Positions 1 to 64,000 of a DNA stretch of 64,000 bases are shown piece after piece. The translations under genes and the position numbers were made by a program. This DNA is from Burkholderiaceae bacterium (lineage in GTDB: Bacteria; Pseudomonadota; Gammaproteobacteria; Burkholderiales; Burkholderiaceae_F): positions 63,235 through 127,234 of the forward strand of contig JALHMQ010000010.1 in assembly GCA_022843955.1 (NCBI GenBank). The letters are read 5' to 3'. Each line of letters begins with the position of its first letter. Positions within the stretch are counted from its first letter, which is position 1. The notes under the pieces were generated by a model. The model searched no databases and was not told the DNA's origin. It worked only from the letters and a program-made list of their open reading frames with translations.

Positions 1-261
1 AGCGCGAGGCCGATTCGTGCTGGGCGTGCGCCCCGGCGCCGCGGGTGTCCAGGGTGCGGGCGGGCGGTGGGCCGTTCGTTCATGGAGCGTTCTTGCCGAG
101 CGAAGCGAGGGAAGAACCGCCGCCGGCCAGCGCGAGGCCGATGCACGGAGAACGCGCACCGCCACGATGAGGGCGCTCAGCGAAAGCAAATAGACCGCTG
201 TCGCCAACAGACGGCAGCGCGACACGTGCGCGGATGGATCGTCGCATCACGGAGCGATCAG

Positions 262-288
262 GGTTGCCATGCAGTGAGCATGGCAACC
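262..288. terminator. Perfect 11-bp inverted repeat after the phasin gene
   Basis: GGTTGCCATGC (262-272) is followed by a 5-nt loop and its exact complement GCATGGCAACC (278-288). It lies 27 bp past the phasin stop codon on the minus strand. Neither side has a long T run (only TT on the plus side), so it is a hairpin that could stop or protect transcripts rather than a textbook intrinsic terminator. The rest of 1-314 shows no convincing gene, only a small GTTCTT/AAGAAC inverted repeat at 89-117. Confidence 0.5.
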
Positions 289-314
289 TTCATACGCGTC
301 AGACGTGACGGCGA

Positions 315-791
315 TCAGGCCTTTGCCACCTTCTTGGCCACACGCTTGCGCGGCGCTGCCGTCTTTTTCACGGCGCGGCCGCCCGACAGCTTCTGCACGC
401 TGGCGGTCAACTGCTCGACGCGGCGCGTCAGATCGCCGATTTCCTTGTTGGTCGGCACGCCCAGACGGGCCAGCGCGCGCTCGACGCGCTCTTCAAACAC
501 GGTCTCGAGCTTGTCCCAGGTGCCGTTGGCCTGCTTCTGCAGTCCGCCGGCGAGTTTGCCGACGCGGCTCGTCACTTCACTGACCTTGTCTTCGGTGATG
601 CGCATGGTGCGCTTCTGGATCGAATTGCCTTCCTTGACCAGGGCGTTGAACACCTTGTGGCCCTCTTCCTGGGCCTTGGAATAGGCGCCCAGACCGGCCA
701 GCCAGATCTGCTGCGCCGAATCCTTGATCGCGGCCGCAAGCTGGCTGTCGCCCTTTGCGCTGCCGGCCATTGCCTTGAGCTTCTTGACCAT
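315..791 (-). CDS. Phasin-family PHA granule-associated protein (PhaI/PhaF-like)
   Basis: 158 aa. The N-terminal part carries the phasin signature around residues 29-46 (IWLAGLGAYSKAQEEG, followed by VFNALVKEG), typical of the poly(hydroxyalkanoate) granule-associated PhaI/PhaF family, which coats storage granules. The last 22 residues form a Lys/Arg/Ala tail like a short histone-H1-type DNA-binding tail, as in PhaF. The start is placed at the MVKKLK methionine because GAGAGGAG sits just upstream; a longer frame back to 863 lacks support and would run into the divergent promoter region. It is divergent from the fatty acyl-CoA reductase, so both neighbours point to carbon or lipid storage. Which polymer it coats here cannot be told from the sequence. 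Confidence 0.85.
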   Translation of the reverse strand: MVKKLKAMAGSAKGDSQLAAAIKDSAQQIWLAGLGAYSKAQEEGHKVFNALVKEGNSIQKRTMRITEDKVSEVTSRVGKLAGGLQKQANGTWDKLETVFEERVERALARLGVPTNKEIGDLTRRVEQLTASVQKLSGGRAVKKTAAPRKRVAKKVAKA

Positions 792-906
792 GGGAACTCC
801 TCTCGCGAGAACGCGGATTGATGACAGGGCGCAGTCTAGGAAGGCAGGCTGGAAGGCGGGCACTAAATCGCTAGAGGCGCCGCTCTATCGACTGCGAGGC
901 GAGCCA

Positions 907-912
907 TATAAT
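907..912 (+). promoter_or_regulatory. -10 box TATAAT upstream of the fatty acyl-CoA reductase
   Basis: A perfect TATAAT lies 110 bp before the reductase start codon in the divergent phasin/reductase gap. No good -35 hexamer is seen 16-18 bp upstream, so an activator or another contact may be needed. Confidence 0.4.
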
Positions 913-1021
913 CGCCGCGCCTCGCGCGCCGGATCGCGTCGGGGCGCCATCGATGCGTATCGGCGATGGCTACAAGAACCGACGGCCGCAGCGGCCGATC
1001 GAACACAACAAGGGGACGTCC

Positions 1022-3034
1022 ATGGAGTACTTCGTCACGGGGGCGACCGGGTTCATCGGCAAACGCCTGGTCAAGAAACTGCTCGCCCGTCGGGGCAGTA
1101 CGGTGCATTTCCTGGTGCGTCCGGAAAGCCGCGACAAGGTGCCGGCGCTGCTCGACTACTGGAGCACCACCGAGGCGCGCGCCAAGCCGGTCTTCGGCGA
1201 CCTGTCGCAGCCCAAGCTGGGTGTGAGCCGCGGCGAGATCAAGGCGCTGACGGGCAAGATCGACCACTTCTTCCACCTGGCCGCGGTGTACGACCTGAAG
1301 GCCGATGCGGAAAGCCAGATCGTCGCCAACATCGACGGCACCCGCAACGCGGTCGCACTGGCCAACGAGATCAAGGCTGGCATCTTCCAGCACGCCTCAT
1401 CGATCGCCGCCGCGGGCATGTACGAGGGCGTGTTCCGCGAAGACATGTTCGAGGAGGCCGAGGGCCTGGACCACCCGTACTTCGCCACCAAGCACGACTC
1501 CGAGAAGATCGTGCGCAAGGAAGTGAAGGGTGCGTGGCGCGTGTACCGCCCCGGCCTGGTGGTGGGCGACTCCAAGACCGGCGAGATGGACAAGATCGAC
1601 GGTCCGTACTACTTCTTCAAGCTGATCCAGAAACTGCGCAACATGCTGCCGCCGTGGATGCCGACCGTCGGCATCGAGGGCGGTCGCATCAATATCGTGC
1701 CGGTCGACTTCGTGGTCGATGCGATCGACCACATCGCGCACGTGAAGGACCAGGATCGCAAGGCGTTCCACATCGTCGATCCGACGCCGTACCGCGTGGG
1801 TGACGTGCTCAATACCTTCGCCAAGGCAGCCCATGCGCCGCAGATGTCGATGCGGGTCAATGCCGCGCTGCTCGGGTTCATCCCCAACAGCGTGAAGAAG
1901 GGCTTGCTCGCGCTCGCGCCGGTGCGCCGGATCAAGAACGCGGTCATGAAGGACCTCGGGCTGCCCGACGACATGATGCAGTTCGTCAACTACCCCACGC
2001 GCTTTGACTGCCGCGAGACCACGGCGCTGCTCAAGGGCACCAAGATCGCCTGCCCGCGGCTGGAGGACTACGCGTACCGGCTGTGGGACTACTGGGAACG
2101 CAACCTCGACCCGGATCTGTTCATCGACCGCACGCTCAAGGGCCAGGTCGCGGGCAAGGTGGTGCTGGTGACCGGCGGCTCGTCGGGCATCGGCCTGGCG
2201 GCCGCCCACAAGATCGCTGCCGCCGGTGCGATCACGGTCATCGTCGGCCGCGAGCAGGAGAAGCTCGATGTTGCGAAGAAGGAGATCGAGGACGCATTGG
2301 CCGAGAGCGAGAACAAGAATGGCGGCCAGGTCGTGACCTGCTCGGCGGATCTGGCGGAGATGGCAGGCTGCGACAAGATGGTCGCCTGGGTGGTCGAGAC
2401 CTACGGCGGCGTCGACGTGCTGATCAACAACGCCGGCCGCTCGATCCGGCGCGGCATCGAGTCCAGCTACGACCGCTTCCACGACTACGAGCGCACCATG
2501 CAGCTGAATTACTTCGGCTGCCTGCGCACCACCATGGGCCTGCTGCCGCAGATGGTCAACAAGCGTCGCGGCCACGTGGTCAACATCAGCTCGATCGGCG
2601 TGCTCACCAATGCGCCACGTTTTTCCGCCTACGTCGCCAGCAAGGCGGCGCTGGACGCCTGGACGCGCTGCGCGGCGAGCGAGTTCATCGATGTCGGCGT
2701 CACCTTCACCACCATCAACATGCCGCTGGTGCGCACGCCGATGATCGCGCCCACCAAGCTCTACGAGAACGTGCCCACCCTGTCGCCTGATGAAGCGGCG
2801 GATCTGATCGTGCAGGCGATCGTCTACAAGCCGGTGCGCATCGCCACCCGCCTCGGCATCTTCGGCCAGACGCTGCATACGCTCGCGCCACGGGTCGCGC
2901 AGATCGTGATGAACACCACGTTCCGCATGTTCCCGGACTCCGATGCTGCCAAGAAGCCGAAGGATGGCGAAAAGCCCAAGGCCACGCCCGACCAGATCGC
3001 CTTCGCCAACTTGATGCGGGGGATCCACTTCTAG
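1022..3034 (+). CDS. Alcohol-forming fatty acyl-CoA reductase (two fused SDR domains)
   Basis: 670 aa. The protein closely matches, along its whole length, the bacterial fatty acyl-CoA reductase of Marinobacter (661 aa, Maqu_2507 type), which reduces long-chain acyl-CoA or acyl-ACP to fatty alcohol with NADPH for wax ester synthesis; this is from remembered family sequence, not a search. Domain 1 starts with the nucleotide-binding GATGFIG (residues 7-13) and has a YxxxK pair at Y153/K157. Domain 2 has TGGSSGIG (384-391), NNAG (469-472) and YVASK (537-541). Signature blocks shared with the Marinobacter enzyme include DGPYYFFK, LNYFG and SIGVLTNAPRFSAYV. The start is at MEYFVTG, with AAGGGG upstream; the frame opens 69 bp earlier without a ribosome site. 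No wax ester synthase gene is visible in the window. Confidence 0.85.
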   Translation: MEYFVTGATGFIGKRLVKKLLARRGSTVHFLVRPESRDKVPALLDYWSTTEARAKPVFGDLSQPKLGVSRGEIKALTGKIDHFFHLAAVYDLKADAESQIVANIDGTRNAVALANEIKAGIFQHASSIAAAGMYEGVFREDMFEEAEGLDHPYFATKHDSEKIVRKEVKGAWRVYRPGLVVGDSKTGEMDKIDGPYYFFKLIQKLRNMLPPWMPTVGIEGGRINIVPVDFVVDAIDHIAHVKDQDRKAFHIVDPTPYRVGDVLNTFAKAAHAPQMSMRVNAALLGFIPNSVKKGLLALAPVRRIKNAVMKDLGLPDDMMQFVNYPTRFDCRETTALLKGTKIACPRLEDYAYRLWDYWERNLDPDLFIDRTLKGQVAGKVVLVTGGSSGIGLAAAHKIAAAGAITVIVGREQEKLDVAKKEIEDALAESENKNGGQVVTCSADLAEMAGCDKMVAWVVETYGGVDVLINNAGRSIRRGIESSYDRFHDYERTMQLNYFGCLRTTMGLLPQMVNKRRGHVVNISSIGVLTNAPRFSAYVASKAALDAWTRCAASEFIDVGVTFTTINMPLVRTPMIAPTKLYENVPTLSPDEAADLIVQAIVYKPVRIATRLGIFGQTLHTLAPRVAQIVMNTTFRMFPDSDAAKKPKDGEKPKATPDQIAFANLMRGIHF

Positions 3035-3391
3035 TGCGGCGCTTTGCGTGTACGCGAGGCCTGCGGCCTCGCACGTGCACGCAAAGCGGAATTGTTGGTT
3101 CGACTTCACCGGCGGAGCCGGATGAAGTCGAAGCAGGTGGCGGACTGCGCTGCGCTTCGCTCGCCACGGACGAGGCGCGTGCGGCGCAGCTGCGCCGCTG
3201 TGCACGGCGCCAACCAACTGACAGCGGGCCGCAGATCGCGTGAACCCTTTGATCCGGTCCGAGTCTCCTGTCGCTTCTGGCTGACCAGACAGCGTCGGCA
3301 CAGCCTGTGCCCGGCGATAAGGGCACACCTCGCGTGATCGCCTGCTGCGCCTGCCGTCCTGTCCAACCCCGACCCACCCACCGCCCGCGCC
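3035..3391. other. Hairpin-rich gene-free stretch
   Basis: 357 bp with no convincing coding frame. It holds a 47-nt hairpin of the dispersed family (3041-3087). A nested set of inverted repeats follows: GTTGGTT 3094-3100 with AACCAAC 3212-3218; TTCGACTTCA 3099-3108 with TGAAGTCGAA 3123-3132; GTGGCG 3137-3142 with CGCCAC 3162-3167; and an 18-bp palindrome centred on AGCT at 3181-3198. A further GTGCCC/GGGCAC hairpin is at 3307-3326. Confidence 0.6.
3041..3087 (-). repeat. Dispersed 47-nt hairpin element, copy A
   Basis: Outer arms GCTTTGCGTG (3041-3050) and CACGCAAAGC (3078-3087) pair perfectly and inner arms GCGAGGCC and GGCCTCGC pair around a 3-nt loop. Read on the minus strand it has the same asymmetric internal loop (CACGT opposite GTA) as the copy before ilvC. 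It starts 6 bp after the reductase stop codon. No T run follows. Confidence 0.7.
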
Positions 3392-3714
3392 GTGACCGCC
3401 TGGTCGCCGCTGCGCTATCCGGTGTTCCGGATGCTGTGGCTGAGCTGGCTGGCGGCCAACCTGTCGATATTCATGAGCGATGTCGCGGCCGCCTGGCTGA
3501 TGACGTCGCTCGTCACCTCACCGGTGATGGTGGCGCTGGTGCAGACTGCCTCCACGCTGCCGGTGCCTTCTGCGAGTCGTGGGCGGACCATCTGCGCCGC
3601 TTCGATCGCATGACCTCGGCTGATGTGGAACTGCGCGAGCGCCGCTACGCGTTCCATCTGGGGCCGGACGAGCCGCGCGTGACGCGCTACGTCGGCGAAT
3701 CGATCGAGCGCTAG
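3392..3714 (+). pseudogene. Remnant of an MFS transporter with a large internal deletion
   Basis: The first 58 codons (from GTG at 3392 to about 3565) encode a typical N-terminus of large MFS exporters of the MFS_3/enterobactin-exporter type, including FRMLWLSWLAANLS and AAWLMTSL then MVALVQTASTLPV. The sequence then jumps, in another frame, to a typical C-terminus of the same family (CESWADHLRRFDRMTSAD, then LRERRYAFH) that ends at the TAG at 3712-3714. Full-length members are about 530-550 aa, so roughly 430 residues are missing and the two ends are out of frame. The junction lies near 3563-3570. It cannot make a working transporter. The stop codon nearly touches the stop of the convergent hydrolase gene. 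Confidence 0.8.
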
Positions 3715-4635
3715 CTAGGCGGGCGCCGCGGCGTGCTGCGGCATGCGCACCGCGGCGGCGATCAACTGCCACGCGCGCGGGTCTTCGATCAGGGCCAGGT
3801 GACCGACACCGTCGATCACATGCCATTGCGCGTCCGGCAGCAGCGGGCTGGAGCGTGGCACCACCAGGTTGTCGTCGGCAGTGGCGATACAGACGAAGCG
3901 CCGCCGTCGCTCGATCTTCTCCGTGCCGCACAGCGTGGTCAGGTACTCACAGTTGCGGATCATCTGGCGCGCGTTGCGGCCGTGGCCGAGCGCACCGAAA
4001 ATGGTGCCGTGGTGCGGCGAGGCGAGCGTGACGATGCGGTCGACCGCGTCGTCGCCGTACTTGCACAGGTAGGCGCGTGCCGCCAGTCCGCCCATGCTGT
4101 GGCACACCAGCGTCACGCGGCGGGCGCCGCTGGCGCTGCGCAGACGGCCGATCGCCGCATCGATCTCCTGCGCGTAGTCGTCAATGCTGCCGAACACGGG
4201 CTCGAGGTTCACCGTGGCCAGGTTGCAGCCGGCGAGCACGCCGCCTTCAAGCAGTGGCTTCCACACGGCGCGGTTGCACACATAGCCGGCGATCAGCAGC
4301 ACGGCCGGGCGCTGCGGGTCGTGCGTGAGCGGCGGCTCGGCAAACTCGGCGGCAAACGGTTGGCGCCAGCCGAACACCCGCAGCGAGCACCCGGTTTCGC
4401 CGATCCACACCCGCAGCACGTGCCCGAGCGAGGCGCGCGGGGTGCGCGGATCGACGATCGCCCCGACCGCCAGTTCGATCGCCAGCACCAGCGCCGTGCC
4501 GACCACCGGCAACGCCACGCCGATGGCGACTGCCTGCCACCATGGCGAGCCCGAGGGCAGCAGCCACGCGCCCAGCAGGGTGCCGCCGATCAGTTGGGCG
4601 GCGAGCGAAATGCGCAGGACGTTCGCCAGCTTCAT
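3715..4635 (-). CDS. Alpha/beta hydrolase (lipase/esterase-like), membrane-anchored
   Basis: 306 aa. Two hydrophobic segments (about residues 10-26 and 35-60) precede an alpha/beta hydrolase domain. The nucleophile elbow is CHSMGG with Ser180; the likely acid is Asp254 or Asp255 and the base His279 in GVGHL. An IAGYVCNRAVW stretch near 115-125 fits the oxyanion region of lipase-type hydrolases. Its ATG overlaps the stop of the upstream binding-protein gene as ATGA, so it is the translationally coupled last gene of the five-binding-protein operon. That suggests it works on a compound handled by this transporter, perhaps an ester or lactone; this is inference. The frame extends far upstream but that part is a shadow of the neighbour. 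Confidence 0.75.
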   Translation of the reverse strand: MKLANVLRISLAAQLIGGTLLGAWLLPSGSPWWQAVAIGVALPVVGTALVLAIELAVGAIVDPRTPRASLGHVLRVWIGETGCSLRVFGWRQPFAAEFAEPPLTHDPQRPAVLLIAGYVCNRAVWKPLLEGGVLAGCNLATVNLEPVFGSIDDYAQEIDAAIGRLRSASGARRVTLVCHSMGGLAARAYLCKYGDDAVDRIVTLASPHHGTIFGALGHGRNARQMIRNCEYLTTLCGTEKIERRRRFVCIATADDNLVVPRSSPLLPDAQWHVIDGVGHLALIEDPRAWQLIAAAVRMPQHAAAPA

Positions 4636-6443
4636 GCCGTCGGCCTCGACTCGGAATCGACGTCGATCCAGCACCAGCTGCGCGACGTGAACGGGTGGCG
4701 GCGATAGCCGATCACCCAGGGCTGCGCAAGATCGATGTTGACGCGGTGCATGTGCAACAGGTACGACATGTACGCCACCATCAGCCGGGTGGCCTCGCGC
4801 AGCGTGTCCAGGCGCGCCGCGCCGTCGGCCATCGCGCGCTGCCTCTCGAACAGCGCATTGAACGCCGGCAGGTCGAAGCGCGCATCGTTGATCGCCTGCT
4901 TGTTCGGGCCATAGGCCATGCCGAACACGACATCGCTGTCGGGTGCGCTGACCTGCCACGAGAAGCTCCACATCATGAGCTGACCGGCCATCGACTGCTT
5001 GACCAGCTCCGGCCACTGGGCGATCTTGAACTCGATCTTGATTCCCACGGCGCTCATGTACTTGCGCCACAGCTCGTTGCCGCGGCGGTCGCGTTGCGTA
5101 TTGGTGGCGGCCAGTTGCAGCACGAGTTTCTCGCCAGACGGCGTCTCGCGCCAGCCGTCGCCATCGCGGTCGAGATAGCCGAAGGTGTCGAGCAGCGCGC
5201 GGGCGCGCGCCTGATCGAACTGCCCCATGCTGGTCCGGTACGCCGGGTCGTAGCCGAAGGTGCCCGGTACGAAAGGCGATTGCGCCGGCACGCCAAATCC
5301 GCTGAAGATCGACCGAATGTAGTCGGCATTGTCGAACGCCAGGGCCACGGCGCGCCGCAGGGCCACGCGCTCCGGGGTGTAGCCGCCGACCAGCGGATCC
5401 TCGACGTTGAAGTAAGTCAGGTTGACGTCGGACATCGGCGTCAGGCGCGCCTTGATGCCGCGGCGATGCAGGAAGGGCGCCAGCCGCCCATTGGGCGCCG
5501 CGATGACGCCGAAATCCACCGGCACCGGGTCGAGCAGGTCGAGCTGGCCCTGCAGGAAAGCCAGCCAGCGCGGCTGCGATTCCTCGATGATGGAGACTTC
5601 CACGCGGTCGAGCAACGGCAGCGTGCGCCCCTGCAGCGCGCGGGTTTCCTGCTGCAGCTCGGGCGCATCGTCAGCGGCTTTGAACTCGTAGCGCTGCGCG
5701 CGATAGGTGGGGTTGCGCTCGAGCACGATGCGCGACGACCGCGTCCACGCTGCCAGCCGGAACGGCCCGGTGCCCACCGGGTGCGCCATCATCTGGTCGC
5801 CGTAGGCTTCCACCACCTCGCGTGCCACCGCGCCGAACAGCGAGGCGTCGGCAAAGTTGTAGATGAAGCGCGGGTTCGGTTCTGCCAGCCGCAGTTGCAG
5901 CGTGTAGCGATCCAGCGCGCGCAGCCCGTCGACGGCGCTGTCGTAGTCGAAGCCCTGCTTGCCCTTGAGCGCAGCCGCGCGCAGTTCGGTCAGGCCCAGC
6001 ACCTTGCTGTTCTCCAGCACGAACAGCATCGGGCTCTTCCAGCGCGGGTCGTACAGGCGCTTCCACGAGTACACGTAGTCGGCCGCCACCAGCTCGCGCG
6101 GCACGCCCTTGAAGGCCGGATCGTCGGCGAAGAAAACGCCCGGCCGCAGGCGGAAGGTGAAGACGCGGAAGTCGTCCGATGCCTGCGGCATGTCCTCCAG
6201 CGTGTTGGGTTGCAGCCGCGCCGGGCGCTCCTGGTAGTCGTACTCCAGCGGGGCGTCGAGGATGTGGCTGATCACCGTGCGTGAATACAGGTCCTGCACC
6301 TGCGCCGGATCGAAGCCGGTTTCGGCAGCGGCAAAGGCCACCCGCAGCACCTTGCCCGAGGCGCCGCGGCCTTGCGCACGCACGGCGGCCGGCGCCGCCG
6401 CCAGGGTCGCGCCGGATTGCAGGAAGCGGCGACGCGTGGTCAT
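4632..6443 (-). CDS. ABC transporter substrate-binding protein, family 5 (copy E, last)
   Basis: 603 aa, SBP_bac_5 (oligopeptide/dipeptide type) periplasmic binding protein. The N-terminus TRRRFLQSGATLAA is a good twin-arginine (Tat) signal followed by a hydrophobic stretch ending near AVRAQ. The mature part begins with the AETGFDPAQ block shared by all five copies; it also has the VGTGPFRL block and a Ca-loop-like DRDGDG at about 425-430. The C-terminus carries PWVIGYRRHPF, also shared. It starts 15 bp after the stop of copy D and overlaps the hydrolase by 4 bp. The ligand cannot be told from sequence; peptides, opines, sugars and nickel are all known for this fold. Confidence 0.9.
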   Translation of the reverse strand: MTTRRRFLQSGATLAAAPAAVRAQGRGASGKVLRVAFAAAETGFDPAQVQDLYSRTVISHILDAPLEYDYQERPARLQPNTLEDMPQASDDFRVFTFRLRPGVFFADDPAFKGVPRELVAADYVYSWKRLYDPRWKSPMLFVLENSKVLGLTELRAAALKGKQGFDYDSAVDGLRALDRYTLQLRLAEPNPRFIYNFADASLFGAVAREVVEAYGDQMMAHPVGTGPFRLAAWTRSSRIVLERNPTYRAQRYEFKAADDAPELQQETRALQGRTLPLLDRVEVSIIEESQPRWLAFLQGQLDLLDPVPVDFGVIAAPNGRLAPFLHRRGIKARLTPMSDVNLTYFNVEDPLVGGYTPERVALRRAVALAFDNADYIRSIFSGFGVPAQSPFVPGTFGYDPAYRTSMGQFDQARARALLDTFGYLDRDGDGWRETPSGEKLVLQLAATNTQRDRRGNELWRKYMSAVGIKIEFKIAQWPELVKQSMAGQLMMWSFSWQVSAPDSDVVFGMAYGPNKQAINDARFDLPAFNALFERQRAMADGAARLDTLREATRLMVAYMSYLLHMHRVNIDLAQPWVIGYRRHPFTSRSWCWIDVDSESRPTA

Positions 6444-6458
6444 GCGCGCTGCTGCTGC

Positions 6459-8279
6459 TTACGCGCGCCCGATCCGCCGCACGCGCTCATCGACATCGAT
6501 GTCGATCCACTTGAAGAAGTCACGCGCGAACGGATGGCGGCGGTAGCCGATCAGCCAGGGATGCGAGACATCGTTGACGAAGCGATGGCCGTGGACCTTG
6601 TACGGCATGTACACAACGAACAACCGCTGCATTTCCCGGATGAGGGCGTTGCGCTCAGGCCCGTCGGGCATCTGCTTCTGCTGGTCGTAGAGGCGGTCGT
6701 ACTCGGGGCGGTTGAAGCGAGCGAAGTTCGAGCCGCCAATGTTGCGGCTCAACCCAAGTGCCAGGAATGAGTCCGGGTCTGAGCCGCCCGCGCTCCAGCT
6801 GAGCAGCCAGATCATGAGTTTGCCGGAGCGCGCATTCTTGGCGTTCTCGGGCCATTGACCGACGTTGAACTGCACGCGGAGGTTCAACGCGTCGAGCTGG
6901 CGCTTCCACAGTTCGTTGAAGGCGCGATCGAGCTGACTGGATTCGGTGGCGATCTCCAGCAGCAGCGGCGAGCCGTCCGGGTTCTCGCGCCAACCGTCGC
7001 CATCGCGGTCCAAGTAGCCGTAGGTGTCGAGCAACGCCTTGGCGCGAGCGCGATCGAACTGCCCCATCTCGCTGGCGAACTTCGGGTCATAGCCTTGCGT
7101 CAGCGGAGGCACCTGCGAATGCGCGGTCATCATCGCGCCGCGGCGGACCAGGCGGATCTCCTCCTCGGTGTTGTAGCCCAGGCTGATCGCTCGGCGCAGC
7201 GCCACTTTCTCGGGTGAGTAGCCGCCGATCAGCGGATGGTCCATGTTGAAGAAGGTGACCACCACGTCCGGATTGATGATGCGCTCGAGTTCGATGCCCT
7301 TCTTCTCCAGCGCCGGCGCGATCTTGCCGTTAGGCGCGGCGATGTTGATGAAGTCCAGCGGCACATTGACCGTGTCTTGCTGGCCGTTGAGAAACGACAG
7401 CCAGCGCGGCTGGCTCTCCTCGATCACCGACAGCTCCACGCGGTCGACCATCGGCAGCTTGCGGCCCTTCAGCCGCGCCAGCGTGGCCTGCGCGCGGGCA
7501 TCGTCTGCCGCCGGCTCACCGTCGTAGAACTCGTCGCGGAAGGTGGGATTGCGCTCCAGCACGATGCGCGAGGCACGCGTCCAGCTGACCAGGCGAAACG
7601 GCCCGGTGCCCACCGGCTTGCCCATGATCTCCTTCTCGTAGGCGTCCACCACTTCACGGGCAACGCCCGCGAACACGCGCGCATCGGTGAAGTTTTCGCC
7701 GAAGCGCGGGCTGGGGTCCGCCAGGCGAATCTGGAAGGTGAAGCGATCCAGCACCCGCACACCCTCGATCTCGGCGTCATAGTCGAAGCGACCGCTGCCC
7801 TGCGCGGCTTTGCGCGCCTGCGCCAGGCCGACGATCCCGGAGCTCTCGATGCTCGGCCACAGCGGGCTCTTCCAGCGCGGATCCGCCACGCGCTTGAGCT
7901 GGAACACATGGTCGGCCGCGGTCAACTCGCGCGGTTTGCCCTGAAACACCGGATCGTCCTGGAAGAAGATGCCGGGCCGGATGCGCACGGTGAACGTGCG
8001 AAAGTCGGCAGATATCTCAGGCAGCGCCGCCGCGGTGCGCGGCCGGATGATGGCCGGACGGGCCAGGTAGTCGTACTGCAGCGGTGCTTCGAAGATGTGC
8101 GAGATCACATAGTTCGAGTAGAGGTCGCTGATCTGCGCCGGATCGAAGCCGGTCTCTGCAGCAGGGAACGCCCAGCGAAACACCTTCTGCGGCGTACCGG
8201 TCTGCGCTGCAGCCGGCCGCCCGATGACCAGTGCCGCCGGGCCCGCCATGCCCGCCTGCAGCAACGCGCGCCGCTTCAT
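6459..8279 (-). CDS. ABC transporter substrate-binding protein, family 5 (copy D)
   Basis: 606 aa, SBP_bac_5. The signal MKRRALLQAG is Tat-like, with a processing region near RPAAAQ. It has the conserved AETGFDPAQISDLYS block, VGTGPFRL, DRDGDGWRE and PWLIGYRRHPF. Its ATG overlaps the stop of copy C as ATGA, so the two are translationally coupled. It differs from its neighbours in many positions across the whole length, so it is an old duplicate rather than a recent copy. Like the others it should deliver a ligand to the permease pair encoded divergently at 14007-16003. Confidence 0.9.
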   Translation of the reverse strand: MKRRALLQAGMAGPAALVIGRPAAAQTGTPQKVFRWAFPAAETGFDPAQISDLYSNYVISHIFEAPLQYDYLARPAIIRPRTAAALPEISADFRTFTVRIRPGIFFQDDPVFQGKPRELTAADHVFQLKRVADPRWKSPLWPSIESSGIVGLAQARKAAQGSGRFDYDAEIEGVRVLDRFTFQIRLADPSPRFGENFTDARVFAGVAREVVDAYEKEIMGKPVGTGPFRLVSWTRASRIVLERNPTFRDEFYDGEPAADDARAQATLARLKGRKLPMVDRVELSVIEESQPRWLSFLNGQQDTVNVPLDFINIAAPNGKIAPALEKKGIELERIINPDVVVTFFNMDHPLIGGYSPEKVALRRAISLGYNTEEEIRLVRRGAMMTAHSQVPPLTQGYDPKFASEMGQFDRARAKALLDTYGYLDRDGDGWRENPDGSPLLLEIATESSQLDRAFNELWKRQLDALNLRVQFNVGQWPENAKNARSGKLMIWLLSWSAGGSDPDSFLALGLSRNIGGSNFARFNRPEYDRLYDQQKQMPDGPERNALIREMQRLFVVYMPYKVHGHRFVNDVSHPWLIGYRRHPFARDFFKWIDIDVDERVRRIGRA

Positions 8280-10099
8280 GCCAGGGCCTTCGCGCGCATG
8301 TCTTCATCCACGTCGACGTACTGCCACCACTCGTTCCAGAACGGCGGCCGGCGGTAGCCGATCACCCATGGGTGCATCAGGTCGTTGTAGATGCGATGCA
8401 CGTGGAACTTGTAGGGCGCATAGCTGATCAGGATCTTGTTGGCCTGCTCGAACAATGCTTCGCGTTCGGGGCCATCCGGCGTCGACTTAAGCATTTCGTA
8501 GACTCTGTCGAACTCCGGCAGCCGGAAGCGCGCCAGGTTCTGGCCACCGATGTCCGGGCTGTAGCCGCGTGCGAACACGCCCATGCCGTCGGGCGACGAC
8601 GCTGCCAAGCCTACGCCCCACATCATCAGCTTGCCCGCGCGTGCCGCCTTCAAATTCTCCGGCCACTTGGCTGGCCGGAACTCGATGCGCAGGCCGACCG
8701 CCTGCATGTCGCCGCGCCATAGCTCGTTGAGCTGGCGGGACGCTTGATCAGTCTGCGTCGCGTACTCGAGCAGCAGCGGCGTGCCATCGGGTTGCTCGCG
8801 CAAGCCGTCGCCGTCACGGTCGACATAGCCGAAGGTGTCGAGCAGAGCCTTGGCGCGTGCGCGGTTGAACTCGCCCATCTCCGTACGGACCTTCGGGTCA
8901 TAGCCGTAGGTCAGCGGCATCACCGGCGTTTGCGCCGGGATCGCCTGGCCGCGCCGCACCAGGCGAATCTCCTTGTCGACGTCGATCGCCAGGTTGATCG
9001 CCCGGCGCAGCGCCACCTTGTCGGGCGTCATGCCGCCGACCACCGGGTGGTCCATGTTGTACAGCGTCATCGTGACATCGGAGGCGAGCACGCGCTCGAG
9101 CTGCACGCCCTGCCGCGCCAGGCTGGGAGCGAGCTTTCCATTTGGCAGCGCGATGTTGACGAAGTCGGCGGCAATGCGCTCGAGCATGTCCTGCTGGCGA
9201 TTGAGGAACGACAGGTAGCGGGGTTGCTGCTCGTCGATGATCGAGACTTCAATCCGGTCGAGCAGCGGCAGGCGCTTGCCCTTGTACTTTGCAAACAGCG
9301 CCTGGCCGGCGACGTCATCGGCGTTCGGCTCGGCGTCATAGAGCACCTCGCGGTAGCCGGGGTTGCGCTCGACGATGATCTTCGACGATCGACGCCATTC
9401 GACCAGGCGGAACGGCCCAGTGCCGACCGGGTGCTCCATGATCTTGTCGCCGTACATCTCGACCACCTCGCGCGCCACCGCGCCGAAGATGTCCGGGTTG
9501 GTGAACTGGTAGAGGAAGCGCGGCTCCGGTTCGTCGATCGTCACTTGCAGCGTGTAGCGATCGAGCGCGCGCAGGCCCTCGATCTCACGGTCGTAGTCGA
9601 ACGTGCCCTTGCTCTTGAGCACCTGCTCGCGATACTCGTTGAGGCCGGTGATCCGCAGCAGCGTCAGCGACGCGACATACGGCGCCTTCCAGCGCGGGTC
9701 GAAGAAGCGCTTCCACGAGTACACGTAGTCGGCCGCTACCAGCTCGCGTCGCTGGCCCTTGAACGCCGGGTCATCGGCGAAATGGATGCCCGGGCGGATC
9801 TTCACCACCCAGCGCTTGAAGTCAGCCGGGATCGCAGGCATCTCGGCGGCGGTCATCAGCTTGAGCTTGAACGGGCGCGCCAGGTGATCGAAGGTCAGCG
9901 GTGACTCGAAGATCTGCCCGGTGACGTTGCGCGAGTACAGATCACTGATCTGCACCGGATCGAAGCCGGTCTCGGCCACCGGGAACGCGTAGCGCAGCGT
10001 CTTCTTGCGCGCCGCCGTGCCGTTCTGCGCGCTGGCTGAGGCGGTGGCCAGCGTCGTGGCGGCCGCCACCGTGGTGCCGAGGAACTGACGTCGCTTCAT
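8276..10099 (-). CDS. ABC transporter substrate-binding protein, family 5 (copy C)
   Basis: 607 aa, SBP_bac_5. The start is at MKRRQFLGTT, a strong Tat motif (RRxFLG) followed by an Ala/Thr-rich hydrophobic core ending at ASASAQ. The frame is open for 30 more codons upstream, but those lie inside copy B. Conserved blocks are AETGFDPVQISDLYS, FADDPAFKGQRRELVAADYV, VGTGPFRLVEW, DRDGDGLRE and PWVIGYRRPPF. The ATG overlaps the stop of copy B as ATGA. Copies B and C share a PPFW C-terminal variant where A, D and E have HPF, suggesting two subgroups. Confidence 0.9.
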   Translation of the reverse strand: MKRRQFLGTTVAAATTLATASASAQNGTAARKKTLRYAFPVAETGFDPVQISDLYSRNVTGQIFESPLTFDHLARPFKLKLMTAAEMPAIPADFKRWVVKIRPGIHFADDPAFKGQRRELVAADYVYSWKRFFDPRWKAPYVASLTLLRITGLNEYREQVLKSKGTFDYDREIEGLRALDRYTLQVTIDEPEPRFLYQFTNPDIFGAVAREVVEMYGDKIMEHPVGTGPFRLVEWRRSSKIIVERNPGYREVLYDAEPNADDVAGQALFAKYKGKRLPLLDRIEVSIIDEQQPRYLSFLNRQQDMLERIAADFVNIALPNGKLAPSLARQGVQLERVLASDVTMTLYNMDHPVVGGMTPDKVALRRAINLAIDVDKEIRLVRRGQAIPAQTPVMPLTYGYDPKVRTEMGEFNRARAKALLDTFGYVDRDGDGLREQPDGTPLLLEYATQTDQASRQLNELWRGDMQAVGLRIEFRPAKWPENLKAARAGKLMMWGVGLAASSPDGMGVFARGYSPDIGGQNLARFRLPEFDRVYEMLKSTPDGPEREALFEQANKILISYAPYKFHVHRIYNDLMHPWVIGYRRPPFWNEWWQYVDVDEDMRAKALA

Positions 10100-11925
10100 G
10101 TCGTAGCCTGCTTCTTCATCTGTGCGTCGATGTCGATGTGTTGCCACCAGGTGAGCCAGAACGGCGGGCGGCGATAGCCGATCAGCCAAGGCTGGGCGAT
10201 GTCGTTGAGGATGCGGTGCACCTGAAACTTGTACGGCGCGTAGGCGAGCAGCAGCCGATTGGCTTGCCGGAACAGCGCTTCGCGGTCAGGGCCATCGGGC
10301 ATGCTGCGCACCTGTTCGAACGCGCGGTCATAGGCCGGCAGGCTGAAGCGCGACAGGTTCTGCCCTCCCTTGTGGATCGAGGCGCCGCGGTACAGCGCTG
10401 GCTCACCATCCGGCGCTGCCGATGAGTAGCCGAGGTTCCACACCATCACCTTGCCGGCGCGCGCGTTCTTCAGGTTCTCCGGCCACTTCGCAGTGACAAA
10501 GTTGACGCGGATGCCGAGCGCGTTCATGTCCTTGCGTCGCAATTCGTCGCGCGAGCGGGCGCGTTGGTCCGGGGTGGTAGCCCATTGCAATACGAGCGGC
10601 GTGCCGTCAGGCTGCTCGCGCCAACCGTCACCGTCGCGGTCGACGTAGCCGGCCAGATCGAGCAGTGCCTTGGCGCGCGACAGCGAGTACTGGCCGTTGT
10701 CGCTGACGAGGCCGGGGTCGTAGCCGTAGGTATGCGGCGTGAAAGTCGATTGCGCCGGGACCGCCTGGCCGCGCCAGAACAGACGGATCTCCTGGTCGAC
10801 GTTGAACGCAAGACCGATAGCGCGGCGTAGCGCCACCCGCTCGGGCGTATAGCCGCCCACCACCGGGTCGTCCATGTTGAACAGCGTGAGCGCGATGTCG
10901 GACGCAAGCGAGCGGCTGAGCCGCATCCCTCGCTTTGAAAGATTCGGCGCCAGCTTGCCGTTGGGCGCGGCGATGTCGACGAACGGAAATGGCAACGGCT
11001 CCAACACGTCGAGCTGTCCGTTGAGGAACGACAGCCAGCGCGGCTGCTCCTCCTCGATGATGCTGATCTCAACGCGGTCGATCATCGGCAGGCGACGCCC
11101 CTTGAACTTCGCCAGTAACGCTTGACCCTCGGCGTCGTCGGCATTGGGGCGTGCGTCGTAGACGCGCTCGCGGTAGCCGGGATGCTGCTCGAGCACGATG
11201 CGCGAGGAGCGGCGCCATTCGGCAAGGCGGAACGGCCCGGTGCCTACCGGCTTTTCCATCACCTTGTCGCCGTAGGCTTCCACCACCTCGCGCGCGACGG
11301 CACCGTACAAGCTGCCGTCGGCGAGTGTCTGCAGGAAGCGCGGGTTCGGTGCTTCGAAGCGGAACTGGATCGTGTAGCGGTCGAGCGCGCGCAGCCCGTC
11401 GATCGGCCGGTCGTAGTCGAACGGCGTCTTGTCCTTGACCGTCGCCTCGCGCAGTGCGGCGAGGCCGACGAAGCGCTGCTCCGACAAGGTCGCCCACAGC
11501 TGCGACTTCCAGCGCGGATCGGCGATGCGCTTGAACGCGTAGACATAGTCCGCGGCAACGAGCTCGCGCGGCTGTCCCTTGAACGCCGGGTCGTCGTGAA
11601 ACCTGATGCCCGGCTGCAGGCGGATCGTGAACACCGTGTAGTCGGGCGAGTGTTCGGGCAGGGCGGCTGCGGTGTTGGGGCGGATCAGGTAGGGCCGCGC
11701 CAGGTGGTCGTACTCGTACAGGCCTTCAAAAAGGTGGGCGGTGACGATGCGCGAATAGCGGTCGGTGATCTGCGCCGGATCGAAGCCCGTCTCGGCGACC
11801 TCGAACGCATAGCTGAGCACCTTGGGTGCGCCCGCGGCCTGCGCGTGCGCGCCGGCGGTCGTGCCCAGCGGCGCCAGGGCGGCGGCGTTGAGCAGGGCGC
11901 GGCGGCGGGGCGAGCGCAGGCTCAT
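10096..11925 (-). CDS. ABC transporter substrate-binding protein, family 5 (copy B)
   Basis: 609 aa, SBP_bac_5. The start at MSLRSPRRRALLNAAALAP is chosen because GAAGG lies just upstream and a twin-arginine signal follows; the open frame continues 26 codons upstream without support. It carries AETGFDPAQITDRYS, DDPAFKGQPRELVAADYV, VGTGPFRLAEWRRSSRIV, DRDGDGWRE and PWLIGYRRPPFW. It lies 55 bp after the stop of copy A, the widest gap in the tandem set. A GC-rich 600-residue protein with no frameshift, it appears fully functional. Confidence 0.9.
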   Translation of the reverse strand: MSLRSPRRRALLNAAALAPLGTTAGAHAQAAGAPKVLSYAFEVAETGFDPAQITDRYSRIVTAHLFEGLYEYDHLARPYLIRPNTAAALPEHSPDYTVFTIRLQPGIRFHDDPAFKGQPRELVAADYVYAFKRIADPRWKSQLWATLSEQRFVGLAALREATVKDKTPFDYDRPIDGLRALDRYTIQFRFEAPNPRFLQTLADGSLYGAVAREVVEAYGDKVMEKPVGTGPFRLAEWRRSSRIVLEQHPGYRERVYDARPNADDAEGQALLAKFKGRRLPMIDRVEISIIEEEQPRWLSFLNGQLDVLEPLPFPFVDIAAPNGKLAPNLSKRGMRLSRSLASDIALTLFNMDDPVVGGYTPERVALRRAIGLAFNVDQEIRLFWRGQAVPAQSTFTPHTYGYDPGLVSDNGQYSLSRAKALLDLAGYVDRDGDGWREQPDGTPLVLQWATTPDQRARSRDELRRKDMNALGIRVNFVTAKWPENLKNARAGKVMVWNLGYSSAAPDGEPALYRGASIHKGGQNLSRFSLPAYDRAFEQVRSMPDGPDREALFRQANRLLLAYAPYKFQVHRILNDIAQPWLIGYRRPPFWLTWWQHIDIDAQMKKQATT

Positions 11926-11980
11926 GGCGCTGCCTTCACGTTGCACGATGGTGATTTGCCCTTGAGACGGTCCGGCACGC

Positions 11981-13816
11981 TCATGCGGATCTCGCCTGCG
12001 CATCGGCGTCGATGTCGATGTACTTCCAGAAGTCGCGCATGAACGGATGGCGCCGGTAGCCGATCACCCAGGGGTGCGACACCGCGGTATCGATCCGGTG
12101 GCCGACGAACTTGTACGGCGCGTAGGCGACGAAAAACTTCTTGGCTTCGTGAAACAACTGCTCGCGCTGCGGACCGTCGGGCAGCATGCGCTGCTCCCGG
12201 TACAGGCGGTTGTAGGCGGCCAGGTCGAAGCGCGCATGGTTGGCCTGGCCCTTGTTGGGGCCGAAGCCCAGCGCGAGGAAGGTGTCGCCGTCCGGCTGCG
12301 CGGCGGACCAGCCGACGCGCCACATCATCAGCTTGCCGGCGCGCGAGTTCTTGAGGTTCTCCGGCCACTTGGCGGCCTTGAAGTCGATGCGCAGGCCGAC
12401 CGAGGTCATCGCGCGCTTCCACAGCTCATCCAGTTGACGCGACAACTGGTCGGGCTGGGTCGCCATCTCGAGCACGAACGGGGTGCCGTCAGGCTGCTCG
12501 CGCCAGCCGTCGCCATCGCGATCGACGTAGCCGAAGGCATCCAGCAGGGCGCGCGCACGCACCCGCGAGAACTCGCTCATTTCGCTGCGGAAGCCCGGGT
12601 CGTAGCCGGGGATGGTGGGCGGCACCGGCGACTGCGACGGCACCGACTGCCCTTTGCGCACCAGGCGGATCTCGTCGTTCACGTTGTAGGCGAGGCCGAC
12701 AGCGCGACGCAATGCGACCCGCTCGGGCGCATAGCCGCCGACCAGCGGGTGTTCCATGTTGAACAGCGCCATGTCGACACTGGCGCGCGGTGCGCGCTCC
12801 ATGCGGATGTTGCGGCGCTTCAGTGCCGGGGCGAGCTGGCCGCCGGGGATCGCCAGGTCCGCCAGGTCATACGGCAGTTCGTCGATCAGGTCGTGCTCGC
12901 TGTTGAGGAAGGCCAGCCAGCGCGGCTGGTTCTCCTCGACGATGTAAACCTCGACGCGGTCGATGATCGGCAGGCGCTGGCCGCGCAGGCGCGCGGCGAT
13001 CTCGCCGCTGACCGGGTCGGTGGCCGGAGCGCTGGCGCTGTAGTGCTCCTGCCGGTAGCCGGGGTTGCGCTCGAGCACGATGCGTGACGAGCGGCGCCAC
13101 TCGGCCAGGCGGAACGGCCCGGTGCCGACCGGATGGCCCATCAGCGCCTTCTCGTCGTAGCTCTCGGCGACTTCGCGCGCCACCGCGCCGAGGAACGAGT
13201 TGTCGGCGAGGTACAGGTAAAAGCGCGGGTTGGGCTGGGCGAAGCGCAGCTGGAACGTGTAGCGGTCGAGCGCGCGGATGCCGTCGACCTCGCGGTCGTA
13301 GTCGAACTTCGCGCCCTTGAGCGTGGCGGCGCGGATCTCGCTCATGCCGAGGATGCCGGCGCTTTCCAGCAGGTAGACGCGTGGACTCTTGAACTTGGGG
13401 TCGTAGATGCGCTTGATCGAGTAGACGTAGTCCTGCGCCACCAGCTCGCGGCGCTCGCCCTTGAAGGCCGGGTGCTCCTGAAAATAGATGCCGCGCTTCA
13501 GGCGCACCGTGAGCGAGGTGAAGTCGGCGGCCACCTCGGGCAGGGATTCCGCGGTATTGGGAAGTACCTGCACCGGCCGCGACAGGAAGTCGTAGGTCAG
13601 GGGTGCGTCGAAGATGTTCGAAATAACAGTGCTCGAGTACAGGTCATTGACCTGGGCCGGGTCGAAGCCGGTCTCGGCGACGCGAAAGGCATAACGCAGC
13701 ACTTTCTGCGCGCTCCCAGCGGCGGGCGCCTGCGCCGCGGCCGGCAAGGCGCCGGCGGCCGGCAGCGCCAGCAGGGAGCGCGTCAGCGCGCGTCGTGATT
13801 TGGAGATTTCAGTCAT
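11981..13816 (-). CDS. ABC transporter substrate-binding protein, family 5 (copy A, first)
   Basis: 611 aa, SBP_bac_5, the promoter-proximal member of the five. The N-terminus SKSRRALTRSLLALPAAG is a plausible Tat or Sec signal ending near AAAQAPA. It has AETGFDPAQVNDLYSS, VGTGPFRLAEWRRSSRIV, DRDGDGWRE and PWVIGYRRHPF. No clear ribosome site is visible before the ATG. It is divergent from the permease genes with a 190-bp gap, so one control region can serve both arms of the transport locus. Confidence 0.9.
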   Translation of the reverse strand: MTEISKSRRALTRSLLALPAAGALPAAAQAPAAGSAQKVLRYAFRVAETGFDPAQVNDLYSSTVISNIFDAPLTYDFLSRPVQVLPNTAESLPEVAADFTSLTVRLKRGIYFQEHPAFKGERRELVAQDYVYSIKRIYDPKFKSPRVYLLESAGILGMSEIRAATLKGAKFDYDREVDGIRALDRYTFQLRFAQPNPRFYLYLADNSFLGAVAREVAESYDEKALMGHPVGTGPFRLAEWRRSSRIVLERNPGYRQEHYSASAPATDPVSGEIAARLRGQRLPIIDRVEVYIVEENQPRWLAFLNSEHDLIDELPYDLADLAIPGGQLAPALKRRNIRMERAPRASVDMALFNMEHPLVGGYAPERVALRRAVGLAYNVNDEIRLVRKGQSVPSQSPVPPTIPGYDPGFRSEMSEFSRVRARALLDAFGYVDRDGDGWREQPDGTPFVLEMATQPDQLSRQLDELWKRAMTSVGLRIDFKAAKWPENLKNSRAGKLMMWRVGWSAAQPDGDTFLALGFGPNKGQANHARFDLAAYNRLYREQRMLPDGPQREQLFHEAKKFFVAYAPYKFVGHRIDTAVSHPWVIGYRRHPFMRDFWKYIDIDADAQARSA

Positions 13817-13844
13817 CAGTTCGGGTGCGCAGCGAGCTTGTTGT

Positions 13845-13872
13845 TTGAATCCCCTGCCGGCATCGGCATAAT
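13845..13872 (+). promoter_or_regulatory. Sigma-70-type promoter for the permease genes
   Basis: TTGAAT (13845-13850) and CATAAT (13867-13872) are 16 bp apart on the plus strand, in the gap between binding protein A and the permease pair. Transcription would start near 13880, leaving a leader of about 125 nt before the first permease. Confidence 0.45.
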
Positions 13873-14006
13873 CCGCGCTTTCGCGCGCCGGGGGTCACAA
13901 GCCCATCGGTGAACCGCATCAAACAGGACGCCTCGGGTGCAGATGACCGGGCGCGGACATCCAGAGCGAGCAGCGCTCGACAAAGAAGGCACGCAGAGCG
14001 CAATCC

Positions 14007-14945
14007 ATGGCCGCATATATCTTACGCAGACTATGGCAGATGGTGCCGACCTTGTTCGGCGTCATTCTGCTGGTGTTCTTCCTGTTCAAGTTCTTCGGCG
14101 GCGACCCGGCCGAGATTCTCGGCGGCCTGCTGGCCACGCCTGAGCAGATCCAGGCGATCCGCCAGCAGCTCGGCCTGAATGATCCCTGGTACGTACAGCT
14201 TTGGATCTTCATCAAGTCGATCTTCACCTTCAACTGGGGAAACAGCTGGGCCACCAGTGAGGCGGTGAGCAACATCTTCGCCACGCGGATGCCGGCCACC
14301 CTCACCGTGATGGTGCCGATCCTGATCCTCGAGGTGATTCTCGGGATCATCGCGGCGATGGCGGTGGCCTACGTGCGCGGCTCGCTCACAGACCGCGCGG
14401 TGATGATCATCACCACCATTGCGCTGTCGATCAGCTTCCTCGTCTACATCATCGTCGGCCAGTGGCTGTTCGGCTTCTACCTCGGCTGGTTCCCGGTGCA
14501 AGGCTGGAGCGACAGCTTCGTCACCAACCTGACCACCTATGCGCTGCTGCCGATCCTGCTCGCCACCGCCGTGAGCCTGGCACCGCAGACCCGGCTGTAC
14601 CGCAGCTTCTTCCTCGACGAGATCAACCAGGATTACGTGCGCACCGCGCGCGCCAAGGGGCTCGGCGAGAACACCATCCTGTTCAAGCACGTGCTGCGTA
14701 ACGCGATGATCCCGGTACTGACCAACATCGCGGTGCAGCTGCCCGGCATCTTCGTCGGCTCGTTCCTGATCGAAACCTTCTTTTCCATCCCCGGCCTCGG
14801 GCGCGAGGTGCTGCTGGCGGTCAACCGCAGCGACTACCCGGTGATCCAGGCAGTGACGGTGTATCTGGCGGTGCTCACCATGGTGATCAACTTGATTGCT
14901 GACCTGCTGTACAAGGCCGTCGACCCGCGCGTGGTGCTCAAATGA
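14007..14945 (+). CDS. ABC transporter permease, DppB/OppB type
   Basis: 312 aa, six predicted membrane spans. The N-terminus YILRRLWQMVPTLFGVIL is the usual opening of DppB/OppB permeases, with GGDPAE just after. The cytoplasmic EAA loop that contacts the ATPase is RTARAKGLGENTILFKHVL, about residues 211-230. It forms the channel together with the next gene, with which it overlaps by 4 bp (ATGA). This is the only permease pair near the five binding proteins. Length and motifs are normal for the family. Confidence 0.93.
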   Translation: MAAYILRRLWQMVPTLFGVILLVFFLFKFFGGDPAEILGGLLATPEQIQAIRQQLGLNDPWYVQLWIFIKSIFTFNWGNSWATSEAVSNIFATRMPATLTVMVPILILEVILGIIAAMAVAYVRGSLTDRAVMIITTIALSISFLVYIIVGQWLFGFYLGWFPVQGWSDSFVTNLTTYALLPILLATAVSLAPQTRLYRSFFLDEINQDYVRTARAKGLGENTILFKHVLRNAMIPVLTNIAVQLPGIFVGSFLIETFFSIPGLGREVLLAVNRSDYPVIQAVTVYLAVLTMVINLIADLLYKAVDPRVVLK

Positions 14946-16003
14946 GTGTCGACCTCACCGCCCAGACCGGGCTCGTGGACCAGATGCCGGACCGCTCGCC
15001 GGGCGTGTGGAAAGCCGCCTGGGGGCGCCTGCGCAACGACCGCGTCGGCATGGTGTCGCTGGTGGTCGTGCTGGCGTTCCTGCTGCTCATCATTGCCGCC
15101 GCGCTCAAGCTGGTGGCATCCGACTGGCAGAAGGAAGTCGGCGTGCCGAACGCGCCACCCACATTCGTCGGCCCGCGCGCCGAGGCGGTGGCCGACGATC
15201 CGCTCGCCAAGCTGGTGGCCAAGGATGCCAAGCCGGTGGACCTGTCGGATATCGATCCGCTGGCGCCCAAGTACAAGGAGTGGGAAGAGCGGGCGGCGAA
15301 GATCCAGGTGTTCGATCCGCCGCGCGCCGACACCCTGCCGTTCGGTGCCGATCGTCTCGGCCGCGACGTGCTCGCCAAGGCGATCAAGGGGGCGGAGATC
15401 TCGATCTTCGTCGGCATGTTCGCCGCCGTGGTGGCCACGCTGATCGGCACGCTGCTGGGCGCACTGGGTGGCTACGTCGGCGGCAAGGTGGGCGACCTGC
15501 TCGAGTGGGTCTACAACGTCTTCACCTCGATCCCGGACATTTTGCTGATCTTCGCGTTCGCCGCGGTGTTCGGCCGCGGCATCAGCACCGTGGTGCTGAT
15601 CCTCGGCCTGGTGGGCTGGACCGGCATGTACCGCCAGGTGCGCGCCGAGTACATCAAGCACCGCTCGCGCGAGTACGTGCGCGCGGCGGAGGCGATCGGC
15701 GTGTCGCACTTCCAGCGCATGTTCGTGCACATCCTGCCCAACGTCAGCCACGTGGTGCTGGTGCGCATGTCGCTGCTGGTGGTGGGCTTCATCAAGGCCG
15801 AGGTGATTTTGTCGTTCCTCGGGCTGGGCGTGCCGGTGGACCAGGTCTCCTGGGGCACGATGCTGTCCGAAGCGCAGGCCGAGCTGGTGCTCGGTCACTG
15901 GTGGCAGTTGGCGGCCGCGACGCTGTTCATGGCCACCTTCGTCACGGCGTTTGCGTTGTTCACCGACGCGCTGCGCGACGCCCTCGATCCCAAGCTCCGT
16001 TAG
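14942..16003 (+). CDS. ABC transporter permease, DppC/OppC type, with a long periplasmic insert
   Basis: 353 aa, longer than the usual 280-300. After an N-terminal tail and the first span (about residues 33-55) there is a 65-75 residue hydrophilic stretch rich in Lys, Asp, Ala and Pro before the conserved FGADRLGRDVL block that normally follows closely. The core then looks standard, with the EAA loop EYVRAAEAIGVSHFQRMF. The insert should face the periplasm, where it could touch the docked binding proteins. It is coupled to the DppB-type gene by ATGA and forms the channel with it. Confidence 0.92.
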   Translation: MSVDLTAQTGLVDQMPDRSPGVWKAAWGRLRNDRVGMVSLVVVLAFLLLIIAAALKLVASDWQKEVGVPNAPPTFVGPRAEAVADDPLAKLVAKDAKPVDLSDIDPLAPKYKEWEERAAKIQVFDPPRADTLPFGADRLGRDVLAKAIKGAEISIFVGMFAAVVATLIGTLLGALGGYVGGKVGDLLEWVYNVFTSIPDILLIFAFAAVFGRGISTVVLILGLVGWTGMYRQVRAEYIKHRSREYVRAAEAIGVSHFQRMFVHILPNVSHVVLVRMSLLVVGFIKAEVILSFLGLGVPVDQVSWGTMLSEAQAELVLGHWWQLAAATLFMATFVTAFALFTDALRDALDPKLR

Positions 16004-16006
16004 GTC

Positions 16007-16034
16007 GCGGAAAAGTGCAAACCTGCTTTTCCGC
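16007..16034 (+). terminator. Perfect 9-bp hairpin between the permeases and the ATPase
   Basis: GCGGAAAAG (16007-16015) and CTTTTCCGC (16026-16034) pair perfectly around a 10-nt loop, directly after the permease stop codon. A smaller CTGGC/GCCAG hairpin follows at 16054-16066. There is no T tract after the stem, so partial termination or mRNA-end protection is more likely than a full stop. Confidence 0.45.
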
Positions 16035-16139
16035 ATTCAGTCAGAAAGAATCGCTGGCGAAGCCAGACGGCTCTTTGGTTCAACTGCAGCGCAACGGCGC
16101 GGCCATGGCCTCAACCAGGCCGCATCGCGGGACACACGC

Positions 16140-17837
<1,698 letters not shown>

Positions 17838-17900
17838 GCAGCGGCACGCGGGTTGCCGGGCCCCCCGAGGTTGGTTGCACCGGTGAAAGTGGCGGTGTCG

Positions 17901-17915
17901 GACGTGCGCCACGTC
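17901..17915. repeat. Small inverted repeat after the ATPase gene
   Basis: GACGTG (17901-17906) and CACGTC (17910-17915) pair around a 3-nt loop in the 137-bp gap before the next gene. No T tract. It may end the transport transcript, or be an operator-like palindrome. Confidence 0.25.
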
Positions 17916-17974
17916 GGGCACTCTGGAGCAGTTGCACCAACGCCGGCTGGCGCGATATCCCTAGACTTCAAGCC

Positions 17975-18697
17975 ATGATCTTCGCAGCTTCCGAGAAGTC
18001 GATCCCTGCGCGCTTGAGTGCGGCGCTGACGCGCGTCATCACCCTGCGCGAGTCGTTCGACCGGCAGCCGGAACTGGCGTTGCCATGGAAGGAAGTCAAG
18101 CACTGGCAGTCGCGGCGGCTGCGGCGCACCTATCCGGACCTGTTTGCCGTGCCGCGCTACATGAACGCGGGCGAGTTTTTCCTGAATGAGATCTACGGTG
18201 CAAAGGACTTCGGCCAGCGCGACCGCGAGGCGCTGCGCGTCGTCCCCAAGCTGGCCCGCATGCTGCCCGAGCGGGCGGTGGAGACGCTGCTGCTGGCGGT
18301 CGAACTGGACGAGATGTCCGAAGAGCTCGACGCGCGGGTGGCAGCGCATATCGTGATGCCGGTGACCGACGCGAGCTATGCGGCAGCGTACGTGCTGGCC
18401 GGCACGCCCGGTGAGCGGCGCGCGCAGATCGAGCATGTGCACAAGATCGGTGGCGCGCTGGAGCGCCTGGCGCGGCTGCCGCTGCTCTCGGGCATGCTGC
18501 ACCTGATGCGCGGTCCGGCGGAGGCGGCGGGCCTGTCGCACCTGCACTTCTTCCTGCAGCGTGGCTTTGATGCTTTCAAGTCGATGGGTCCGGCGAGCGA
18601 GTTTCTGCGCACCATTTCCGAGAGGGAAACGCAGCTGATGGAGCGCTTGTTCGCCGCTGATCCGGCGCCGTTTCGCGACATCGCGCCAGCGCCCTAG
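17975..18697 (+). CDS. FFLEELY-motif protein, function unknown
   Basis: 240 aa, soluble, no signal peptide or membrane span. Residues near 64-82 (AGEFFLNEIYGAKDFGQRD) match the signature of a conserved proteobacterial family known only by its FFLEELY motif; here the motif reads FFLNEIY. The rest is mostly helical with many Glu, Arg and Leu. No catalytic motif is recognised. No clear ribosome site precedes the ATG. Its stop codon overlaps the stop of the convergent RDD gene (both within 18694-18697), so there is no room for a terminator between them. Confidence 0.75.
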   Translation: MIFAASEKSIPARLSAALTRVITLRESFDRQPELALPWKEVKHWQSRRLRRTYPDLFAVPRYMNAGEFFLNEIYGAKDFGQRDREALRVVPKLARMLPERAVETLLLAVELDEMSEELDARVAAHIVMPVTDASYAAAYVLAGTPGERRAQIEHVHKIGGALERLARLPLLSGMLHLMRGPAEAAGLSHLHFFLQRGFDAFKSMGPASEFLRTISERETQLMERLFAADPAPFRDIAPAP

Positions 18698-19215
18698 CGC
18701 GGCGCCACCGGTATCACCCGGGTGCCGATCAGCCGATCGTGCAGCAACTGGCCTTCTGGGTGGAGTTTCGCGGTAAGCAGCATGGCGCAGAAGCCGCCGA
18801 AGAACACCATCAAGTCGACCAGCGTGTGCGCCTGGAACACGGCGATCACGATGATGCTGGGCACGAACAGATGCCACGCCAACACATAGCGCAGGACGGC
18901 CCGCCCCAACGAAGGCGGCCGACCATTCGCGTCGACCACGCGCAGGCCCCATGATTTCATCGCCAGGGTCTGTCCTGACCGCGACCAGCACCAGGCAAAG
19001 TAGGCGCCGATGGTGACGAACAGCACGGCCTGCAGCGCCCAGCGCTGCGCATCGGGCAGCGGATACTTCCAGTTGGCCGCTGACAACAGCGCGTAGCTGA
19101 CGATGAAGACCACGCCGAACAGCAGCACGAGTTCATAGATCATGGCCGCGAAGCGCAGCCAGAGCGACGGCGGGCGAGGGGCGGCAAGCGTGCCTGTTGC
19201 GGGCGGAGCGACCAT
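18694..19215 (-). CDS. RDD family membrane protein
   Basis: 173 aa with about three membrane spans (near 20-42, 58-78 and 105-135). The RDD hallmarks are visible: Arg in PSLWLRFAAMIYELVL near the start, and GQTLAMKSWGLRVVDANG in the middle, then LHDRLIGTRV at the end. RDD proteins are inner-membrane proteins of unclear role, some linked to ion exchange. It lies 90 bp downstream of the DUF3106 gene on the same strand and may be the last gene of the sigma factor cassette. Confidence 0.85.
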   Translation of the reverse strand: MVAPPATGTLAAPRPPSLWLRFAAMIYELVLLFGVVFIVSYALLSAANWKYPLPDAQRWALQAVLFVTIGAYFAWCWSRSGQTLAMKSWGLRVVDANGRPPSLGRAVLRYVLAWHLFVPSIIVIAVFQAHTLVDLMVFFGGFCAMLLTAKLHPEGQLLHDRLIGTRVIPVAPR

Positions 19216-19305
19216 GGAGCGAGAGCTTACCGGTGACCGGTCCTGCCTCGGTGCCGCGCAGCGTTGCAGGTGGCGTTGCCGCCGGGATGCAGTGTGCCGC
19301 TCGGT

Positions 19306-19902
19306 CTACTTGACGGCGGGCGCTGCCTCGATCTTGCGCTCTGCGGTGGGTTTGGCAGTGCGTTCCGGCAGATCGCGCGTCGGCCGACGTGGTGGTTCCT
19401 TCTTTTGATCGGCCTTTTGCCTGAGGGCCGCCCGTTCTTCCGGCGGCAGCTCCTTGAACTCCTGCAGCACTGCCTGGCGCTGGTCGGCCGGCAGCTCGTA
19501 GGCCTTCTTGAAGTTCTCACGCAGCGTGTTCCGTTGCTGCGGCGTCAGCTTGGCGAACTCGGCCATTCGCGCATGCAGCCGACCCTTGCCGTCGGCAGAC
19601 AGATTGGGGTACTTGGCAGCAACTTCGATCCACTTTTGCTTGCGATCGGCATCGAAGGTGTCCCAGCGGCTTGCCAGGGGCGCCAGCGCCTCACGCTGAA
19701 CGGGATCAAGATCCTTCCAAAGCGGTCTGGCCAGGTCGGCTGAGGCGGATGCCACAGCCGCGGGGGGGCGTGAGCCTTGGGCAAGCGCCGCGACGGGCGT
19801 GACCGAGGCAACCGAGGCGAATAAGGTGATTAAGGCGATTGAGGCGGCCACCAAGCTCACTTGGCCACCGAGCCTGCTGGCCCCTGCACGCCCGCGCTTC
19901 AT
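19306..19902 (-). CDS. DUF3106 protein, exported, with an LTPQQ motif
   Basis: 198 aa. An N-terminal hydrophobic segment (about 14-42, ending near ALAQG) acts as a signal peptide or anchor. The mature part is helical and rich in Arg, Glu and Gln, with repeats of a short pattern: LDPVQREALAPL (65-76), LTPQQRNTLRENF (119-131) and LPPEERAALRQK (152-163). This resembles the LTxxQ helices of periplasmic Spy/CpxP-type stress proteins; the resemblance is by pattern only. Its ATG overlaps the DUF3619 stop as ATGA. The Pro/Arg/Lys-rich tail is probably disordered. Confidence 0.8.
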   Translation of the reverse strand: MKRGRAGASRLGGQVSLVAASIALITLFASVASVTPVAALAQGSRPPAAVASASADLARPLWKDLDPVQREALAPLASRWDTFDADRKQKWIEVAAKYPNLSADGKGRLHARMAEFAKLTPQQRNTLRENFKKAYELPADQRQAVLQEFKELPPEERAALRQKADQKKEPPRRPTRDLPERTAKPTAERKIEAAPAVK

Positions 19903-20447
19903 TCGGCCTGGGTTTCTTCGGTCGAGGCGTCGGGCTGCGCCGTGGCGCCGGCGGCGTCGACGTCGGGCACCTCGACCACGAACTCATCGCCCGTCGAGAC
20001 CTCGAGCGGCGCCGTGTCTGCTGCCATGAATGGCTGATTCAACAAGGCGCCGAAGCCTTTGTCGGCATAGGCTGAGATGGGTGAATCATCGAGCAGGACG
20101 GCGAAATCCAGGTCGGCCAACTCTTCGATCAGCTTGCGGTTGTGCCATTCATAGATCGCGACGAAACCCACCACCAGCGCGACCAGCGGAGCCAGCAGGC
20201 CGGCGCCGCGCAACCACGACCACAATCCGCTCGGGTCACCGCTGCCGGCTGAAGAGGGGCCGCCGGCCGTGGCCAGTTGCAGGGCCGGCAACCGTACCGT
20301 GGCGGGCCGGGCAAAAGACGCGGCACCAGCCTGGCTGACGGCAAGCTGGCGCGCCTTTTCCAGTCGCAGGACCGTCTTGTAGTTGACGCTCTCGGCCCCT
20401 TCGTTGAGGGCTTGGCGGATGCGGAACGCGAACTCGATCTCTTTCAT
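19899..20447 (-). CDS. DUF3619 single-span membrane protein (candidate anti-sigma factor)
   Basis: 182 aa. The N-terminal 40 residues are helical (FRIRQALNEG, YKTVLRLEKARQLAV), a low-complexity linker follows, then one membrane span at about 81-99 and an acidic C-terminal part of about 80 residues. The start at MKEIEF overlaps the sigma factor stop as ATGA. A single-span protein coupled to an ECF sigma gene is the classic place for an anti-sigma factor, and the N-terminal helix could bind sigma. The family is annotated only as DUF3619, so this role is inference. Confidence 0.75.
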   Translation of the reverse strand: MKEIEFAFRIRQALNEGAESVNYKTVLRLEKARQLAVSQAGAASFARPATVRLPALQLATAGGPSSAGSGDPSGLWSWLRGAGLLAPLVALVVGFVAIYEWHNRKLIEELADLDFAVLLDDSPISAYADKGFGALLNQPFMAADTAPLEVSTGDEFVVEVPDVDAAGATAQPDASTEETQAE

Positions 20448-21007
20448 GGCTTCAATCCCCGTGAGCGCAAGGCTCGTGCCAGGGCATGGGTGGCGCGCGA
20501 ACAATGGGTCTTGACACTGCCTTCTGAGCAGCCCATCAGCGCCGCCGTCTCCGCAACATCAAAATCCTCCCAGTAACGCAGCAGGAAGGCTTCACGTTGA
20601 CGGGCAGGAAGGCGGCTGATCTCCTCTTCGATGATGGCGACTACCTGTTCGCGCTCGACCTTGTCCGCCGCGCTTTCGGCCTGTTCGCTGCCGGCCAGGG
20701 CCTCCAAGGTCTCCAGTGGATCAAGATCCTCCTCGTTAGCGGGCGTCAGGGCGGAAAACAGGGTCACCCAGGTCGAGCGCACCTTCTGGCGGCGAAAGTG
20801 ATCGTGGGTGGCGTTCTGAAGAATGCGGGTGAACAACAGCGGCAGTTCCGGGGCGGGCCGGTCCGCATAGTTGACCGCGAGCTTGATCATCGCCTCCTGG
20901 ACGATGTCGAGCGCAGCGTCCTCGTCGCGCACGGCAAACTGAGCCTGCTTGAACGCGCGGCGCTCGACGCCCGCCAGGAATTCTGAGAGCTCTTCGGGAG
21001 TAGCCAT
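20444..21007 (-). CDS. ECF-type RNA polymerase sigma factor
   Basis: 187 aa. Region 2 is visible as DAALDIVQEAMIKLAVNY followed by LLFTRILQNATHDHFRRQK, and region 4 as ISRLPARQREAFLLRYWED and DVAETAALMGCSEGSVKTH (helix-turn-helix near the end). The start is placed at MATPEELSEFL; 15 further codons are open upstream but lack a ribosome site. The order sigma, DUF3619, DUF3106 with ATGA joints is recalled as conserved beside ilvB in many betaproteobacteria. The set of genes it controls is not visible here; no -35 GGAAC type motif was confirmed at its own promoter. Confidence 0.9.
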   Translation of the reverse strand: MATPEELSEFLAGVERRAFKQAQFAVRDEDAALDIVQEAMIKLAVNYADRPAPELPLLFTRILQNATHDHFRRQKVRSTWVTLFSALTPANEEDLDPLETLEALAGSEQAESAADKVEREQVVAIIEEEISRLPARQREAFLLRYWEDFDVAETAALMGCSEGSVKTHCSRATHALARALRSRGLKP

Positions 21008-21129
21008 TGCGGCGGGCTGGGGCGCGCGTGTGCGCGACCGGCAACCGCTCAAAAGTGCGGCGGGATGCTATCAGAGGGGCGTGTCGTGTCGGTGCGACGC
21101 TGCACCGAGGGCGCCTTAATGCGCAAAGC

Positions 21130-21170
21130 GGGTGCGCAATTTGCACCGGCTGGTGCGCTGCAGTATCGTC
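21130..21170 (+). promoter_or_regulatory. Candidate control region of ilvB
   Basis: GGTGCGCAATTTGCACC (about 21130-21146) is a near palindrome, with a second GGTGCG a few bases on. TTGCAC inside it is 17 bp from TATCGT, a weak sigma-70 pair. The 353-bp gap 21008-21360 holds no convincing gene; the one open frame there runs on into ilvB and lacks coding character. An LRP- or LysR-type operator is possible but unproven. Confidence 0.25.
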
Positions 21171-21360
21171 GCGGGTTCTTGCACCACAAGAGAACTACTG
21201 AAGCGGAGCAGCAATACGTTGTATCTGGTTTAGTCGTCAGCGACATGACGTCAACTACGGCGTCCACTACGCGCGCGCACTTGCCGCACCAGCCGCCACA
21301 AGCGGCCAGTGGAACGGCATCCAATCAATCTCCAGCAGGACTTGAGAGGAGTAGCACCTT

Positions 21361-23121
21361 ATGCAGTCCGTCAGCGCGGAAACAGCCAATCGCGCGGCAT
21401 CCGCAGCCGCCACCATCACCGGCGCCGAGATCGTCGTCCGGTGTCTGAAGGAAGAGGGCGTCGAGCACGTGTTCGGGTATCCCGGCGGTGCCGTCCTCTA
21501 CATCTACGACGAAATCTTCAAGCAGGACAGCTTCCAGCACATTCTCGTGCGGCATGAGCAGGCCGCCGTGCACGCAGCAGACGCCTATTCGCGCTCGAGC
21601 AAGAAGATCGGCGTCGCGCTCGTCACCAGTGGTCCTGGCGTGACCAATGCCGTCACCGGCATCGCCACCGCCTACATGGATTCGATCCCGATGGTGATCA
21701 TCACCGGGCAGGTGCCGACGCATGCGATCGGCCAGGATGCGTTCCAGGAGTGCGACACGGTCGGCATCACGCGTCCCTGCGTGAAGCACAACATCCTGGT
21801 GAAAGACGTACGCGACCTGGCGTCTGCGATTCGCAAGGCATTTTTCATCGCCAAGACCGGGCGACCCGGTCCGGTGCTGGTCGACATCCCGAAGGACGTG
21901 ACCATCGCCCGGACCAACTTCGAGTACCCGCGCGACACCTCGATGCGCTCGTACAACCCGGTGGTCAAGGGCCATCAGGGTCAGATCAAGAAAGCGGTAC
22001 AGCTACTTCTCTCTGCCGAGCGGCCGATGATTTACACCGGCGGCGGCGTGATCCTGTCCGACTCTGCCGACCTCGTGAACCGGCTCGTCAAGCTGCTCGG
22101 CTACCCGTGCACCAACACGCTGATGGGGTTGGGTGGCGTGCGCGCGAGCGACAGCCGATATGTGGGCATGCTCGGCATGCACGGCACGTACGAGGCCAAC
22201 ATGGCGATGCAGAACTGCGACGTGCTGCTCGCGGTCGGCGCGCGCTTCGACGACCGCGTGATCGGCAACCCGAAGCACTTCGCCTCCAGTCCGCGCAAGA
22301 TCGTCCACATCGATGTCGACCCGTCGTCGATCTCCAAGCGGGTGAAGGTCGATGTGCCGATCGTGGGCGACGTGCGCGAGGTGCTCACCGAACTGCTGTC
22401 CCAGATCGAGGCGTCTGGATCACAGCCCGATGTCGCCGCGCTCAAGGCGTGGTGGACGCAGATCAACGAGTGGCGCAAGCGCGACTGCCTGAAGTACGAC
22501 CGCGCGGCCGACATCATCAAGCCGCAGTACGTGGTCGAGAAGTTGTGGGAGATCACCGGCGGCGACGCTTTCATTACCTCCGATGTCGGCCAGCATCAAA
22601 TGTGGGCGGCGCAGTACTACCGCTTCGAGGAGCCGCGCCGCTGGATCAACAGTGGCGGCCTGGGCACGATGGGCGTGGGCTTGCCCTATGCGATGGGTGT
22701 GCAGATGGCCAATCCCGGTGCGCAGGTGGCATGCATCACCGGTGAGGCGTCGATCCAGATGTGCATCCAGGAACTGTCGACCTGCAAGCAGTACCGGCTG
22801 ACGCCGAAGATCGTCAACCTCAACAACCGTTACCTGGGCATGGTGCGCCAGTGGCAGCAGATCGACTACGGCTCGCGCTACTCGGAATCGTACATGGACG
22901 CGCTGCCCGACTTCGTCAAGCTCGCCGAAAGTTACGGCCATATCGGCCTGCAGATCGACAAGAAGGCCGATGTCGAGCTGGCGTTGAAGGAAGCCTTCGG
23001 CAAGCACAAGGACCGCCTCGTGTTCCTCGATTTCATCACCGACCAGACCGAGAACGTGTGGCCGATGGTGAAGGCCGGCAAGGGCTTGAGCGAAATGCTG
23101 CTCGGCTCGGAGGACCTGTGA
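21361..23121 (+). CDS. ilvB: Acetolactate synthase, large (catalytic) subunit
   Basis: 586 aa, thiamine-diphosphate enzyme joining two pyruvates, or pyruvate and 2-oxobutyrate, in valine, leucine and isoleucine synthesis. The catalytic Glu66 lies in RHEQAAVHAADAYSR. The cofactor motif reads GEASIQM (from residue 461) followed by LNNRYLGMVRQWQ, so the usual GDG is GEA; a Glu here is recalled in related bacteria. A good ribosome site (GAGAGGAG) precedes the ATG. The stop overlaps the ilvH start by one base. Length is normal. Confidence 0.96.
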   Translation: MQSVSAETANRAASAAATITGAEIVVRCLKEEGVEHVFGYPGGAVLYIYDEIFKQDSFQHILVRHEQAAVHAADAYSRSSKKIGVALVTSGPGVTNAVTGIATAYMDSIPMVIITGQVPTHAIGQDAFQECDTVGITRPCVKHNILVKDVRDLASAIRKAFFIAKTGRPGPVLVDIPKDVTIARTNFEYPRDTSMRSYNPVVKGHQGQIKKAVQLLLSAERPMIYTGGGVILSDSADLVNRLVKLLGYPCTNTLMGLGGVRASDSRYVGMLGMHGTYEANMAMQNCDVLLAVGARFDDRVIGNPKHFASSPRKIVHIDVDPSSISKRVKVDVPIVGDVREVLTELLSQIEASGSQPDVAALKAWWTQINEWRKRDCLKYDRAADIIKPQYVVEKLWEITGGDAFITSDVGQHQMWAAQYYRFEEPRRWINSGGLGTMGVGLPYAMGVQMANPGAQVACITGEASIQMCIQELSTCKQYRLTPKIVNLNNRYLGMVRQWQQIDYGSRYSESYMDALPDFVKLAESYGHIGLQIDKKADVELALKEAFGKHKDRLVFLDFITDQTENVWPMVKAGKGLSEMLLGSEDL

Positions 23122-23612
23122 TGCGTCACATCATCTCGGTCCTGCTGGAGAACGAGCCCGGCGCGCTGTCTCGCGTAGTGGGGCTCTTTTCCGCCCGCGG
23201 CTACAACATCGAGACGCTGACCGTGGCGCCGACCGAGGATCCGTCGCTGTCGCGGATGACGATCGTCAGCGTTGGCTCGGACGATGTCATCGAACAGATC
23301 ACCAAGCACCTGAATCGCCTGATCGAGGTGGTCAAGGTGGTCGATCTCACCGAAGGCGATTACACCGAACGTGAACTCATGCTGATCAAGCTGCGCGCGG
23401 TGGGCAAGGAGCGCGAGGAAATGAAGCGCATGGCGGACATCTTCCGCGGCCGCATCATCGATGTGACCGAGCGCTCCTACACGATCGAACTCACCGGCAA
23501 CACCAGCAAGCTTGATGCGTTCATCCGTGCTGTGGACCGCGCCGCGATCCTGGAAACGGTGCGCACCGGAAGTTCGGGCATCGGCCGGGGTGAACGAATC
23601 CTGCGCGTCTAG
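23121..23612 (+). CDS. ilvH: Acetolactate synthase, small (regulatory) subunit
   Basis: 163 aa, the standard length. It opens with an ACT domain (HIISVLLENEPGALSRVVGLF, then GYNIETLTVAPT) that binds valine for feedback inhibition and stimulates the large subunit. The TGATG joint with ilvB makes the two genes translationally coupled, which fits their fixed complex. Downstream is a 154-bp gap with two hairpins before ilvC. Confidence 0.96.
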   Translation: MRHIISVLLENEPGALSRVVGLFSARGYNIETLTVAPTEDPSLSRMTIVSVGSDDVIEQITKHLNRLIEVVKVVDLTEGDYTERELMLIKLRAVGKEREEMKRMADIFRGRIIDVTERSYTIELTGNTSKLDAFIRAVDRAAILETVRTGSSGIGRGERILRV

Positions 23613-23671
23613 CGCTGCACGGATCTAAGGCTTCGGAGCGGGGTTTTTCGTAGCTTTCTGAAATGCGCGCA

Positions 23672-23698
23672 GCGCCGGGCCGCTCCCAAGCGGCGCGC
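23672..23698. repeat. GC-rich hairpin between ilvH and ilvC
   Basis: CCGCT (23680-23684) and AGCGG (23689-23693) pair, with GCGC sequences outside them. No T tract follows. It precedes the 47-nt element by 12 bp and may be a processing or attenuation site within the ilv operon. Confidence 0.3.
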
Positions 23699-23709
23699 AC
23701 AAATCAAGG

Positions 23710-23756
23710 CACTTCGCGTGCACGTGCGACGCGAAGCGTCGCGTACACGCGAAGTG
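23710..23756 (+). repeat. Dispersed 47-nt hairpin element, copy B, before ilvC
   Basis: Outer arms CACTTCGCGTG (23710-23720) and CACGCGAAGTG (23746-23756) pair perfectly over 11 bp. An asymmetric internal loop (CACGT opposite GTA) follows, then inner arms GCGACGC and GCGTCGC around GAA. The element ends 10 nt before the ilvC ATG, directly against the ribosome site AAGGAGAG (23757-23764). Confidence 0.75.
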
Positions 23757-23757
23757 A

Positions 23758-24783
<1,026 letters not shown>

Positions 24784-24935
24784 CGGATGCGTCGGGGGCC
24801 GGTGGCGCCCTTGGGTCAGCCGCCGGATCCGCACCCCTGGTCACGACGGATGCTGGGCGGGAGTTTGGCTCCTTGTCACCCCGTTGGCGCCCGTGCTGCG
24901 TTCAAGTCTGGGTCGCCTGTCCGAGGAGTGCTTCG

Positions 24936-25700
24936 ATGACGCTTGTTTCCATGCCCGTTGCTTCCATGTCCTTTGCATCCGTCTCGCGCTGGCTGGTCGG
25001 TGTCGCGTGCCTGGCCGTTTGTGCGGTCGCCGCGGCTCAGTCGGTGCCATCGGGGCGGCCGTTCGAGGGCACGGTCGTCCTGATGACCGGGCAGGCCGAG
25101 GTCGACGTCCCCAACGATGAGGCGCTCGCGCACTTTCATATCGAGGTGCAGGATGCGGACCTGGGCCGGGCTCAGGCGCAGGTCAATCAGCGGATGGGCG
25201 AAGCCATCGCGAACTTGAAGCGCAGCGATCCCAAGAGCGAACTGCAAAGCAGCGGCTATTCCAGCTACCCGGTCTATGGCCGTGACACCGCCCGCAAGAT
25301 CGTTGGGTGGCGGGTCCGCCAGTCGGTCACGCTGCGCACCAGTGAGTTGAGTGCGCTGCCTCGGGTGGTTGCAGCGGCGCAGCAGCAGGTGGCACTCGGC
25401 GGTATCGACTTTCGCCTGTCGCGTGCCGCCCGTGAGAAGGTCGAGGCCGAGCTGATCCAGCGCGCCATGGCCAACCTCAACGGTCGGGTTGCGGCGGCGG
25501 CGCAGGTGCTGGCCGTGCCGGCGGCGCGGATCCGCACCGAGGAGCTGAACTTCGGCGTCCATCAGGTCGAACGGCCGCCGATGATGGCGATGGCCCGGGC
25601 GCAGATGTCAGCCGAGGCGATGCCTGAACCGCGATTCGAGGCTGGCCGCACGACCGAGCAGATGACGGTCAGCGCACGAGTGCGCTTCCTGTCGCCCTGA
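24936..25700 (+). CDS. SIMPL domain (DUF541) periplasmic protein
   Basis: 254 aa. A signal peptide covers about residues 1-40 (ending near AVAAAQS). The mature part is a DUF541/SIMPL domain: GQAEVDVPNDEALAHFHIEV near its start, SGYSSYPVY in the middle and QMTVSARVRFL at the end. Relatives are periplasmic proteins of uncertain role, some tied to oxidative stress. The start at MTLVSMPV is chosen for GAGGAG 7 nt upstream; two Met codons lie just downstream as alternatives. It sits between ilvC and psd without an evident link to either. Confidence 0.8.
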   Translation: MTLVSMPVASMSFASVSRWLVGVACLAVCAVAAAQSVPSGRPFEGTVVLMTGQAEVDVPNDEALAHFHIEVQDADLGRAQAQVNQRMGEAIANLKRSDPKSELQSSGYSSYPVYGRDTARKIVGWRVRQSVTLRTSELSALPRVVAAAQQQVALGGIDFRLSRAAREKVEAELIQRAMANLNGRVAAAAQVLAVPAARIRTEELNFGVHQVERPPMMAMARAQMSAEAMPEPRFEAGRTTEQMTVSARVRFLSP

Positions 25701-25770
25701 CTCGGGCGGTCCCACGGATACGTGACCGGGCGGGTACCATAGGGCACCTGCCTCGGTCGGAGTTCCGACG

Positions 25771-26409
25771 TTGTCCAACTACCCCCATCCGCTGCTCGCC
25801 CGTGAGGGCTGGCCATTCATTGCCCTGTCGCTTGCCGCCGCCATCGTCGTGTGGGCGTTGGCCGGATTCGCCTGGTCGATTCCGTTGTGGATCGTCTTCG
25901 TCTTCATCGTCCAGTTCTTCCGCGATCCGCCGCGCGCCGTTCCGATGCAGACCAACGCCGTGCTGTCGCCGGCCGACGGGCGCATCGTGAAGGTGGAGAA
26001 GACGCTGGATCCCTACACCGAGCGTGACACCCTGCTGATCAGCGTGTTCATGAATGTCTTCAACGTGCACAGCAACCGGGCGCCGGTGGATGGCACGGTC
26101 GAGCGCGTTGTCTACTCGCCCGGCAAGTTCGTCAATGCCGACCTAGACAAGGCGTCCAGCGAAAACGAACGCAATGCCATGGTGGTGCGACTGGCTGGTG
26201 AGCGCATCACGGTGGTCCAGGTGGCAGGCCTGATCGCGCGCCGCATCCTGTGCTACGTGAAGCAGGGTGACCCACTGACGCGTGGCCAGCGCTACGGCTT
26301 CATTCGCTTCGGTTCGCGCGTCGATGTCTATTTGCCGTTGACGGCCCATCCGAAGGTGGCGGTCGGCGACATCGTCTATGCCACCCGCACGGTGATCGCG
26401 GAGTTGTAG
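25771..26409 (+). CDS. psd: Phosphatidylserine decarboxylase proenzyme (short type)
   Basis: 212 aa. It makes phosphatidylethanolamine from phosphatidylserine at the inner membrane. The opening [18 protein letters not shown] is typical, with two spans near the start. The self-cleavage site is GS at 181-182 in [11 protein letters not shown]; the Ser becomes the pyruvoyl group and the last 31 residues are the small alpha subunit. The start is TTG, chosen because the conserved N-terminus begins there and GGAG lies upstream. Next to pssA, the preceding enzyme of the pathway, 5 bp away. Confidence 0.92.
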
Positions 26410-26414
26410 GTCAC

Positions 26415-27260
26415 ATGCGCTTTCGTCGTCGCAAGCCGCGTCCGCTCGGCATCGCTGCCCCGCCGCTGTCCACAGTGGAGCCCTTGGCGGCGCCGGCGCG
26501 TCGCCGCCGCGGCATCTATCTGCTGCCGAACCTTTTCACGTTGGCCGCGTTGTTCGCGGGTTTCTACGCGATCGTGCAGGCGATGAACCAGCGTTTCGAG
26601 CTCGCGGCGATCGCAATCTTTGCTGCGATGGTGCTCGACGGCATGGACGGCCGGGTGGCACGCCTGACCAATACCCAGAGCGCGTTCGGCGAGCAGTTTG
26701 ATTCGCTGTCGGACATGACCTCGTTCGGCGTGGCGCCGGCACTGGTGATGTACGAGTGGATCCTCAGCGACCTGGGCCGCTGGGGCTGGGCCGCGGCCTT
26801 CGTCTATTGCGCCGGCGCTGCGCTGCGCCTGGCCCGCTTCAATGCCAACCTGGGCGTGGTCGACAAGCGCTTCTTCCAGGGCCTGCCGAGTCCGGCGGCG
26901 GCGGCGTTGATCGCTGGGTTTGTCTGGCTGGCGATTGACAACAAGTTCCAGATCAAGGACGCGATGTTGCCGTGGGCCGCGTTCGGCATGACTGTCTACG
27001 CGGGCCTGTCCATGGTGTCCTCGGCGCCGTTTTACAGCGGCAAGAAGTTTCATATCGCCAAGAGCGTGCCCTTCGGCGTGCTGGTGGTGGCGATGGTGCT
27101 GATCTTCGTTGTGTCGAGTGATCCGCCAATCGCGCTGTTCACGATCGGTTGCTGCTATGCGCTCTCTGGCTATGTCTACTGGGCCTACATGTGGTTCCGC
27201 GGGCAGCCCAATCCGGCGCGGCCGGTGCCGGCTTCCGTTGATGGCGGCAAGCCGGGATGA
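26415..27260 (+). CDS. pssA: CDP-diacylglycerol-serine O-phosphatidyltransferase
   Basis: 281 aa, multi-span membrane enzyme of the CDP-alcohol phosphatidyltransferase family. The catalytic motif begins at D75: DGMDGRVAR, eight residues, then GEQFDSLSD, as the family rule requires. A basic N-terminal tail (RFRRRKPRP) precedes the first span. It works directly before psd. The leader peptide of leuA begins 56 bp after its stop. Confidence 0.95.
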   Translation: MRFRRRKPRPLGIAAPPLSTVEPLAAPARRRRGIYLLPNLFTLAALFAGFYAIVQAMNQRFELAAIAIFAAMVLDGMDGRVARLTNTQSAFGEQFDSLSDMTSFGVAPALVMYEWILSDLGRWGWAAAFVYCAGAALRLARFNANLGVVDKRFFQGLPSPAAAALIAGFVWLAIDNKFQIKDAMLPWAAFGMTVYAGLSMVSSAPFYSGKKFHIAKSVPFGVLVVAMVLIFVVSSDPPIALFTIGCCYALSGYVYWAYMWFRGQPNPARPVPASVDGGKPG

Positions 27261-27279
27261 ACGCGTGCGCCGTTGGAGG

Positions 27280-27309
27280 TTGATCGCAGCCTCGCTTTAC
27301 GCATATAGT
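27280..27309 (+). promoter_or_regulatory. Promoter of the leuA leader
   Basis: TTGATC (27280-27285) and TATAGT (27304-27309) are 18 bp apart. The -10 box ends only 7 nt before the leader ATG at 27317, so the transcript should begin at or one base from the A of that ATG. Confidence 0.55.
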
Positions 27310-27316
27310 CCGGTTC

Positions 27317-27403
27317 ATGCATAGCGATCCCATTCGCGCATTTCTACTCCCAGCCGCACTGCTCGTGCTGCGGCTACTGCTGCTGCGCCCCGCGCGCAGC
27401 TAA
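27317..27403 (+). CDS. leuL: Leucine-rich leader peptide of leuA
   Basis: 28 aa, nine of them leucine, with a run LRLLLLR near the end followed by a PARS tail. It lies between the promoter and leuA, ending 75 bp before the leuA ATG. Such peptides sense charged tRNA-Leu: ribosome stalling on Leu codons changes the fold of the RNA ahead and so leuA expression. A GCTGCGC/GCGCAGC stem (27382-27401) overlaps the end of the peptide, and a C-rich run after the stop (27405-27414) can pair with a G-rich run at 27443-27457 just before leuA. No T-run terminator is seen, so control may be on translation or by Rho. There is no ribosome site; the promoter position suggests a leaderless start. Confidence 0.65.
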   Translation: MHSDPIRAFLLPAALLVLRLLLLRPARS

Positions 27404-27478
27404 TCCCCCCTCCCACAATTCGGCAACATCCCTCGCTTGCACAGGGCAGGCAGGGCGGAACTCACCTTGGGACTGACC

Positions 27479-29026
27479 ATGGACCGCTTGATCATTTTCG
27501 ACACCACGCTGCGAGACGGCGAGCAGAGCCCCGGCGCCTCGATGACGCGCGAAGAAAAGCTGCGCATCGCCAAGCAACTGGAGCGACTGCGGGTCGATGT
27601 GATCGAAGCCGGCTTCGCGGCCAGTTCCAATGGCGACTTCGAGGCGGTGCGGGCAATCGCCAATACCATCAAGGAATCGACCGTCTGTTCGCTGGCGCGT
27701 GCCAACGACCGCGACATCAGTCGGGCTGCCGAAGCGCTGGCAGCGTCCGACAACAAGCGTATCCACACCTTCATCGCGACTTCTCCATTGCACATGGAGA
27801 AGAAGCTGCGGATGACGCCCGACCAGGTGTTCGAGCAGGCCAAGCTCGCCGTGCGCTTTGCGCGCCAGTTCACCGACAACGTCGAGTTCTCGCCCGAAGA
27901 TGGCTACCGGTCGGAGCCCGACTTTCTCTGCCGCGTGCTGGAGGCGGTGATTGCCGAAGGGGCGACCACGATCAACATCCCGGATACGGTGGGCTATGCG
28001 ATTCCCGAACTCTATGGCTTGTTCCTGAAGAATCTGCGCGAGCGCATTCCTAACGCTGACAAGGCGATCTGGTCGGTCCACTGCCATAACGATCTGGGCA
28101 TGGCGGTCGCTAACTCGCTCGCCGGCGTCAAGATCGGCGGTGCGCGTCAGGTCGAATGCACGGTCAATGGCCTGGGTGAGCGGGCCGGCAACTGTTCGCT
28201 CGAAGAGGTGGTGATGGCGGTAAAGACGCGGCGCGACTTCTTCGCGCTGGATGTTGGCGTCGACACCACGCAGATCGTGCCGGCGTCGAAGCTGGTATCC
28301 GGCATCACCGGCTTCCCGGTGCAACCGAACAAGGCGGTCGTCGGTGCGAACGCGTTTGCCCACGCGTCCGGCATCCACCAGGACGGCGTGCTCAAGGCGC
28401 GCGACACCTACGAGATCATGCGTGCCGAGGATGTCGGCTGGTTCGCCAACCGCATCGTGCTGGGCAAGCTGTCGGGCCGCAACGCCTTCAAGCAGCGCGT
28501 GAACGAACTGAACATCCCGATAGAGAGCGAGACCGAACTGAACGCGGCGTTCGCCAAGTTCAAGGAGCTTGCCGACCGCAAGGCGGACATCTTCGACGAG
28601 GACATCCAGTCGTTGTTCTCCGACGAGGCCGTCACGCCGCACAACGAGCACTTCAAGCTGCTGTCGCTTGCGCAGCACTCGGAGACGGGCGAGCGGCCGC
28701 ATGCGCGCGTGGTCTTTGCGGTCGGGCCGCAAGAGGTGACCTCCGAGGCGGACGGCAACGGCCCGGTGGATGCATCGCTCAAGGCGATCGAGGCGCAGGT
28801 CAACAGCGGTTCCGAGCTGCTGCTGTACTCGGTGAATGCGATCACCACCGGGACGGAGTCGCAAGGCGAGGTCACGGTGCGCCTGTCGCGCGCAGGCCGC
28901 ATCGTCAACGGCGTGGGCGCCGATCCGGACATCGTGGCGGCCAGTGCGAAGGCGTACCTGAACGCCCTCAACAAGCTGTACACGACCGGCGAGCGGCTCA
29001 ATCCGCAGACCTCCTTGACGCCGTGA
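27479..29026 (+). CDS. leuA: 2-isopropylmalate synthase
   Basis: 515 aa, the first committed step to leucine: acetyl-CoA plus 2-oxoisovalerate. The N-terminal TIM barrel opens with [18 protein letters not shown]; metal-binding residues are in the Asp of that block and in [13 protein letters not shown]. The C-terminal third is the LeuA allosteric domain that binds leucine, ending around [21 protein letters not shown]. The start at MDRLIIF follows the leader RNA. The order psd-pssA-leuA is common in betaproteobacteria. Confidence 0.96.
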
Positions 29027-29047
29027 TCCGCCGCGCGGGCGGCGCCG

Positions 29048-30148
29048 CTAGTGCAGCGCCGTCTTGCCGGTATCGCCCAGCGCGTAAGGCGACCACGTGT
29101 CGTCAGCGCCGTTGCGGCACATGCCGTAGCGGAACGGAACGGTGTTGCGGCCCGGGTAGGTAAAGCGCAGATCGCGGTACCAGACGCAGACATCGGCGCG
29201 CGGCGCATCGATCGTCGCGGAACGTGGTGCATCGACCTGATGCACCAGCGGATACATGGCGAACCAGCGGAAGAACGCGAAATCCGGGTGCTGCCAGGCC
29301 TCGCGCGCCAGCGCGGTCGGCTCGGCGCCGAACATCGGCGAGCGCTCCCACTGCGCCAGGGCCAGCGGAGCGTACGGCGCCGAGAAGCGCCGGATGAAGT
29401 TGTCGTCGTCGGTGGCGACGATCGGCGCGTCGCGTCGGGTGTTGACGTGGCTGACGTGGTAGGCCGTGCCGTCGAACACGATCACGGTCCAGTTGAACGG
29501 CGACGCAGGTCGGGGCGCTGCGTCGACAGTCACCGCGGCGATGTCTTGCTGCTGCGCCCAGGCATGCGCGAAGCTGATCGCCTCGTGCTTGCCGACGAGC
29601 GTGACGCCGACCCACATGGGCAGCAGCGCCAGAGCGAGCAGCGCCGGCGCGCGGGATCGGTGCAGCAGGGCACTGGTGATCAGCCCCGCCACGATGATCC
29701 CGCTGAACACCAGATCGATGATGAATACCGAGCCCAGCCCGAAGCGTGCGTCGGAAACGGGCGCGAGCAGCATCGTGCCGAACTGCGTGATCCAGTCGCC
29801 GACGATGTGGATGGCGACGGCGGCCGCCGCCAGCCACGTGTAGCGCCGCAGGCCTTCGCGCCGTCGGAACACGACTGCGGCAAGGGCGCCCAGCAGCAGC
29901 GCCCACAGCGGCAGCATCAGCACTGAGTGGGTGATGCCGCGATGGCCGCGCAGATACGCGAGGTCGGAGACGAACTGCAGCACGAAGTCGGCGTCCGGGA
30001 AGGTGGCGGCGAAGGTGCCCAGCGCAACCGCCTGCCACACCGGTACCGGTGGACCGAACAGCCGCGTCGCGCGACTGGCCGCCTGCTTGGACGGCGTCAA
30101 TGCGCGCGCCAACAGCGCGCCGGACAGGGCGTGGGTGAGGGTGTCCAT
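29048..30148 (-). CDS. YdjM/DUF457-type membrane-bound metal-dependent hydrolase-like protein
   Basis: 366 aa. It begins MDTLTHALSGALLARA and has GHRGITHSVLMLPLWALLLG, the two hallmarks of the YdjM/LexA-regulated membrane family; His and Asp residues in these blocks (also FPDADFVL) could bind metal. Four or five membrane spans fill residues 1-190 and a soluble domain of about 170 residues follows. The start at MDTLTHA is chosen for the conserved N-terminus; 16 further codons are open upstream. Its activity is not known. It faces leuA with a 21-bp gap. Confidence 0.75.
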   Translation of the reverse strand: MDTLTHALSGALLARALTPSKQAASRATRLFGPPVPVWQAVALGTFAATFPDADFVLQFVSDLAYLRGHRGITHSVLMLPLWALLLGALAAVVFRRREGLRRYTWLAAAAVAIHIVGDWITQFGTMLLAPVSDARFGLGSVFIIDLVFSGIIVAGLITSALLHRSRAPALLALALLPMWVGVTLVGKHEAISFAHAWAQQQDIAAVTVDAAPRPASPFNWTVIVFDGTAYHVSHVNTRRDAPIVATDDDNFIRRFSAPYAPLALAQWERSPMFGAEPTALAREAWQHPDFAFFRWFAMYPLVHQVDAPRSATIDAPRADVCVWYRDLRFTYPGRNTVPFRYGMCRNGADDTWSPYALGDTGKTALH

Positions 30149-30251
30149 GTGGAAAGTGTGGGTCCGGGTGTTTGCCATGGGCGCGGGTGACGCCATGCGT
30201 CCCTACAATCGCCCGCTGCCGTTGCCACGCAAGTCTGCCTTGGAAGCGAAG

Positions 30252-31541
30252 ATGTTGATTCCGTTTCTGTGTCGCGCGTTCCTCGCCTGCGGGTTATTAC
30301 TCGTCGCCAGCATGACGGCGCACGCTGCAGCGGCCGAGCCGATTCGACTGGGCATGATCGAAGGGCTGTCCGGCCCGTTTGCCAACGCCGGTGAGGCGGT
30401 GGCGCGCAACCTGCAATTCGCCGTGAGCCGAGTCAACGCACGTGGCGGCGTGAAGCTTCCCGGTGGCGCGCGTCCGCTCGAGCTTCGGTTGTACGACTCC
30501 AAGGGACAGGTCGAAGAGGCGCTTGTCATGCTGCGGCGAGCGTCGGACGATCATGCCGTGTTCGTGCTGCAGGGAAACAGTTCAGCTGTCGCCGGTGCCC
30601 TGATCGAAGCTGTCAACCGGCACAACGAGCGCGATCCGGCGCAACGACTGCTGTTTCTCAACTACTCGGCGGTCGATCCGGTGCTGACCAACGAACGGTG
30701 CAGTCCCTGGCACTTTCGCTTCGACGCCCATGCCGGCATGCGCATGAGCGCGCTGATGGAGGTCGTTGCCACGGATCGTGGCGTGCAGCGGGTCTATCTG
30801 CTCAACCAGGATTACAGCTTTGGGCGCGAAGTGGCCAAGAGCGCGCGAGCCTTGCTGGCGCAAAGGCGGCCTGATGCCATCATCGTCGGCGACGAACTGC
30901 ATCCGATCGGCCGCATCCGCGACTTCGCGCCCTACGCGGCCAAGATCCGGGCCAGCGGGGCCGATACGGTGATCACCGGCAACTGGGGCAATGACCTCAC
31001 CTTCCTGATAAGAGCGGCGCGCGACGCCGGCCTGGACCTCAACTTCTACACGTTCTATGGCAATGGTTTGGGCGCGGTGGCCGCCATCGGTGAGGCCGGC
31101 ATCGGCCGCGTGCGGGCCGTGGCCGAATGGCACTACAACGCGGGCATCGAGTCGATGGAAGCGGTGTATCAGAACTTCCGCCGCAGCTATCCGCAGCCGC
31201 GCGACGACTACTTTCAGGCCCGCATGACCGTGCTGGTCGACATGCTGGTGCGGGCGATCGAGGCGGCCCGGTCGACTGAACCCGCCGAGGTCGCCAAGCG
31301 TCTGGCGGGCATGCGTTTCACGGCGGCGCAGGGCAATCCGCTGGGCGAGGTATGGATGCGTGCTGAAGACCACCAGTTGCAGGCACCGCTGTATGTATCT
31401 GTGCTGGAAAAGCTGGGGGATCGCGGCGTGAAGTGGGACGTTGAAGGCTCCGGGTTCGGATTCCGCACCGAACGCTTCGTCGACCTCAAGCAGGTCGAAC
31501 GCCCCCACACCTGCACCATGCCGCCCCTGCCGGCGAAGTGA
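30252..31541 (+). CDS. ABC-type amino acid/branched-chain substrate-binding protein (Peripla_BP_6)
   Basis: 429 aa. A signal peptide covers about residues 1-28 (ending ASMTAHAAAAE). The mature part begins IRLGMIEGLSGPFANAGEA, the standard opening of Leu/Ile/Val-type binding proteins, and continues with YLLNQDYSFGRE in the middle of the fold. The start is at MLIPFLC, with GGAAG upstream. No permease or ATPase genes are beside it, so it either pairs with a transporter elsewhere or is a free-standing sensor. The ligand cannot be assigned. Confidence 0.85.
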   Translation: MLIPFLCRAFLACGLLLVASMTAHAAAAEPIRLGMIEGLSGPFANAGEAVARNLQFAVSRVNARGGVKLPGGARPLELRLYDSKGQVEEALVMLRRASDDHAVFVLQGNSSAVAGALIEAVNRHNERDPAQRLLFLNYSAVDPVLTNERCSPWHFRFDAHAGMRMSALMEVVATDRGVQRVYLLNQDYSFGREVAKSARALLAQRRPDAIIVGDELHPIGRIRDFAPYAAKIRASGADTVITGNWGNDLTFLIRAARDAGLDLNFYTFYGNGLGAVAAIGEAGIGRVRAVAEWHYNAGIESMEAVYQNFRRSYPQPRDDYFQARMTVLVDMLVRAIEAARSTEPAEVAKRLAGMRFTAAQGNPLGEVWMRAEDHQLQAPLYVSVLEKLGDRGVKWDVEGSGFGFRTERFVDLKQVERPHTCTMPPLPAK

Positions 31542-31558
31542 GGCAGGGTGGCGCCCTC

Positions 31559-31584
31559 GGGCGACGACGTCGCCCTCGTTTCTT
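31559..31584 (+). terminator. Terminator after the binding-protein gene
   Basis: GGGCGAC (31559-31565) and GTCGCCC (31569-31575) pair perfectly around 3 nt and are followed by TCGTTTCTTC, a broken T-rich tract. It lies 17 bp after the stop codon. Confidence 0.5.
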
Positions 31585-31643
31585 CTGCGAAGGGCCGTGG
31601 CGCCGGCAGCTTTGAAGCGAAGGCCCTCTGACGGTGGCTAGGC

Positions 31644-31649
31644 TATACT
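31644..31649 (+). promoter_or_regulatory. -10 box TATACT upstream of rpsO
   Basis: TATACT lies 71 bp before the rpsO ATG. No good -35 hexamer is seen at the right distance; the region upstream has TTGAAG, 26 bp away. Confidence 0.4.
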
Positions 31650-31720
31650 CCGCCCTCGCTTTTTTACCTCACGACGCGGCCTTCCTTCCGCGCTCGCGTG
31701 TTCACTTCACAGGGAAAATC

Positions 31721-31990
31721 ATGGCCGTTGCCGATATCAAGAAGGGCGACATCGTCGCCAAGTTCCAGCGCAGCAAGTCTGATACGGGCTCGCCCGAAGT
31801 ACAGGTTGCACTTCTGACCGCCCGCATCAACGAACTGACCGAGCATTTCAAGGCGCATGTCAAGGATCACCACTCGCGCCGTGGCCTGCTCAAGATGGTC
31901 AGCCGTCGCCGCAAGCTGCTCGACTACCTCAAGAGCAAGAATGCCGACGCGTACAAGGGGCTGATCGACAGCCTCGGCCTGCGCAAGTAG
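31721..31990 (+). CDS. rpsO: 30S ribosomal protein S15
   Basis: 89 aa, the exact family length. It binds the central domain of 16S rRNA. The C-terminal signature [21 protein letters not shown] is present. The start at [10 protein letters not shown] follows AGGGAAA; the frame is open upstream to 31634 but S15 proteins begin here. It is followed by a terminator and then pnp, the order found in most proteobacteria. Confidence 0.97.
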
Positions 31991-32017
31991 TCGTGCCCCG
32001 CCCGATCCCCAGTTCGA

Positions 32018-32048
32018 GCCCGCCAGGCGCTGCCTGCCGCGGGCTTTT
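32018..32048 (+). terminator. Intrinsic terminator after rpsO
   Basis: GCCCGC plus CAGGC (32018-32028) pair with GCCTG and GCGGGC (32032-32044), with a 2-nt bulge, and TTTT follows. It stands 27 bp after the rpsO stop and probably gives partial read-through into pnp. Confidence 0.75.
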
Positions 32049-32066
32049 GCGCTTGGGCCAGGGCGG

Positions 32067-32095
32067 CCGACCGTAGTTGCGGTCGCCGCGGTCGG
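32067..32095 (+). promoter_or_regulatory. Hairpin in the pnp leader
   Basis: CCGACCG (32067-32073) pairs with CGGTCGG (32089-32095). In Escherichia coli a hairpin at the same place is cut by RNase III to start autoregulation of pnp by its own product. Position and shape fit; the function here is inferred. Confidence 0.35.
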
Positions 32096-32225
32096 TATCA
32101 GTTTGCTGATGCGCGCCGCGATATGGACGTAAGAGCCACCGTTGCTTTCTGGATGGTTCAAGTCGTCGATACCGCGGCGTGCCCTCTGAATCGGCTTTCG
32201 AAAAATTCAATGAGAGGAATGCCAA

Positions 32226-34343
<2,118 letters not shown>

Positions 34344-34358
34344 CGCTGTCGCGACCGC

Positions 34359-34403
34359 GGGCGCCGATGCACGGCCGACAACGATCGGCCGGGTCCGGCG
34401 CCC
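34359..34403 (+). terminator. Strong two-part hairpin after pnp
   Basis: GGGCGCCG (34359-34366) pairs with CGGCGCCC (34396-34403), and inside it CGGCCGA (34372-34378) pairs with TCGGCCG (34385-34391). No T tract follows. It starts 16 bp after the pnp stop and lies 27 bp before the next start codon. Confidence 0.55.
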
Positions 34404-34430
34404 GAATTGCATCCTGAGCAACGCATCCCC

Positions 34431-35477
34431 ATGACCGCGACAACCATGCAGGCGATCGAGATCCGCGAACCGGGCGGCCCCGATGTGCTGCGGCCGTGCG
34501 ACCGCCCGTTGCCGCTGGCCGGCAGCGGGGAAGTGCTGATCCGCGTGCACGCGGCCGGCGTCAATCGGCCGGACGTGCTCCAACGCAAGGGCGGTTATGC
34601 GCCGCCACCGGGCGCGTCCGACCTGCCTGGGCTCGAAGTCGCCGGCGTCATTGAAAGTGGTGATCTCGACGGCACCGGCCTGCAGGTCGGCGATCCGGTC
34701 TGCGCGTTGATCGCGGGCGGCGGCTATGCGCAGTTCTGTGTCGCGCCCGCGGCGCAGGTGCTGCCGGTGCCGCGCGGGCTGTCGTTCGCCGAGGCGGCTG
34801 CGCTGCCCGAGACGTACTTCACGGTGTGGAGCAACGTGTTCGATCGGGCGCATCTGAGTCCCGGCGAGACCCTGCTGGTGCAGGGCGGAACAAGCGGCAT
34901 CGGTGTCGCTGCGATCCAACTGGCAACCGCACTCGGTCATGCCGTCTATGCGACTGCCGGCAGCGACGACAAGGCACGTGCCTGCGAGGCTCTGGGCGCT
35001 GCACGCGGCATCAACTACAAGACCGAGGACTTTGTCGTCGTGGTCAAGGAGGCGACTGGCAGCCGTGGTGTCGACGTCATTCTCGACATGGTGGCGGGAA
35101 ACTACCTGCCGCGCGAGCTGGAATGCCTGGCCGACGATGGCCGCCTGGTGATCATCGCCACCCTCGGCGGCGCCAAGGCGGAGATCAACGCTGGCGCCGT
35201 GCTGCGCCGCCGGCTCACTGTCACCGGTTCCACGCTGCGTCCGCGCAGCGTTCAGTTCAAGGCGGCGATCGCCGCTCGATTGCGCGGCATCGTGTGGCCG
35301 CTGTTCGAGGCGGGTCGCCTGCGGCCGATGCTGTTCAAGACCTTCACGCTTGATGAGGCCGCGCAGGCGCATGCGCTGATGGAGACCAGCCAGCACATCG
35401 GCAAGCTGGTGCTCGCCGTCAGTGATGCTGCTACCACCGTGCCGCGGCCGCAGTCGGCGACCGGCAACGCCACTTAG
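34431..35477 (+). CDS. NAD(P)H quinone oxidoreductase, zinc-free MDR family
   Basis: 348 aa. Medium-chain dehydrogenase fold of the quinone oxidoreductase/PIG3 type: AGVNRPDVLQRKGGYAPPPGASD near residue 45, and the NADPH motif LVQGGTSGIGVAAIQLA near 150. The zinc-ligand pattern of alcohol dehydrogenases is absent. It probably reduces quinones by one or two electrons. The start is at MTATTMQAIEI; the inner Met five codons on is an alternative. It lies between pnp and tpiA as in many betaproteobacteria. Confidence 0.9.
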   Translation: MTATTMQAIEIREPGGPDVLRPCDRPLPLAGSGEVLIRVHAAGVNRPDVLQRKGGYAPPPGASDLPGLEVAGVIESGDLDGTGLQVGDPVCALIAGGGYAQFCVAPAAQVLPVPRGLSFAEAAALPETYFTVWSNVFDRAHLSPGETLLVQGGTSGIGVAAIQLATALGHAVYATAGSDDKARACEALGAARGINYKTEDFVVVVKEATGSRGVDVILDMVAGNYLPRELECLADDGRLVIIATLGGAKAEINAGAVLRRRLTVTGSTLRPRSVQFKAAIAARLRGIVWPLFEAGRLRPMLFKTFTLDEAAQAHALMETSQHIGKLVLAVSDAATTVPRPQSATGNAT

Positions 35478-35505
35478 AATCCGCGACCTTTCTGGGAACT
35501 CAATC

Positions 35506-36249
35506 GTGCGTCGACATCTGGTAGCCGCGAACTGGAAGATGAATGGCAGCCATGCGGTGCATGCCGCGTGGCTGGCCGAGTATCGCGCCGCGGCGTCGCC
35601 CGGCTGCGACGTGGTGGTATGCGCGCCGTTCGTCTACCTGCCGCAGGTGATCGACGGTTTGCTTGGAACCTCGGCTGCGGCTGGCGCTCAGAATGTGAGC
35701 GACCACGCGCCGGGGGCTTTCACCGGCGAGGTGGCGGGCGAGATGCTCGCCGATCTTGGTTGCGGCTGGGTGATCGTCGGCCATTCAGAGCGACGTGCGT
35801 TGTATGGGGAAAGCAGTGAGTTGGTGGCCGCGAAGGCGGCACGCGCCATAGCGATGGGCTTGAAGCCCATCGTGTGCGTTGGCGAATCGCTGACCGAGCG
35901 TGAGGCTGGTCTCACGCTCGACGTGGTCCATGCGCAGCTCGACGCCGTCTTGGCGTGTTGCACGGTGGCGCAACTGGCTGCAGGGGCGGTGGCGTATGAG
36001 CCGGTGTGGGCGATCGGTACCGGCAAGACGGCCTCGCCGGCGCAAGCGCAAGAGGTTCATGCGGCCATCCGGAAGCGGCTCGCGGCAGTCGATGCGTCCG
36101 CTGCGCAGGCGACGCGCCTGCTCTATGGCGGCAGCGTCAAGCCGTCAAACGCCGCCGAGCTTTTTGCCCAGCCGGATATCGACGGCGGGCTGATCGGCGG
36201 CGCATCGCTGGTGGCCAAGGATTTTCTGGCGATCTGTGCCGCGACCTGA
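35506..36249 (+). CDS. tpiA: Triosephosphate isomerase
   Basis: 247 aa, glycolysis enzyme exchanging dihydroxyacetone phosphate and glyceraldehyde 3-phosphate. Catalytic residues are all present: Lys11 in AANWKMN, His93 in GHSERR and Glu165 in AYEPVWAIGTG; the phosphate loop YGGSVKPSN is near the end. The start is GTG at 35506, since the conserved N-terminus RRHLVAANWKMNG begins there and no ATG is near. It precedes secG, a common pairing. Confidence 0.96.
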   Translation: MRRHLVAANWKMNGSHAVHAAWLAEYRAAASPGCDVVVCAPFVYLPQVIDGLLGTSAAAGAQNVSDHAPGAFTGEVAGEMLADLGCGWVIVGHSERRALYGESSELVAAKAARAIAMGLKPIVCVGESLTEREAGLTLDVVHAQLDAVLACCTVAQLAAGAVAYEPVWAIGTGKTASPAQAQEVHAAIRKRLAAVDASAAQATRLLYGGSVKPSNAAELFAQPDIDGGLIGGASLVAKDFLAICAAT

Positions 36250-36297
36250 TTTGACACGAGTCGCGCTCGCCGAACCGAAATTGAATAGGAGAAGCAA

Positions 36298-36714
36298 ATG
36301 GGAATGATCAACACGCTGCTGATCGTCGTCATGTCGATCAGCGCGATCGCCACCATCGTCCTGGTGCTGCTGCAGCATGGCAAGGGCGCCGACATGGGTG
36401 CGGCGTTCGGCGGCGGCTCCTCGGGCAGCCTGTTCGGTGCCACCGGGTCCGCAAACTTCTTGTCGCGCAGCACGGCTGCGGCGGCAACCGTCTTCTTCGT
36501 GGCAACCATGGGGCTGGCATTTACCGCCACTTCCCAGCGCGTGCCGGCCAGTGCACCGGGCGGCGTGATGGGCACGATGAAGGACGGCAAGGACCGCGTT
36601 GAGCTGCCGTCATCTGCGCCTGGCACCTCACCTGTGCCGGCACCAGCGCCTGCAGCCGACCCGATTCCGGCAGCGCCGAGCTCGTCTGGCAAGGCAGGCG
36701 ACATCCCGAAGTGA
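36298..36714 (+). CDS. secG: Protein translocase subunit SecG
   Basis: 138 aa. Two membrane spans (about 3-25 and 58-75) flank the conserved loop VLLQHGKGADMGAAFGGGSSGSLFGATGSANFL. It assists SecYE in protein export. The C-terminal 50 residues are a Pro/Ala/Ser-rich tail, as usual in this group. GGAG precedes the ATG. The tRNA-Leu gene follows 88 bp downstream. Confidence 0.95.
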   Translation: MGMINTLLIVVMSISAIATIVLVLLQHGKGADMGAAFGGGSSGSLFGATGSANFLSRSTAAAATVFFVATMGLAFTATSQRVPASAPGGVMGTMKDGKDRVELPSSAPGTSPVPAPAPAADPIPAAPSSSGKAGDIPK

Positions 36715-36785
36715 TACCCCCGACGAGACCCTGATCCCGGTGCGTTCCTGCACTGGTTGCTCAGGGTTAGCGCAGGCGAATCGAG

Positions 36786-36791
36786 TAGAAT
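36786..36791 (+). promoter_or_regulatory. -10 box TAGAAT before the tRNA gene
   Basis: TAGAAT lies 11 bp before the first base of tRNA-Leu. No close -35 consensus is found at 16-18 bp. It would start a transcript within a few bases of the tRNA. Confidence 0.4.
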
Positions 36792-36802
36792 CCCTGCGCT
36801 TT

Positions 36803-36887
36803 GCCCACGTGGTGGAATTGGTAGACACACCATCTTGAGGGGGTGGCGGCGCAAGCCGTGAGCGTTCGAGTCGCTCCGTGGGCACCA
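36803..36887 (+). tRNA. tRNA-Leu (anticodon GAG)
   Basis: Acceptor arms GCCCACG (36803-36809) and CGTGGGC (36877-36883) pair perfectly and the end ACCA is encoded. The D region GTGGAATTGGTAGACAC and the T arm around TTCGAGTC are typical of tRNA-Leu, and there is a long variable arm (about 36848-36860). The anticodon stem CCATC/GGTGG holds the loop TTGAGGG, giving anticodon GAG, which reads CUC and CUU. It lies just before the nuo operon. Confidence 0.93.
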
Positions 36888-36935
36888 CCGTTCGATTTTC
36901 CCGCGCGTCGAGCAATGTCATGCCGTCGCTGCCGC

Positions 36936-36948
36936 GGGGCGCCGCCCC
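36936..36948. repeat. Small hairpin between tRNA-Leu and nuoA
   Basis: GGGGC (36936-36940) and GCCCC (36944-36948) pair around 3 nt. It could end the tRNA transcript but has no T tract. No convincing promoter for nuo was seen in the 194 bp between the tRNA and nuoA. Confidence 0.25.
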
Positions 36949-37081
36949 AAGCAACACGGACGCGGCGATCCGACTGCAACGCGCGGACATGTCAGCGTTG
37001 TGCAAGCTTCTACTGGCAACGTTGTCCGGCAACAAGGTTTGCTTCTTGGCCGCTAGGCCGGCATTCGACAAGGCCACGCAC

Positions 37082-37447
37082 GTGACTCTCGACACCTACC
37101 TGCCAATCCTGCTGTTCATCCTGGTGGGACTGGCCGTCGGCGCCGGACCGCTGATCATTGGCTCGCTGCTCGGACCCAACCGGCCGGACCCTGAAAAGCT
37201 CTCACCGTACGAGTGCGGCTTCGAGGCTTTCGAGGATGCGCGCATGAAGTTTGACGTGCGCTACTACCTGGTGGCGATCCTGTTCATCCTGTTCGACCTT
37301 GAGATCGCCTTTCTCTTCCCATGGGCAGTGATCTTGAACGACCTTCCCGCATGGGGCGTGGGCTTCTGGTCGATGATGGTCTTTCTTGGGATCCTGACGG
37401 TTGGCTTCATCTACGAGTGGAAAAAAGGCGCGCTGGACTGGGAATGA
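37082..37447 (+). CDS. nuoA: NADH-quinone oxidoreductase subunit A
   Basis: 121 aa with three membrane spans. The conserved blocks [21 protein letters not shown] and [13 protein letters not shown] are present; the Cys loop between spans 1 and 2 belongs near the quinone site. The start is GTG at 37082, giving [12 protein letters not shown], the usual N-terminus and length; upstream in-frame sequence to 36878 overlaps the tRNA and is rejected. It opens the 14-gene complex I operon. Confidence 0.94.
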
Positions 37448-37495
37448 TCGGCGTCACGGCACACCGGTGACCACAATGCGGCGCGGAGCAGTGAA

Positions 37496-37972
37496 ATGAG
37501 CATCGACGGCGTACTGAACGAAGGCTTTGTCACCACCAGTGTCGACAAGCTGATCAACTGGAGCAAGACCGGCTCGTTGTGGCCGATGACCTTCGGCCTG
37601 GCCTGCTGCGCGGTCGAAATGATGCATGCCGGTGCTGCCCGCTATGACCTCGACCGCTTTGGCATCTTCTTCCGCCCGAGTCCGCGCCAGAGCGACGTGA
37701 TGATCGTCGCCGGCACGCTGTGCAACAAGATGGCGCCCGCCTTGCGCAAGGTGTACGACCAGATGGCGGAGCCGCGCTGGGTGATCAGCATGGGTTCGTG
37801 CGCAAATGGCGGCGGCTATTACCACTACAGCTATTCGGTGGTACGTGGCTGTGACCGGATCGTGCCGGTGGATGTGTATGTTCCGGGCTGCCCGCCGACC
37901 GCCGAAGCGCTGATCTACGGAATCATCCAGTTGCAGAACAAGATCCGTCGCACCAACACGATCGCGCGCTGA
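37496..37972 (+). CDS. nuoB: NADH-quinone oxidoreductase subunit B
   Basis: 158 aa. It holds the last iron-sulfur cluster N2, which passes electrons to quinone. The four Cys ligands are in [11 protein letters not shown], in [10 protein letters not shown] and in [12 protein letters not shown]. The tandem Cys pair is intact. It lies 5 bp before nuoC. Confidence 0.97.
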
Positions 37973-37977
37973 CTGCG

Positions 37978-38574
37978 ATGACGCACCTCGAGACTCTCGT
38001 TGAATACCTGAAGGCGGCGCTGGGCGATGCGATCGTCGGCACCGCCGTCGCTCTCGGCGAAGTCACGATCGTAGTGAAGGCGCAGGACTACCTGGCCGCC
38101 TGCATCACTTTGCGTGACGACCCGCGTCTGCGCTTCGAGCAATGCGTGGATCTGTGCGGCATGGACTACATGAGCTACGGCGAAGCGGAGTGGGAAGGCG
38201 CCCGTTTTGCCGTCGTGCTTCACCTGCTGTCGGTGGCCAACAATGCCCGCGTGCGGGTGCGCACGTTCTGCCCGGACAATGAACTGCCGATGGTCGCGTC
38301 GCTGGTCGACGTGTGGTCGGCGGTCAATTGGTACGAGCGTGAGGCCTTCGACCTGTACGGCATCGTGTTCGAGGGGCACCCTGACCTACGTCGCCTGCTC
38401 ACCGATTACGGCTTCGTCGGCCATCCGTTTCGCAAGGACTTTCCCGTCTCGGGCCATGTCGAGATGCGCTACGACCCGGAGCAGCGCCGCGTCATCTATC
38501 AGCCGGTGTCGATCGAGCCGCGCGAGATCGTGCCGCGGGTGATTCGTGAAGAGAACTACGGCCAGGGACGCTAG
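37978..38574 (+). CDS. nuoC: NADH-quinone oxidoreductase subunit C
   Basis: 198 aa, the 30-kDa subunit of the connecting arm. Signature ERXX(F)[22 protein letters not shown] is seen as [19 protein letters not shown] followed by [19 protein letters not shown]. It is separate from nuoD here, as in most betaproteobacteria, not fused as in Escherichia coli. Confidence 0.96.
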
Positions 38575-38579
38575 CGATC

Positions 38580-39833
38580 ATGGCCGACATCAAGAACTAC
38601 ACGCTCAATTTTGGTCCGCAGCACCCGGCGGCCCACGGGGTATTGCGCCTGGTGCTCGAACTCGACGGCGAGGTGATCCAGCGGGCCGACCCGCACATCG
38701 GCCTGCTGCACCGAGCAACCGAAAAGCTCGCCGAGACGCGCACGTACATCCAGTCGGTACCTTACATGGACCGCCTCGATTACGTGTCGATGATGTGCAA
38801 CGAGCACAGCTACGTGATGGCGATCGAGAAGCTGCTCGGTCTGGAAGTGCCGCTGCGCGCGCAGTACATCCGCGTGATGTTCGACGAGATCACGCGCCTG
38901 CTGAACCACTTGCTGTGGATCGGCGCGCACGGGCTTGATGTGGGTGCAATGGCGGTTTTTCTGTACGCATTCCGCGAGCGCGAAGACCTGATGGACATGT
39001 ACGAGGCGGTGTCGGGCGCGCGTATGCACGCCGCGTACTACCGCCCGGGCGGCGTCTATCGTGATCTGCCGGACGCGATGCCGCAGCACGCGTTGACCAA
39101 ATTCCGCAGCGCACGCGAGATCGCGCGGCTGAACGAGACGCGCCAGGGTTCGCTGCTCGACTTCATCGAGGCGTTCACCAACCGCTTTCCCAAGTACGTC
39201 GATGAGTACGAAACGCTGCTCACCGACAACCGCATCTGGAAGCAGCGGTTGGTCGGCATCGGCGTGGTTACGCCCGAGCGTGCGCTGGCGATGGGTTTCA
39301 CCGGTCCGATGCTGCGCGGTTCAGGCGTCGAGTGGGATCTGCGCAAGAAGCAGCCCTACGAGGTGTATGACCTGCTCGACTTCGACGTGCCCATCGGAAA
39401 GAGCGGTGACTGCTACGACCGCTACCTGGTGCGCGTGGAAGAGATGCGGCAGTCCAACCGCATCATCAAGCAGTGCATCGAATGGCTGCGTAATCACCCG
39501 GGGCCGGTGATGACCGACAACCACAAGGTGGCGCCGCCGTCGCGCGTTGAAATGAAGTCGAACATGGAAGAGCTGATCCACCATTTCAAGCTCTTCACCG
39601 AAGGCTTTCATGTGCCGCCGGGCGAGGCCTATGCCGCGGTGGAGCACCCGAAGGGCGAGTTCGGCATCTACCTGGTGAGCGACGGCGCCAACAAGCCGTT
39701 CCGCCTGAAGATCCGCGCGCCCGGCTTTGCCCACCTGCAGTCGCTCGACGAGATGGCGCGCGGCCACATGATCGCCGATGCCGTCACCATCATCGGCACG
39801 CAGGACATCGTGTTCGGCGAGATCGATCGATAA
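38580..39833 (+). CDS. nuoD: NADH-quinone oxidoreductase subunit D
   Basis: 417 aa, the 49-kDa subunit that forms the quinone pocket with NuoB. The opening [19 protein letters not shown] contains the His-Pro block of the pocket; [12 protein letters not shown] follows, and the C-terminus ends [14 protein letters not shown] as usual. Five bp separate it from nuoC. Confidence 0.97.
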
Positions 39834-39835
39834 CC

Positions 39836-40341
39836 ATGAGCGCTGTTCCGCAACCCACCCAACTGCTGTCGCCCGACGCGCTGCGCCGGATCGACCGCGA
39901 GACGGCCAAGTTTCCGGCCGCACAACGCCAGTCGGCGGTGATGGCCGCGCTGACCATCGCGCAGACCGAGCACGGCTGGTTGAGCAAGGACCTGATGCAG
40001 GAGGTCGCCGACTACCTGGGCATGCCGGCGATCGCGGTGTACGAGGTCGCGACCTTTTACACGATGTACAACCTGGCGCCGGTCGGCCGCCACAAGATCA
40101 CCGTGTGCACCAATTTGCCGTGCGCACTGTCCGGCGCCAACAGCGCGGCCGCGCACCTGCAGAAGACACTGGGCATCGCGTTCAATGAGACGACCGCCGA
40201 TGGCGAGTTCACATTGAAGGAAGGCGAGTGCATGGGCGCCTGCGGCGATGCCCCGGTGCTGCTCGTCAACAACCACCGCATGTGCAGCTTCATGGCGAAC
40301 GACAAGCTCGATGTGCTGGTCGATGAACTGAAGGCGAGCAA

Positions 40342-40345
<4 letters not shown>
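39836..40345 (+). CDS. nuoE: NADH-quinone oxidoreductase subunit E
   Basis: 169 aa, 24-kDa thioredoxin-like subunit with one 2Fe-2S cluster. Cys ligands are in [10 protein letters not shown] and [16 protein letters not shown]. It lies 2 bp after nuoD and overlaps nuoF by 4 bp, so the NADH-side subunits are translationally coupled. Confidence 0.96.
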
Positions 40346-41646
<1,301 letters not shown>

Positions 41647-41730
41647 TGCTTAGGCACGCGACTGCCTTCTCGTTGCCGTTGACATGCGCGCAGGCGCCTG
41701 GCCGCCAGAAGTTTGCGCACCTGACCGATC

Positions 41731-41777
41731 GCTCCGAGTGCGCTTGCGACCGTGCAGCGGTCGCGTACACGAGGAGC
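41731..41777 (+). repeat. Dispersed 47-nt hairpin element, copy C, before nuoG
   Basis: Outer arms GCTCC (41731-41735) and GGAGC (41773-41777), then GA opposite GA, GTG with CAC, an internal loop CGCTT opposite GTA, and inner arms GCGACCG and CGGTCGC around a 5-nt loop. It ends 10 nt before the nuoG ATG. The likely ribosome site GAGGAG (41771-41776) is part of the right arm. Confidence 0.7.
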
Positions 41778-41787
41778 GCCTGACGCC

Positions 41788-44103
41788 ATGGTCGAAGTAG
41801 AGATCGACGGCAGGAAGGTCGAGGTGCTCGAAGGCAGCATGGTGATGGATGCTGCCGCCAAACTCGACATCTACGTGCCGCACTTCTGCTACCACAAGAA
41901 GCTGTCGATCGCGGCCAACTGCCGCATGTGCCTGGTCGAAGTGGAGAAGGCGCCGAAGCCGCTGCCGGCCTGCGCCACGCCGGTGACGCAGGGCATGATC
42001 GTGCGCACCGCCAGCGAGAAGGCCAAGCAGGCGCAGAAGTCGGTGATGGAGTTCCTGCTGATCAACCATCCGCTCGACTGTCCGATCTGCGACCAGGGCG
42101 GCGAGTGCCAGTTGCAGGATCTGGCGGTCGGCTACGGCGGCTCCTCGAGCCGCTACGACCAGGCCAAGCGCGTCGTCTTCCACAAGGGGCTGGGCCCGTT
42201 GATCTCCGCCGAGGAGATGACCCGCTGCATCCATTGCACCCGCTGCGTGCGCTTTGGCCAGGAGATCGCCGGTCAGATGGAACTGGGCATGGCCGGGCGC
42301 GGCGAGCATTCGGAGATCCTGTCGTTCGTCGACAAGACGGTGGATCACGAGCTGTCCGGCAACATGATCGATCTGTGTCCGGTGGGCGCGCTCACCAGCA
42401 AGCCGTTCCGTTATGCCGCGCGCACCTGGGAACTGTCGCGCCGCAAGAGCGTGTCGGGACATGATGCGCTCGGCAGCAACCTGATCGTGCAGGTGAAGAA
42501 CCATCGCGTGCTGCGCGTGCTGCCGCTGGAGAACGAAGCGGTCAATGAGTGCTGGCTGTCCGACCGCGATCGCTTCTCCTACGAGGGCCTGTACGCCGCC
42601 GACCGGCTTACACGGCCGATGATCAAGCAGGGTGGTCAGTGGAAGGAAGTCGACTGGGCCGACGCGCTCGACTACGTCACCCATGCCCTGACGCAAGTCA
42701 AGGGCGAGCACGGCGCCGCCGCGATCGGCGCACTGGCCGCACCGAACGCGACGCTGGAGGAATTGTTCCTGCTCGGTCGGCTGATGCGTGGCCTTGGCAG
42801 CGACAACATCGACTTTCGCCTGCGCCAGTGCGATTTCTCGGCCGACGCCACGCGCCAGGGCGCGCCCTGGCTCGGCATGCCGATCGCGCAGGTCAATCAC
42901 CTCGATCGCGCGCTGCTGATCGGCGCCTACCTGCGCAAGGACCATCCGCTGCTCGCCGCGCGCCTGCGCGCCGCCACCAAGCGCGGCTGCCAGGTGAGCG
43001 TGCTGCATGCGGTCGATGATGACCTGCTGATGCCGGTGGTCGCCAAGGCAATCGTGTCGCCGGTGGCGTGGCTGCAGACGTTGGCCGAGATGGCGGCCGC
43101 GGTGGCGCAGCTCAAGGGGATCGAGGCGCCGCTGTCCGGCGTGCAGGCAGGCGAGGGTGCGCGGCGGATTGCCGTCAGTCTCGCCAGCGGACAGCAGGTC
43201 GCCGTGCTGCTCGGCAACGCCGCCGTGCAATGCCCGATGGCCGCGCAGATCCAGGCCTTTGCGCAGTGGATTGCGCGGGCGACGGGCGCCGTCTTTGGCG
43301 TTCTCGGTGAGAGCGCCAACAGCGTGGGCGGTTACCTGGTGGATGCGCGGCCGACCGCGGGCGGATTGAACGCGCGTTCGATGATCGAGCAGCCGCGCCG
43401 CGCCTACCTGCTGTGGAACCTCGAACCCGAGTACGACACGGCGGACGCCGCCGCCACCCTGGCGGCGCTTGCCGCCGCCGACACCGTGATCGCCTGCTCG
43501 GCCTATCGCAACGGCGCACTCGAGTACGCCGACGTCATCCTGCCGATCGCCCCGTTTCTCGAGACCTCCGGCACCTTCGTCAACGCTGAGGGTCGCGTGC
43601 AGACCTTCAATGGTTCGGTGCGGCCGTTCGGCGATGCGCGCCCGGGCTGGAAGGTGCTGCGCGTGCTCGGCACGCAACTGGGCGTGCCCGGGTTCGACTT
43701 CGATACGCCCGAGGCAGTGCGCGCCGCGCTGCCGCCGATCGGACCCGAGCAGTTGTCGGGTCGCATCGAGGCAGCGCTGACTCTGCCGCCGCCATCGGCC
43801 GGTTTGCAGCGCGTGGCCGACGTGCCGATCTATTTCACCGACCCGCTGGTACGCCGTGCCGAGTCGCTGCAGATGACCGCTGACGCGCGACCGCCGCGCC
43901 TGACCGCCAATGCGGCGACGTTGGCCAGCGCCGGCCTCGCGCCCGGCGACAAGGCGCGCGCCCGCCAGGGCGGGGCCACCGCGCTGCTCGAGTGCGCGGT
44001 CGACGAGCGCCTGCCCGACGGCGTGGTGCGCGTGCCGGCCGGGCATGCCTCCACCAGCACGCTCGGCCCCATGTACGGCGCCATCACCCTGGAGCGCGCG
44101 TGA
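41788..44103 (+). CDS. nuoG: NADH-quinone oxidoreductase subunit G
   Basis: 771 aa, the largest peripheral subunit. The N-terminal ferredoxin-like region carries [10 protein letters not shown], the His-ligand region [19 protein letters not shown], and [13 protein letters not shown]; a further Cys is in [13 protein letters not shown]. The rest is a molybdopterin-oxidoreductase-like fold without the cofactor. The start at [13 protein letters not shown] fits the family; 12 upstream codons fall inside the hairpin. Its TGA shares a base with the nuoH ATG. Confidence 0.96.
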
Positions 44104-45251
44104 TGGAAGCGATCATGCAGTGGGTCTACGCGATCCCGACGCAGCAGCAGGTGCTGTGGACGCTCGCCAAGATCATCGCGGTCCTGCTGCCGATCCTGCT
44201 GTGCGTGGCGTACCTGACGTACTGGGAACGCAAGATGATCGGCTGGATGCACATCCGCGTCGGTCCGAATCGCGTTGGCCCGTTCGGCCTGCTGCAGCCG
44301 ATCGCCGACGCGGTGAAGCTCATCTTCAAGGAAGTCATCACGCCGGCGCAGGCCGACCGCTCACTGTTCTACATCGCACCCGTGATGGTGTTGATGCCGG
44401 CGCTGGCGGCCTGGGCAGTCATTCCGTTTGGCCCGGGCCTGGTGCTTGCGGACATCAATGCCGGTCTGCTGTTCGTCATGGCGATCACCTCGGTCGGCGT
44501 GTACGGCGTCATCATCGCCGGCTGGGCCTCGAATTCGAAGTACGCGTTCCTCGGTGCCATGCGCGCGGCGGCGCAGATGGTCAGCTATGAGCTGGCGATG
44601 GGCTTCGTGCTGGTGACCGTGCTGCTGGTGGCCGGCACGCTCAATCTGACCGGCATCGTCAACGGCCAGAATGCCGGCTGGTTCGCCGATCGCGGTTGGA
44701 CCTTCCTGTCATGGAACTGGCTGCCGCTGTTGCCGCTGTTCGTGATCTACGTGGTCTCGGCCGTGGCCGAGACCAACCGCCATCCGTTCGACGTGGTTGA
44801 AGGCGAAAGCGAGATCGTCGCCGGCCACATGGTCGAGTACTCGGGCATGAGCTTCGCCGTCTTCTTCCTCGGCGAGTACGCCAACATGATCCTGTTGTCG
44901 ATGGTGGCGACGATCATGTTTCTCGGCGGCTGGGCGCCGCCGGTGAATCTCGAGATCCTGTTGGGCGTGGATTTTCCGCCGCTGGTCGACTCGCTGATCA
45001 ACTGGGTGTCGCTGTTCCTGAAGGTGTTCGTCGTGGTGTCGATGTTCATCTGGTTCCGCGCCTCGTTCCCGCGCTATCGCTATGACCAGATCATGCGGCT
45101 GGGCTGGAAGGTGTTCATCCCGATCACGCTGGTCTGGCTGATCGTGGTTGCCGTGTGGATGCAGACGCCGTGGAACATCTGGAAGTCGACCCCGGCGCCG
45201 CCCGCCGTGGTGTCGCAGTCGATGCCGACAACGCTTTCGATCGAGGCCTGA
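44103..45251 (+). CDS. nuoH: NADH-quinone oxidoreductase subunit H
   Basis: 382 aa, about eight membrane spans, forming the membrane end of the quinone channel. The motif [21 protein letters not shown] and later [19 protein letters not shown] are diagnostic. A second in-frame Met (MQWVYAI) four codons on is an alternative start. It overlaps nuoG by one base. Confidence 0.96.
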
Positions 45252-45252
45252 C

Positions 45253-45741
45253 GTGGAAACGATCAAGGAGTTTTTCGGCAGCCTGCTCCTGAAGGAGCTC
45301 ATCAAGGGCATGGCGCTGACGGGCAGGTACTTCTTCGCCCGCAAGATCACGATCCAGTACCCGGAAGAGAAGACGCCGATGTCGCCGCGCTTTCGCGGCC
45401 TGCACGCGCTGCGCCGTTATCCGAACGGCGAGGAACGCTGCATCGCCTGCAAGTTGTGCGAGGCGGTCTGCCCGGCACTGGCGATCACCATCGAAAGCGA
45501 AAAGCGCGCCGATGGCACGCGCCGCACCACGCGCTACGACATCGACCTAACCAAGTGCATCTACTGCGGCTTCTGCGAGGAGAGCTGCCCGGTGGACTCG
45601 ATCGTCGAGACCAGCATGCTCGAGTACCACGGCGAGAAGCGCGGCGACCTGTACTACACCAAGGACATGCTGCTCGCCATTGGCGACCGGTACGAAAAAG
45701 ACATCGCAGCAGCGCGCGAGGCTGACGCCCGCTATCGCTAG
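45253..45741 (+). CDS. nuoI: NADH-quinone oxidoreductase subunit I
   Basis: 162 aa with two 4Fe-4S clusters: [12 protein letters not shown] and [12 protein letters not shown]. It links NuoG to NuoB. The start is GTG at 45253 ([16 protein letters not shown]), which gives the standard length; longer frames overlap nuoH. A 134-bp gap follows before nuoJ. Confidence 0.95.
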
Positions 45742-45806
45742 CAGCACCCCGAAAGACGGCCCGGGCCCTGCCCGGACCGACGCAACAACGAGAACAACGG
45801 AGGGAA

Positions 45807-45864
45807 GGTGGTTGGTGCGGTCATGAATCCGGTCGACAGCGGACCGATGCCACTGCATTCCACC
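45807..45864 (+). repeat. Long imperfect hairpin before nuoJ
   Basis: GGTGG (45807-45811) pairs with CCACC (45860-45864), with a further CGGTC/GACCG stem inside. It ends 11 nt before the nuoJ ATG. The sequence differs from the 47-nt elements. The 134-bp gap holds nothing else recognisable. Confidence 0.3.
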
Positions 45865-45875
45865 TGACGCTTCCC

Positions 45876-46538
45876 ATGGACGCCAATACCTATCTCTTCC
45901 TTGTTTTCTCCGGAGTGATGCTGTTCTCCGCGGTGCGCGTGGTGACGGCACGCAACCCGGTGCACGCGGTGCTGTTCCTGGTGCTCGCCTTCTTCTCTGC
46001 GGCCTGCCTGTGGATGATGCTGAAGGCGGAGTTCCTGGCGATCGTGCTGGTGCTGGTGTACGTGGGTGCGGTGATGGTGCTGTTCCTTTTCGTGGTGATG
46101 ATGCTCGACATCCACATCGACCGCATGCGCCAGGGCTTCTGGAAGCACTTGCCGGTGGCGGGACTGGTGGCGGTGCTGATCACGCTGCAGCTGGCGCTGG
46201 TGCTGTTCCAGGGACGCTGGCAGTCGATGCGCGAGCCGGGCCCCAACGTGGCGAATGTCAACAATATCGAGGCGCTCGGTCACCTGACCTTCAGCGCGTA
46301 TGTGTATCCGCTGCAGATCGCCGGGTGCCTGCTGCTGGTGGCGATCATCGCTGCGATCGCGTTGACGCTGCGCGAGCGCAAGGACAGCAAGTCGCAGGTG
46401 GTAAGCGAGCAGGTGCGGGTGCGGCGCGACGAACGGGTGCGCCTGGTGAGCATGGCGGCGCAGACCGACAACCGGCAGGACGCTGCCGCCACCGCCAAGA
46501 ACGGCATCGCCGGCGCAGCCGGCGAGCAGAAGAAGTAG
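45876..46538 (+). CDS. nuoJ: NADH-quinone oxidoreductase subunit J
   Basis: 220 aa, five membrane spans. RNPVHAVLFLVLAFFSAACLWMML and EFLAIVLVLVYVGAVMVLFLFVVMML, including the pi-bulge helix (span 3), are conserved. The cytoplasmic tail after residue 165 is Lys, Arg and Ala rich. It is 15 bp from nuoK. Confidence 0.95.
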   Translation: MDANTYLFLVFSGVMLFSAVRVVTARNPVHAVLFLVLAFFSAACLWMMLKAEFLAIVLVLVYVGAVMVLFLFVVMMLDIHIDRMRQGFWKHLPVAGLVAVLITLQLALVLFQGRWQSMREPGPNVANVNNIEALGHLTFSAYVYPLQIAGCLLLVAIIAAIALTLRERKDSKSQVVSEQVRVRRDERVRLVSMAAQTDNRQDAAATAKNGIAGAAGEQKK

Positions 46539-46553
46539 CACGGAGCGGCCCAG

Positions 46554-46859
46554 ATGGTTTCCCTGTCCTGGTACCTCGGCGTCGGCGCACTGCTGTTTGC
46601 CATCAGCGTGATCGGCATCTTCCTGAACCGGAAGAACCTGATCGTGTTGCTGATGGCGATCGAGCTGATGCTGCTGGCGGTGAACATCAACTTCATCGCC
46701 TTTTCGCACTATCTGGGCGATTTGCATGGTCAGGTGTTCGTCTTCTTCATCCTCACCGTGGCGGCTGCAGAGGCGGCGATCGGACTGGCGATCCTGGTGG
46801 TGCTGTTCCGCAACCTGTCGACCATCAATGTCGACGAGCTCGACGCGCTGAAGGGCTGA
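46554..46859 (+). CDS. nuoK: NADH-quinone oxidoreductase subunit K
   Basis: 101 aa, three membrane spans, a proton-channel subunit. Two key Glu residues lie in the spans: one in [15 protein letters not shown] and one in [13 protein letters not shown]. Length and sequence are standard. An 82-bp gap separates it from nuoL. Confidence 0.96.
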
Positions 46860-46941
46860 CGATGCGAACTTCCACGTCCGCCTCGTTTGCTGCCCCCGAT
46901 GGGATGCGCCGGCACGTGCTGACCGCGGGGCGGTTGCTGAC

Positions 46942-48984
<2,043 letters not shown>

Positions 48985-49004
48985 GGTCGGAGCCAAGAAG
49001 AAAA

Positions 49005-50519
49005 ATGCAAGCAACGACACCCTGGCTGAGTCTGGCCATCTGGATCCCGATCCTGTCCGGCATGCTGATCCTCGCGACCGGCCGCGACCGCGCCGCGCCG
49101 CTGGTGCGCACGCTCGCACTGGTGGGCAGCCTGCTCGGGCTGCTGGTCACCGTGCCGCTCATCACTGGTTTCGACGCCGCGCAGGCGAGCCTGCAGTTCG
49201 TCGAGAAGGCGATGTGGATCGAGCGGCTGAACGCCCACTATCACCTGGGCGTGGATGGCCTGTCGGTGTGGTTCGTAATGCTCACCGCGTTTACCACGGT
49301 GATCGTGGTGATCGCCGGCTGGGAGGTGATCGAAAGCCGCGTGTCGCAGTACTACGCCGCCTTCCTCATCCTGTCCGGACTGATGATCGGCGTGTTCTCT
49401 GCTGCCGACGCGCTGCTGTTCTACATCTTCTTCGAAGCCACGCTGATCCCGATGTACATCATCATCGGCATCTGGGGCGGGCAGAACCGCGTCTACGCGG
49501 CGTTCAAGTTCTTCCTGTACACGCTCGCCGGTTCGCTGTTGATGCTGGTGGCGCTGGTGTACCTGTACTACGCCTCGGGCGGCAGCTTTGATCTGGCCAC
49601 CTGGCGCACCACGAAGATCGGCCTGACCGCGCAGATCCTGCTCTTCCTAGCGTTCTTTGCCGCCTTCTCGGTCAAGGTGCCGATGTGGCCGGTGCATACC
49701 TGGCTGCCCGATGCGCACGTCGAGGCGCCCACCGGCGGCTCGGTGGTGCTGGCGGCGATCATGCTCAAGCTCGGCGCTTACGGCTTCCTGCGCTTTTCGC
49801 TGCCGATCACGCCAGATGCCGCGCGCGAACTCGACTGGTTCATCATCTCCCTGTCGCTGGTGGCGGTGGTCTACGTCGGCTTCGTGGCGCTGGTGCAGAC
49901 CGACATGAAAAAGCTCGTGGCCTACAGCTCGATCGCGCACATGGGCTTCGTCACGCTGGGCTTTTTCATCTTCAACCAGATCGGCGTCGAAGGCGCGATC
50001 GTGCAGATGGTGAGCCACGGCTTCATTTCCGCCGCGATGTTCCTGTGCATCGGCGTGATGTACGACCGCATGCACAGCCGCAATATCGCCGACTACGGCG
50101 GCGTGGTGAACACGATGCCGAAGTTCGCCGCCTTCATGATGTTGTTCGCCATGGCCAACTGCGGCCTGCCGGCCACCAGCGGTTTCGTCGGCGAGTTCTA
50201 CGTGATCCTGGGTGCGGTCAAGTACAACTTCTGGATCGGCATGCTGGCCGCCTCCACGCTGATCCTCGGCGCCGCCTACTCGCTGTGGATGTACAAGCGG
50301 GTGATCTTCGGCGAGATCGCCAATCAGCGCGTGCGCGAACTGGTGGACATCAACGCCCGCGAGTTCATCGTGCTCGGCATGCTCGCGGTGGCGGTGCTGT
50401 GGATGGGCCTGTATCCCAAACCGTTCACCGACCTCATGCATGCCTCGGTGGCCGACCTGCTGCTGCACGTGGCGCAATCGAAATTGCCCGCCGCCCCGGC
50501 GGCTGCGCTCGCACAGTAG
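49005..50519 (+). CDS. nuoM: NADH-quinone oxidoreductase subunit M
   Basis: 504 aa, antiporter-like proton channel of about 14 spans. FFEATLIPMYIIIGIWGG holds the key Glu, and KVPMWPVHTWLPDAHVEAPT is the conserved lysine/histidine block; FVGEFYVILG follows later. The start at MQATTPWLSLAIWIP follows GGAGCCAAGAAG. The open frame upstream overlaps nuoL. Confidence 0.96.
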   Translation: MQATTPWLSLAIWIPILSGMLILATGRDRAAPLVRTLALVGSLLGLLVTVPLITGFDAAQASLQFVEKAMWIERLNAHYHLGVDGLSVWFVMLTAFTTVIVVIAGWEVIESRVSQYYAAFLILSGLMIGVFSAADALLFYIFFEATLIPMYIIIGIWGGQNRVYAAFKFFLYTLAGSLLMLVALVYLYYASGGSFDLATWRTTKIGLTAQILLFLAFFAAFSVKVPMWPVHTWLPDAHVEAPTGGSVVLAAIMLKLGAYGFLRFSLPITPDAARELDWFIISLSLVAVVYVGFVALVQTDMKKLVAYSSIAHMGFVTLGFFIFNQIGVEGAIVQMVSHGFISAAMFLCIGVMYDRMHSRNIADYGGVVNTMPKFAAFMMLFAMANCGLPATSGFVGEFYVILGAVKYNFWIGMLAASTLILGAAYSLWMYKRVIFGEIANQRVRELVDINAREFIVLGMLAVAVLWMGLYPKPFTDLMHASVADLLLHVAQSKLPAAPAAALAQ

Positions 50520-50534
50520 GGGGCGCGGACGATC

Positions 50535-52031
50535 ATGGACAACCTGAACCTCTTCGCTGCCGCGCCCGAGATATTCCTGCTGGTGGCTGCCTGCACCGTG
50601 CTGGTGATCGACCTGTTCATCTCCGACGCGCGACGCAACGTCACCTATGGGCTGACGCTGGCCACGCTCACCGGCGCTGCGGTGATCTGCTGGTTCTTCC
50701 TCGACAACGACCTCGTGCAGTACGCCTTCGGCGGCATGTACGTGACCGATCCGATGGCCAACCTGCTGAAGCTCTTCGCCACGCTCGGCGTCGGCCTGAT
50801 GCTGGTGTACGCGCAGGGCTACGCGCGCGATCGCGGCCTGTGGAAGGGCGAGATCTTCACGCTGACGCTGTTCGTGCTGCTCGGCGTGTTCGTGATGATC
50901 TCCGCCAACAACTTGCTGGTGGTCTATCTCGGCCTCGAACTGCAGGCGCTGTCGATGTACGCGCTGGTGGCGCTGCGGCGCGACGACGGCCGCGCCACCG
51001 AGGCGGCGATGAAGTACTTCGTGCTCGGAGCCCTGGCCTCGGGCTTCCTGTTGTACGGCATGTCGATGTTGTATGGCGCCACCGGCACGCTCGATATCAA
51101 CGAGATGGCGCGCAACATCGCCGGTGGCCGCACGGTCAGCCGCGCTGCCCTGGTGCTGGGCACGGTGTTCGTCGTCGCCGGGCTGGCGTTCAAGCTCGGC
51201 GTGGTGCCGTTCCACATGTGGGTGCCCGACGTCTACCACGGCGCGCCGACGCCGGTAGCCGCCTTCATCGGCTCGGTGCCCAAGCTGGCAGCGTTCGCAA
51301 TCACGTTCCGGCTGTTGGTGGAGGGCTTGCTGCCGCTGGCGGTGGACTGGCAGAAGATGCTGATCCTGCTGGCGGTGGCGTCGCTGGTGATCGGCAATCT
51401 CACCGCGATCGCGCAGACCAATTTCAAGCGGATGCTGGCCTACTCGACCATCGCTCAGATGGGCTTCATGCTGCTGGCGATGCTCTCGGGCGTGGTGGGC
51501 GGCAGCACGCTGTCCACCGCCAATGCCTACAGCGCCGCGCTGTTCTACGTGCTCACCTATGCGCTGACCACGCTGGGCGCCTTCGGCGTGATGCTGCTGC
51601 TGGCGCGCGAGGGTTTCGAGTGCGAGAACATCGCTGACTTGAAAGGCCTGAACAAGCGCAGCCCGTGGTACGCGTTCGTCATGCTGCTGATGATGTTCTC
51701 GCTGGCAGGCATTCCGCCGACTGTCGGCTTCTACGCCAAACTGGTGGTGCTGCAGGCGCTGCTCGGCAACGGGCTCACGACCGGCATGGTGTGGCTGGCG
51801 GTGGTGGCGGTGATGTTCTCGCTGATCGGCGCGTACTACTACATCCGCATCGTCAAGACGATGTACTTCGACGAGCCGTCGGCCGATGACATGGCGAGGC
51901 CCATCGTGGCTGCGCAGGACATGCGCGTCGCACTGTCTTTCAACGGTGCCATGGTGCTGGTGCTGGGCATCGTTCCGCAGTACCTGCTGGCGCTGTGCAC
52001 CAGCGCGATGATCCGCACGCTCGGTGGCTGA
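50535..52031 (+). CDS. nuoN: NADH-quinone oxidoreductase subunit N
   Basis: 498 aa, third antiporter-like proton channel. YLGLELQALSMYALVALRR carries the channel Glu; GVVPFHMWVPDVYHGAPTPVAAFIGSVPK and NFKRMLAYSTIAQMGFMLL follow. It closes complex I, and the NUDIX gene begins on the next base. Confidence 0.96.
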   Translation: MDNLNLFAAAPEIFLLVAACTVLVIDLFISDARRNVTYGLTLATLTGAAVICWFFLDNDLVQYAFGGMYVTDPMANLLKLFATLGVGLMLVYAQGYARDRGLWKGEIFTLTLFVLLGVFVMISANNLLVVYLGLELQALSMYALVALRRDDGRATEAAMKYFVLGALASGFLLYGMSMLYGATGTLDINEMARNIAGGRTVSRAALVLGTVFVVAGLAFKLGVVPFHMWVPDVYHGAPTPVAAFIGSVPKLAAFAITFRLLVEGLLPLAVDWQKMLILLAVASLVIGNLTAIAQTNFKRMLAYSTIAQMGFMLLAMLSGVVGGSTLSTANAYSAALFYVLTYALTTLGAFGVMLLLAREGFECENIADLKGLNKRSPWYAFVMLLMMFSLAGIPPTVGFYAKLVVLQALLGNGLTTGMVWLAVVAVMFSLIGAYYYIRIVKTMYFDEPSADDMARPIVAAQDMRVALSFNGAMVLVLGIVPQYLLALCTSAMIRTLGG

Positions 52032-52628
52032 GTGACGCTGCGCGACCCCTGGTCGTCGCCCGCCGACGGCACGGATCCGCTGGCCGAGGAGACGCTGGAG
52101 TCGAGCCTCGCGTTTGCCGGCGACTTCCTGCGCATCTACAAGGACCGGGTCCGCGCGCCCGATGGTCACCTGGCCCCGCGCGAGTACATGCTGCACCCCG
52201 GTGCCGTGATGGTGGTGCCGCTGCTCGCTGACGGCCAGGTCGTGCTCGAACGCCAGTACCGCTACCCGCTGCGCCGCGGTTTCGTCGAGTTCCCGGCGGG
52301 CAAGATCGATCCCGGTGAAGGCCTGCTGACCTGTGCCCAGCGCGAACTACGCGAAGAGACCGGCTATGTGGGCGACACCTGGGTCTACCTCGGCGGCTTT
52401 CATAACGCCATTGGCTACTGCAACGAGAAGATCGAGGTGTTTCTCGCGCGCGGCCTGCGTCAGGTGGGCGGTCAGAACGATGCCGGCGAAGTTCTCGAAG
52501 TGTTCGCTGCGACACACGACGAACTCAGGCGCCGCATCGCCAGCGGCGAGATCACTGACGTCAAGACGCTGATCGGCAGCTACTGGCTCGACGAGTATCT
52601 CGCCGGCCGGCGCGGCGTGCCGGCCTGA
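52032..52628 (+). CDS. NUDIX hydrolase, ADP-ribose pyrophosphatase type
   Basis: 198 aa. The NUDIX box is complete from the Gly of GKIDPGE through REUxEExGU, seen as RELREETGYVGD. The sequence around it (ERQYRYPLRRGFVEFPAGK) fits ADP-ribose or related nucleotide-sugar pyrophosphatases. The start is GTG directly after the nuoN stop, so it is the last gene of the nuo operon; a NUDIX gene at this place is usual in the Burkholderiales and may clear NAD breakdown products. Confidence 0.88.
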   Translation: MTLRDPWSSPADGTDPLAEETLESSLAFAGDFLRIYKDRVRAPDGHLAPREYMLHPGAVMVVPLLADGQVVLERQYRYPLRRGFVEFPAGKIDPGEGLLTCAQRELREETGYVGDTWVYLGGFHNAIGYCNEKIEVFLARGLRQVGGQNDAGEVLEVFAATHDELRRRIASGEITDVKTLIGSYWLDEYLAGRRGVPA

Positions 52629-52685
52629 GGCACGCCGACCATCGAGCCAGAAACGCTGCCTCGCAAGCGCAGCGCGCGTTCGGAC

Positions 52686-54341
52686 TTACATGTTCGGATA
52701 GTTCGGCCCGCCGCCGCCCTCCGGCACCACCCAGACGATGTTTTGCGCCGGGTCCTTGATGTCGCAGGTCTTGCAGTGCACGCAGTTCTGAAAGTTGATC
52801 TGCAGCTTGTCCTGGCCGCTGTCCGATTTCACGTACTCGTAGACCGCGGCTGGGCAGTAGCGTGCCTCGGGGCCGGCAAAACGCGGCAGATTCACCGCGG
52901 CAGGAACGCTGGCGTCCTTCAATGTCAGGTGCGCCGGCTGATTCTCTTCGTGGTTGGTGTTCGACAGGTACACCGACGACAACTTGTCGAAGGTGATCGT
53001 GCCGTCCGGCCGTGGGTACTCGATCGGCGTGCATTGCGCCGCCGGCAGCAACTTCTCGAAGTCGGCCTGCTGGCGATGCAGGGTCCATGGCGCCTTGCCG
53101 CGGAAAAGATGCTGGTCGATGCCGAACATCACGCTGCCGAAGCCCAGTCCCTTGTCCAGCCACGGCTTGAAGTTGCGCGCGCGGTGCAGTTCATCGTGCA
53201 GCCAGCTTGACTCGAACGCAGCGGGGTAGGCAGCCAACTCGTCCTGGCTGCGGCCATTCACCACCGCGTCGAACGCCGCGTCCGCTGCCAGCATGCCGCT
53301 CTTGATCGCCGCATGCGAGCCCTTGATGCGCGGCGCGTTGAGAAAGCCTGCATCACAGCCGATCAGGGCGCCGCCCGGGAACACCAGTTTCGGCAGGCTC
53401 TGAAGTCCGCTCGCATTGATGGCGCGCGCTCCGTACGCAACGCGCTTACCGCCCTCGAGGAACGAGCGGATCTGCGGATGCGTCTTCCAGCGCTGGAACT
53501 CCTGGAAAGGTTCCAGGTACGGGTTGGTGTAGCCGAGCCCGACCACCAGACCAATGGACACCTGGTGGTTCTCGAAGTGGTACATCCAGCCGCCGCCGTA
53601 GGTGCTGCTGTCGAGCGGCCAGCCTGCGGTGTGGACCACGAGACCATCCTTGTGCTTGGCCGGATCGATCTCCCACACTTCCTTGATGCCGGTGCCCCAG
53701 GTCTGCGGATCGCGGCCCTCCATCAGCTTGAAGCGGGCCAGCAACTGCTTGCCCAGGTGCCCGCGGGCACCCTCGGCGAAGAAGGTGTACTTGCCGTGCA
53801 GTTCGACGCCCGGCTGAAAATTTTCAGTCGGCTGGCCGTCCTTGCCGACGCCCAGGTTGCCGGTTGCCACACCCTTCACGGCGCCGTTGTCGGCGTACAG
53901 GATCTCGGCGGCGGCGAAGCCGGCAAAGATCTCCACGCCGAGCGCTTCCGCTTGCTGGCCGAGCCAGCGCACCAGGTTGGCCAGGCTGACGACGTAGCAA
54001 CCGTCGTTATGGAAGCAACTGGGCAGCAGCGCATGCGGCGGCGCGAACGAACCGCCGGCCTCCTTGAGGAACAGGAAGCGGTCTTCGCTGACCGGGCTGT
54101 TCAGCGGCGCGCCCCGTTCCTTCCAGTCGGGCACGAGTTCGTTGATCGCGATCGGGTCCATCACCGCACCCGACAGGATGTGCGCGCCGATCTCGGAACC
54201 CTTTTCGAGCACGCAGACGCCGACCTCCTTGCCTTGCTCGGCGGCCAACTGCTTGACGCGGATCGCCGCAGCGAGACCCGATGGTCCGCCGCCGACGATG
54301 ACGACGTCGTACTCCATCGCTTCGCGCTCGATCACGTCCAT
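52686..54341 (-). CDS. Electron transfer flavoprotein-ubiquinone oxidoreductase
   Basis: 551 aa. It passes electrons from reduced ETF (fatty acid and amino acid oxidation) to the quinone pool. FAD motif VVIVGGGPSGLAAAIRV near the start; C-terminal 4Fe-4S ligands in ARYCPAAVYEYV and NCVHCKTCDIKDP; it ends in GGGGPNYPNM as in all family members. The start at MDVIERE is chosen for GGAGGAAA 8 nt upstream; earlier Met codons back to 54386 lack this. Divergent from the SDR gene, with genes for acyl-CoA-type metabolism beyond. Confidence 0.95.
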   Translation of the reverse strand: MDVIEREAMEYDVVIVGGGPSGLAAAIRVKQLAAEQGKEVGVCVLEKGSEIGAHILSGAVMDPIAINELVPDWKERGAPLNSPVSEDRFLFLKEAGGSFAPPHALLPSCFHNDGCYVVSLANLVRWLGQQAEALGVEIFAGFAAAEILYADNGAVKGVATGNLGVGKDGQPTENFQPGVELHGKYTFFAEGARGHLGKQLLARFKLMEGRDPQTWGTGIKEVWEIDPAKHKDGLVVHTAGWPLDSSTYGGGWMYHFENHQVSIGLVVGLGYTNPYLEPFQEFQRWKTHPQIRSFLEGGKRVAYGARAINASGLQSLPKLVFPGGALIGCDAGFLNAPRIKGSHAAIKSGMLAADAAFDAVVNGRSQDELAAYPAAFESSWLHDELHRARNFKPWLDKGLGFGSVMFGIDQHLFRGKAPWTLHRQQADFEKLLPAAQCTPIEYPRPDGTITFDKLSSVYLSNTNHEENQPAHLTLKDASVPAAVNLPRFAGPEARYCPAAVYEYVKSDSGQDKLQINFQNCVHCKTCDIKDPAQNIVWVVPEGGGGPNYPNM

Positions 54342-54522
54342 TCGATCGTTTCCTCCAAAGTGCATCTTGGCGTGCATGCCGTGCAACCTCGCACAGCACG
54401 CGCATGGTCGTTCGCCCTGCAGTCGACGGCGTGGGTGGCGTGGCGTACCGGCCCCGCCGGCCCGGTCAAGGACCGCTCGATTCTATGTGCGATCATCGAA
54501 TCAAGACTGGAGGGATGTCTCG

Positions 54523-55293
54523 ATGCGGACCAATCTGAAAGAGAAGATCGCGGTTGTCACCGGCGCCTCAAGCGGCCTGGGTGCGCAATTTGCTCGCGTG
54601 CTGGCCGCCAATGGTGCGTTGGTGGTGTTGACGGCGCGCCGCGTGGAGCGGCTCAAGGAGCTGCGTGCGGAAATCGAGTCGACGGGCGGGGCCGCCGACG
54701 TGGTGCCGATGGACGTGACCGACCTGGGATCGATCGCGGCGGCGGTGGCCAAGATCGAAGAGGAAAACGGTCCGATCGACATCCTCGTCAACAACTCCGG
54801 GGTATCGACCGTGGGCCGCCTGACCGAAGTCAGTCCGGTCGACTACGACTACATGTTCGACACGAACGTGAAGGGTGCCTTCTTCTGCGCACAGGAAGTG
54901 GCCAAGCGGATGATCGCCCGCTCCAAGAGCCAGCAGGCGTTTCGCGGGCGCATCGTCAACATCGCCTCCGTCGCCGCATTCAAGGTGCTGTCGCAGATCG
55001 GCGTGTACTGCATGACCAAGGCCGCCGTGGTGCACATGACCCGTGCGCAGGCGATGGAATGGGGCCGCTACGGCATCAACGTCAATGCCATTTGCCCCGG
55101 CTATATCCGCACCGAGATGAACCAGGAGCACTGGGACAGCGAGCAGGGCCACAAGCTGATGCAGATGCTGCCGCGCAAACGCGTCGGCACACCGGCCGAT
55201 CTGGACTCGCTGCTGCTGATGCTGGTGGCGGAGGAATCGCAGTTCATCAACGGCGCCATCATCGCCGCCGACGACGGCCTGAGCGTGAGCTGA
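54523..55293 (+). CDS. SDR family oxidoreductase
   Basis: 256 aa, classical short-chain dehydrogenase: TGASSGLG (14-21), NNSG in place of NNAG (near 89), catalytic Ser in NIASVAAF, and YCMTK as YxxxK (near 165). Such enzymes act on hydroxyacyl-CoA, sterols, sugars and others; substrate cannot be told. GGAGGG stands 8 nt before the ATG. The CaiB gene starts 25 bp later, so they are probably cotranscribed. Confidence 0.9.
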   Translation: MRTNLKEKIAVVTGASSGLGAQFARVLAANGALVVLTARRVERLKELRAEIESTGGAADVVPMDVTDLGSIAAAVAKIEEENGPIDILVNNSGVSTVGRLTEVSPVDYDYMFDTNVKGAFFCAQEVAKRMIARSKSQQAFRGRIVNIASVAAFKVLSQIGVYCMTKAAVVHMTRAQAMEWGRYGINVNAICPGYIRTEMNQEHWDSEQGHKLMQMLPRKRVGTPADLDSLLLMLVAEESQFINGAIIAADDGLSVS

Positions 55294-55318
55294 TCGGCCA
55301 CGCAGCGCGAGGCCGGCG

Positions 55319-56437
55319 ATGCTGCCGCTGCAAGACGTTCGCGTGCTGGACTTCAGCACGCTGCTGCCCGGGCCGCTGGCAAGCCTGATCCTGGCCGAGG
55401 CCGGCGCCGAGGTGATCAAGGTCGAACGCCCCGGCGGCGAGGACATGCGCCGCTATCCACCGCAGTTGGAGGGCATGGGTGGCAGCTTCGCACTGCTCAA
55501 CCGCGGCAAGCAGGCGATCGAGGTCGATCTGCGCACGCCCGGCGCGGCAGACCGGCTGCTGGCGCTGGCACCCACCATCGACATCGTGCTAGAACAGTTT
55601 CGCCCGGGCGTGATGGATCGGCTCCTTCTCGGCCCCGCTGCCTGGCAGGCGCGCAATCCACGCATCATCTATTGCGCGATCACCGGCTACGGACAGACCG
55701 GGCCGCGCGCGCATGAAGCGGGCCATGATCTGAACTACGCCGCGCGTGCCGGCCTGCTCGGACTGACGGCGGGTAGCGACGGCGCCCCCGGCATTCCGCC
55801 CGCGCTGGTGGCTGACATCGGCGCCGGCACCTACCCGGCCGTGGTCAACATCCTGCTTGCACTGCGCCAGCGCGATCGCACCGGGCAGGGATGCTGCATC
55901 GACATCGCGATGGCGGAGAACCTCTTCACCTTTATGTTCTGGGGCCTGGCGATGGGGCAGGGCACCGGTGCCTGGCCGCGCGCCGGCGCCGAGCAGCTGT
56001 CGGGTGGCTCACCGCGCTACCGCATCTACCGCACCGCAGATGGCCGCCACCTTGCGGTGGCGGCGCTCGAAGACAAGTTCTGGCACACCTTCTGCGAACT
56101 CGCTGAAGTGCCCGCAGCACTGCGCGACGATGCGCGCGATCCGCACGCCACGATGGACGCCGTCAGCCACTGCGTGGCAGCGCGCGACGCCACTGCGTGG
56201 CAGGCGCTGCTTGAACGCGCGGAGACCTGCTGCACCGTCGTGCGCACATTGCAAGAGGCGGTGCGAGACCTGCACTTCCTGGCGCGCGACGTGTTTGCGC
56301 GCGAGGTGGCGCTGCCCGGCCACGTGCTGCCGGCGCTGCCGGTGCCGGTGGTCGCGGCGTTGCGGCGGGCCGAGACCCAGGTGCCGGCGCCGAGCGTCGG
56401 CCAGGACACCGACCGCGTGCTGCGCGCGGCGGGTTGA
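55319..56437 (+). CDS. CaiB/BaiF family CoA-transferase (racemase-like)
   Basis: 372 aa, class III CoA-transferase family that includes alpha-methylacyl-CoA racemase and formyl-, carnitine- and succinyl-CoA transferases. DFSTLLPGPLASLILAEAGAEVIKVERP is the usual opening. The conserved Asp is in CIDIAMAENLF. The C-terminal region resembles racemase-type members more than transferases, so methyl-branched acyl-CoA turnover is possible. The exact reaction is undecided. Confidence 0.85.
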   Translation: MLPLQDVRVLDFSTLLPGPLASLILAEAGAEVIKVERPGGEDMRRYPPQLEGMGGSFALLNRGKQAIEVDLRTPGAADRLLALAPTIDIVLEQFRPGVMDRLLLGPAAWQARNPRIIYCAITGYGQTGPRAHEAGHDLNYAARAGLLGLTAGSDGAPGIPPALVADIGAGTYPAVVNILLALRQRDRTGQGCCIDIAMAENLFTFMFWGLAMGQGTGAWPRAGAEQLSGGSPRYRIYRTADGRHLAVAALEDKFWHTFCELAEVPAALRDDARDPHATMDAVSHCVAARDATAWQALLERAETCCTVVRTLQEAVRDLHFLARDVFAREVALPGHVLPALPVPVVAALRRAETQVPAPSVGQDTDRVLRAAG

Positions 56438-56499
56438 CGGCAGCACCGCCGCGCGCGGTCGATCAGGCGCTTGAGCGCGGCGCACGTGCTGAGGTGGCT

Positions 56500-56565
56500 G
56501 AGCACGGGCCGAGCACGGGCCGAGCACGGGCCGAATATGGGCCGAAGACGGGCTGACCGCGGCCT
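56500..56565. repeat. Tandem 11-bp repeat, six units
   Basis: GAGCACGGGCC occurs three times exactly (56500-56532) and then three more times with changes (GAATATGGGCC, GAAGACGGGCT, GACCGCGGCCT). The 11-bp period is close to one helical turn. It lies in the 282-bp gap between the CoA-transferase and the TRAP binding protein; the rest of the gap shows no gene. Confidence 0.8.
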
Positions 56566-56719
56566 GAAGGCAGACTCGATTTCGCAACGGTTGGCTCGGG
56601 TCCCGGCAGATAGACGCGCAGCCTCCTTTACAGGCTGCTTGCCGAGCGACTAACGTGCTCGCCTGTTTCGAGCGCGCCCGTTCACGAGGCGCCCATATCG
56701 CGGTCCGAAGGAGAAAACC

Positions 56720-57757
56720 ATGAAGCAACCCCGCTGGCTGTCCCGCATCCACACTCTTGCGCTCGCACTGGGCGCACTCGGCGTCATCGGGGGCAGTGCG
56801 CTGCCCACGGCGACATTCGCGCAGGACATCAAGTTCTTCCGCATCGGTACCGGCGGCACTGCCGGTACCTACTACCCGGTGGGCGGATTGATCGCCAACG
56901 CGATCTCCAATGCACCAGGCTCGCGCCCCTGCGATCAGGGCGGCAGCTGCGGCGTGCCGGGGCTGGTCGCCACGGCGGTCGCGTCCAACGGCTCGGTCGC
57001 CAACATCAACGCGATCGCCGGCGGCAGCATGGAGTCCGGCTTCACCCAGTCCGACGTCGCCTACTGGGCCTTCAGCGGCACCGGCGTGTATGAAGGCAAG
57101 ACCAAGGTGCCGGGCGTGCGCCTCATCGCCAACCTGTATCCGGAGAGCATCCACCTGGTGGCACGCAAGGGCGCCGGCATCCGCGGCGTGGCCGACCTGC
57201 GCGGCAAGCGGGTGTCGCTGGACGAGCCGGGCTCCGGCACGCTGGTTGACGCGCGCATCATCATGGGTGCCTTCGGCATGACCGACAAGGACGTTAAAGC
57301 CGAGTACCTGAAGCCCAATCAGGCGGGCGACAAGGTGCGCGACGGCGGGCTCGACGCGTTCTTCTTCGTCGGCGGTTATCCGGCCGGCGCGATTGCCGAG
57401 CTGGCGGCCAGCGGTGCCGGCATCGAACTGGTGTCGATCACCGGCGCCGAGATCGACAAGATGCGCGCGCAGTACGGCTTCTTCGCGGTCGACACGATCC
57501 CGGCCAACACCTACAAGGGCGTGGCTGAAGCCAAGACACTCGCCGTCGGCGCGCAGTGGGTGACCTCCGACAAGCAGGACGCCAACCTGATCTACGAGAT
57601 CACCAAGGCGCTGTGGAACGCCAACACGCGCAAGCTGCTGGACTCCGGTCACGCCAAGGGCAAGGCGATCACGCGTGAGAACGCGATCGCCGGCGCCGGC
57701 ATCCCGTTTCATCCGGGCGCCGAGCGCTTCTACAAGGAACAGGGCTTGTTGAAGTAA
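56720..57757 (+). CDS. TAXI-family TRAP transporter substrate-binding protein
   Basis: 345 aa. Signal peptide of about 34 residues ending TATFAQD. The mature part starts with the TAXI signature (FFRIGTGGTAGTYYPVGG), then ASNGSVANINAIAGG, and DEPGSGTLVDARIIM for ligand binding. It captures an organic acid or amino acid in the periplasm for the TRAP permease encoded next. AAGGAG precedes the ATG. An intrinsic terminator follows it, so it may be made in excess over the permease. Confidence 0.92.
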   Translation: MKQPRWLSRIHTLALALGALGVIGGSALPTATFAQDIKFFRIGTGGTAGTYYPVGGLIANAISNAPGSRPCDQGGSCGVPGLVATAVASNGSVANINAIAGGSMESGFTQSDVAYWAFSGTGVYEGKTKVPGVRLIANLYPESIHLVARKGAGIRGVADLRGKRVSLDEPGSGTLVDARIIMGAFGMTDKDVKAEYLKPNQAGDKVRDGGLDAFFFVGGYPAGAIAELAASGAGIELVSITGAEIDKMRAQYGFFAVDTIPANTYKGVAEAKTLAVGAQWVTSDKQDANLIYEITKALWNANTRKLLDSGHAKGKAITRENAIAGAGIPFHPGAERFYKEQGLLK

Positions 57758-57786
57758 GGCCACCCCGGCTCGCGTCACGGGTTGCC

Positions 57787-57816
57787 AAGGGCCGGCTGCG
57801 CTGCCGGCCCTTTTTT
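57787..57816 (+). terminator. Intrinsic terminator between TRAP binding protein and permease
   Basis: GGGCCGGC (57789-57796) and GCCGGCCC (57803-57810) pair perfectly around 6 nt; six T follow (57811-57816) and two A precede, allowing action on both strands. It lies 30 bp after the binding-protein stop. Confidence 0.9.
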
Positions 57817-57905
57817 CTTCATCGCCCACATCGCGCGCGCGCGTCCGCTCGATCAACGTCTCGACGCGCGCCGCCGATCACGCACCACCTAGAGGTTGCG
57901 CCGCC

Positions 57906-60128
57906 ATGGCAGTCCCGCCTTCGCCGCCGGTTCCGGCAGCATCCGCCGTGCTCCACCTGGATGACGCCAAGCTGCAGGAACTCGAAGAGAAGTTCGATCC
58001 GGAGATGCGCTTCCGGCCGTCGGTGCCGCCGGCCACGGTGATCATCAAGTGGCTGCTGGTCACGCTCTCGGTCTTCCATTACTACACCGCCGGCTTCGGT
58101 CTGATGCGCGAGACCACGCATCGCGGTGTCCACCTGGCGTTCGTCCTCGGCCTGATTTTTTTGGTGTTCGCGTTCAGCAAGCGTGGGCAGGGCGTGCAGC
58201 GGCCGGCCTCGTGGCTGGCACCTGGCGGCATCCCGCTGGTGGACTGGCTGCTCGGGCTGGCGATCGCCGCGTCGGTGCTCTACATCCCGTACGTTTTCGA
58301 CGACCTTGCGTTTCGCGTTGGCAATCCGAGCAACCTGGATGTCGTGATGGGGACGATCCTGGTCGTGCTGCTGCTCGAAGCGACGCGACGTTCGATGGGC
58401 TGGCCGCTGCCGATCATCGCCAGCATCTTCATGCTGTATTCGCTCTTCGGCGCATCCTTTCCGGGCCTGCTCAGGCACAGCGGCAACGACTGGAGCCAGC
58501 TCGTCAACCACCTTTACCTGACGAGCCAAGGCATCTACGGCATCGCGGTCGGCGTGGTGGCGACCTATGTCTTCCACTTCGTGTTGTTTGGCGTGCTGGC
58601 CACCCGCATCGGGCTGGGGCAGTTGTTCCTCGACGTTGCCTCCGCAGTGGCGGGCCGCTATGCGGGCGGACCGGCCAAGGTATCGGTGTTCGGCTCGGCG
58701 ATGTTCGGCACGCTGTCGGGATCGTCGGTGGCCAATGCGGTGACGGTGGGTTCGCTCACCATCCCGATGATGATCCGGGTCGGCTATCCACGGCACTTTG
58801 CCGCAGCGGTCGAGGCCACGGCCTCCACTGGCGGCCAGATCACGCCGCCGGTAATGGGCGCGGCGGCGTTCCTGATGATCGAGTTCCTGGCGGTGCCGTA
58901 CCAGACCGTGATCATCGCGGCGATCGTGCCGGCGTTCATGCACTTTTTCGGCGTGTTCATGCAGGTGCACTTCGAAGCCAAGCGCAGCGGCCTGCGCGGC
59001 CTGACCGCCGAAGAACTCCCCGACCTGCGCGACAGCCTGCGCCGGCGCTGGCCCACACTGATCCCGCTGGTGCTGCTGGTAACGATCCTGGTGAGCGGCT
59101 TCACGCCGTACATGGCGGCGTTCGTTGGCATCACCTCCTGCCTGATCGTCGGCCTCACCACGCGTGAGGAGGGCGTCACCGCGCGTGGGCTCGCGGCCCT
59201 CGCGGTACTGCACGGCGTGTTGGCGTTGCTGGTCACACGCACCCTCGGCGACGACCTGGGCATGCCGCTGTTCCTCGCCGTGCTCGTCGGCACGCCGTTC
59301 GCGCTGCGGGGCTTCGGCATCCGCGGTCGGATTGCGCTGGGAACCGTGATCGAGACGCTGGAGACCGGCGCCAAGTACGCGCTGGCAGTGGGCGCGGCAG
59401 CGGCCACCGTGGGCATCGTGATCGGTGTCGTGACTCTGACCGGGGTCGGCTTCAAGGTGAGCTACATCATCACCTCGGCAGCGCTGACGATCTCCGAGAC
59501 GGTGATGCCGGTGCTGCCGTCGTTCCTAGCCTCCCAGCAGACGGTGATGCTGATGGCCGCACTGGTGATGACGGGCTTGGTGTGCATCCTGATGGGCTGC
59601 GGCATTCCGACCACCGCCAATTACCTGATCATGGTCACGGTGGCGGCACCGACGCTGGTGCAGTTGGGTGTGGAGCCGATCGTTGCCCACTTCTTCGTCT
59701 TCTACTACGGCGTGCTGGCAGACATCACGCCGCCGGTGTGCATCGCGGCCTATGCGGCGGCCGGCATGGCCAACTCCGATCCGTTCCGCACCGGCAACAC
59801 CGCGTTTCGGCTGGGCCTGGGCAAGGTGCTGGTGCCGTTCGTGTTCGTGTTGTCGCCGGCGCTGTTGATCGTCACCAAGGGCTTCACCTGGTATGACTTC
59901 TGGGTGACCTTCGTCGGCTGCACGCTCGGCATCGTGGCGCTGTCGGCGGCGCTGTCGAACTTCTTTCTGGTGCGGATGCAGGTGTGGGAACGCTGGCTGG
60001 CGGTGTTCGGGGCAGTGCTCCTGATCGTGCCGGGATTGCAGCCGACGCTGATCGGGGCGGCGGCGGTCGCGCCGATCGTGCTGCGTCACCTGCTCGCCTG
60101 GCGCCGGGTGCAACCGGCACCGGCGTGA
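57906..60128 (+). CDS. TRAP transporter permease, fused small and large subunits
   Basis: 740 aa, about 17-18 membrane spans. The first quarter corresponds to the small DctQ-type subunit, with VFHYYTAGFGLMRETTHRGVHL early; the rest is the large DctM-type subunit, with FGTLSGSSVANAVTVGSLTIPMMIR and EATASTGGQITPPVMGAAAFLM. The fusion goes with TAXI binding proteins. It uses an ion gradient. Preceded by the terminator, so its expression should be lower than the binding protein. Confidence 0.93.
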   Translation: MAVPPSPPVPAASAVLHLDDAKLQELEEKFDPEMRFRPSVPPATVIIKWLLVTLSVFHYYTAGFGLMRETTHRGVHLAFVLGLIFLVFAFSKRGQGVQRPASWLAPGGIPLVDWLLGLAIAASVLYIPYVFDDLAFRVGNPSNLDVVMGTILVVLLLEATRRSMGWPLPIIASIFMLYSLFGASFPGLLRHSGNDWSQLVNHLYLTSQGIYGIAVGVVATYVFHFVLFGVLATRIGLGQLFLDVASAVAGRYAGGPAKVSVFGSAMFGTLSGSSVANAVTVGSLTIPMMIRVGYPRHFAAAVEATASTGGQITPPVMGAAAFLMIEFLAVPYQTVIIAAIVPAFMHFFGVFMQVHFEAKRSGLRGLTAEELPDLRDSLRRRWPTLIPLVLLVTILVSGFTPYMAAFVGITSCLIVGLTTREEGVTARGLAALAVLHGVLALLVTRTLGDDLGMPLFLAVLVGTPFALRGFGIRGRIALGTVIETLETGAKYALAVGAAAATVGIVIGVVTLTGVGFKVSYIITSAALTISETVMPVLPSFLASQQTVMLMAALVMTGLVCILMGCGIPTTANYLIMVTVAAPTLVQLGVEPIVAHFFVFYYGVLADITPPVCIAAYAAAGMANSDPFRTGNTAFRLGLGKVLVPFVFVLSPALLIVTKGFTWYDFWVTFVGCTLGIVALSAALSNFFLVRMQVWERWLAVFGAVLLIVPGLQPTLIGAAAVAPIVLRHLLAWRRVQPAPA

Positions 60129-60199
60129 CCGCCGGATCGGCCGATGCGGCTTAGAATTGCGCGCAGCAACACACTTCGGAGCGAGAGGAAGCGACGCGC

Positions 60200-60898
60200 A
60201 TGAACAAGATCTTTCCGTCGGCCGCCGCGGCGGTGGCCGACGTTGCCAAGGATGGCCAGGTGGTTGCGGTGGGGGGTTTCGGCCTGTGCGGCATCCCTGA
60301 GGCGCTGATCGCGGCGCTGCGCGACAGCGGCGTCAAGAACCTCACCTGCGTGTCGAACAACGCCGGGGTGGACGGCTTCGGGCTCGGCCTGCTGCTGGCC
60401 ACGCGCCAGATCAGCAAGATGATCTCGTCGTACGTCGGCGAGAACAAGGAGTTCGAACGCCAGTTCCTGTCAGGCGAACTGCAGCTGGAGTTCACGCCGC
60501 AGGGCACGCTGGCAGAACGGATGCGCGCCGGCGGCGCCGGCATACCGGCCTTCTTCACCAAGACCGGTGTCGGCACGGTGGTGGCCGAGGGCAAGGAGAT
60601 CCGCGAGTTCGACGGCCAGCAGTACGTGATGGAACGCGGCATCCGCGCCGACCTTTCGCTGGTCAAGGCCTGGAAGGCCGACCAGCAGGGCAATCTCGTG
60701 TTCCGCAAGACCTCGCGCAATTTCAACCCGGTGGTGGCGATGTGCGGCAAGGTCACCGTGGTGGAGGTCGAGGAGATCGTCGAGAACGGCGCCATCGATC
60801 CCGACCACGTGCATTCGCCCGGCATCTTCGTGCAGCGCATCGTGCTCAATCGCACGCCGGAGAAACGCATCGAACAGCGCACCGTGCGCGCCAAGTAG
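60200..60898 (+). CDS. 3-oxoacid CoA-transferase, subunit A
   Basis: 232 aa, class I CoA-transferase alpha subunit. [16 protein letters not shown] is the oxyanion/CoA signature and [16 protein letters not shown] follows, as in the succinyl-CoA:acetoacetate enzymes. It moves CoA from succinyl-CoA to a 3-oxoacid such as acetoacetate or 3-oxoadipate; which one is not settled by sequence. GAGAGG is upstream. The B subunit follows after 134 bp. Confidence 0.92.
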
Positions 60899-60973
60899 CG
60901 GTAACGACGGCAGACCCCACACGGCGGGGGAACACGAGGGGGACCGCCTGGCCCGCTCGTTCGTGAACACAAC

Positions 60974-61013
60974 GCCTTTGACCGCGGTGACGCTGAGCGC
61001 AGCGATCGAAGGC
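60974..61013 (+). repeat. Hairpin between the CoA-transferase subunits
   Basis: GCCTTTGA (60974-60981) pairs with TCGAAGGC (61006-61013), with CGCT/AGCG inside. It ends 19 nt before the subunit B ATG. Not the same sequence family as the 47-nt elements. Confidence 0.3.
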
Positions 61014-61032
61014 TCGTCTGAGGAGTGCTGAC

Positions 61033-61680
61033 ATGGCTTGGACCAGGGAAGAAATGGCCGCCCGCGCCGCTCACGAGCTGCGCGACGGCTTCTACGTGAA
61101 TCTCGGCATCGGCCTGCCGACGCTGGTGGCCAACTACATCCCGCCCGGCATGGACGTGATGCTGCAGTCCGAAAATGGCCTGCTTGGCATCGGTCCCTTC
61201 CCGCTCGAAAGCGAAGTCGATCCCGACCTCATCAACGCCGGCAAGCAACTGGTGACGGCGCTGCCCGGCTCCAGCTTCTTCTCCAGCGCCGACTCCTTCG
61301 CGATGATCCGCGGCGGTCACATCAATCTGGCGATTCTCGGCGCGATGCAGGTGAGCGAGAAGGGCGATCTGGCCAACTGGATGATCCCCGGCAAGCTGGT
61401 CAAGGGCATGGGTGGGGCGATGGATCTGGTGGCCGGCGTCGAGCGCGTGGTGGTGCTGATGGAGCACTGTGCCAAGAACGGCGAGCACAAGATCCTGCAG
61501 AACTGCACGCTGCCGCTGACCGGTGTGGGTGTGGTCGACATGCTCGTCACCGACCTGGGCGTGTTCGATGTCAACGCCGATGGCCTGCGCGCCACCGAAC
61601 TTGCACCGGGCGTGACCGCCGACGAGGTGCGTCTGAAGACCGGCTGCCACGTCCATCTATCGCATCTGGTGGTGGCCTGA
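61033..61680 (+). CDS. 3-oxoacid CoA-transferase, subunit B
   Basis: 215 aa, beta subunit. The catalytic Glu is in [29 protein letters not shown] precedes it and [18 protein letters not shown] is in the middle. It forms the active enzyme with subunit A. GAGGAG is placed 9 nt before the ATG. The 134-bp gap to subunit A is unusually long for this pair and carries a hairpin. Confidence 0.93.
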
Positions 61681-61761
61681 TCGTCTGGCCCCGGGCGGTC
61701 ACCGCGCCGACGGTGCCGCCGCAACCCTCGGTTCGACGCGACGACGATCGCAGCAGCGGCG

Positions 61762-62772
61762 ATGGGCGGTAGTCACCACGGCGGTAATCACCTCGGCCAT
61801 CACCACGAGGGCGATTCCGACTACACGCATCAGTCGCGGCCCACCGGGGCTCGCCCGCTGGCCGTGGCGGTTGTCCTCACGCTTGGCTATGCACTGATCG
61901 AACTGGTGGGCGGCCTGTGGTCCGGCTCGCTGGCGCTGCTGGCCGATGCCGGCCACATGGCCACCGACTCGGCCGCGCTGCTGTTCGCACTGGCCGCCAA
62001 TGTCATCGCGCGGCGGCCGGTGTCGGACCGGCATTCCTTCGGTCTGGCGCGGGTGGAGGTGATCGCCGCGTTCGTCAACGCGCTGGCGATGATCGCGGTG
62101 GTGGTCTGGATCTTCTACGAGGCGATCGATCGCCTGCGCGATCCGGTCGAGGTCCAGGGACTGGGTGTCTTCGTCATCGCCTCCGTGGGCCTGTGCATCA
62201 ACGTGCTGGTTGCCTGGTCGCTGTCGCGCGACCGCGAGAACATCAACACGCGTGCTGCGCTGGTGCACGTGATGGGCGACCTGCTCGGCTCGCTGGCGGC
62301 GATCTGCGCCGGCGCCATCATCTTCTTCGGCGGGCCGGTGATCGTCGATCCGCTGCTGTCGATGTTCGTGGCGGCGCTGATCCTGCGCTCGACCTTCGGC
62401 GTGCTCAAGGAGACCACCCTCGTGCTGCTCGACAGCGTGCCGGCCGGCGTCGATTACGCCGAGGTCGGTCGGGCGTTGGCGCGGGTGCGCGGGGTCAAGT
62501 CAGTGCACGACCTGCACGTGTGGTCGATGGTGCCTGGCCGCAACGCCCTTTCGGCGCACGTGCTGGTCGACAACATCGAGCACTGGCCGGCGATCCTGGC
62601 CGAAGCGCGCCGTGTGCTGGCGCGCCGTTTCCGCATCGATCACGCCACCTTGCAACCGGAGTGGCTGCAGGCCTCACGCCACGCGAAGATCCCTATCCGA
62701 GTGCACTCCGCAGCGCCTTCACCAGCCACAACGACCCCATCAGGATCGGCTGATGAACCAGATACACGGTGA
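61762..62772 (+). CDS. Cation diffusion facilitator (CzcD/ZitB-like)
   Basis: 336 aa, six membrane spans. Metal site residues are in ADAGHMATDSAAL (span 2) and HVMGDLLGS (span 5), the HxxxD pairs of zinc-type members. The N-terminus has six His in the first 15 residues plus one at 23, and the cytoplasmic C-terminal domain follows (VHDLHVWSMVPGRNALSAHV). It should export zinc, cobalt or cadmium by proton exchange. The last 27 codons overlap the convergent DUF1624 gene. Confidence 0.92.
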   Translation: MGGSHHGGNHLGHHHEGDSDYTHQSRPTGARPLAVAVVLTLGYALIELVGGLWSGSLALLADAGHMATDSAALLFALAANVIARRPVSDRHSFGLARVEVIAAFVNALAMIAVVVWIFYEAIDRLRDPVEVQGLGVFVIASVGLCINVLVAWSLSRDRENINTRAALVHVMGDLLGSLAAICAGAIIFFGGPVIVDPLLSMFVAALILRSTFGVLKETTLVLLDSVPAGVDYAEVGRALARVRGVKSVHDLHVWSMVPGRNALSAHVLVDNIEHWPAILAEARRVLARRFRIDHATLQPEWLQASRHAKIPIRVHSAAPSPATTTPSGSADEPDTR

Positions 62773-63445
62773 GCGCCCAGGATCCCAGCAGCAGCAGCAG
62801 CCGCGGCGGGGCGGCATTGAGGCGGGCCACCGCGGGCCACAGCGCGAAGCCGCGTTGGCGCCATAGCGTGGCCACACCGATGCCGATCAGCACCACGCCG
62901 AGCCACGGAAAGATCGGCACATAGTCCTCGGTGCGTGGCTTGCCTGAGGCGAAGCCGAAGATGTTCAGCGGCGTCGGATTGAAAAACGGATCGACGAAGC
63001 TCTTGCCGACCACGATCACGACGACGCCCAGCGCAATGTTCCACGTGCCCAGCGGCAACGCGGCTCGCCCGACGATGAGGCCGACCGCGATGAAATGCAG
63101 GATGCCGAACCAGATATAACGCGGACCAAAGAGCCACCAGCTGCCGGCCGAAACCAGCGCGGCCGCACCCGCCACCTGGACCCAGCGCAGCCAGAATTCA
63201 CGCCGGCCCGCGTTGCCTTCTTCCGCCGCGTAGCGCGTGGCACGCAGGACCAGGCTCACGCCGACCAGCAACAGGAACTGCGTGACGATCGCCGTGCGCC
63301 AGCCGACCCAGGGCTGGGTGCGGTTCATCGCCAGCTGCAGCCAGTCGAAGTAGGCCAGGTCGTAGATGAAGTGATAGACGATCATCTGCGCCACGGCAAA
63401 GCCGCGCAGGGCGTCGATCAGAGGCAGGCGAGGGGGACGAGGCAT
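62693..63445 (-). CDS. DUF1624 (heparan-alpha-glucosaminide acetyltransferase-like) membrane protein
   Basis: 250 aa, about seven spans. PLIDALRGFAVAQMIVYHFIYDLAYF is the DUF1624 opening, related to acyltransferases that modify sugars; RYIWFGILHFIAVGLIVGR and a HQPILMGSLW end segment also fit. The His in YHFIYD and in LHFIA may act in acyl transfer. The substrate is unknown. Its 3' end overlaps the 3' end of the CDF gene by 80 bp. Confidence 0.85.
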   Translation of the reverse strand: MPRPPRLPLIDALRGFAVAQMIVYHFIYDLAYFDWLQLAMNRTQPWVGWRTAIVTQFLLLVGVSLVLRATRYAAEEGNAGRREFWLRWVQVAGAAALVSAGSWWLFGPRYIWFGILHFIAVGLIVGRAALPLGTWNIALGVVVIVVGKSFVDPFFNPTPLNIFGFASGKPRTEDYVPIFPWLGVVLIGIGVATLWRQRGFALWPAVARLNAAPPRLLLLLGSWALTVYLVHQPILMGSLWLVKALRSALG

Positions 63446-63547
63446 GGGGTGGCGTGCGGCGGCCCGATGCTAAGCCAGAAAAGCAACACGGACCGATTGC
63501 ACTAATCGCGCGCGATGGCGCCGCCCTACGATGGTCGTGGGGATGCC

Positions 63548-64000
63548 ATGAAAAACCGGCTCTTCACGTTGCAGGCAGTACTCGATGCGTTGGGAGACGG
63601 CATCGTCGCGGTCGACGAAGGCGGGCAGATCGTTTCCGTCAATGCCGCGCTCACCGATCTGCTCGGCCATGACGCCAGCGACCTGTGCGGCAAGTCGCTC
63701 GATTGCCTGATCCCGGCGCGCTTTCGCTCGGCGCACGGTCGACATCAGGCGCGGCTCCCGGCGGCCGGCACCCCACGGCTGATCGGCCGACGGCCGGTGC
63801 TGCGCGCGCTGGCGCGCGACGGCAGCGAGCGGCCGGTGACCATCATGGTGTCGTCGCTCGACGTTGACGGCCACCGCCTCACGCTGGCTGCGCTGCGCGA
63901 CGCCTCGGTCTTCGACGTGCAGCTGGAGCGCGCTGTCCGGCACTCGCAGACCGACGCATTGACCGGCATTCCCAATCGTTCGCGCCTGATCGAGCACCTG
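63548..64000 (+). CDS. PAS-GGDEF protein, N-terminal part (cut by the window end)
   Basis: 151 codons are in the window and the frame is still open at the edge. A PAS domain covers about residues 5-120 (ALGDGIVAVDEGGQIVSVNAA, then DLLGHDASDLCGKSL). TDALTGIPNRSRLIEHL at 135-151 is the opening of a GGDEF domain, which makes cyclic di-GMP. Whether an EAL domain or an intact active site follows cannot be seen. No signal peptide or membrane span is present, so the sensor is cytoplasmic. Confidence 0.88.
   Translation, partial: MKNRLFTLQAVLDALGDGIVAVDEGGQIVSVNAALTDLLGHDASDLCGKSLDCLIPARFRSAHGRHQARLPAAGTPRLIGRRPVLRALARDGSERPVTIMVSSLDVDGHRLTLAALRDASVFDVQLERAVRHSQTDALTGIPNRSRLIEHL

Follow-up and report, generated by a model that had tools for sequence, protein, structure and literature searches.

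The closest described relative of the locus studied here is the SigAb-AabA-AabB system of Acinetobacter baumannii, reported in mBio in 2025 and presented there as Acinetobacter-specific (PMC12153292). SigAb became less active when AabA or AabB was overexpressed, the cytoplasmic portion of AabA by itself inhibited it potently in Escherichia coli, copper increased SigAb activity, and the SigAb promoter was given as GTCAAC-N16/17-CGTT (PMC12153292). The authors likened their AabA-SigAb model to CnrY-CnrH, which belongs to the cobalt/nickel switch CnrH-CnrY-CnrX of Cupriavidus metallidurans, where the sigma factor is held by two helices of a small anti-sigma factor that has a periplasmic sensor partner (PMC12153292; PMC4598750). 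RpoE-RseA-RseB likewise combines a sigma factor, a membrane anti-sigma factor and a periplasmic partner in one operon, with RseA being 217 aa long and the AabA type 107 aa (PMC12153292). SbrI/SbrR of Pseudomonas aeruginosa was also considered as a comparison, by its description (PMC10418997).

The 64,000 nt stretch of DNA analysed in this work (the window) carries a block of four genes on the minus strand, all of which were found where the first-pass annotation had placed them. The ECF sigma gene (20444..21007, 187 aa) matched the NCBIfam equivalog NF006550 (PRK09047) with 268.5 bits against a cut-off of 173, and in Pfam matched Sigma70_r4_2 (1e-16), with region 2 scoring 22.3 bits, slightly below the 24-bit cut-off. 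It is followed by genes for a DUF3619 protein (19899..20447, 182 aa, Pfam 4e-29), which is a predicted anti-sigma factor, and for a DUF3106 protein (19306..19902, 198 aa, Pfam 1.5e-28, 99.8 bits against a cut-off of 24.3), which is predicted to be exported and helical. ATGA overlaps join the sigma stop to the DUF3619 start (20444..20447) and the DUF3619 stop to the DUF3106 start (19899..19902), as had been noted. The gene for an RDD-family membrane protein (18694..19215, Pfam 1.7e-21) starts 90 nt beyond DUF3106 and therefore follows without an overlap. On the plus strand, the divergent neighbour (21361..23121) is an ORF named from its sequence as an ilvB-type acetolactate synthase gene, and is probably not part of the switch.

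Comparison with the A. baumannii proteins placed the sigma factor and the DUF3106 protein in the same families as SigAb and AabB. SigAb scored 236.7 bits against NF006550 (cut-off 173) and, when three sequences were compared, was 36 % identical to the window sigma along 173 aa (E 1.5e-32), and AabB passed the Pfam DUF3106 model with 38.1 bits (cut-off 24.3). The middle proteins were only weakly alike: AabA fell below the Pfam DUF3619 cut-off, scored 11.3 bits to a profile of the DUF3619-like family (A3) and was linked at E 1e-3 to two of 247 DUF3619-like proteins (L137, E 3e-7; L273, E 4e-4). The two loci have in common an NF006550 sigma factor, a small single-span middle protein and DUF3106 as the third gene, in the same order and with overlaps; all three genes overlap in the A. 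baumannii operon, which has the SigAb promoter upstream. The window differs in lacking that promoter and in having a housekeeping-like -10 element, the RDD gene and the ilvB neighbour. Since the SigAb-type autoregulatory promoter is absent, the block is a variant and not the SigAb system in the strict sense. We consider, with a probability of roughly 0.8, that sigma, DUF3619 and DUF3106 form the Burkholderiales version of the SigAb-AabA-AabB module, a transmembrane sigma/anti-sigma switch. The earlier proposals that DUF3619 is an anti-sigma factor and DUF3106 its periplasmic partner thus gain support by homology, through the published tests of AabA and AabB (PMC12153292), and the anti-sigma reading of DUF3619 can be called well supported on that basis. 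The same annotation had suggested an undescribed switch of betaproteobacteria, and neither qualifier held: the related sigAb-aabA-aabB operon was already in print (PMC12153292), and such blocks are also found in other families within the class of the window's source and in A. baumannii, so the system has in part been described and extends beyond the betaproteobacteria.

Co-occurrence of the four genes across genomes had been proposed as a check at first reading. A sigma gene with a DUF3619-like gene was present in 281 of 288 loci, 247 of them unique, and DUF3106 came next in 245 of the 247, the remaining two lying at contig ends. The fourth gene, RDD, stood beside the block in 152 of the 164 Burkholderiales loci that had 700 nt or more downstream, and in 0 of 42 outside the order. 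Where 700 nt or more were available upstream, a divergent ilvB gene on the opposite strand adjoined the block in 160 of 181 Burkholderiales loci and in none of 51 non-Burkholderiales loci. With starts picked near the domain start and ATG favoured, 94 of 119 loci had an overlap of precisely 4 nt between sigma and DUF3619, which is beyond chance; the 216 such overlaps in the later set of 247 are a biased count because the -4 start was favoured wherever it was present. The overlap between DUF3619 and DUF3106 was far less conserved (-4 in 16/119), even though the DUF3106 start closest to the DUF3619 stop was taken. RpoR of C. metallidurans (Rmet_0910) is possibly an orthologue of the window sigma. 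Its gene number, set against the size and gene count of the chromosome, presumably puts it near 1 Mb; in C. pinatubonensis the copy is at 1.03 Mb in a record of 3.89 Mb, the start point of which may differ from that of the CH34 record. The copper and thiol phenotype reported for RpoR is that of an rpoQ rpoR double mutant (PMC11022561).

An AlphaFold2 model of the window DUF3619 protein, of low confidence (mean pLDDT 64.7), has N-terminal helices at residues 2–19 and 23–45, predicted to be cytoplasmic, and a helix at 75–118 that contains the membrane span, located by eye from the sequence at about residues 81–100 (20148..20207, minus strand). By a hydropathy threshold, one hydrophobic span was present in 225 of 247 DUF3619-like proteins, none in 21 and two in one, and in the single-span proteins the net charge averaged +2.4 N-terminal of the span and -6.9 for the tail; the predicted periplasmic tail of the window protein is short and acidic. 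The window protein has no cysteine at all, and hence no HxxxCxxC, the motif of class I zinc anti-sigma factors (PMC7406223). Direct couplings between sigma and DUF3619 were computed from 245 rows (effective number 164) with five within-clade permutations as the control. The top coupling, between sigma region 4 and DUF3619 helix 1, was 1.72, compared with permutation maxima of 1.73–1.84. The mean of the 20 best couplings exceeded the permutations by about the same amount in the N-terminal part (1.03 versus 0.84–0.89), the linker and span (1.03 versus 0.76–0.82) and the tail (1.00 versus 0.81–0.88) of DUF3619, a pattern which resembles shared descent and indicates no binding site; the couplings were accordingly rejected as a pointer to where sigma binds. 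The essential gene Hsero_3074 of Herbaspirillum, which adjoins a sigma gene and encodes a protein with predicted membrane helices (PMC5086560), may or may not be a DUF3619 gene.

The DUF3106 protein had been described as having repeated LTPQQR-like helices similar to those of Spy/CpxP stress sensors. The first half of this is a fair description, as the protein contains LTPQQR once along with the less strict repeats LPADQR and LPPEER, and its own AlphaFold2 model has a helical core at residues 60–167 (19402..19725, minus strand), with short helices across residues 67–167 and block means of 86–97 for residues 61–160 and 74 for 161–170. An N-terminal hydrophobic segment was not detected in 42 of 245 DUF3106 proteins. 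The motif, the all-helical model and an E. coli match to the DUF3106 family that fell short of the cut-off would fit a chaperone of Spy/CpxP type acting on misfolded proteins of the periplasm, with the build-up of clients pulling DUF3106 off DUF3619 as the signal. The resemblance did not extend beyond an LTxxQ-like stretch of 16 columns, and kinship was rejected at the sequence level: the DUF3106 profile scored 6–8 bits against Spy, CpxP and ZraP (E about 1), hhalign gave a probability of 4.6 % over the 16 columns, and the window protein had no match to the Spy/CpxP Pfam family up to E 1. Fold comparisons returned weak rows (best Foldseek E 3.2, best VIA-align Z 3.1), none of them Spy, CpxP or CnrX, which leaves room for a distant likeness of fold. 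We regard a chaperone-based signal as unlikely. No match of DUF3106 to the RseB family was found in Pfam, which sets the module apart from RpoE-RseA-RseB, as do the much smaller size of AabA-type proteins relative to RseA and, outside Burkholderiales, the GTCAAC/CGTT promoter.

A metal-stress role, also suggested at first reading, is possible in view of how SigAb responds to copper. The set of a sigma factor, a small single-span protein and a periplasmic helical protein is functionally that of CnrYXH, with the two DUF3619 helices as the putative equivalent of those of CnrY, and the published AabA-SigAb model and copper response (PMC12153292) point the same way; DUF3106 might thus be a direct metal sensor like CnrX, in which metal binding signals to DUF3619 and this frees sigma. 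However, neither His nor Cys was conserved in the DUF3106 family alignment (His reached 10.6 % in its best column and Cys 0 %, while Met reached 54.5 % in one column), which makes a CnrX-like metal site unlikely, and neither the DUF3106 nor the DUF3619 profile had a sequence link to solved CnrX or CnrY chains. Direct metal sensing by DUF3106 is, on balance, quite improbable.

The reading we prefer remains that of a SigAb-type switch. In unstressed cells, DUF3619 would use its two N-terminal helices to hold the ECF sigma factor at the inner membrane, as AabA or CnrY would do, whilst exported DUF3106 would, by analogy with AabB, bind DUF3619 by its short, acidic tail in the periplasm and keep the complex inhibiting. 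A signal from the envelope, which might be copper or thiol stress, would loosen the complex and allow sigma to reach RNA polymerase; in the Burkholderiales form an RDD membrane protein has probably been added to the module. Gene order, the homology of sigma and DUF3106 to SigAb and AabB, the single hydrophobic span and the promoter shared outside Burkholderiales support such a switch. The anti-sigma activity of both partners and the copper response were shown in print for the A. baumannii relative (PMC12153292), and apply here by analogy.

Upstream of sigma, the two groups of loci differed. Within 900 nt, 52 of the 61 loci from outside Burkholderiales had GTCAAC-N16/17-CGTT, where 0.0 were expected and the opposite strand gave 3 of 61, compared with three of 184 Burkholderiales loci (0.0–0.4 expected); it was found neither before the window sigma nor in 180 other Burkholderiales. 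An extended -10 promoter-like element, TGATAGCAT, lies 58–66 nt before the sigma ATG of the window (21065..21073, minus strand), and the 250 nt before sigma contained TGNTANNAT in 121 of 185 Burkholderiales loci, against an expectation of 4.1. In Burkholderiales it is probably this conserved housekeeping-like promoter that mainly drives the sigma gene, and not sigma itself. GGTCAAG, considered as a box recognised by sigma, was rejected, as the other strand reads CTTGACC, likely the -35 of ilvB. With the autoregulatory promoter lost, a housekeeping-like -10 conserved and the ilvB and RDD neighbours fixed, sigma could be a constitutive modulator in Burkholderiales that is not stress-regulated, DUF3619 just setting its level and RDD and the ilv operon being the chief metabolic link. 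We find this doubtful: the three exceptional Burkholderiales loci keep a SigAb-type promoter 68–74 nt from the sigma start codon, and periplasmic DUF3106, for which a cytoplasmic rheostat would have no need, is kept almost throughout.

Searches of Burkholderiales genomes for SigAb-type sites found no regulon. Over 41 of these genomes, a longer motif occurred elsewhere at 84 sites in sum, compared with 44 for the reversed pattern. Three site sequences among the 84 recur in related genomes; amongst the 20 sites inspected, the recurrent ones sit within long, coding-looking frames and so give no sign of a shared target, and one of the 20 lies 79 nt before a gene for a small exported protein. The genome of the window has a single longer-motif site (control also 1), in front of a gene for a small exported cytochrome c-like protein. 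A loose pattern gave 16 matches there (control 29), none of them a site for the DUF4382 gene of that genome, and was below the control in nine of ten Burkholderiales of another scan, with some matches inside the sigma gene itself. In 32 non-Burkholderiales genomes it was above the control in some and below it in others.

Taken more widely, it is fairly probable that the 'Acinetobacter-specific' sigma factor is one branch of an old and widespread envelope-stress system of gamma- and betaproteobacteria, with DUF3106 as a general periplasmic co-inhibitor. Outside Burkholderiales, one common promoter would drive sigma together with exported proteins (DUF4382 lipoproteins, small RGDRI-repeat proteins and an EF-hand protein), and Burkholderiales would have rewired the system to constitutive expression beside ilv, with the RDD membrane protein. 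The shared promoter offers a route from sequence to the regulon outside Burkholderiales, and the Burkholderiales form raises the question of which targets sigma has after losing its own promoter. Our literature search on DUF3619 and DUF3106 found nothing in print on either; these families of unknown function now acquire a testable role, and what had seemed peculiar to a single genus can serve as a model in many species.

The block lies on the minus strand, with the sigma gene at 20444–21007, the DUF3619 gene at 19899–20447, the DUF3106 gene at 19306–19902 and the RDD gene at 18694–19215. All four were found where the first-pass annotation had placed them, the first three being coupled by ATGA overlaps as it had described and the RDD gene starting 90 nt further on. 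The RDD stop overlaps by four bases a convergent plus-strand gene (17975–18697) of the NCBIfam FFLEELY family; a search for FFLEELY-motif genes in the first 112 loci gave one match, the window's own locus. A divergent gene with its start codon side at 21361 is taken by us to encode acetolactate synthase. No Rfam family reached the threshold between 17000 and 23000 of the window.

Genomes of the window's order (Burkholderiales) were compared with those of other orders in the same class or phylum (non-Burkholderiales), the majority of which we infer to be gammaproteobacteria in the older sense; each locus was assigned to one of these groups by kinship label, using locus numbers listed in the scripts. 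At E 0.001, 285 of 399 genomes sampled within the order matched PF12279 (DUF3619), as did 23 of 274 from the class, these mostly weakly and often by the N-terminal part alone. A profile built from the weaker relatives (A3) matched 69 of the 274 class genomes, and 21 of 24 A3 members individually passed Pfam DUF3619 at E 0.01. Selection of loci rested on a match to DUF3106 or to DUF3619-like proteins, irrespective of the sigma gene, and 281 of the 288 examined (247 of these unique) had the sigma and DUF3619-like genes together; the pair was absent from L020, L135, L139, L140, L141, L142 and L266. DUF3106 came next in 245 of the 247 unique loci, the two exceptions (L069 and L207) lying at contig ends by their coordinates, and the sigma/DUF3619 overlap was exactly 4 nt in 94 of 119 loci. 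Among loci with enough DNA, an opposite-strand ilvB was found in 160 of 181 within the Burkholderiales and in none of 51 outside, and the RDD gene in 152 of 164 and none of 42, respectively. In one locus (L013, genome G185) an in-frame TAG lies inside the tail motif of the DUF3619-like gene, which may reflect a sequencing error or a disrupted gene.

The window sigma is a member of the NCBIfam equivalog NF006550. In the DUF3619 model, of low confidence (mean pLDDT 64.7), two helices at the N-terminus are followed by a linker and a single long helix across the span. Hydropathy assigned exactly one span to 225 of 247 relatives, two to one and none to the other 21, and the 225 single-span proteins are on average basic on the N side and acidic in the tail; most A3 relatives end in an LDFYxWL-like tail. 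For DUF3106 a helical core was predicted with confidence, and 203 of 245 relatives possess an N-terminal hydrophobic segment.

When the sigma of a non-Burkholderiales genome (G052) was used as tblastn query, Acinetobacter baumannii gave E 9e-31, compared with 1e-13 for others, among the best 40 of 131 records. In the A. baumannii locus (L355) the sigma gene overlaps that of a 106-residue protein, which itself overlaps a gene annotated DUF3106, and GTCAAC-N17-CGTT lies upstream of the sigma. This locus fits the published sigAb-aabA-aabB operon in gene order, sizes and promoter; PMC12153292 gives AabA as 107 aa and the promoter as GTCAAC, 16–18 bases and CGTT, the match being by features and not by accession. 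SigAb scored 236.7 bits in NF006550 and AabB 38.1 bits in DUF3106; a Pfam search of AabA recognized neither DUF3619 nor another family, and its tie to the DUF3619-like group was weak. Although deposited as a plasmid, the L355 record (CP040041.1) is probably a chromosomal piece, since tolB and pal are found on it together with the sigma operon. The three further Acinetobacter matches of the tblastn search (H2–H4) were chromosome-sized records within the plasmid collection.

GTCAAC-N16/17-CGTT was sought in the 900 nt upstream of the sigma gene, with expectations from a dinucleotide model. It was present in 52 of 61 non-Burkholderiales loci, which include close relatives and are not independent events (0.0–0.1 expected; three of 61 on the opposite strand), and a few of the nine negative loci have less than 900 nt upstream. 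The site lay within 300 nt in 35 loci and beyond in 17; in many of the latter a small gene intervenes, frequently of RGDRI-repeat type, whose product begins with a signal-like segment. In the Burkholderiales it was found in three of 184 loci (L028, L244 and L257; 0.0–0.4 expected), always 68–74 nt before the start, and it was missing from the 900 nt upstream of the window sigma. TGNTANNAT occurred within 250 nt upstream of the sigma in 121 of 185 Burkholderiales loci (4.1 expected), and the window has TGATAGCAT at 21065–21073.

A longer motif, GTCAACC-N14/15-GCGTT, was searched in 32 non-Burkholderiales genomes chosen for having the SigAb-type promoter at their sigma, giving by our sums 87 sites against 30 for the reversed pattern; 24 of the 87 were sigma promoters by our count of coordinates. 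Twenty stretches were hand-picked (six with a second site near the sigma operon, 14 consensus-like), so that the following are not frequencies: a lipoprotein-like gene (514–644 residues) with a DUF4382-like start lay downstream of the site in 10 (L335–L339, L341, L342, L343, L346 and L347; in L335–L339 the site is 895–1040 nt past the DUF3106 frame end), an RGDRI-repeat protein gene in three (L344, L345 and L352) and an EF-hand protein gene in one, the remaining six having small or doubtful ORFs. Pfam searches of five examples gave DUF4382 in both of the two tried and EF-hands in one, with nothing over the cut-off for the RGDRI protein and the L349 protein. The DUF4382-like lipoprotein genes are a probable conserved sigma target outside the Burkholderiales. 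Small exported proteins with RGDRI-like repeats stand behind SigAb-type promoters; in some loci, L004, L010, L014 and L022 among them, their gene heads the sigma operon, lying after the promoter and before the sigma. In L340 two such promoters face apart (2356, plus strand; 2988, counted on the reverse strand), one serving the sigma operon and the other an EF-hand protein gene. No regulon emerged when Burkholderiales genomes were searched for SigAb-type sites. Two isolated Burkholderiales sites of the longer motif, for which no excess over chance was seen, precede a small exported 97-residue protein (L376, reverse-strand position 485) and, in the window's own genome, a small exported cytochrome c-like protein (G000:C6:48262-48287).

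In all 36 loci of a set mostly from Cupriavidus and Ralstonia the order was ilvB, sigma, DUF3619 and DUF3106, with RDD in 35. RpoR (Rmet_0910) of C. metallidurans may be the orthologue of the window sigma, because Cupriavidus species have the block and the position of the C. pinatubonensis copy would fit, on the chromosome figures used. According to PMC11647585, RpoR is expressed, with 378 NPKM in the sense and 664 in the antisense direction, and its level after metal shock is 0.64-fold.

According to PMC12153292, SigAb activity in A. baumannii is lowered by overexpressed AabA, AabB or both, the cytoplasmic part of AabA by itself is a potent SigAb inhibitor in E. coli, and copper raises SigAb activity. 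No conserved His or Cys was found in DUF3106 relatives, so that metal would probably be sensed indirectly, if at all. The best structural analogy for DUF3619 is CnrY, taken as an analogue and not as a relative, which embraces its sigma with two helices (review PMC4598750). The promoter that most clearly marks the SigAb branch is missing in the window; for this reason, and because the sigma/DUF3619 couplings indicated no binding site, the Burkholderiales yielded no regulon and the AabA–DUF3619 homology is weak, the window block is a variant relative to the SigAb system. By homology with that system, residues 1–70 of DUF3619 would be expected to hold the sigma, and DUF3106 would act on the DUF3619 tail.
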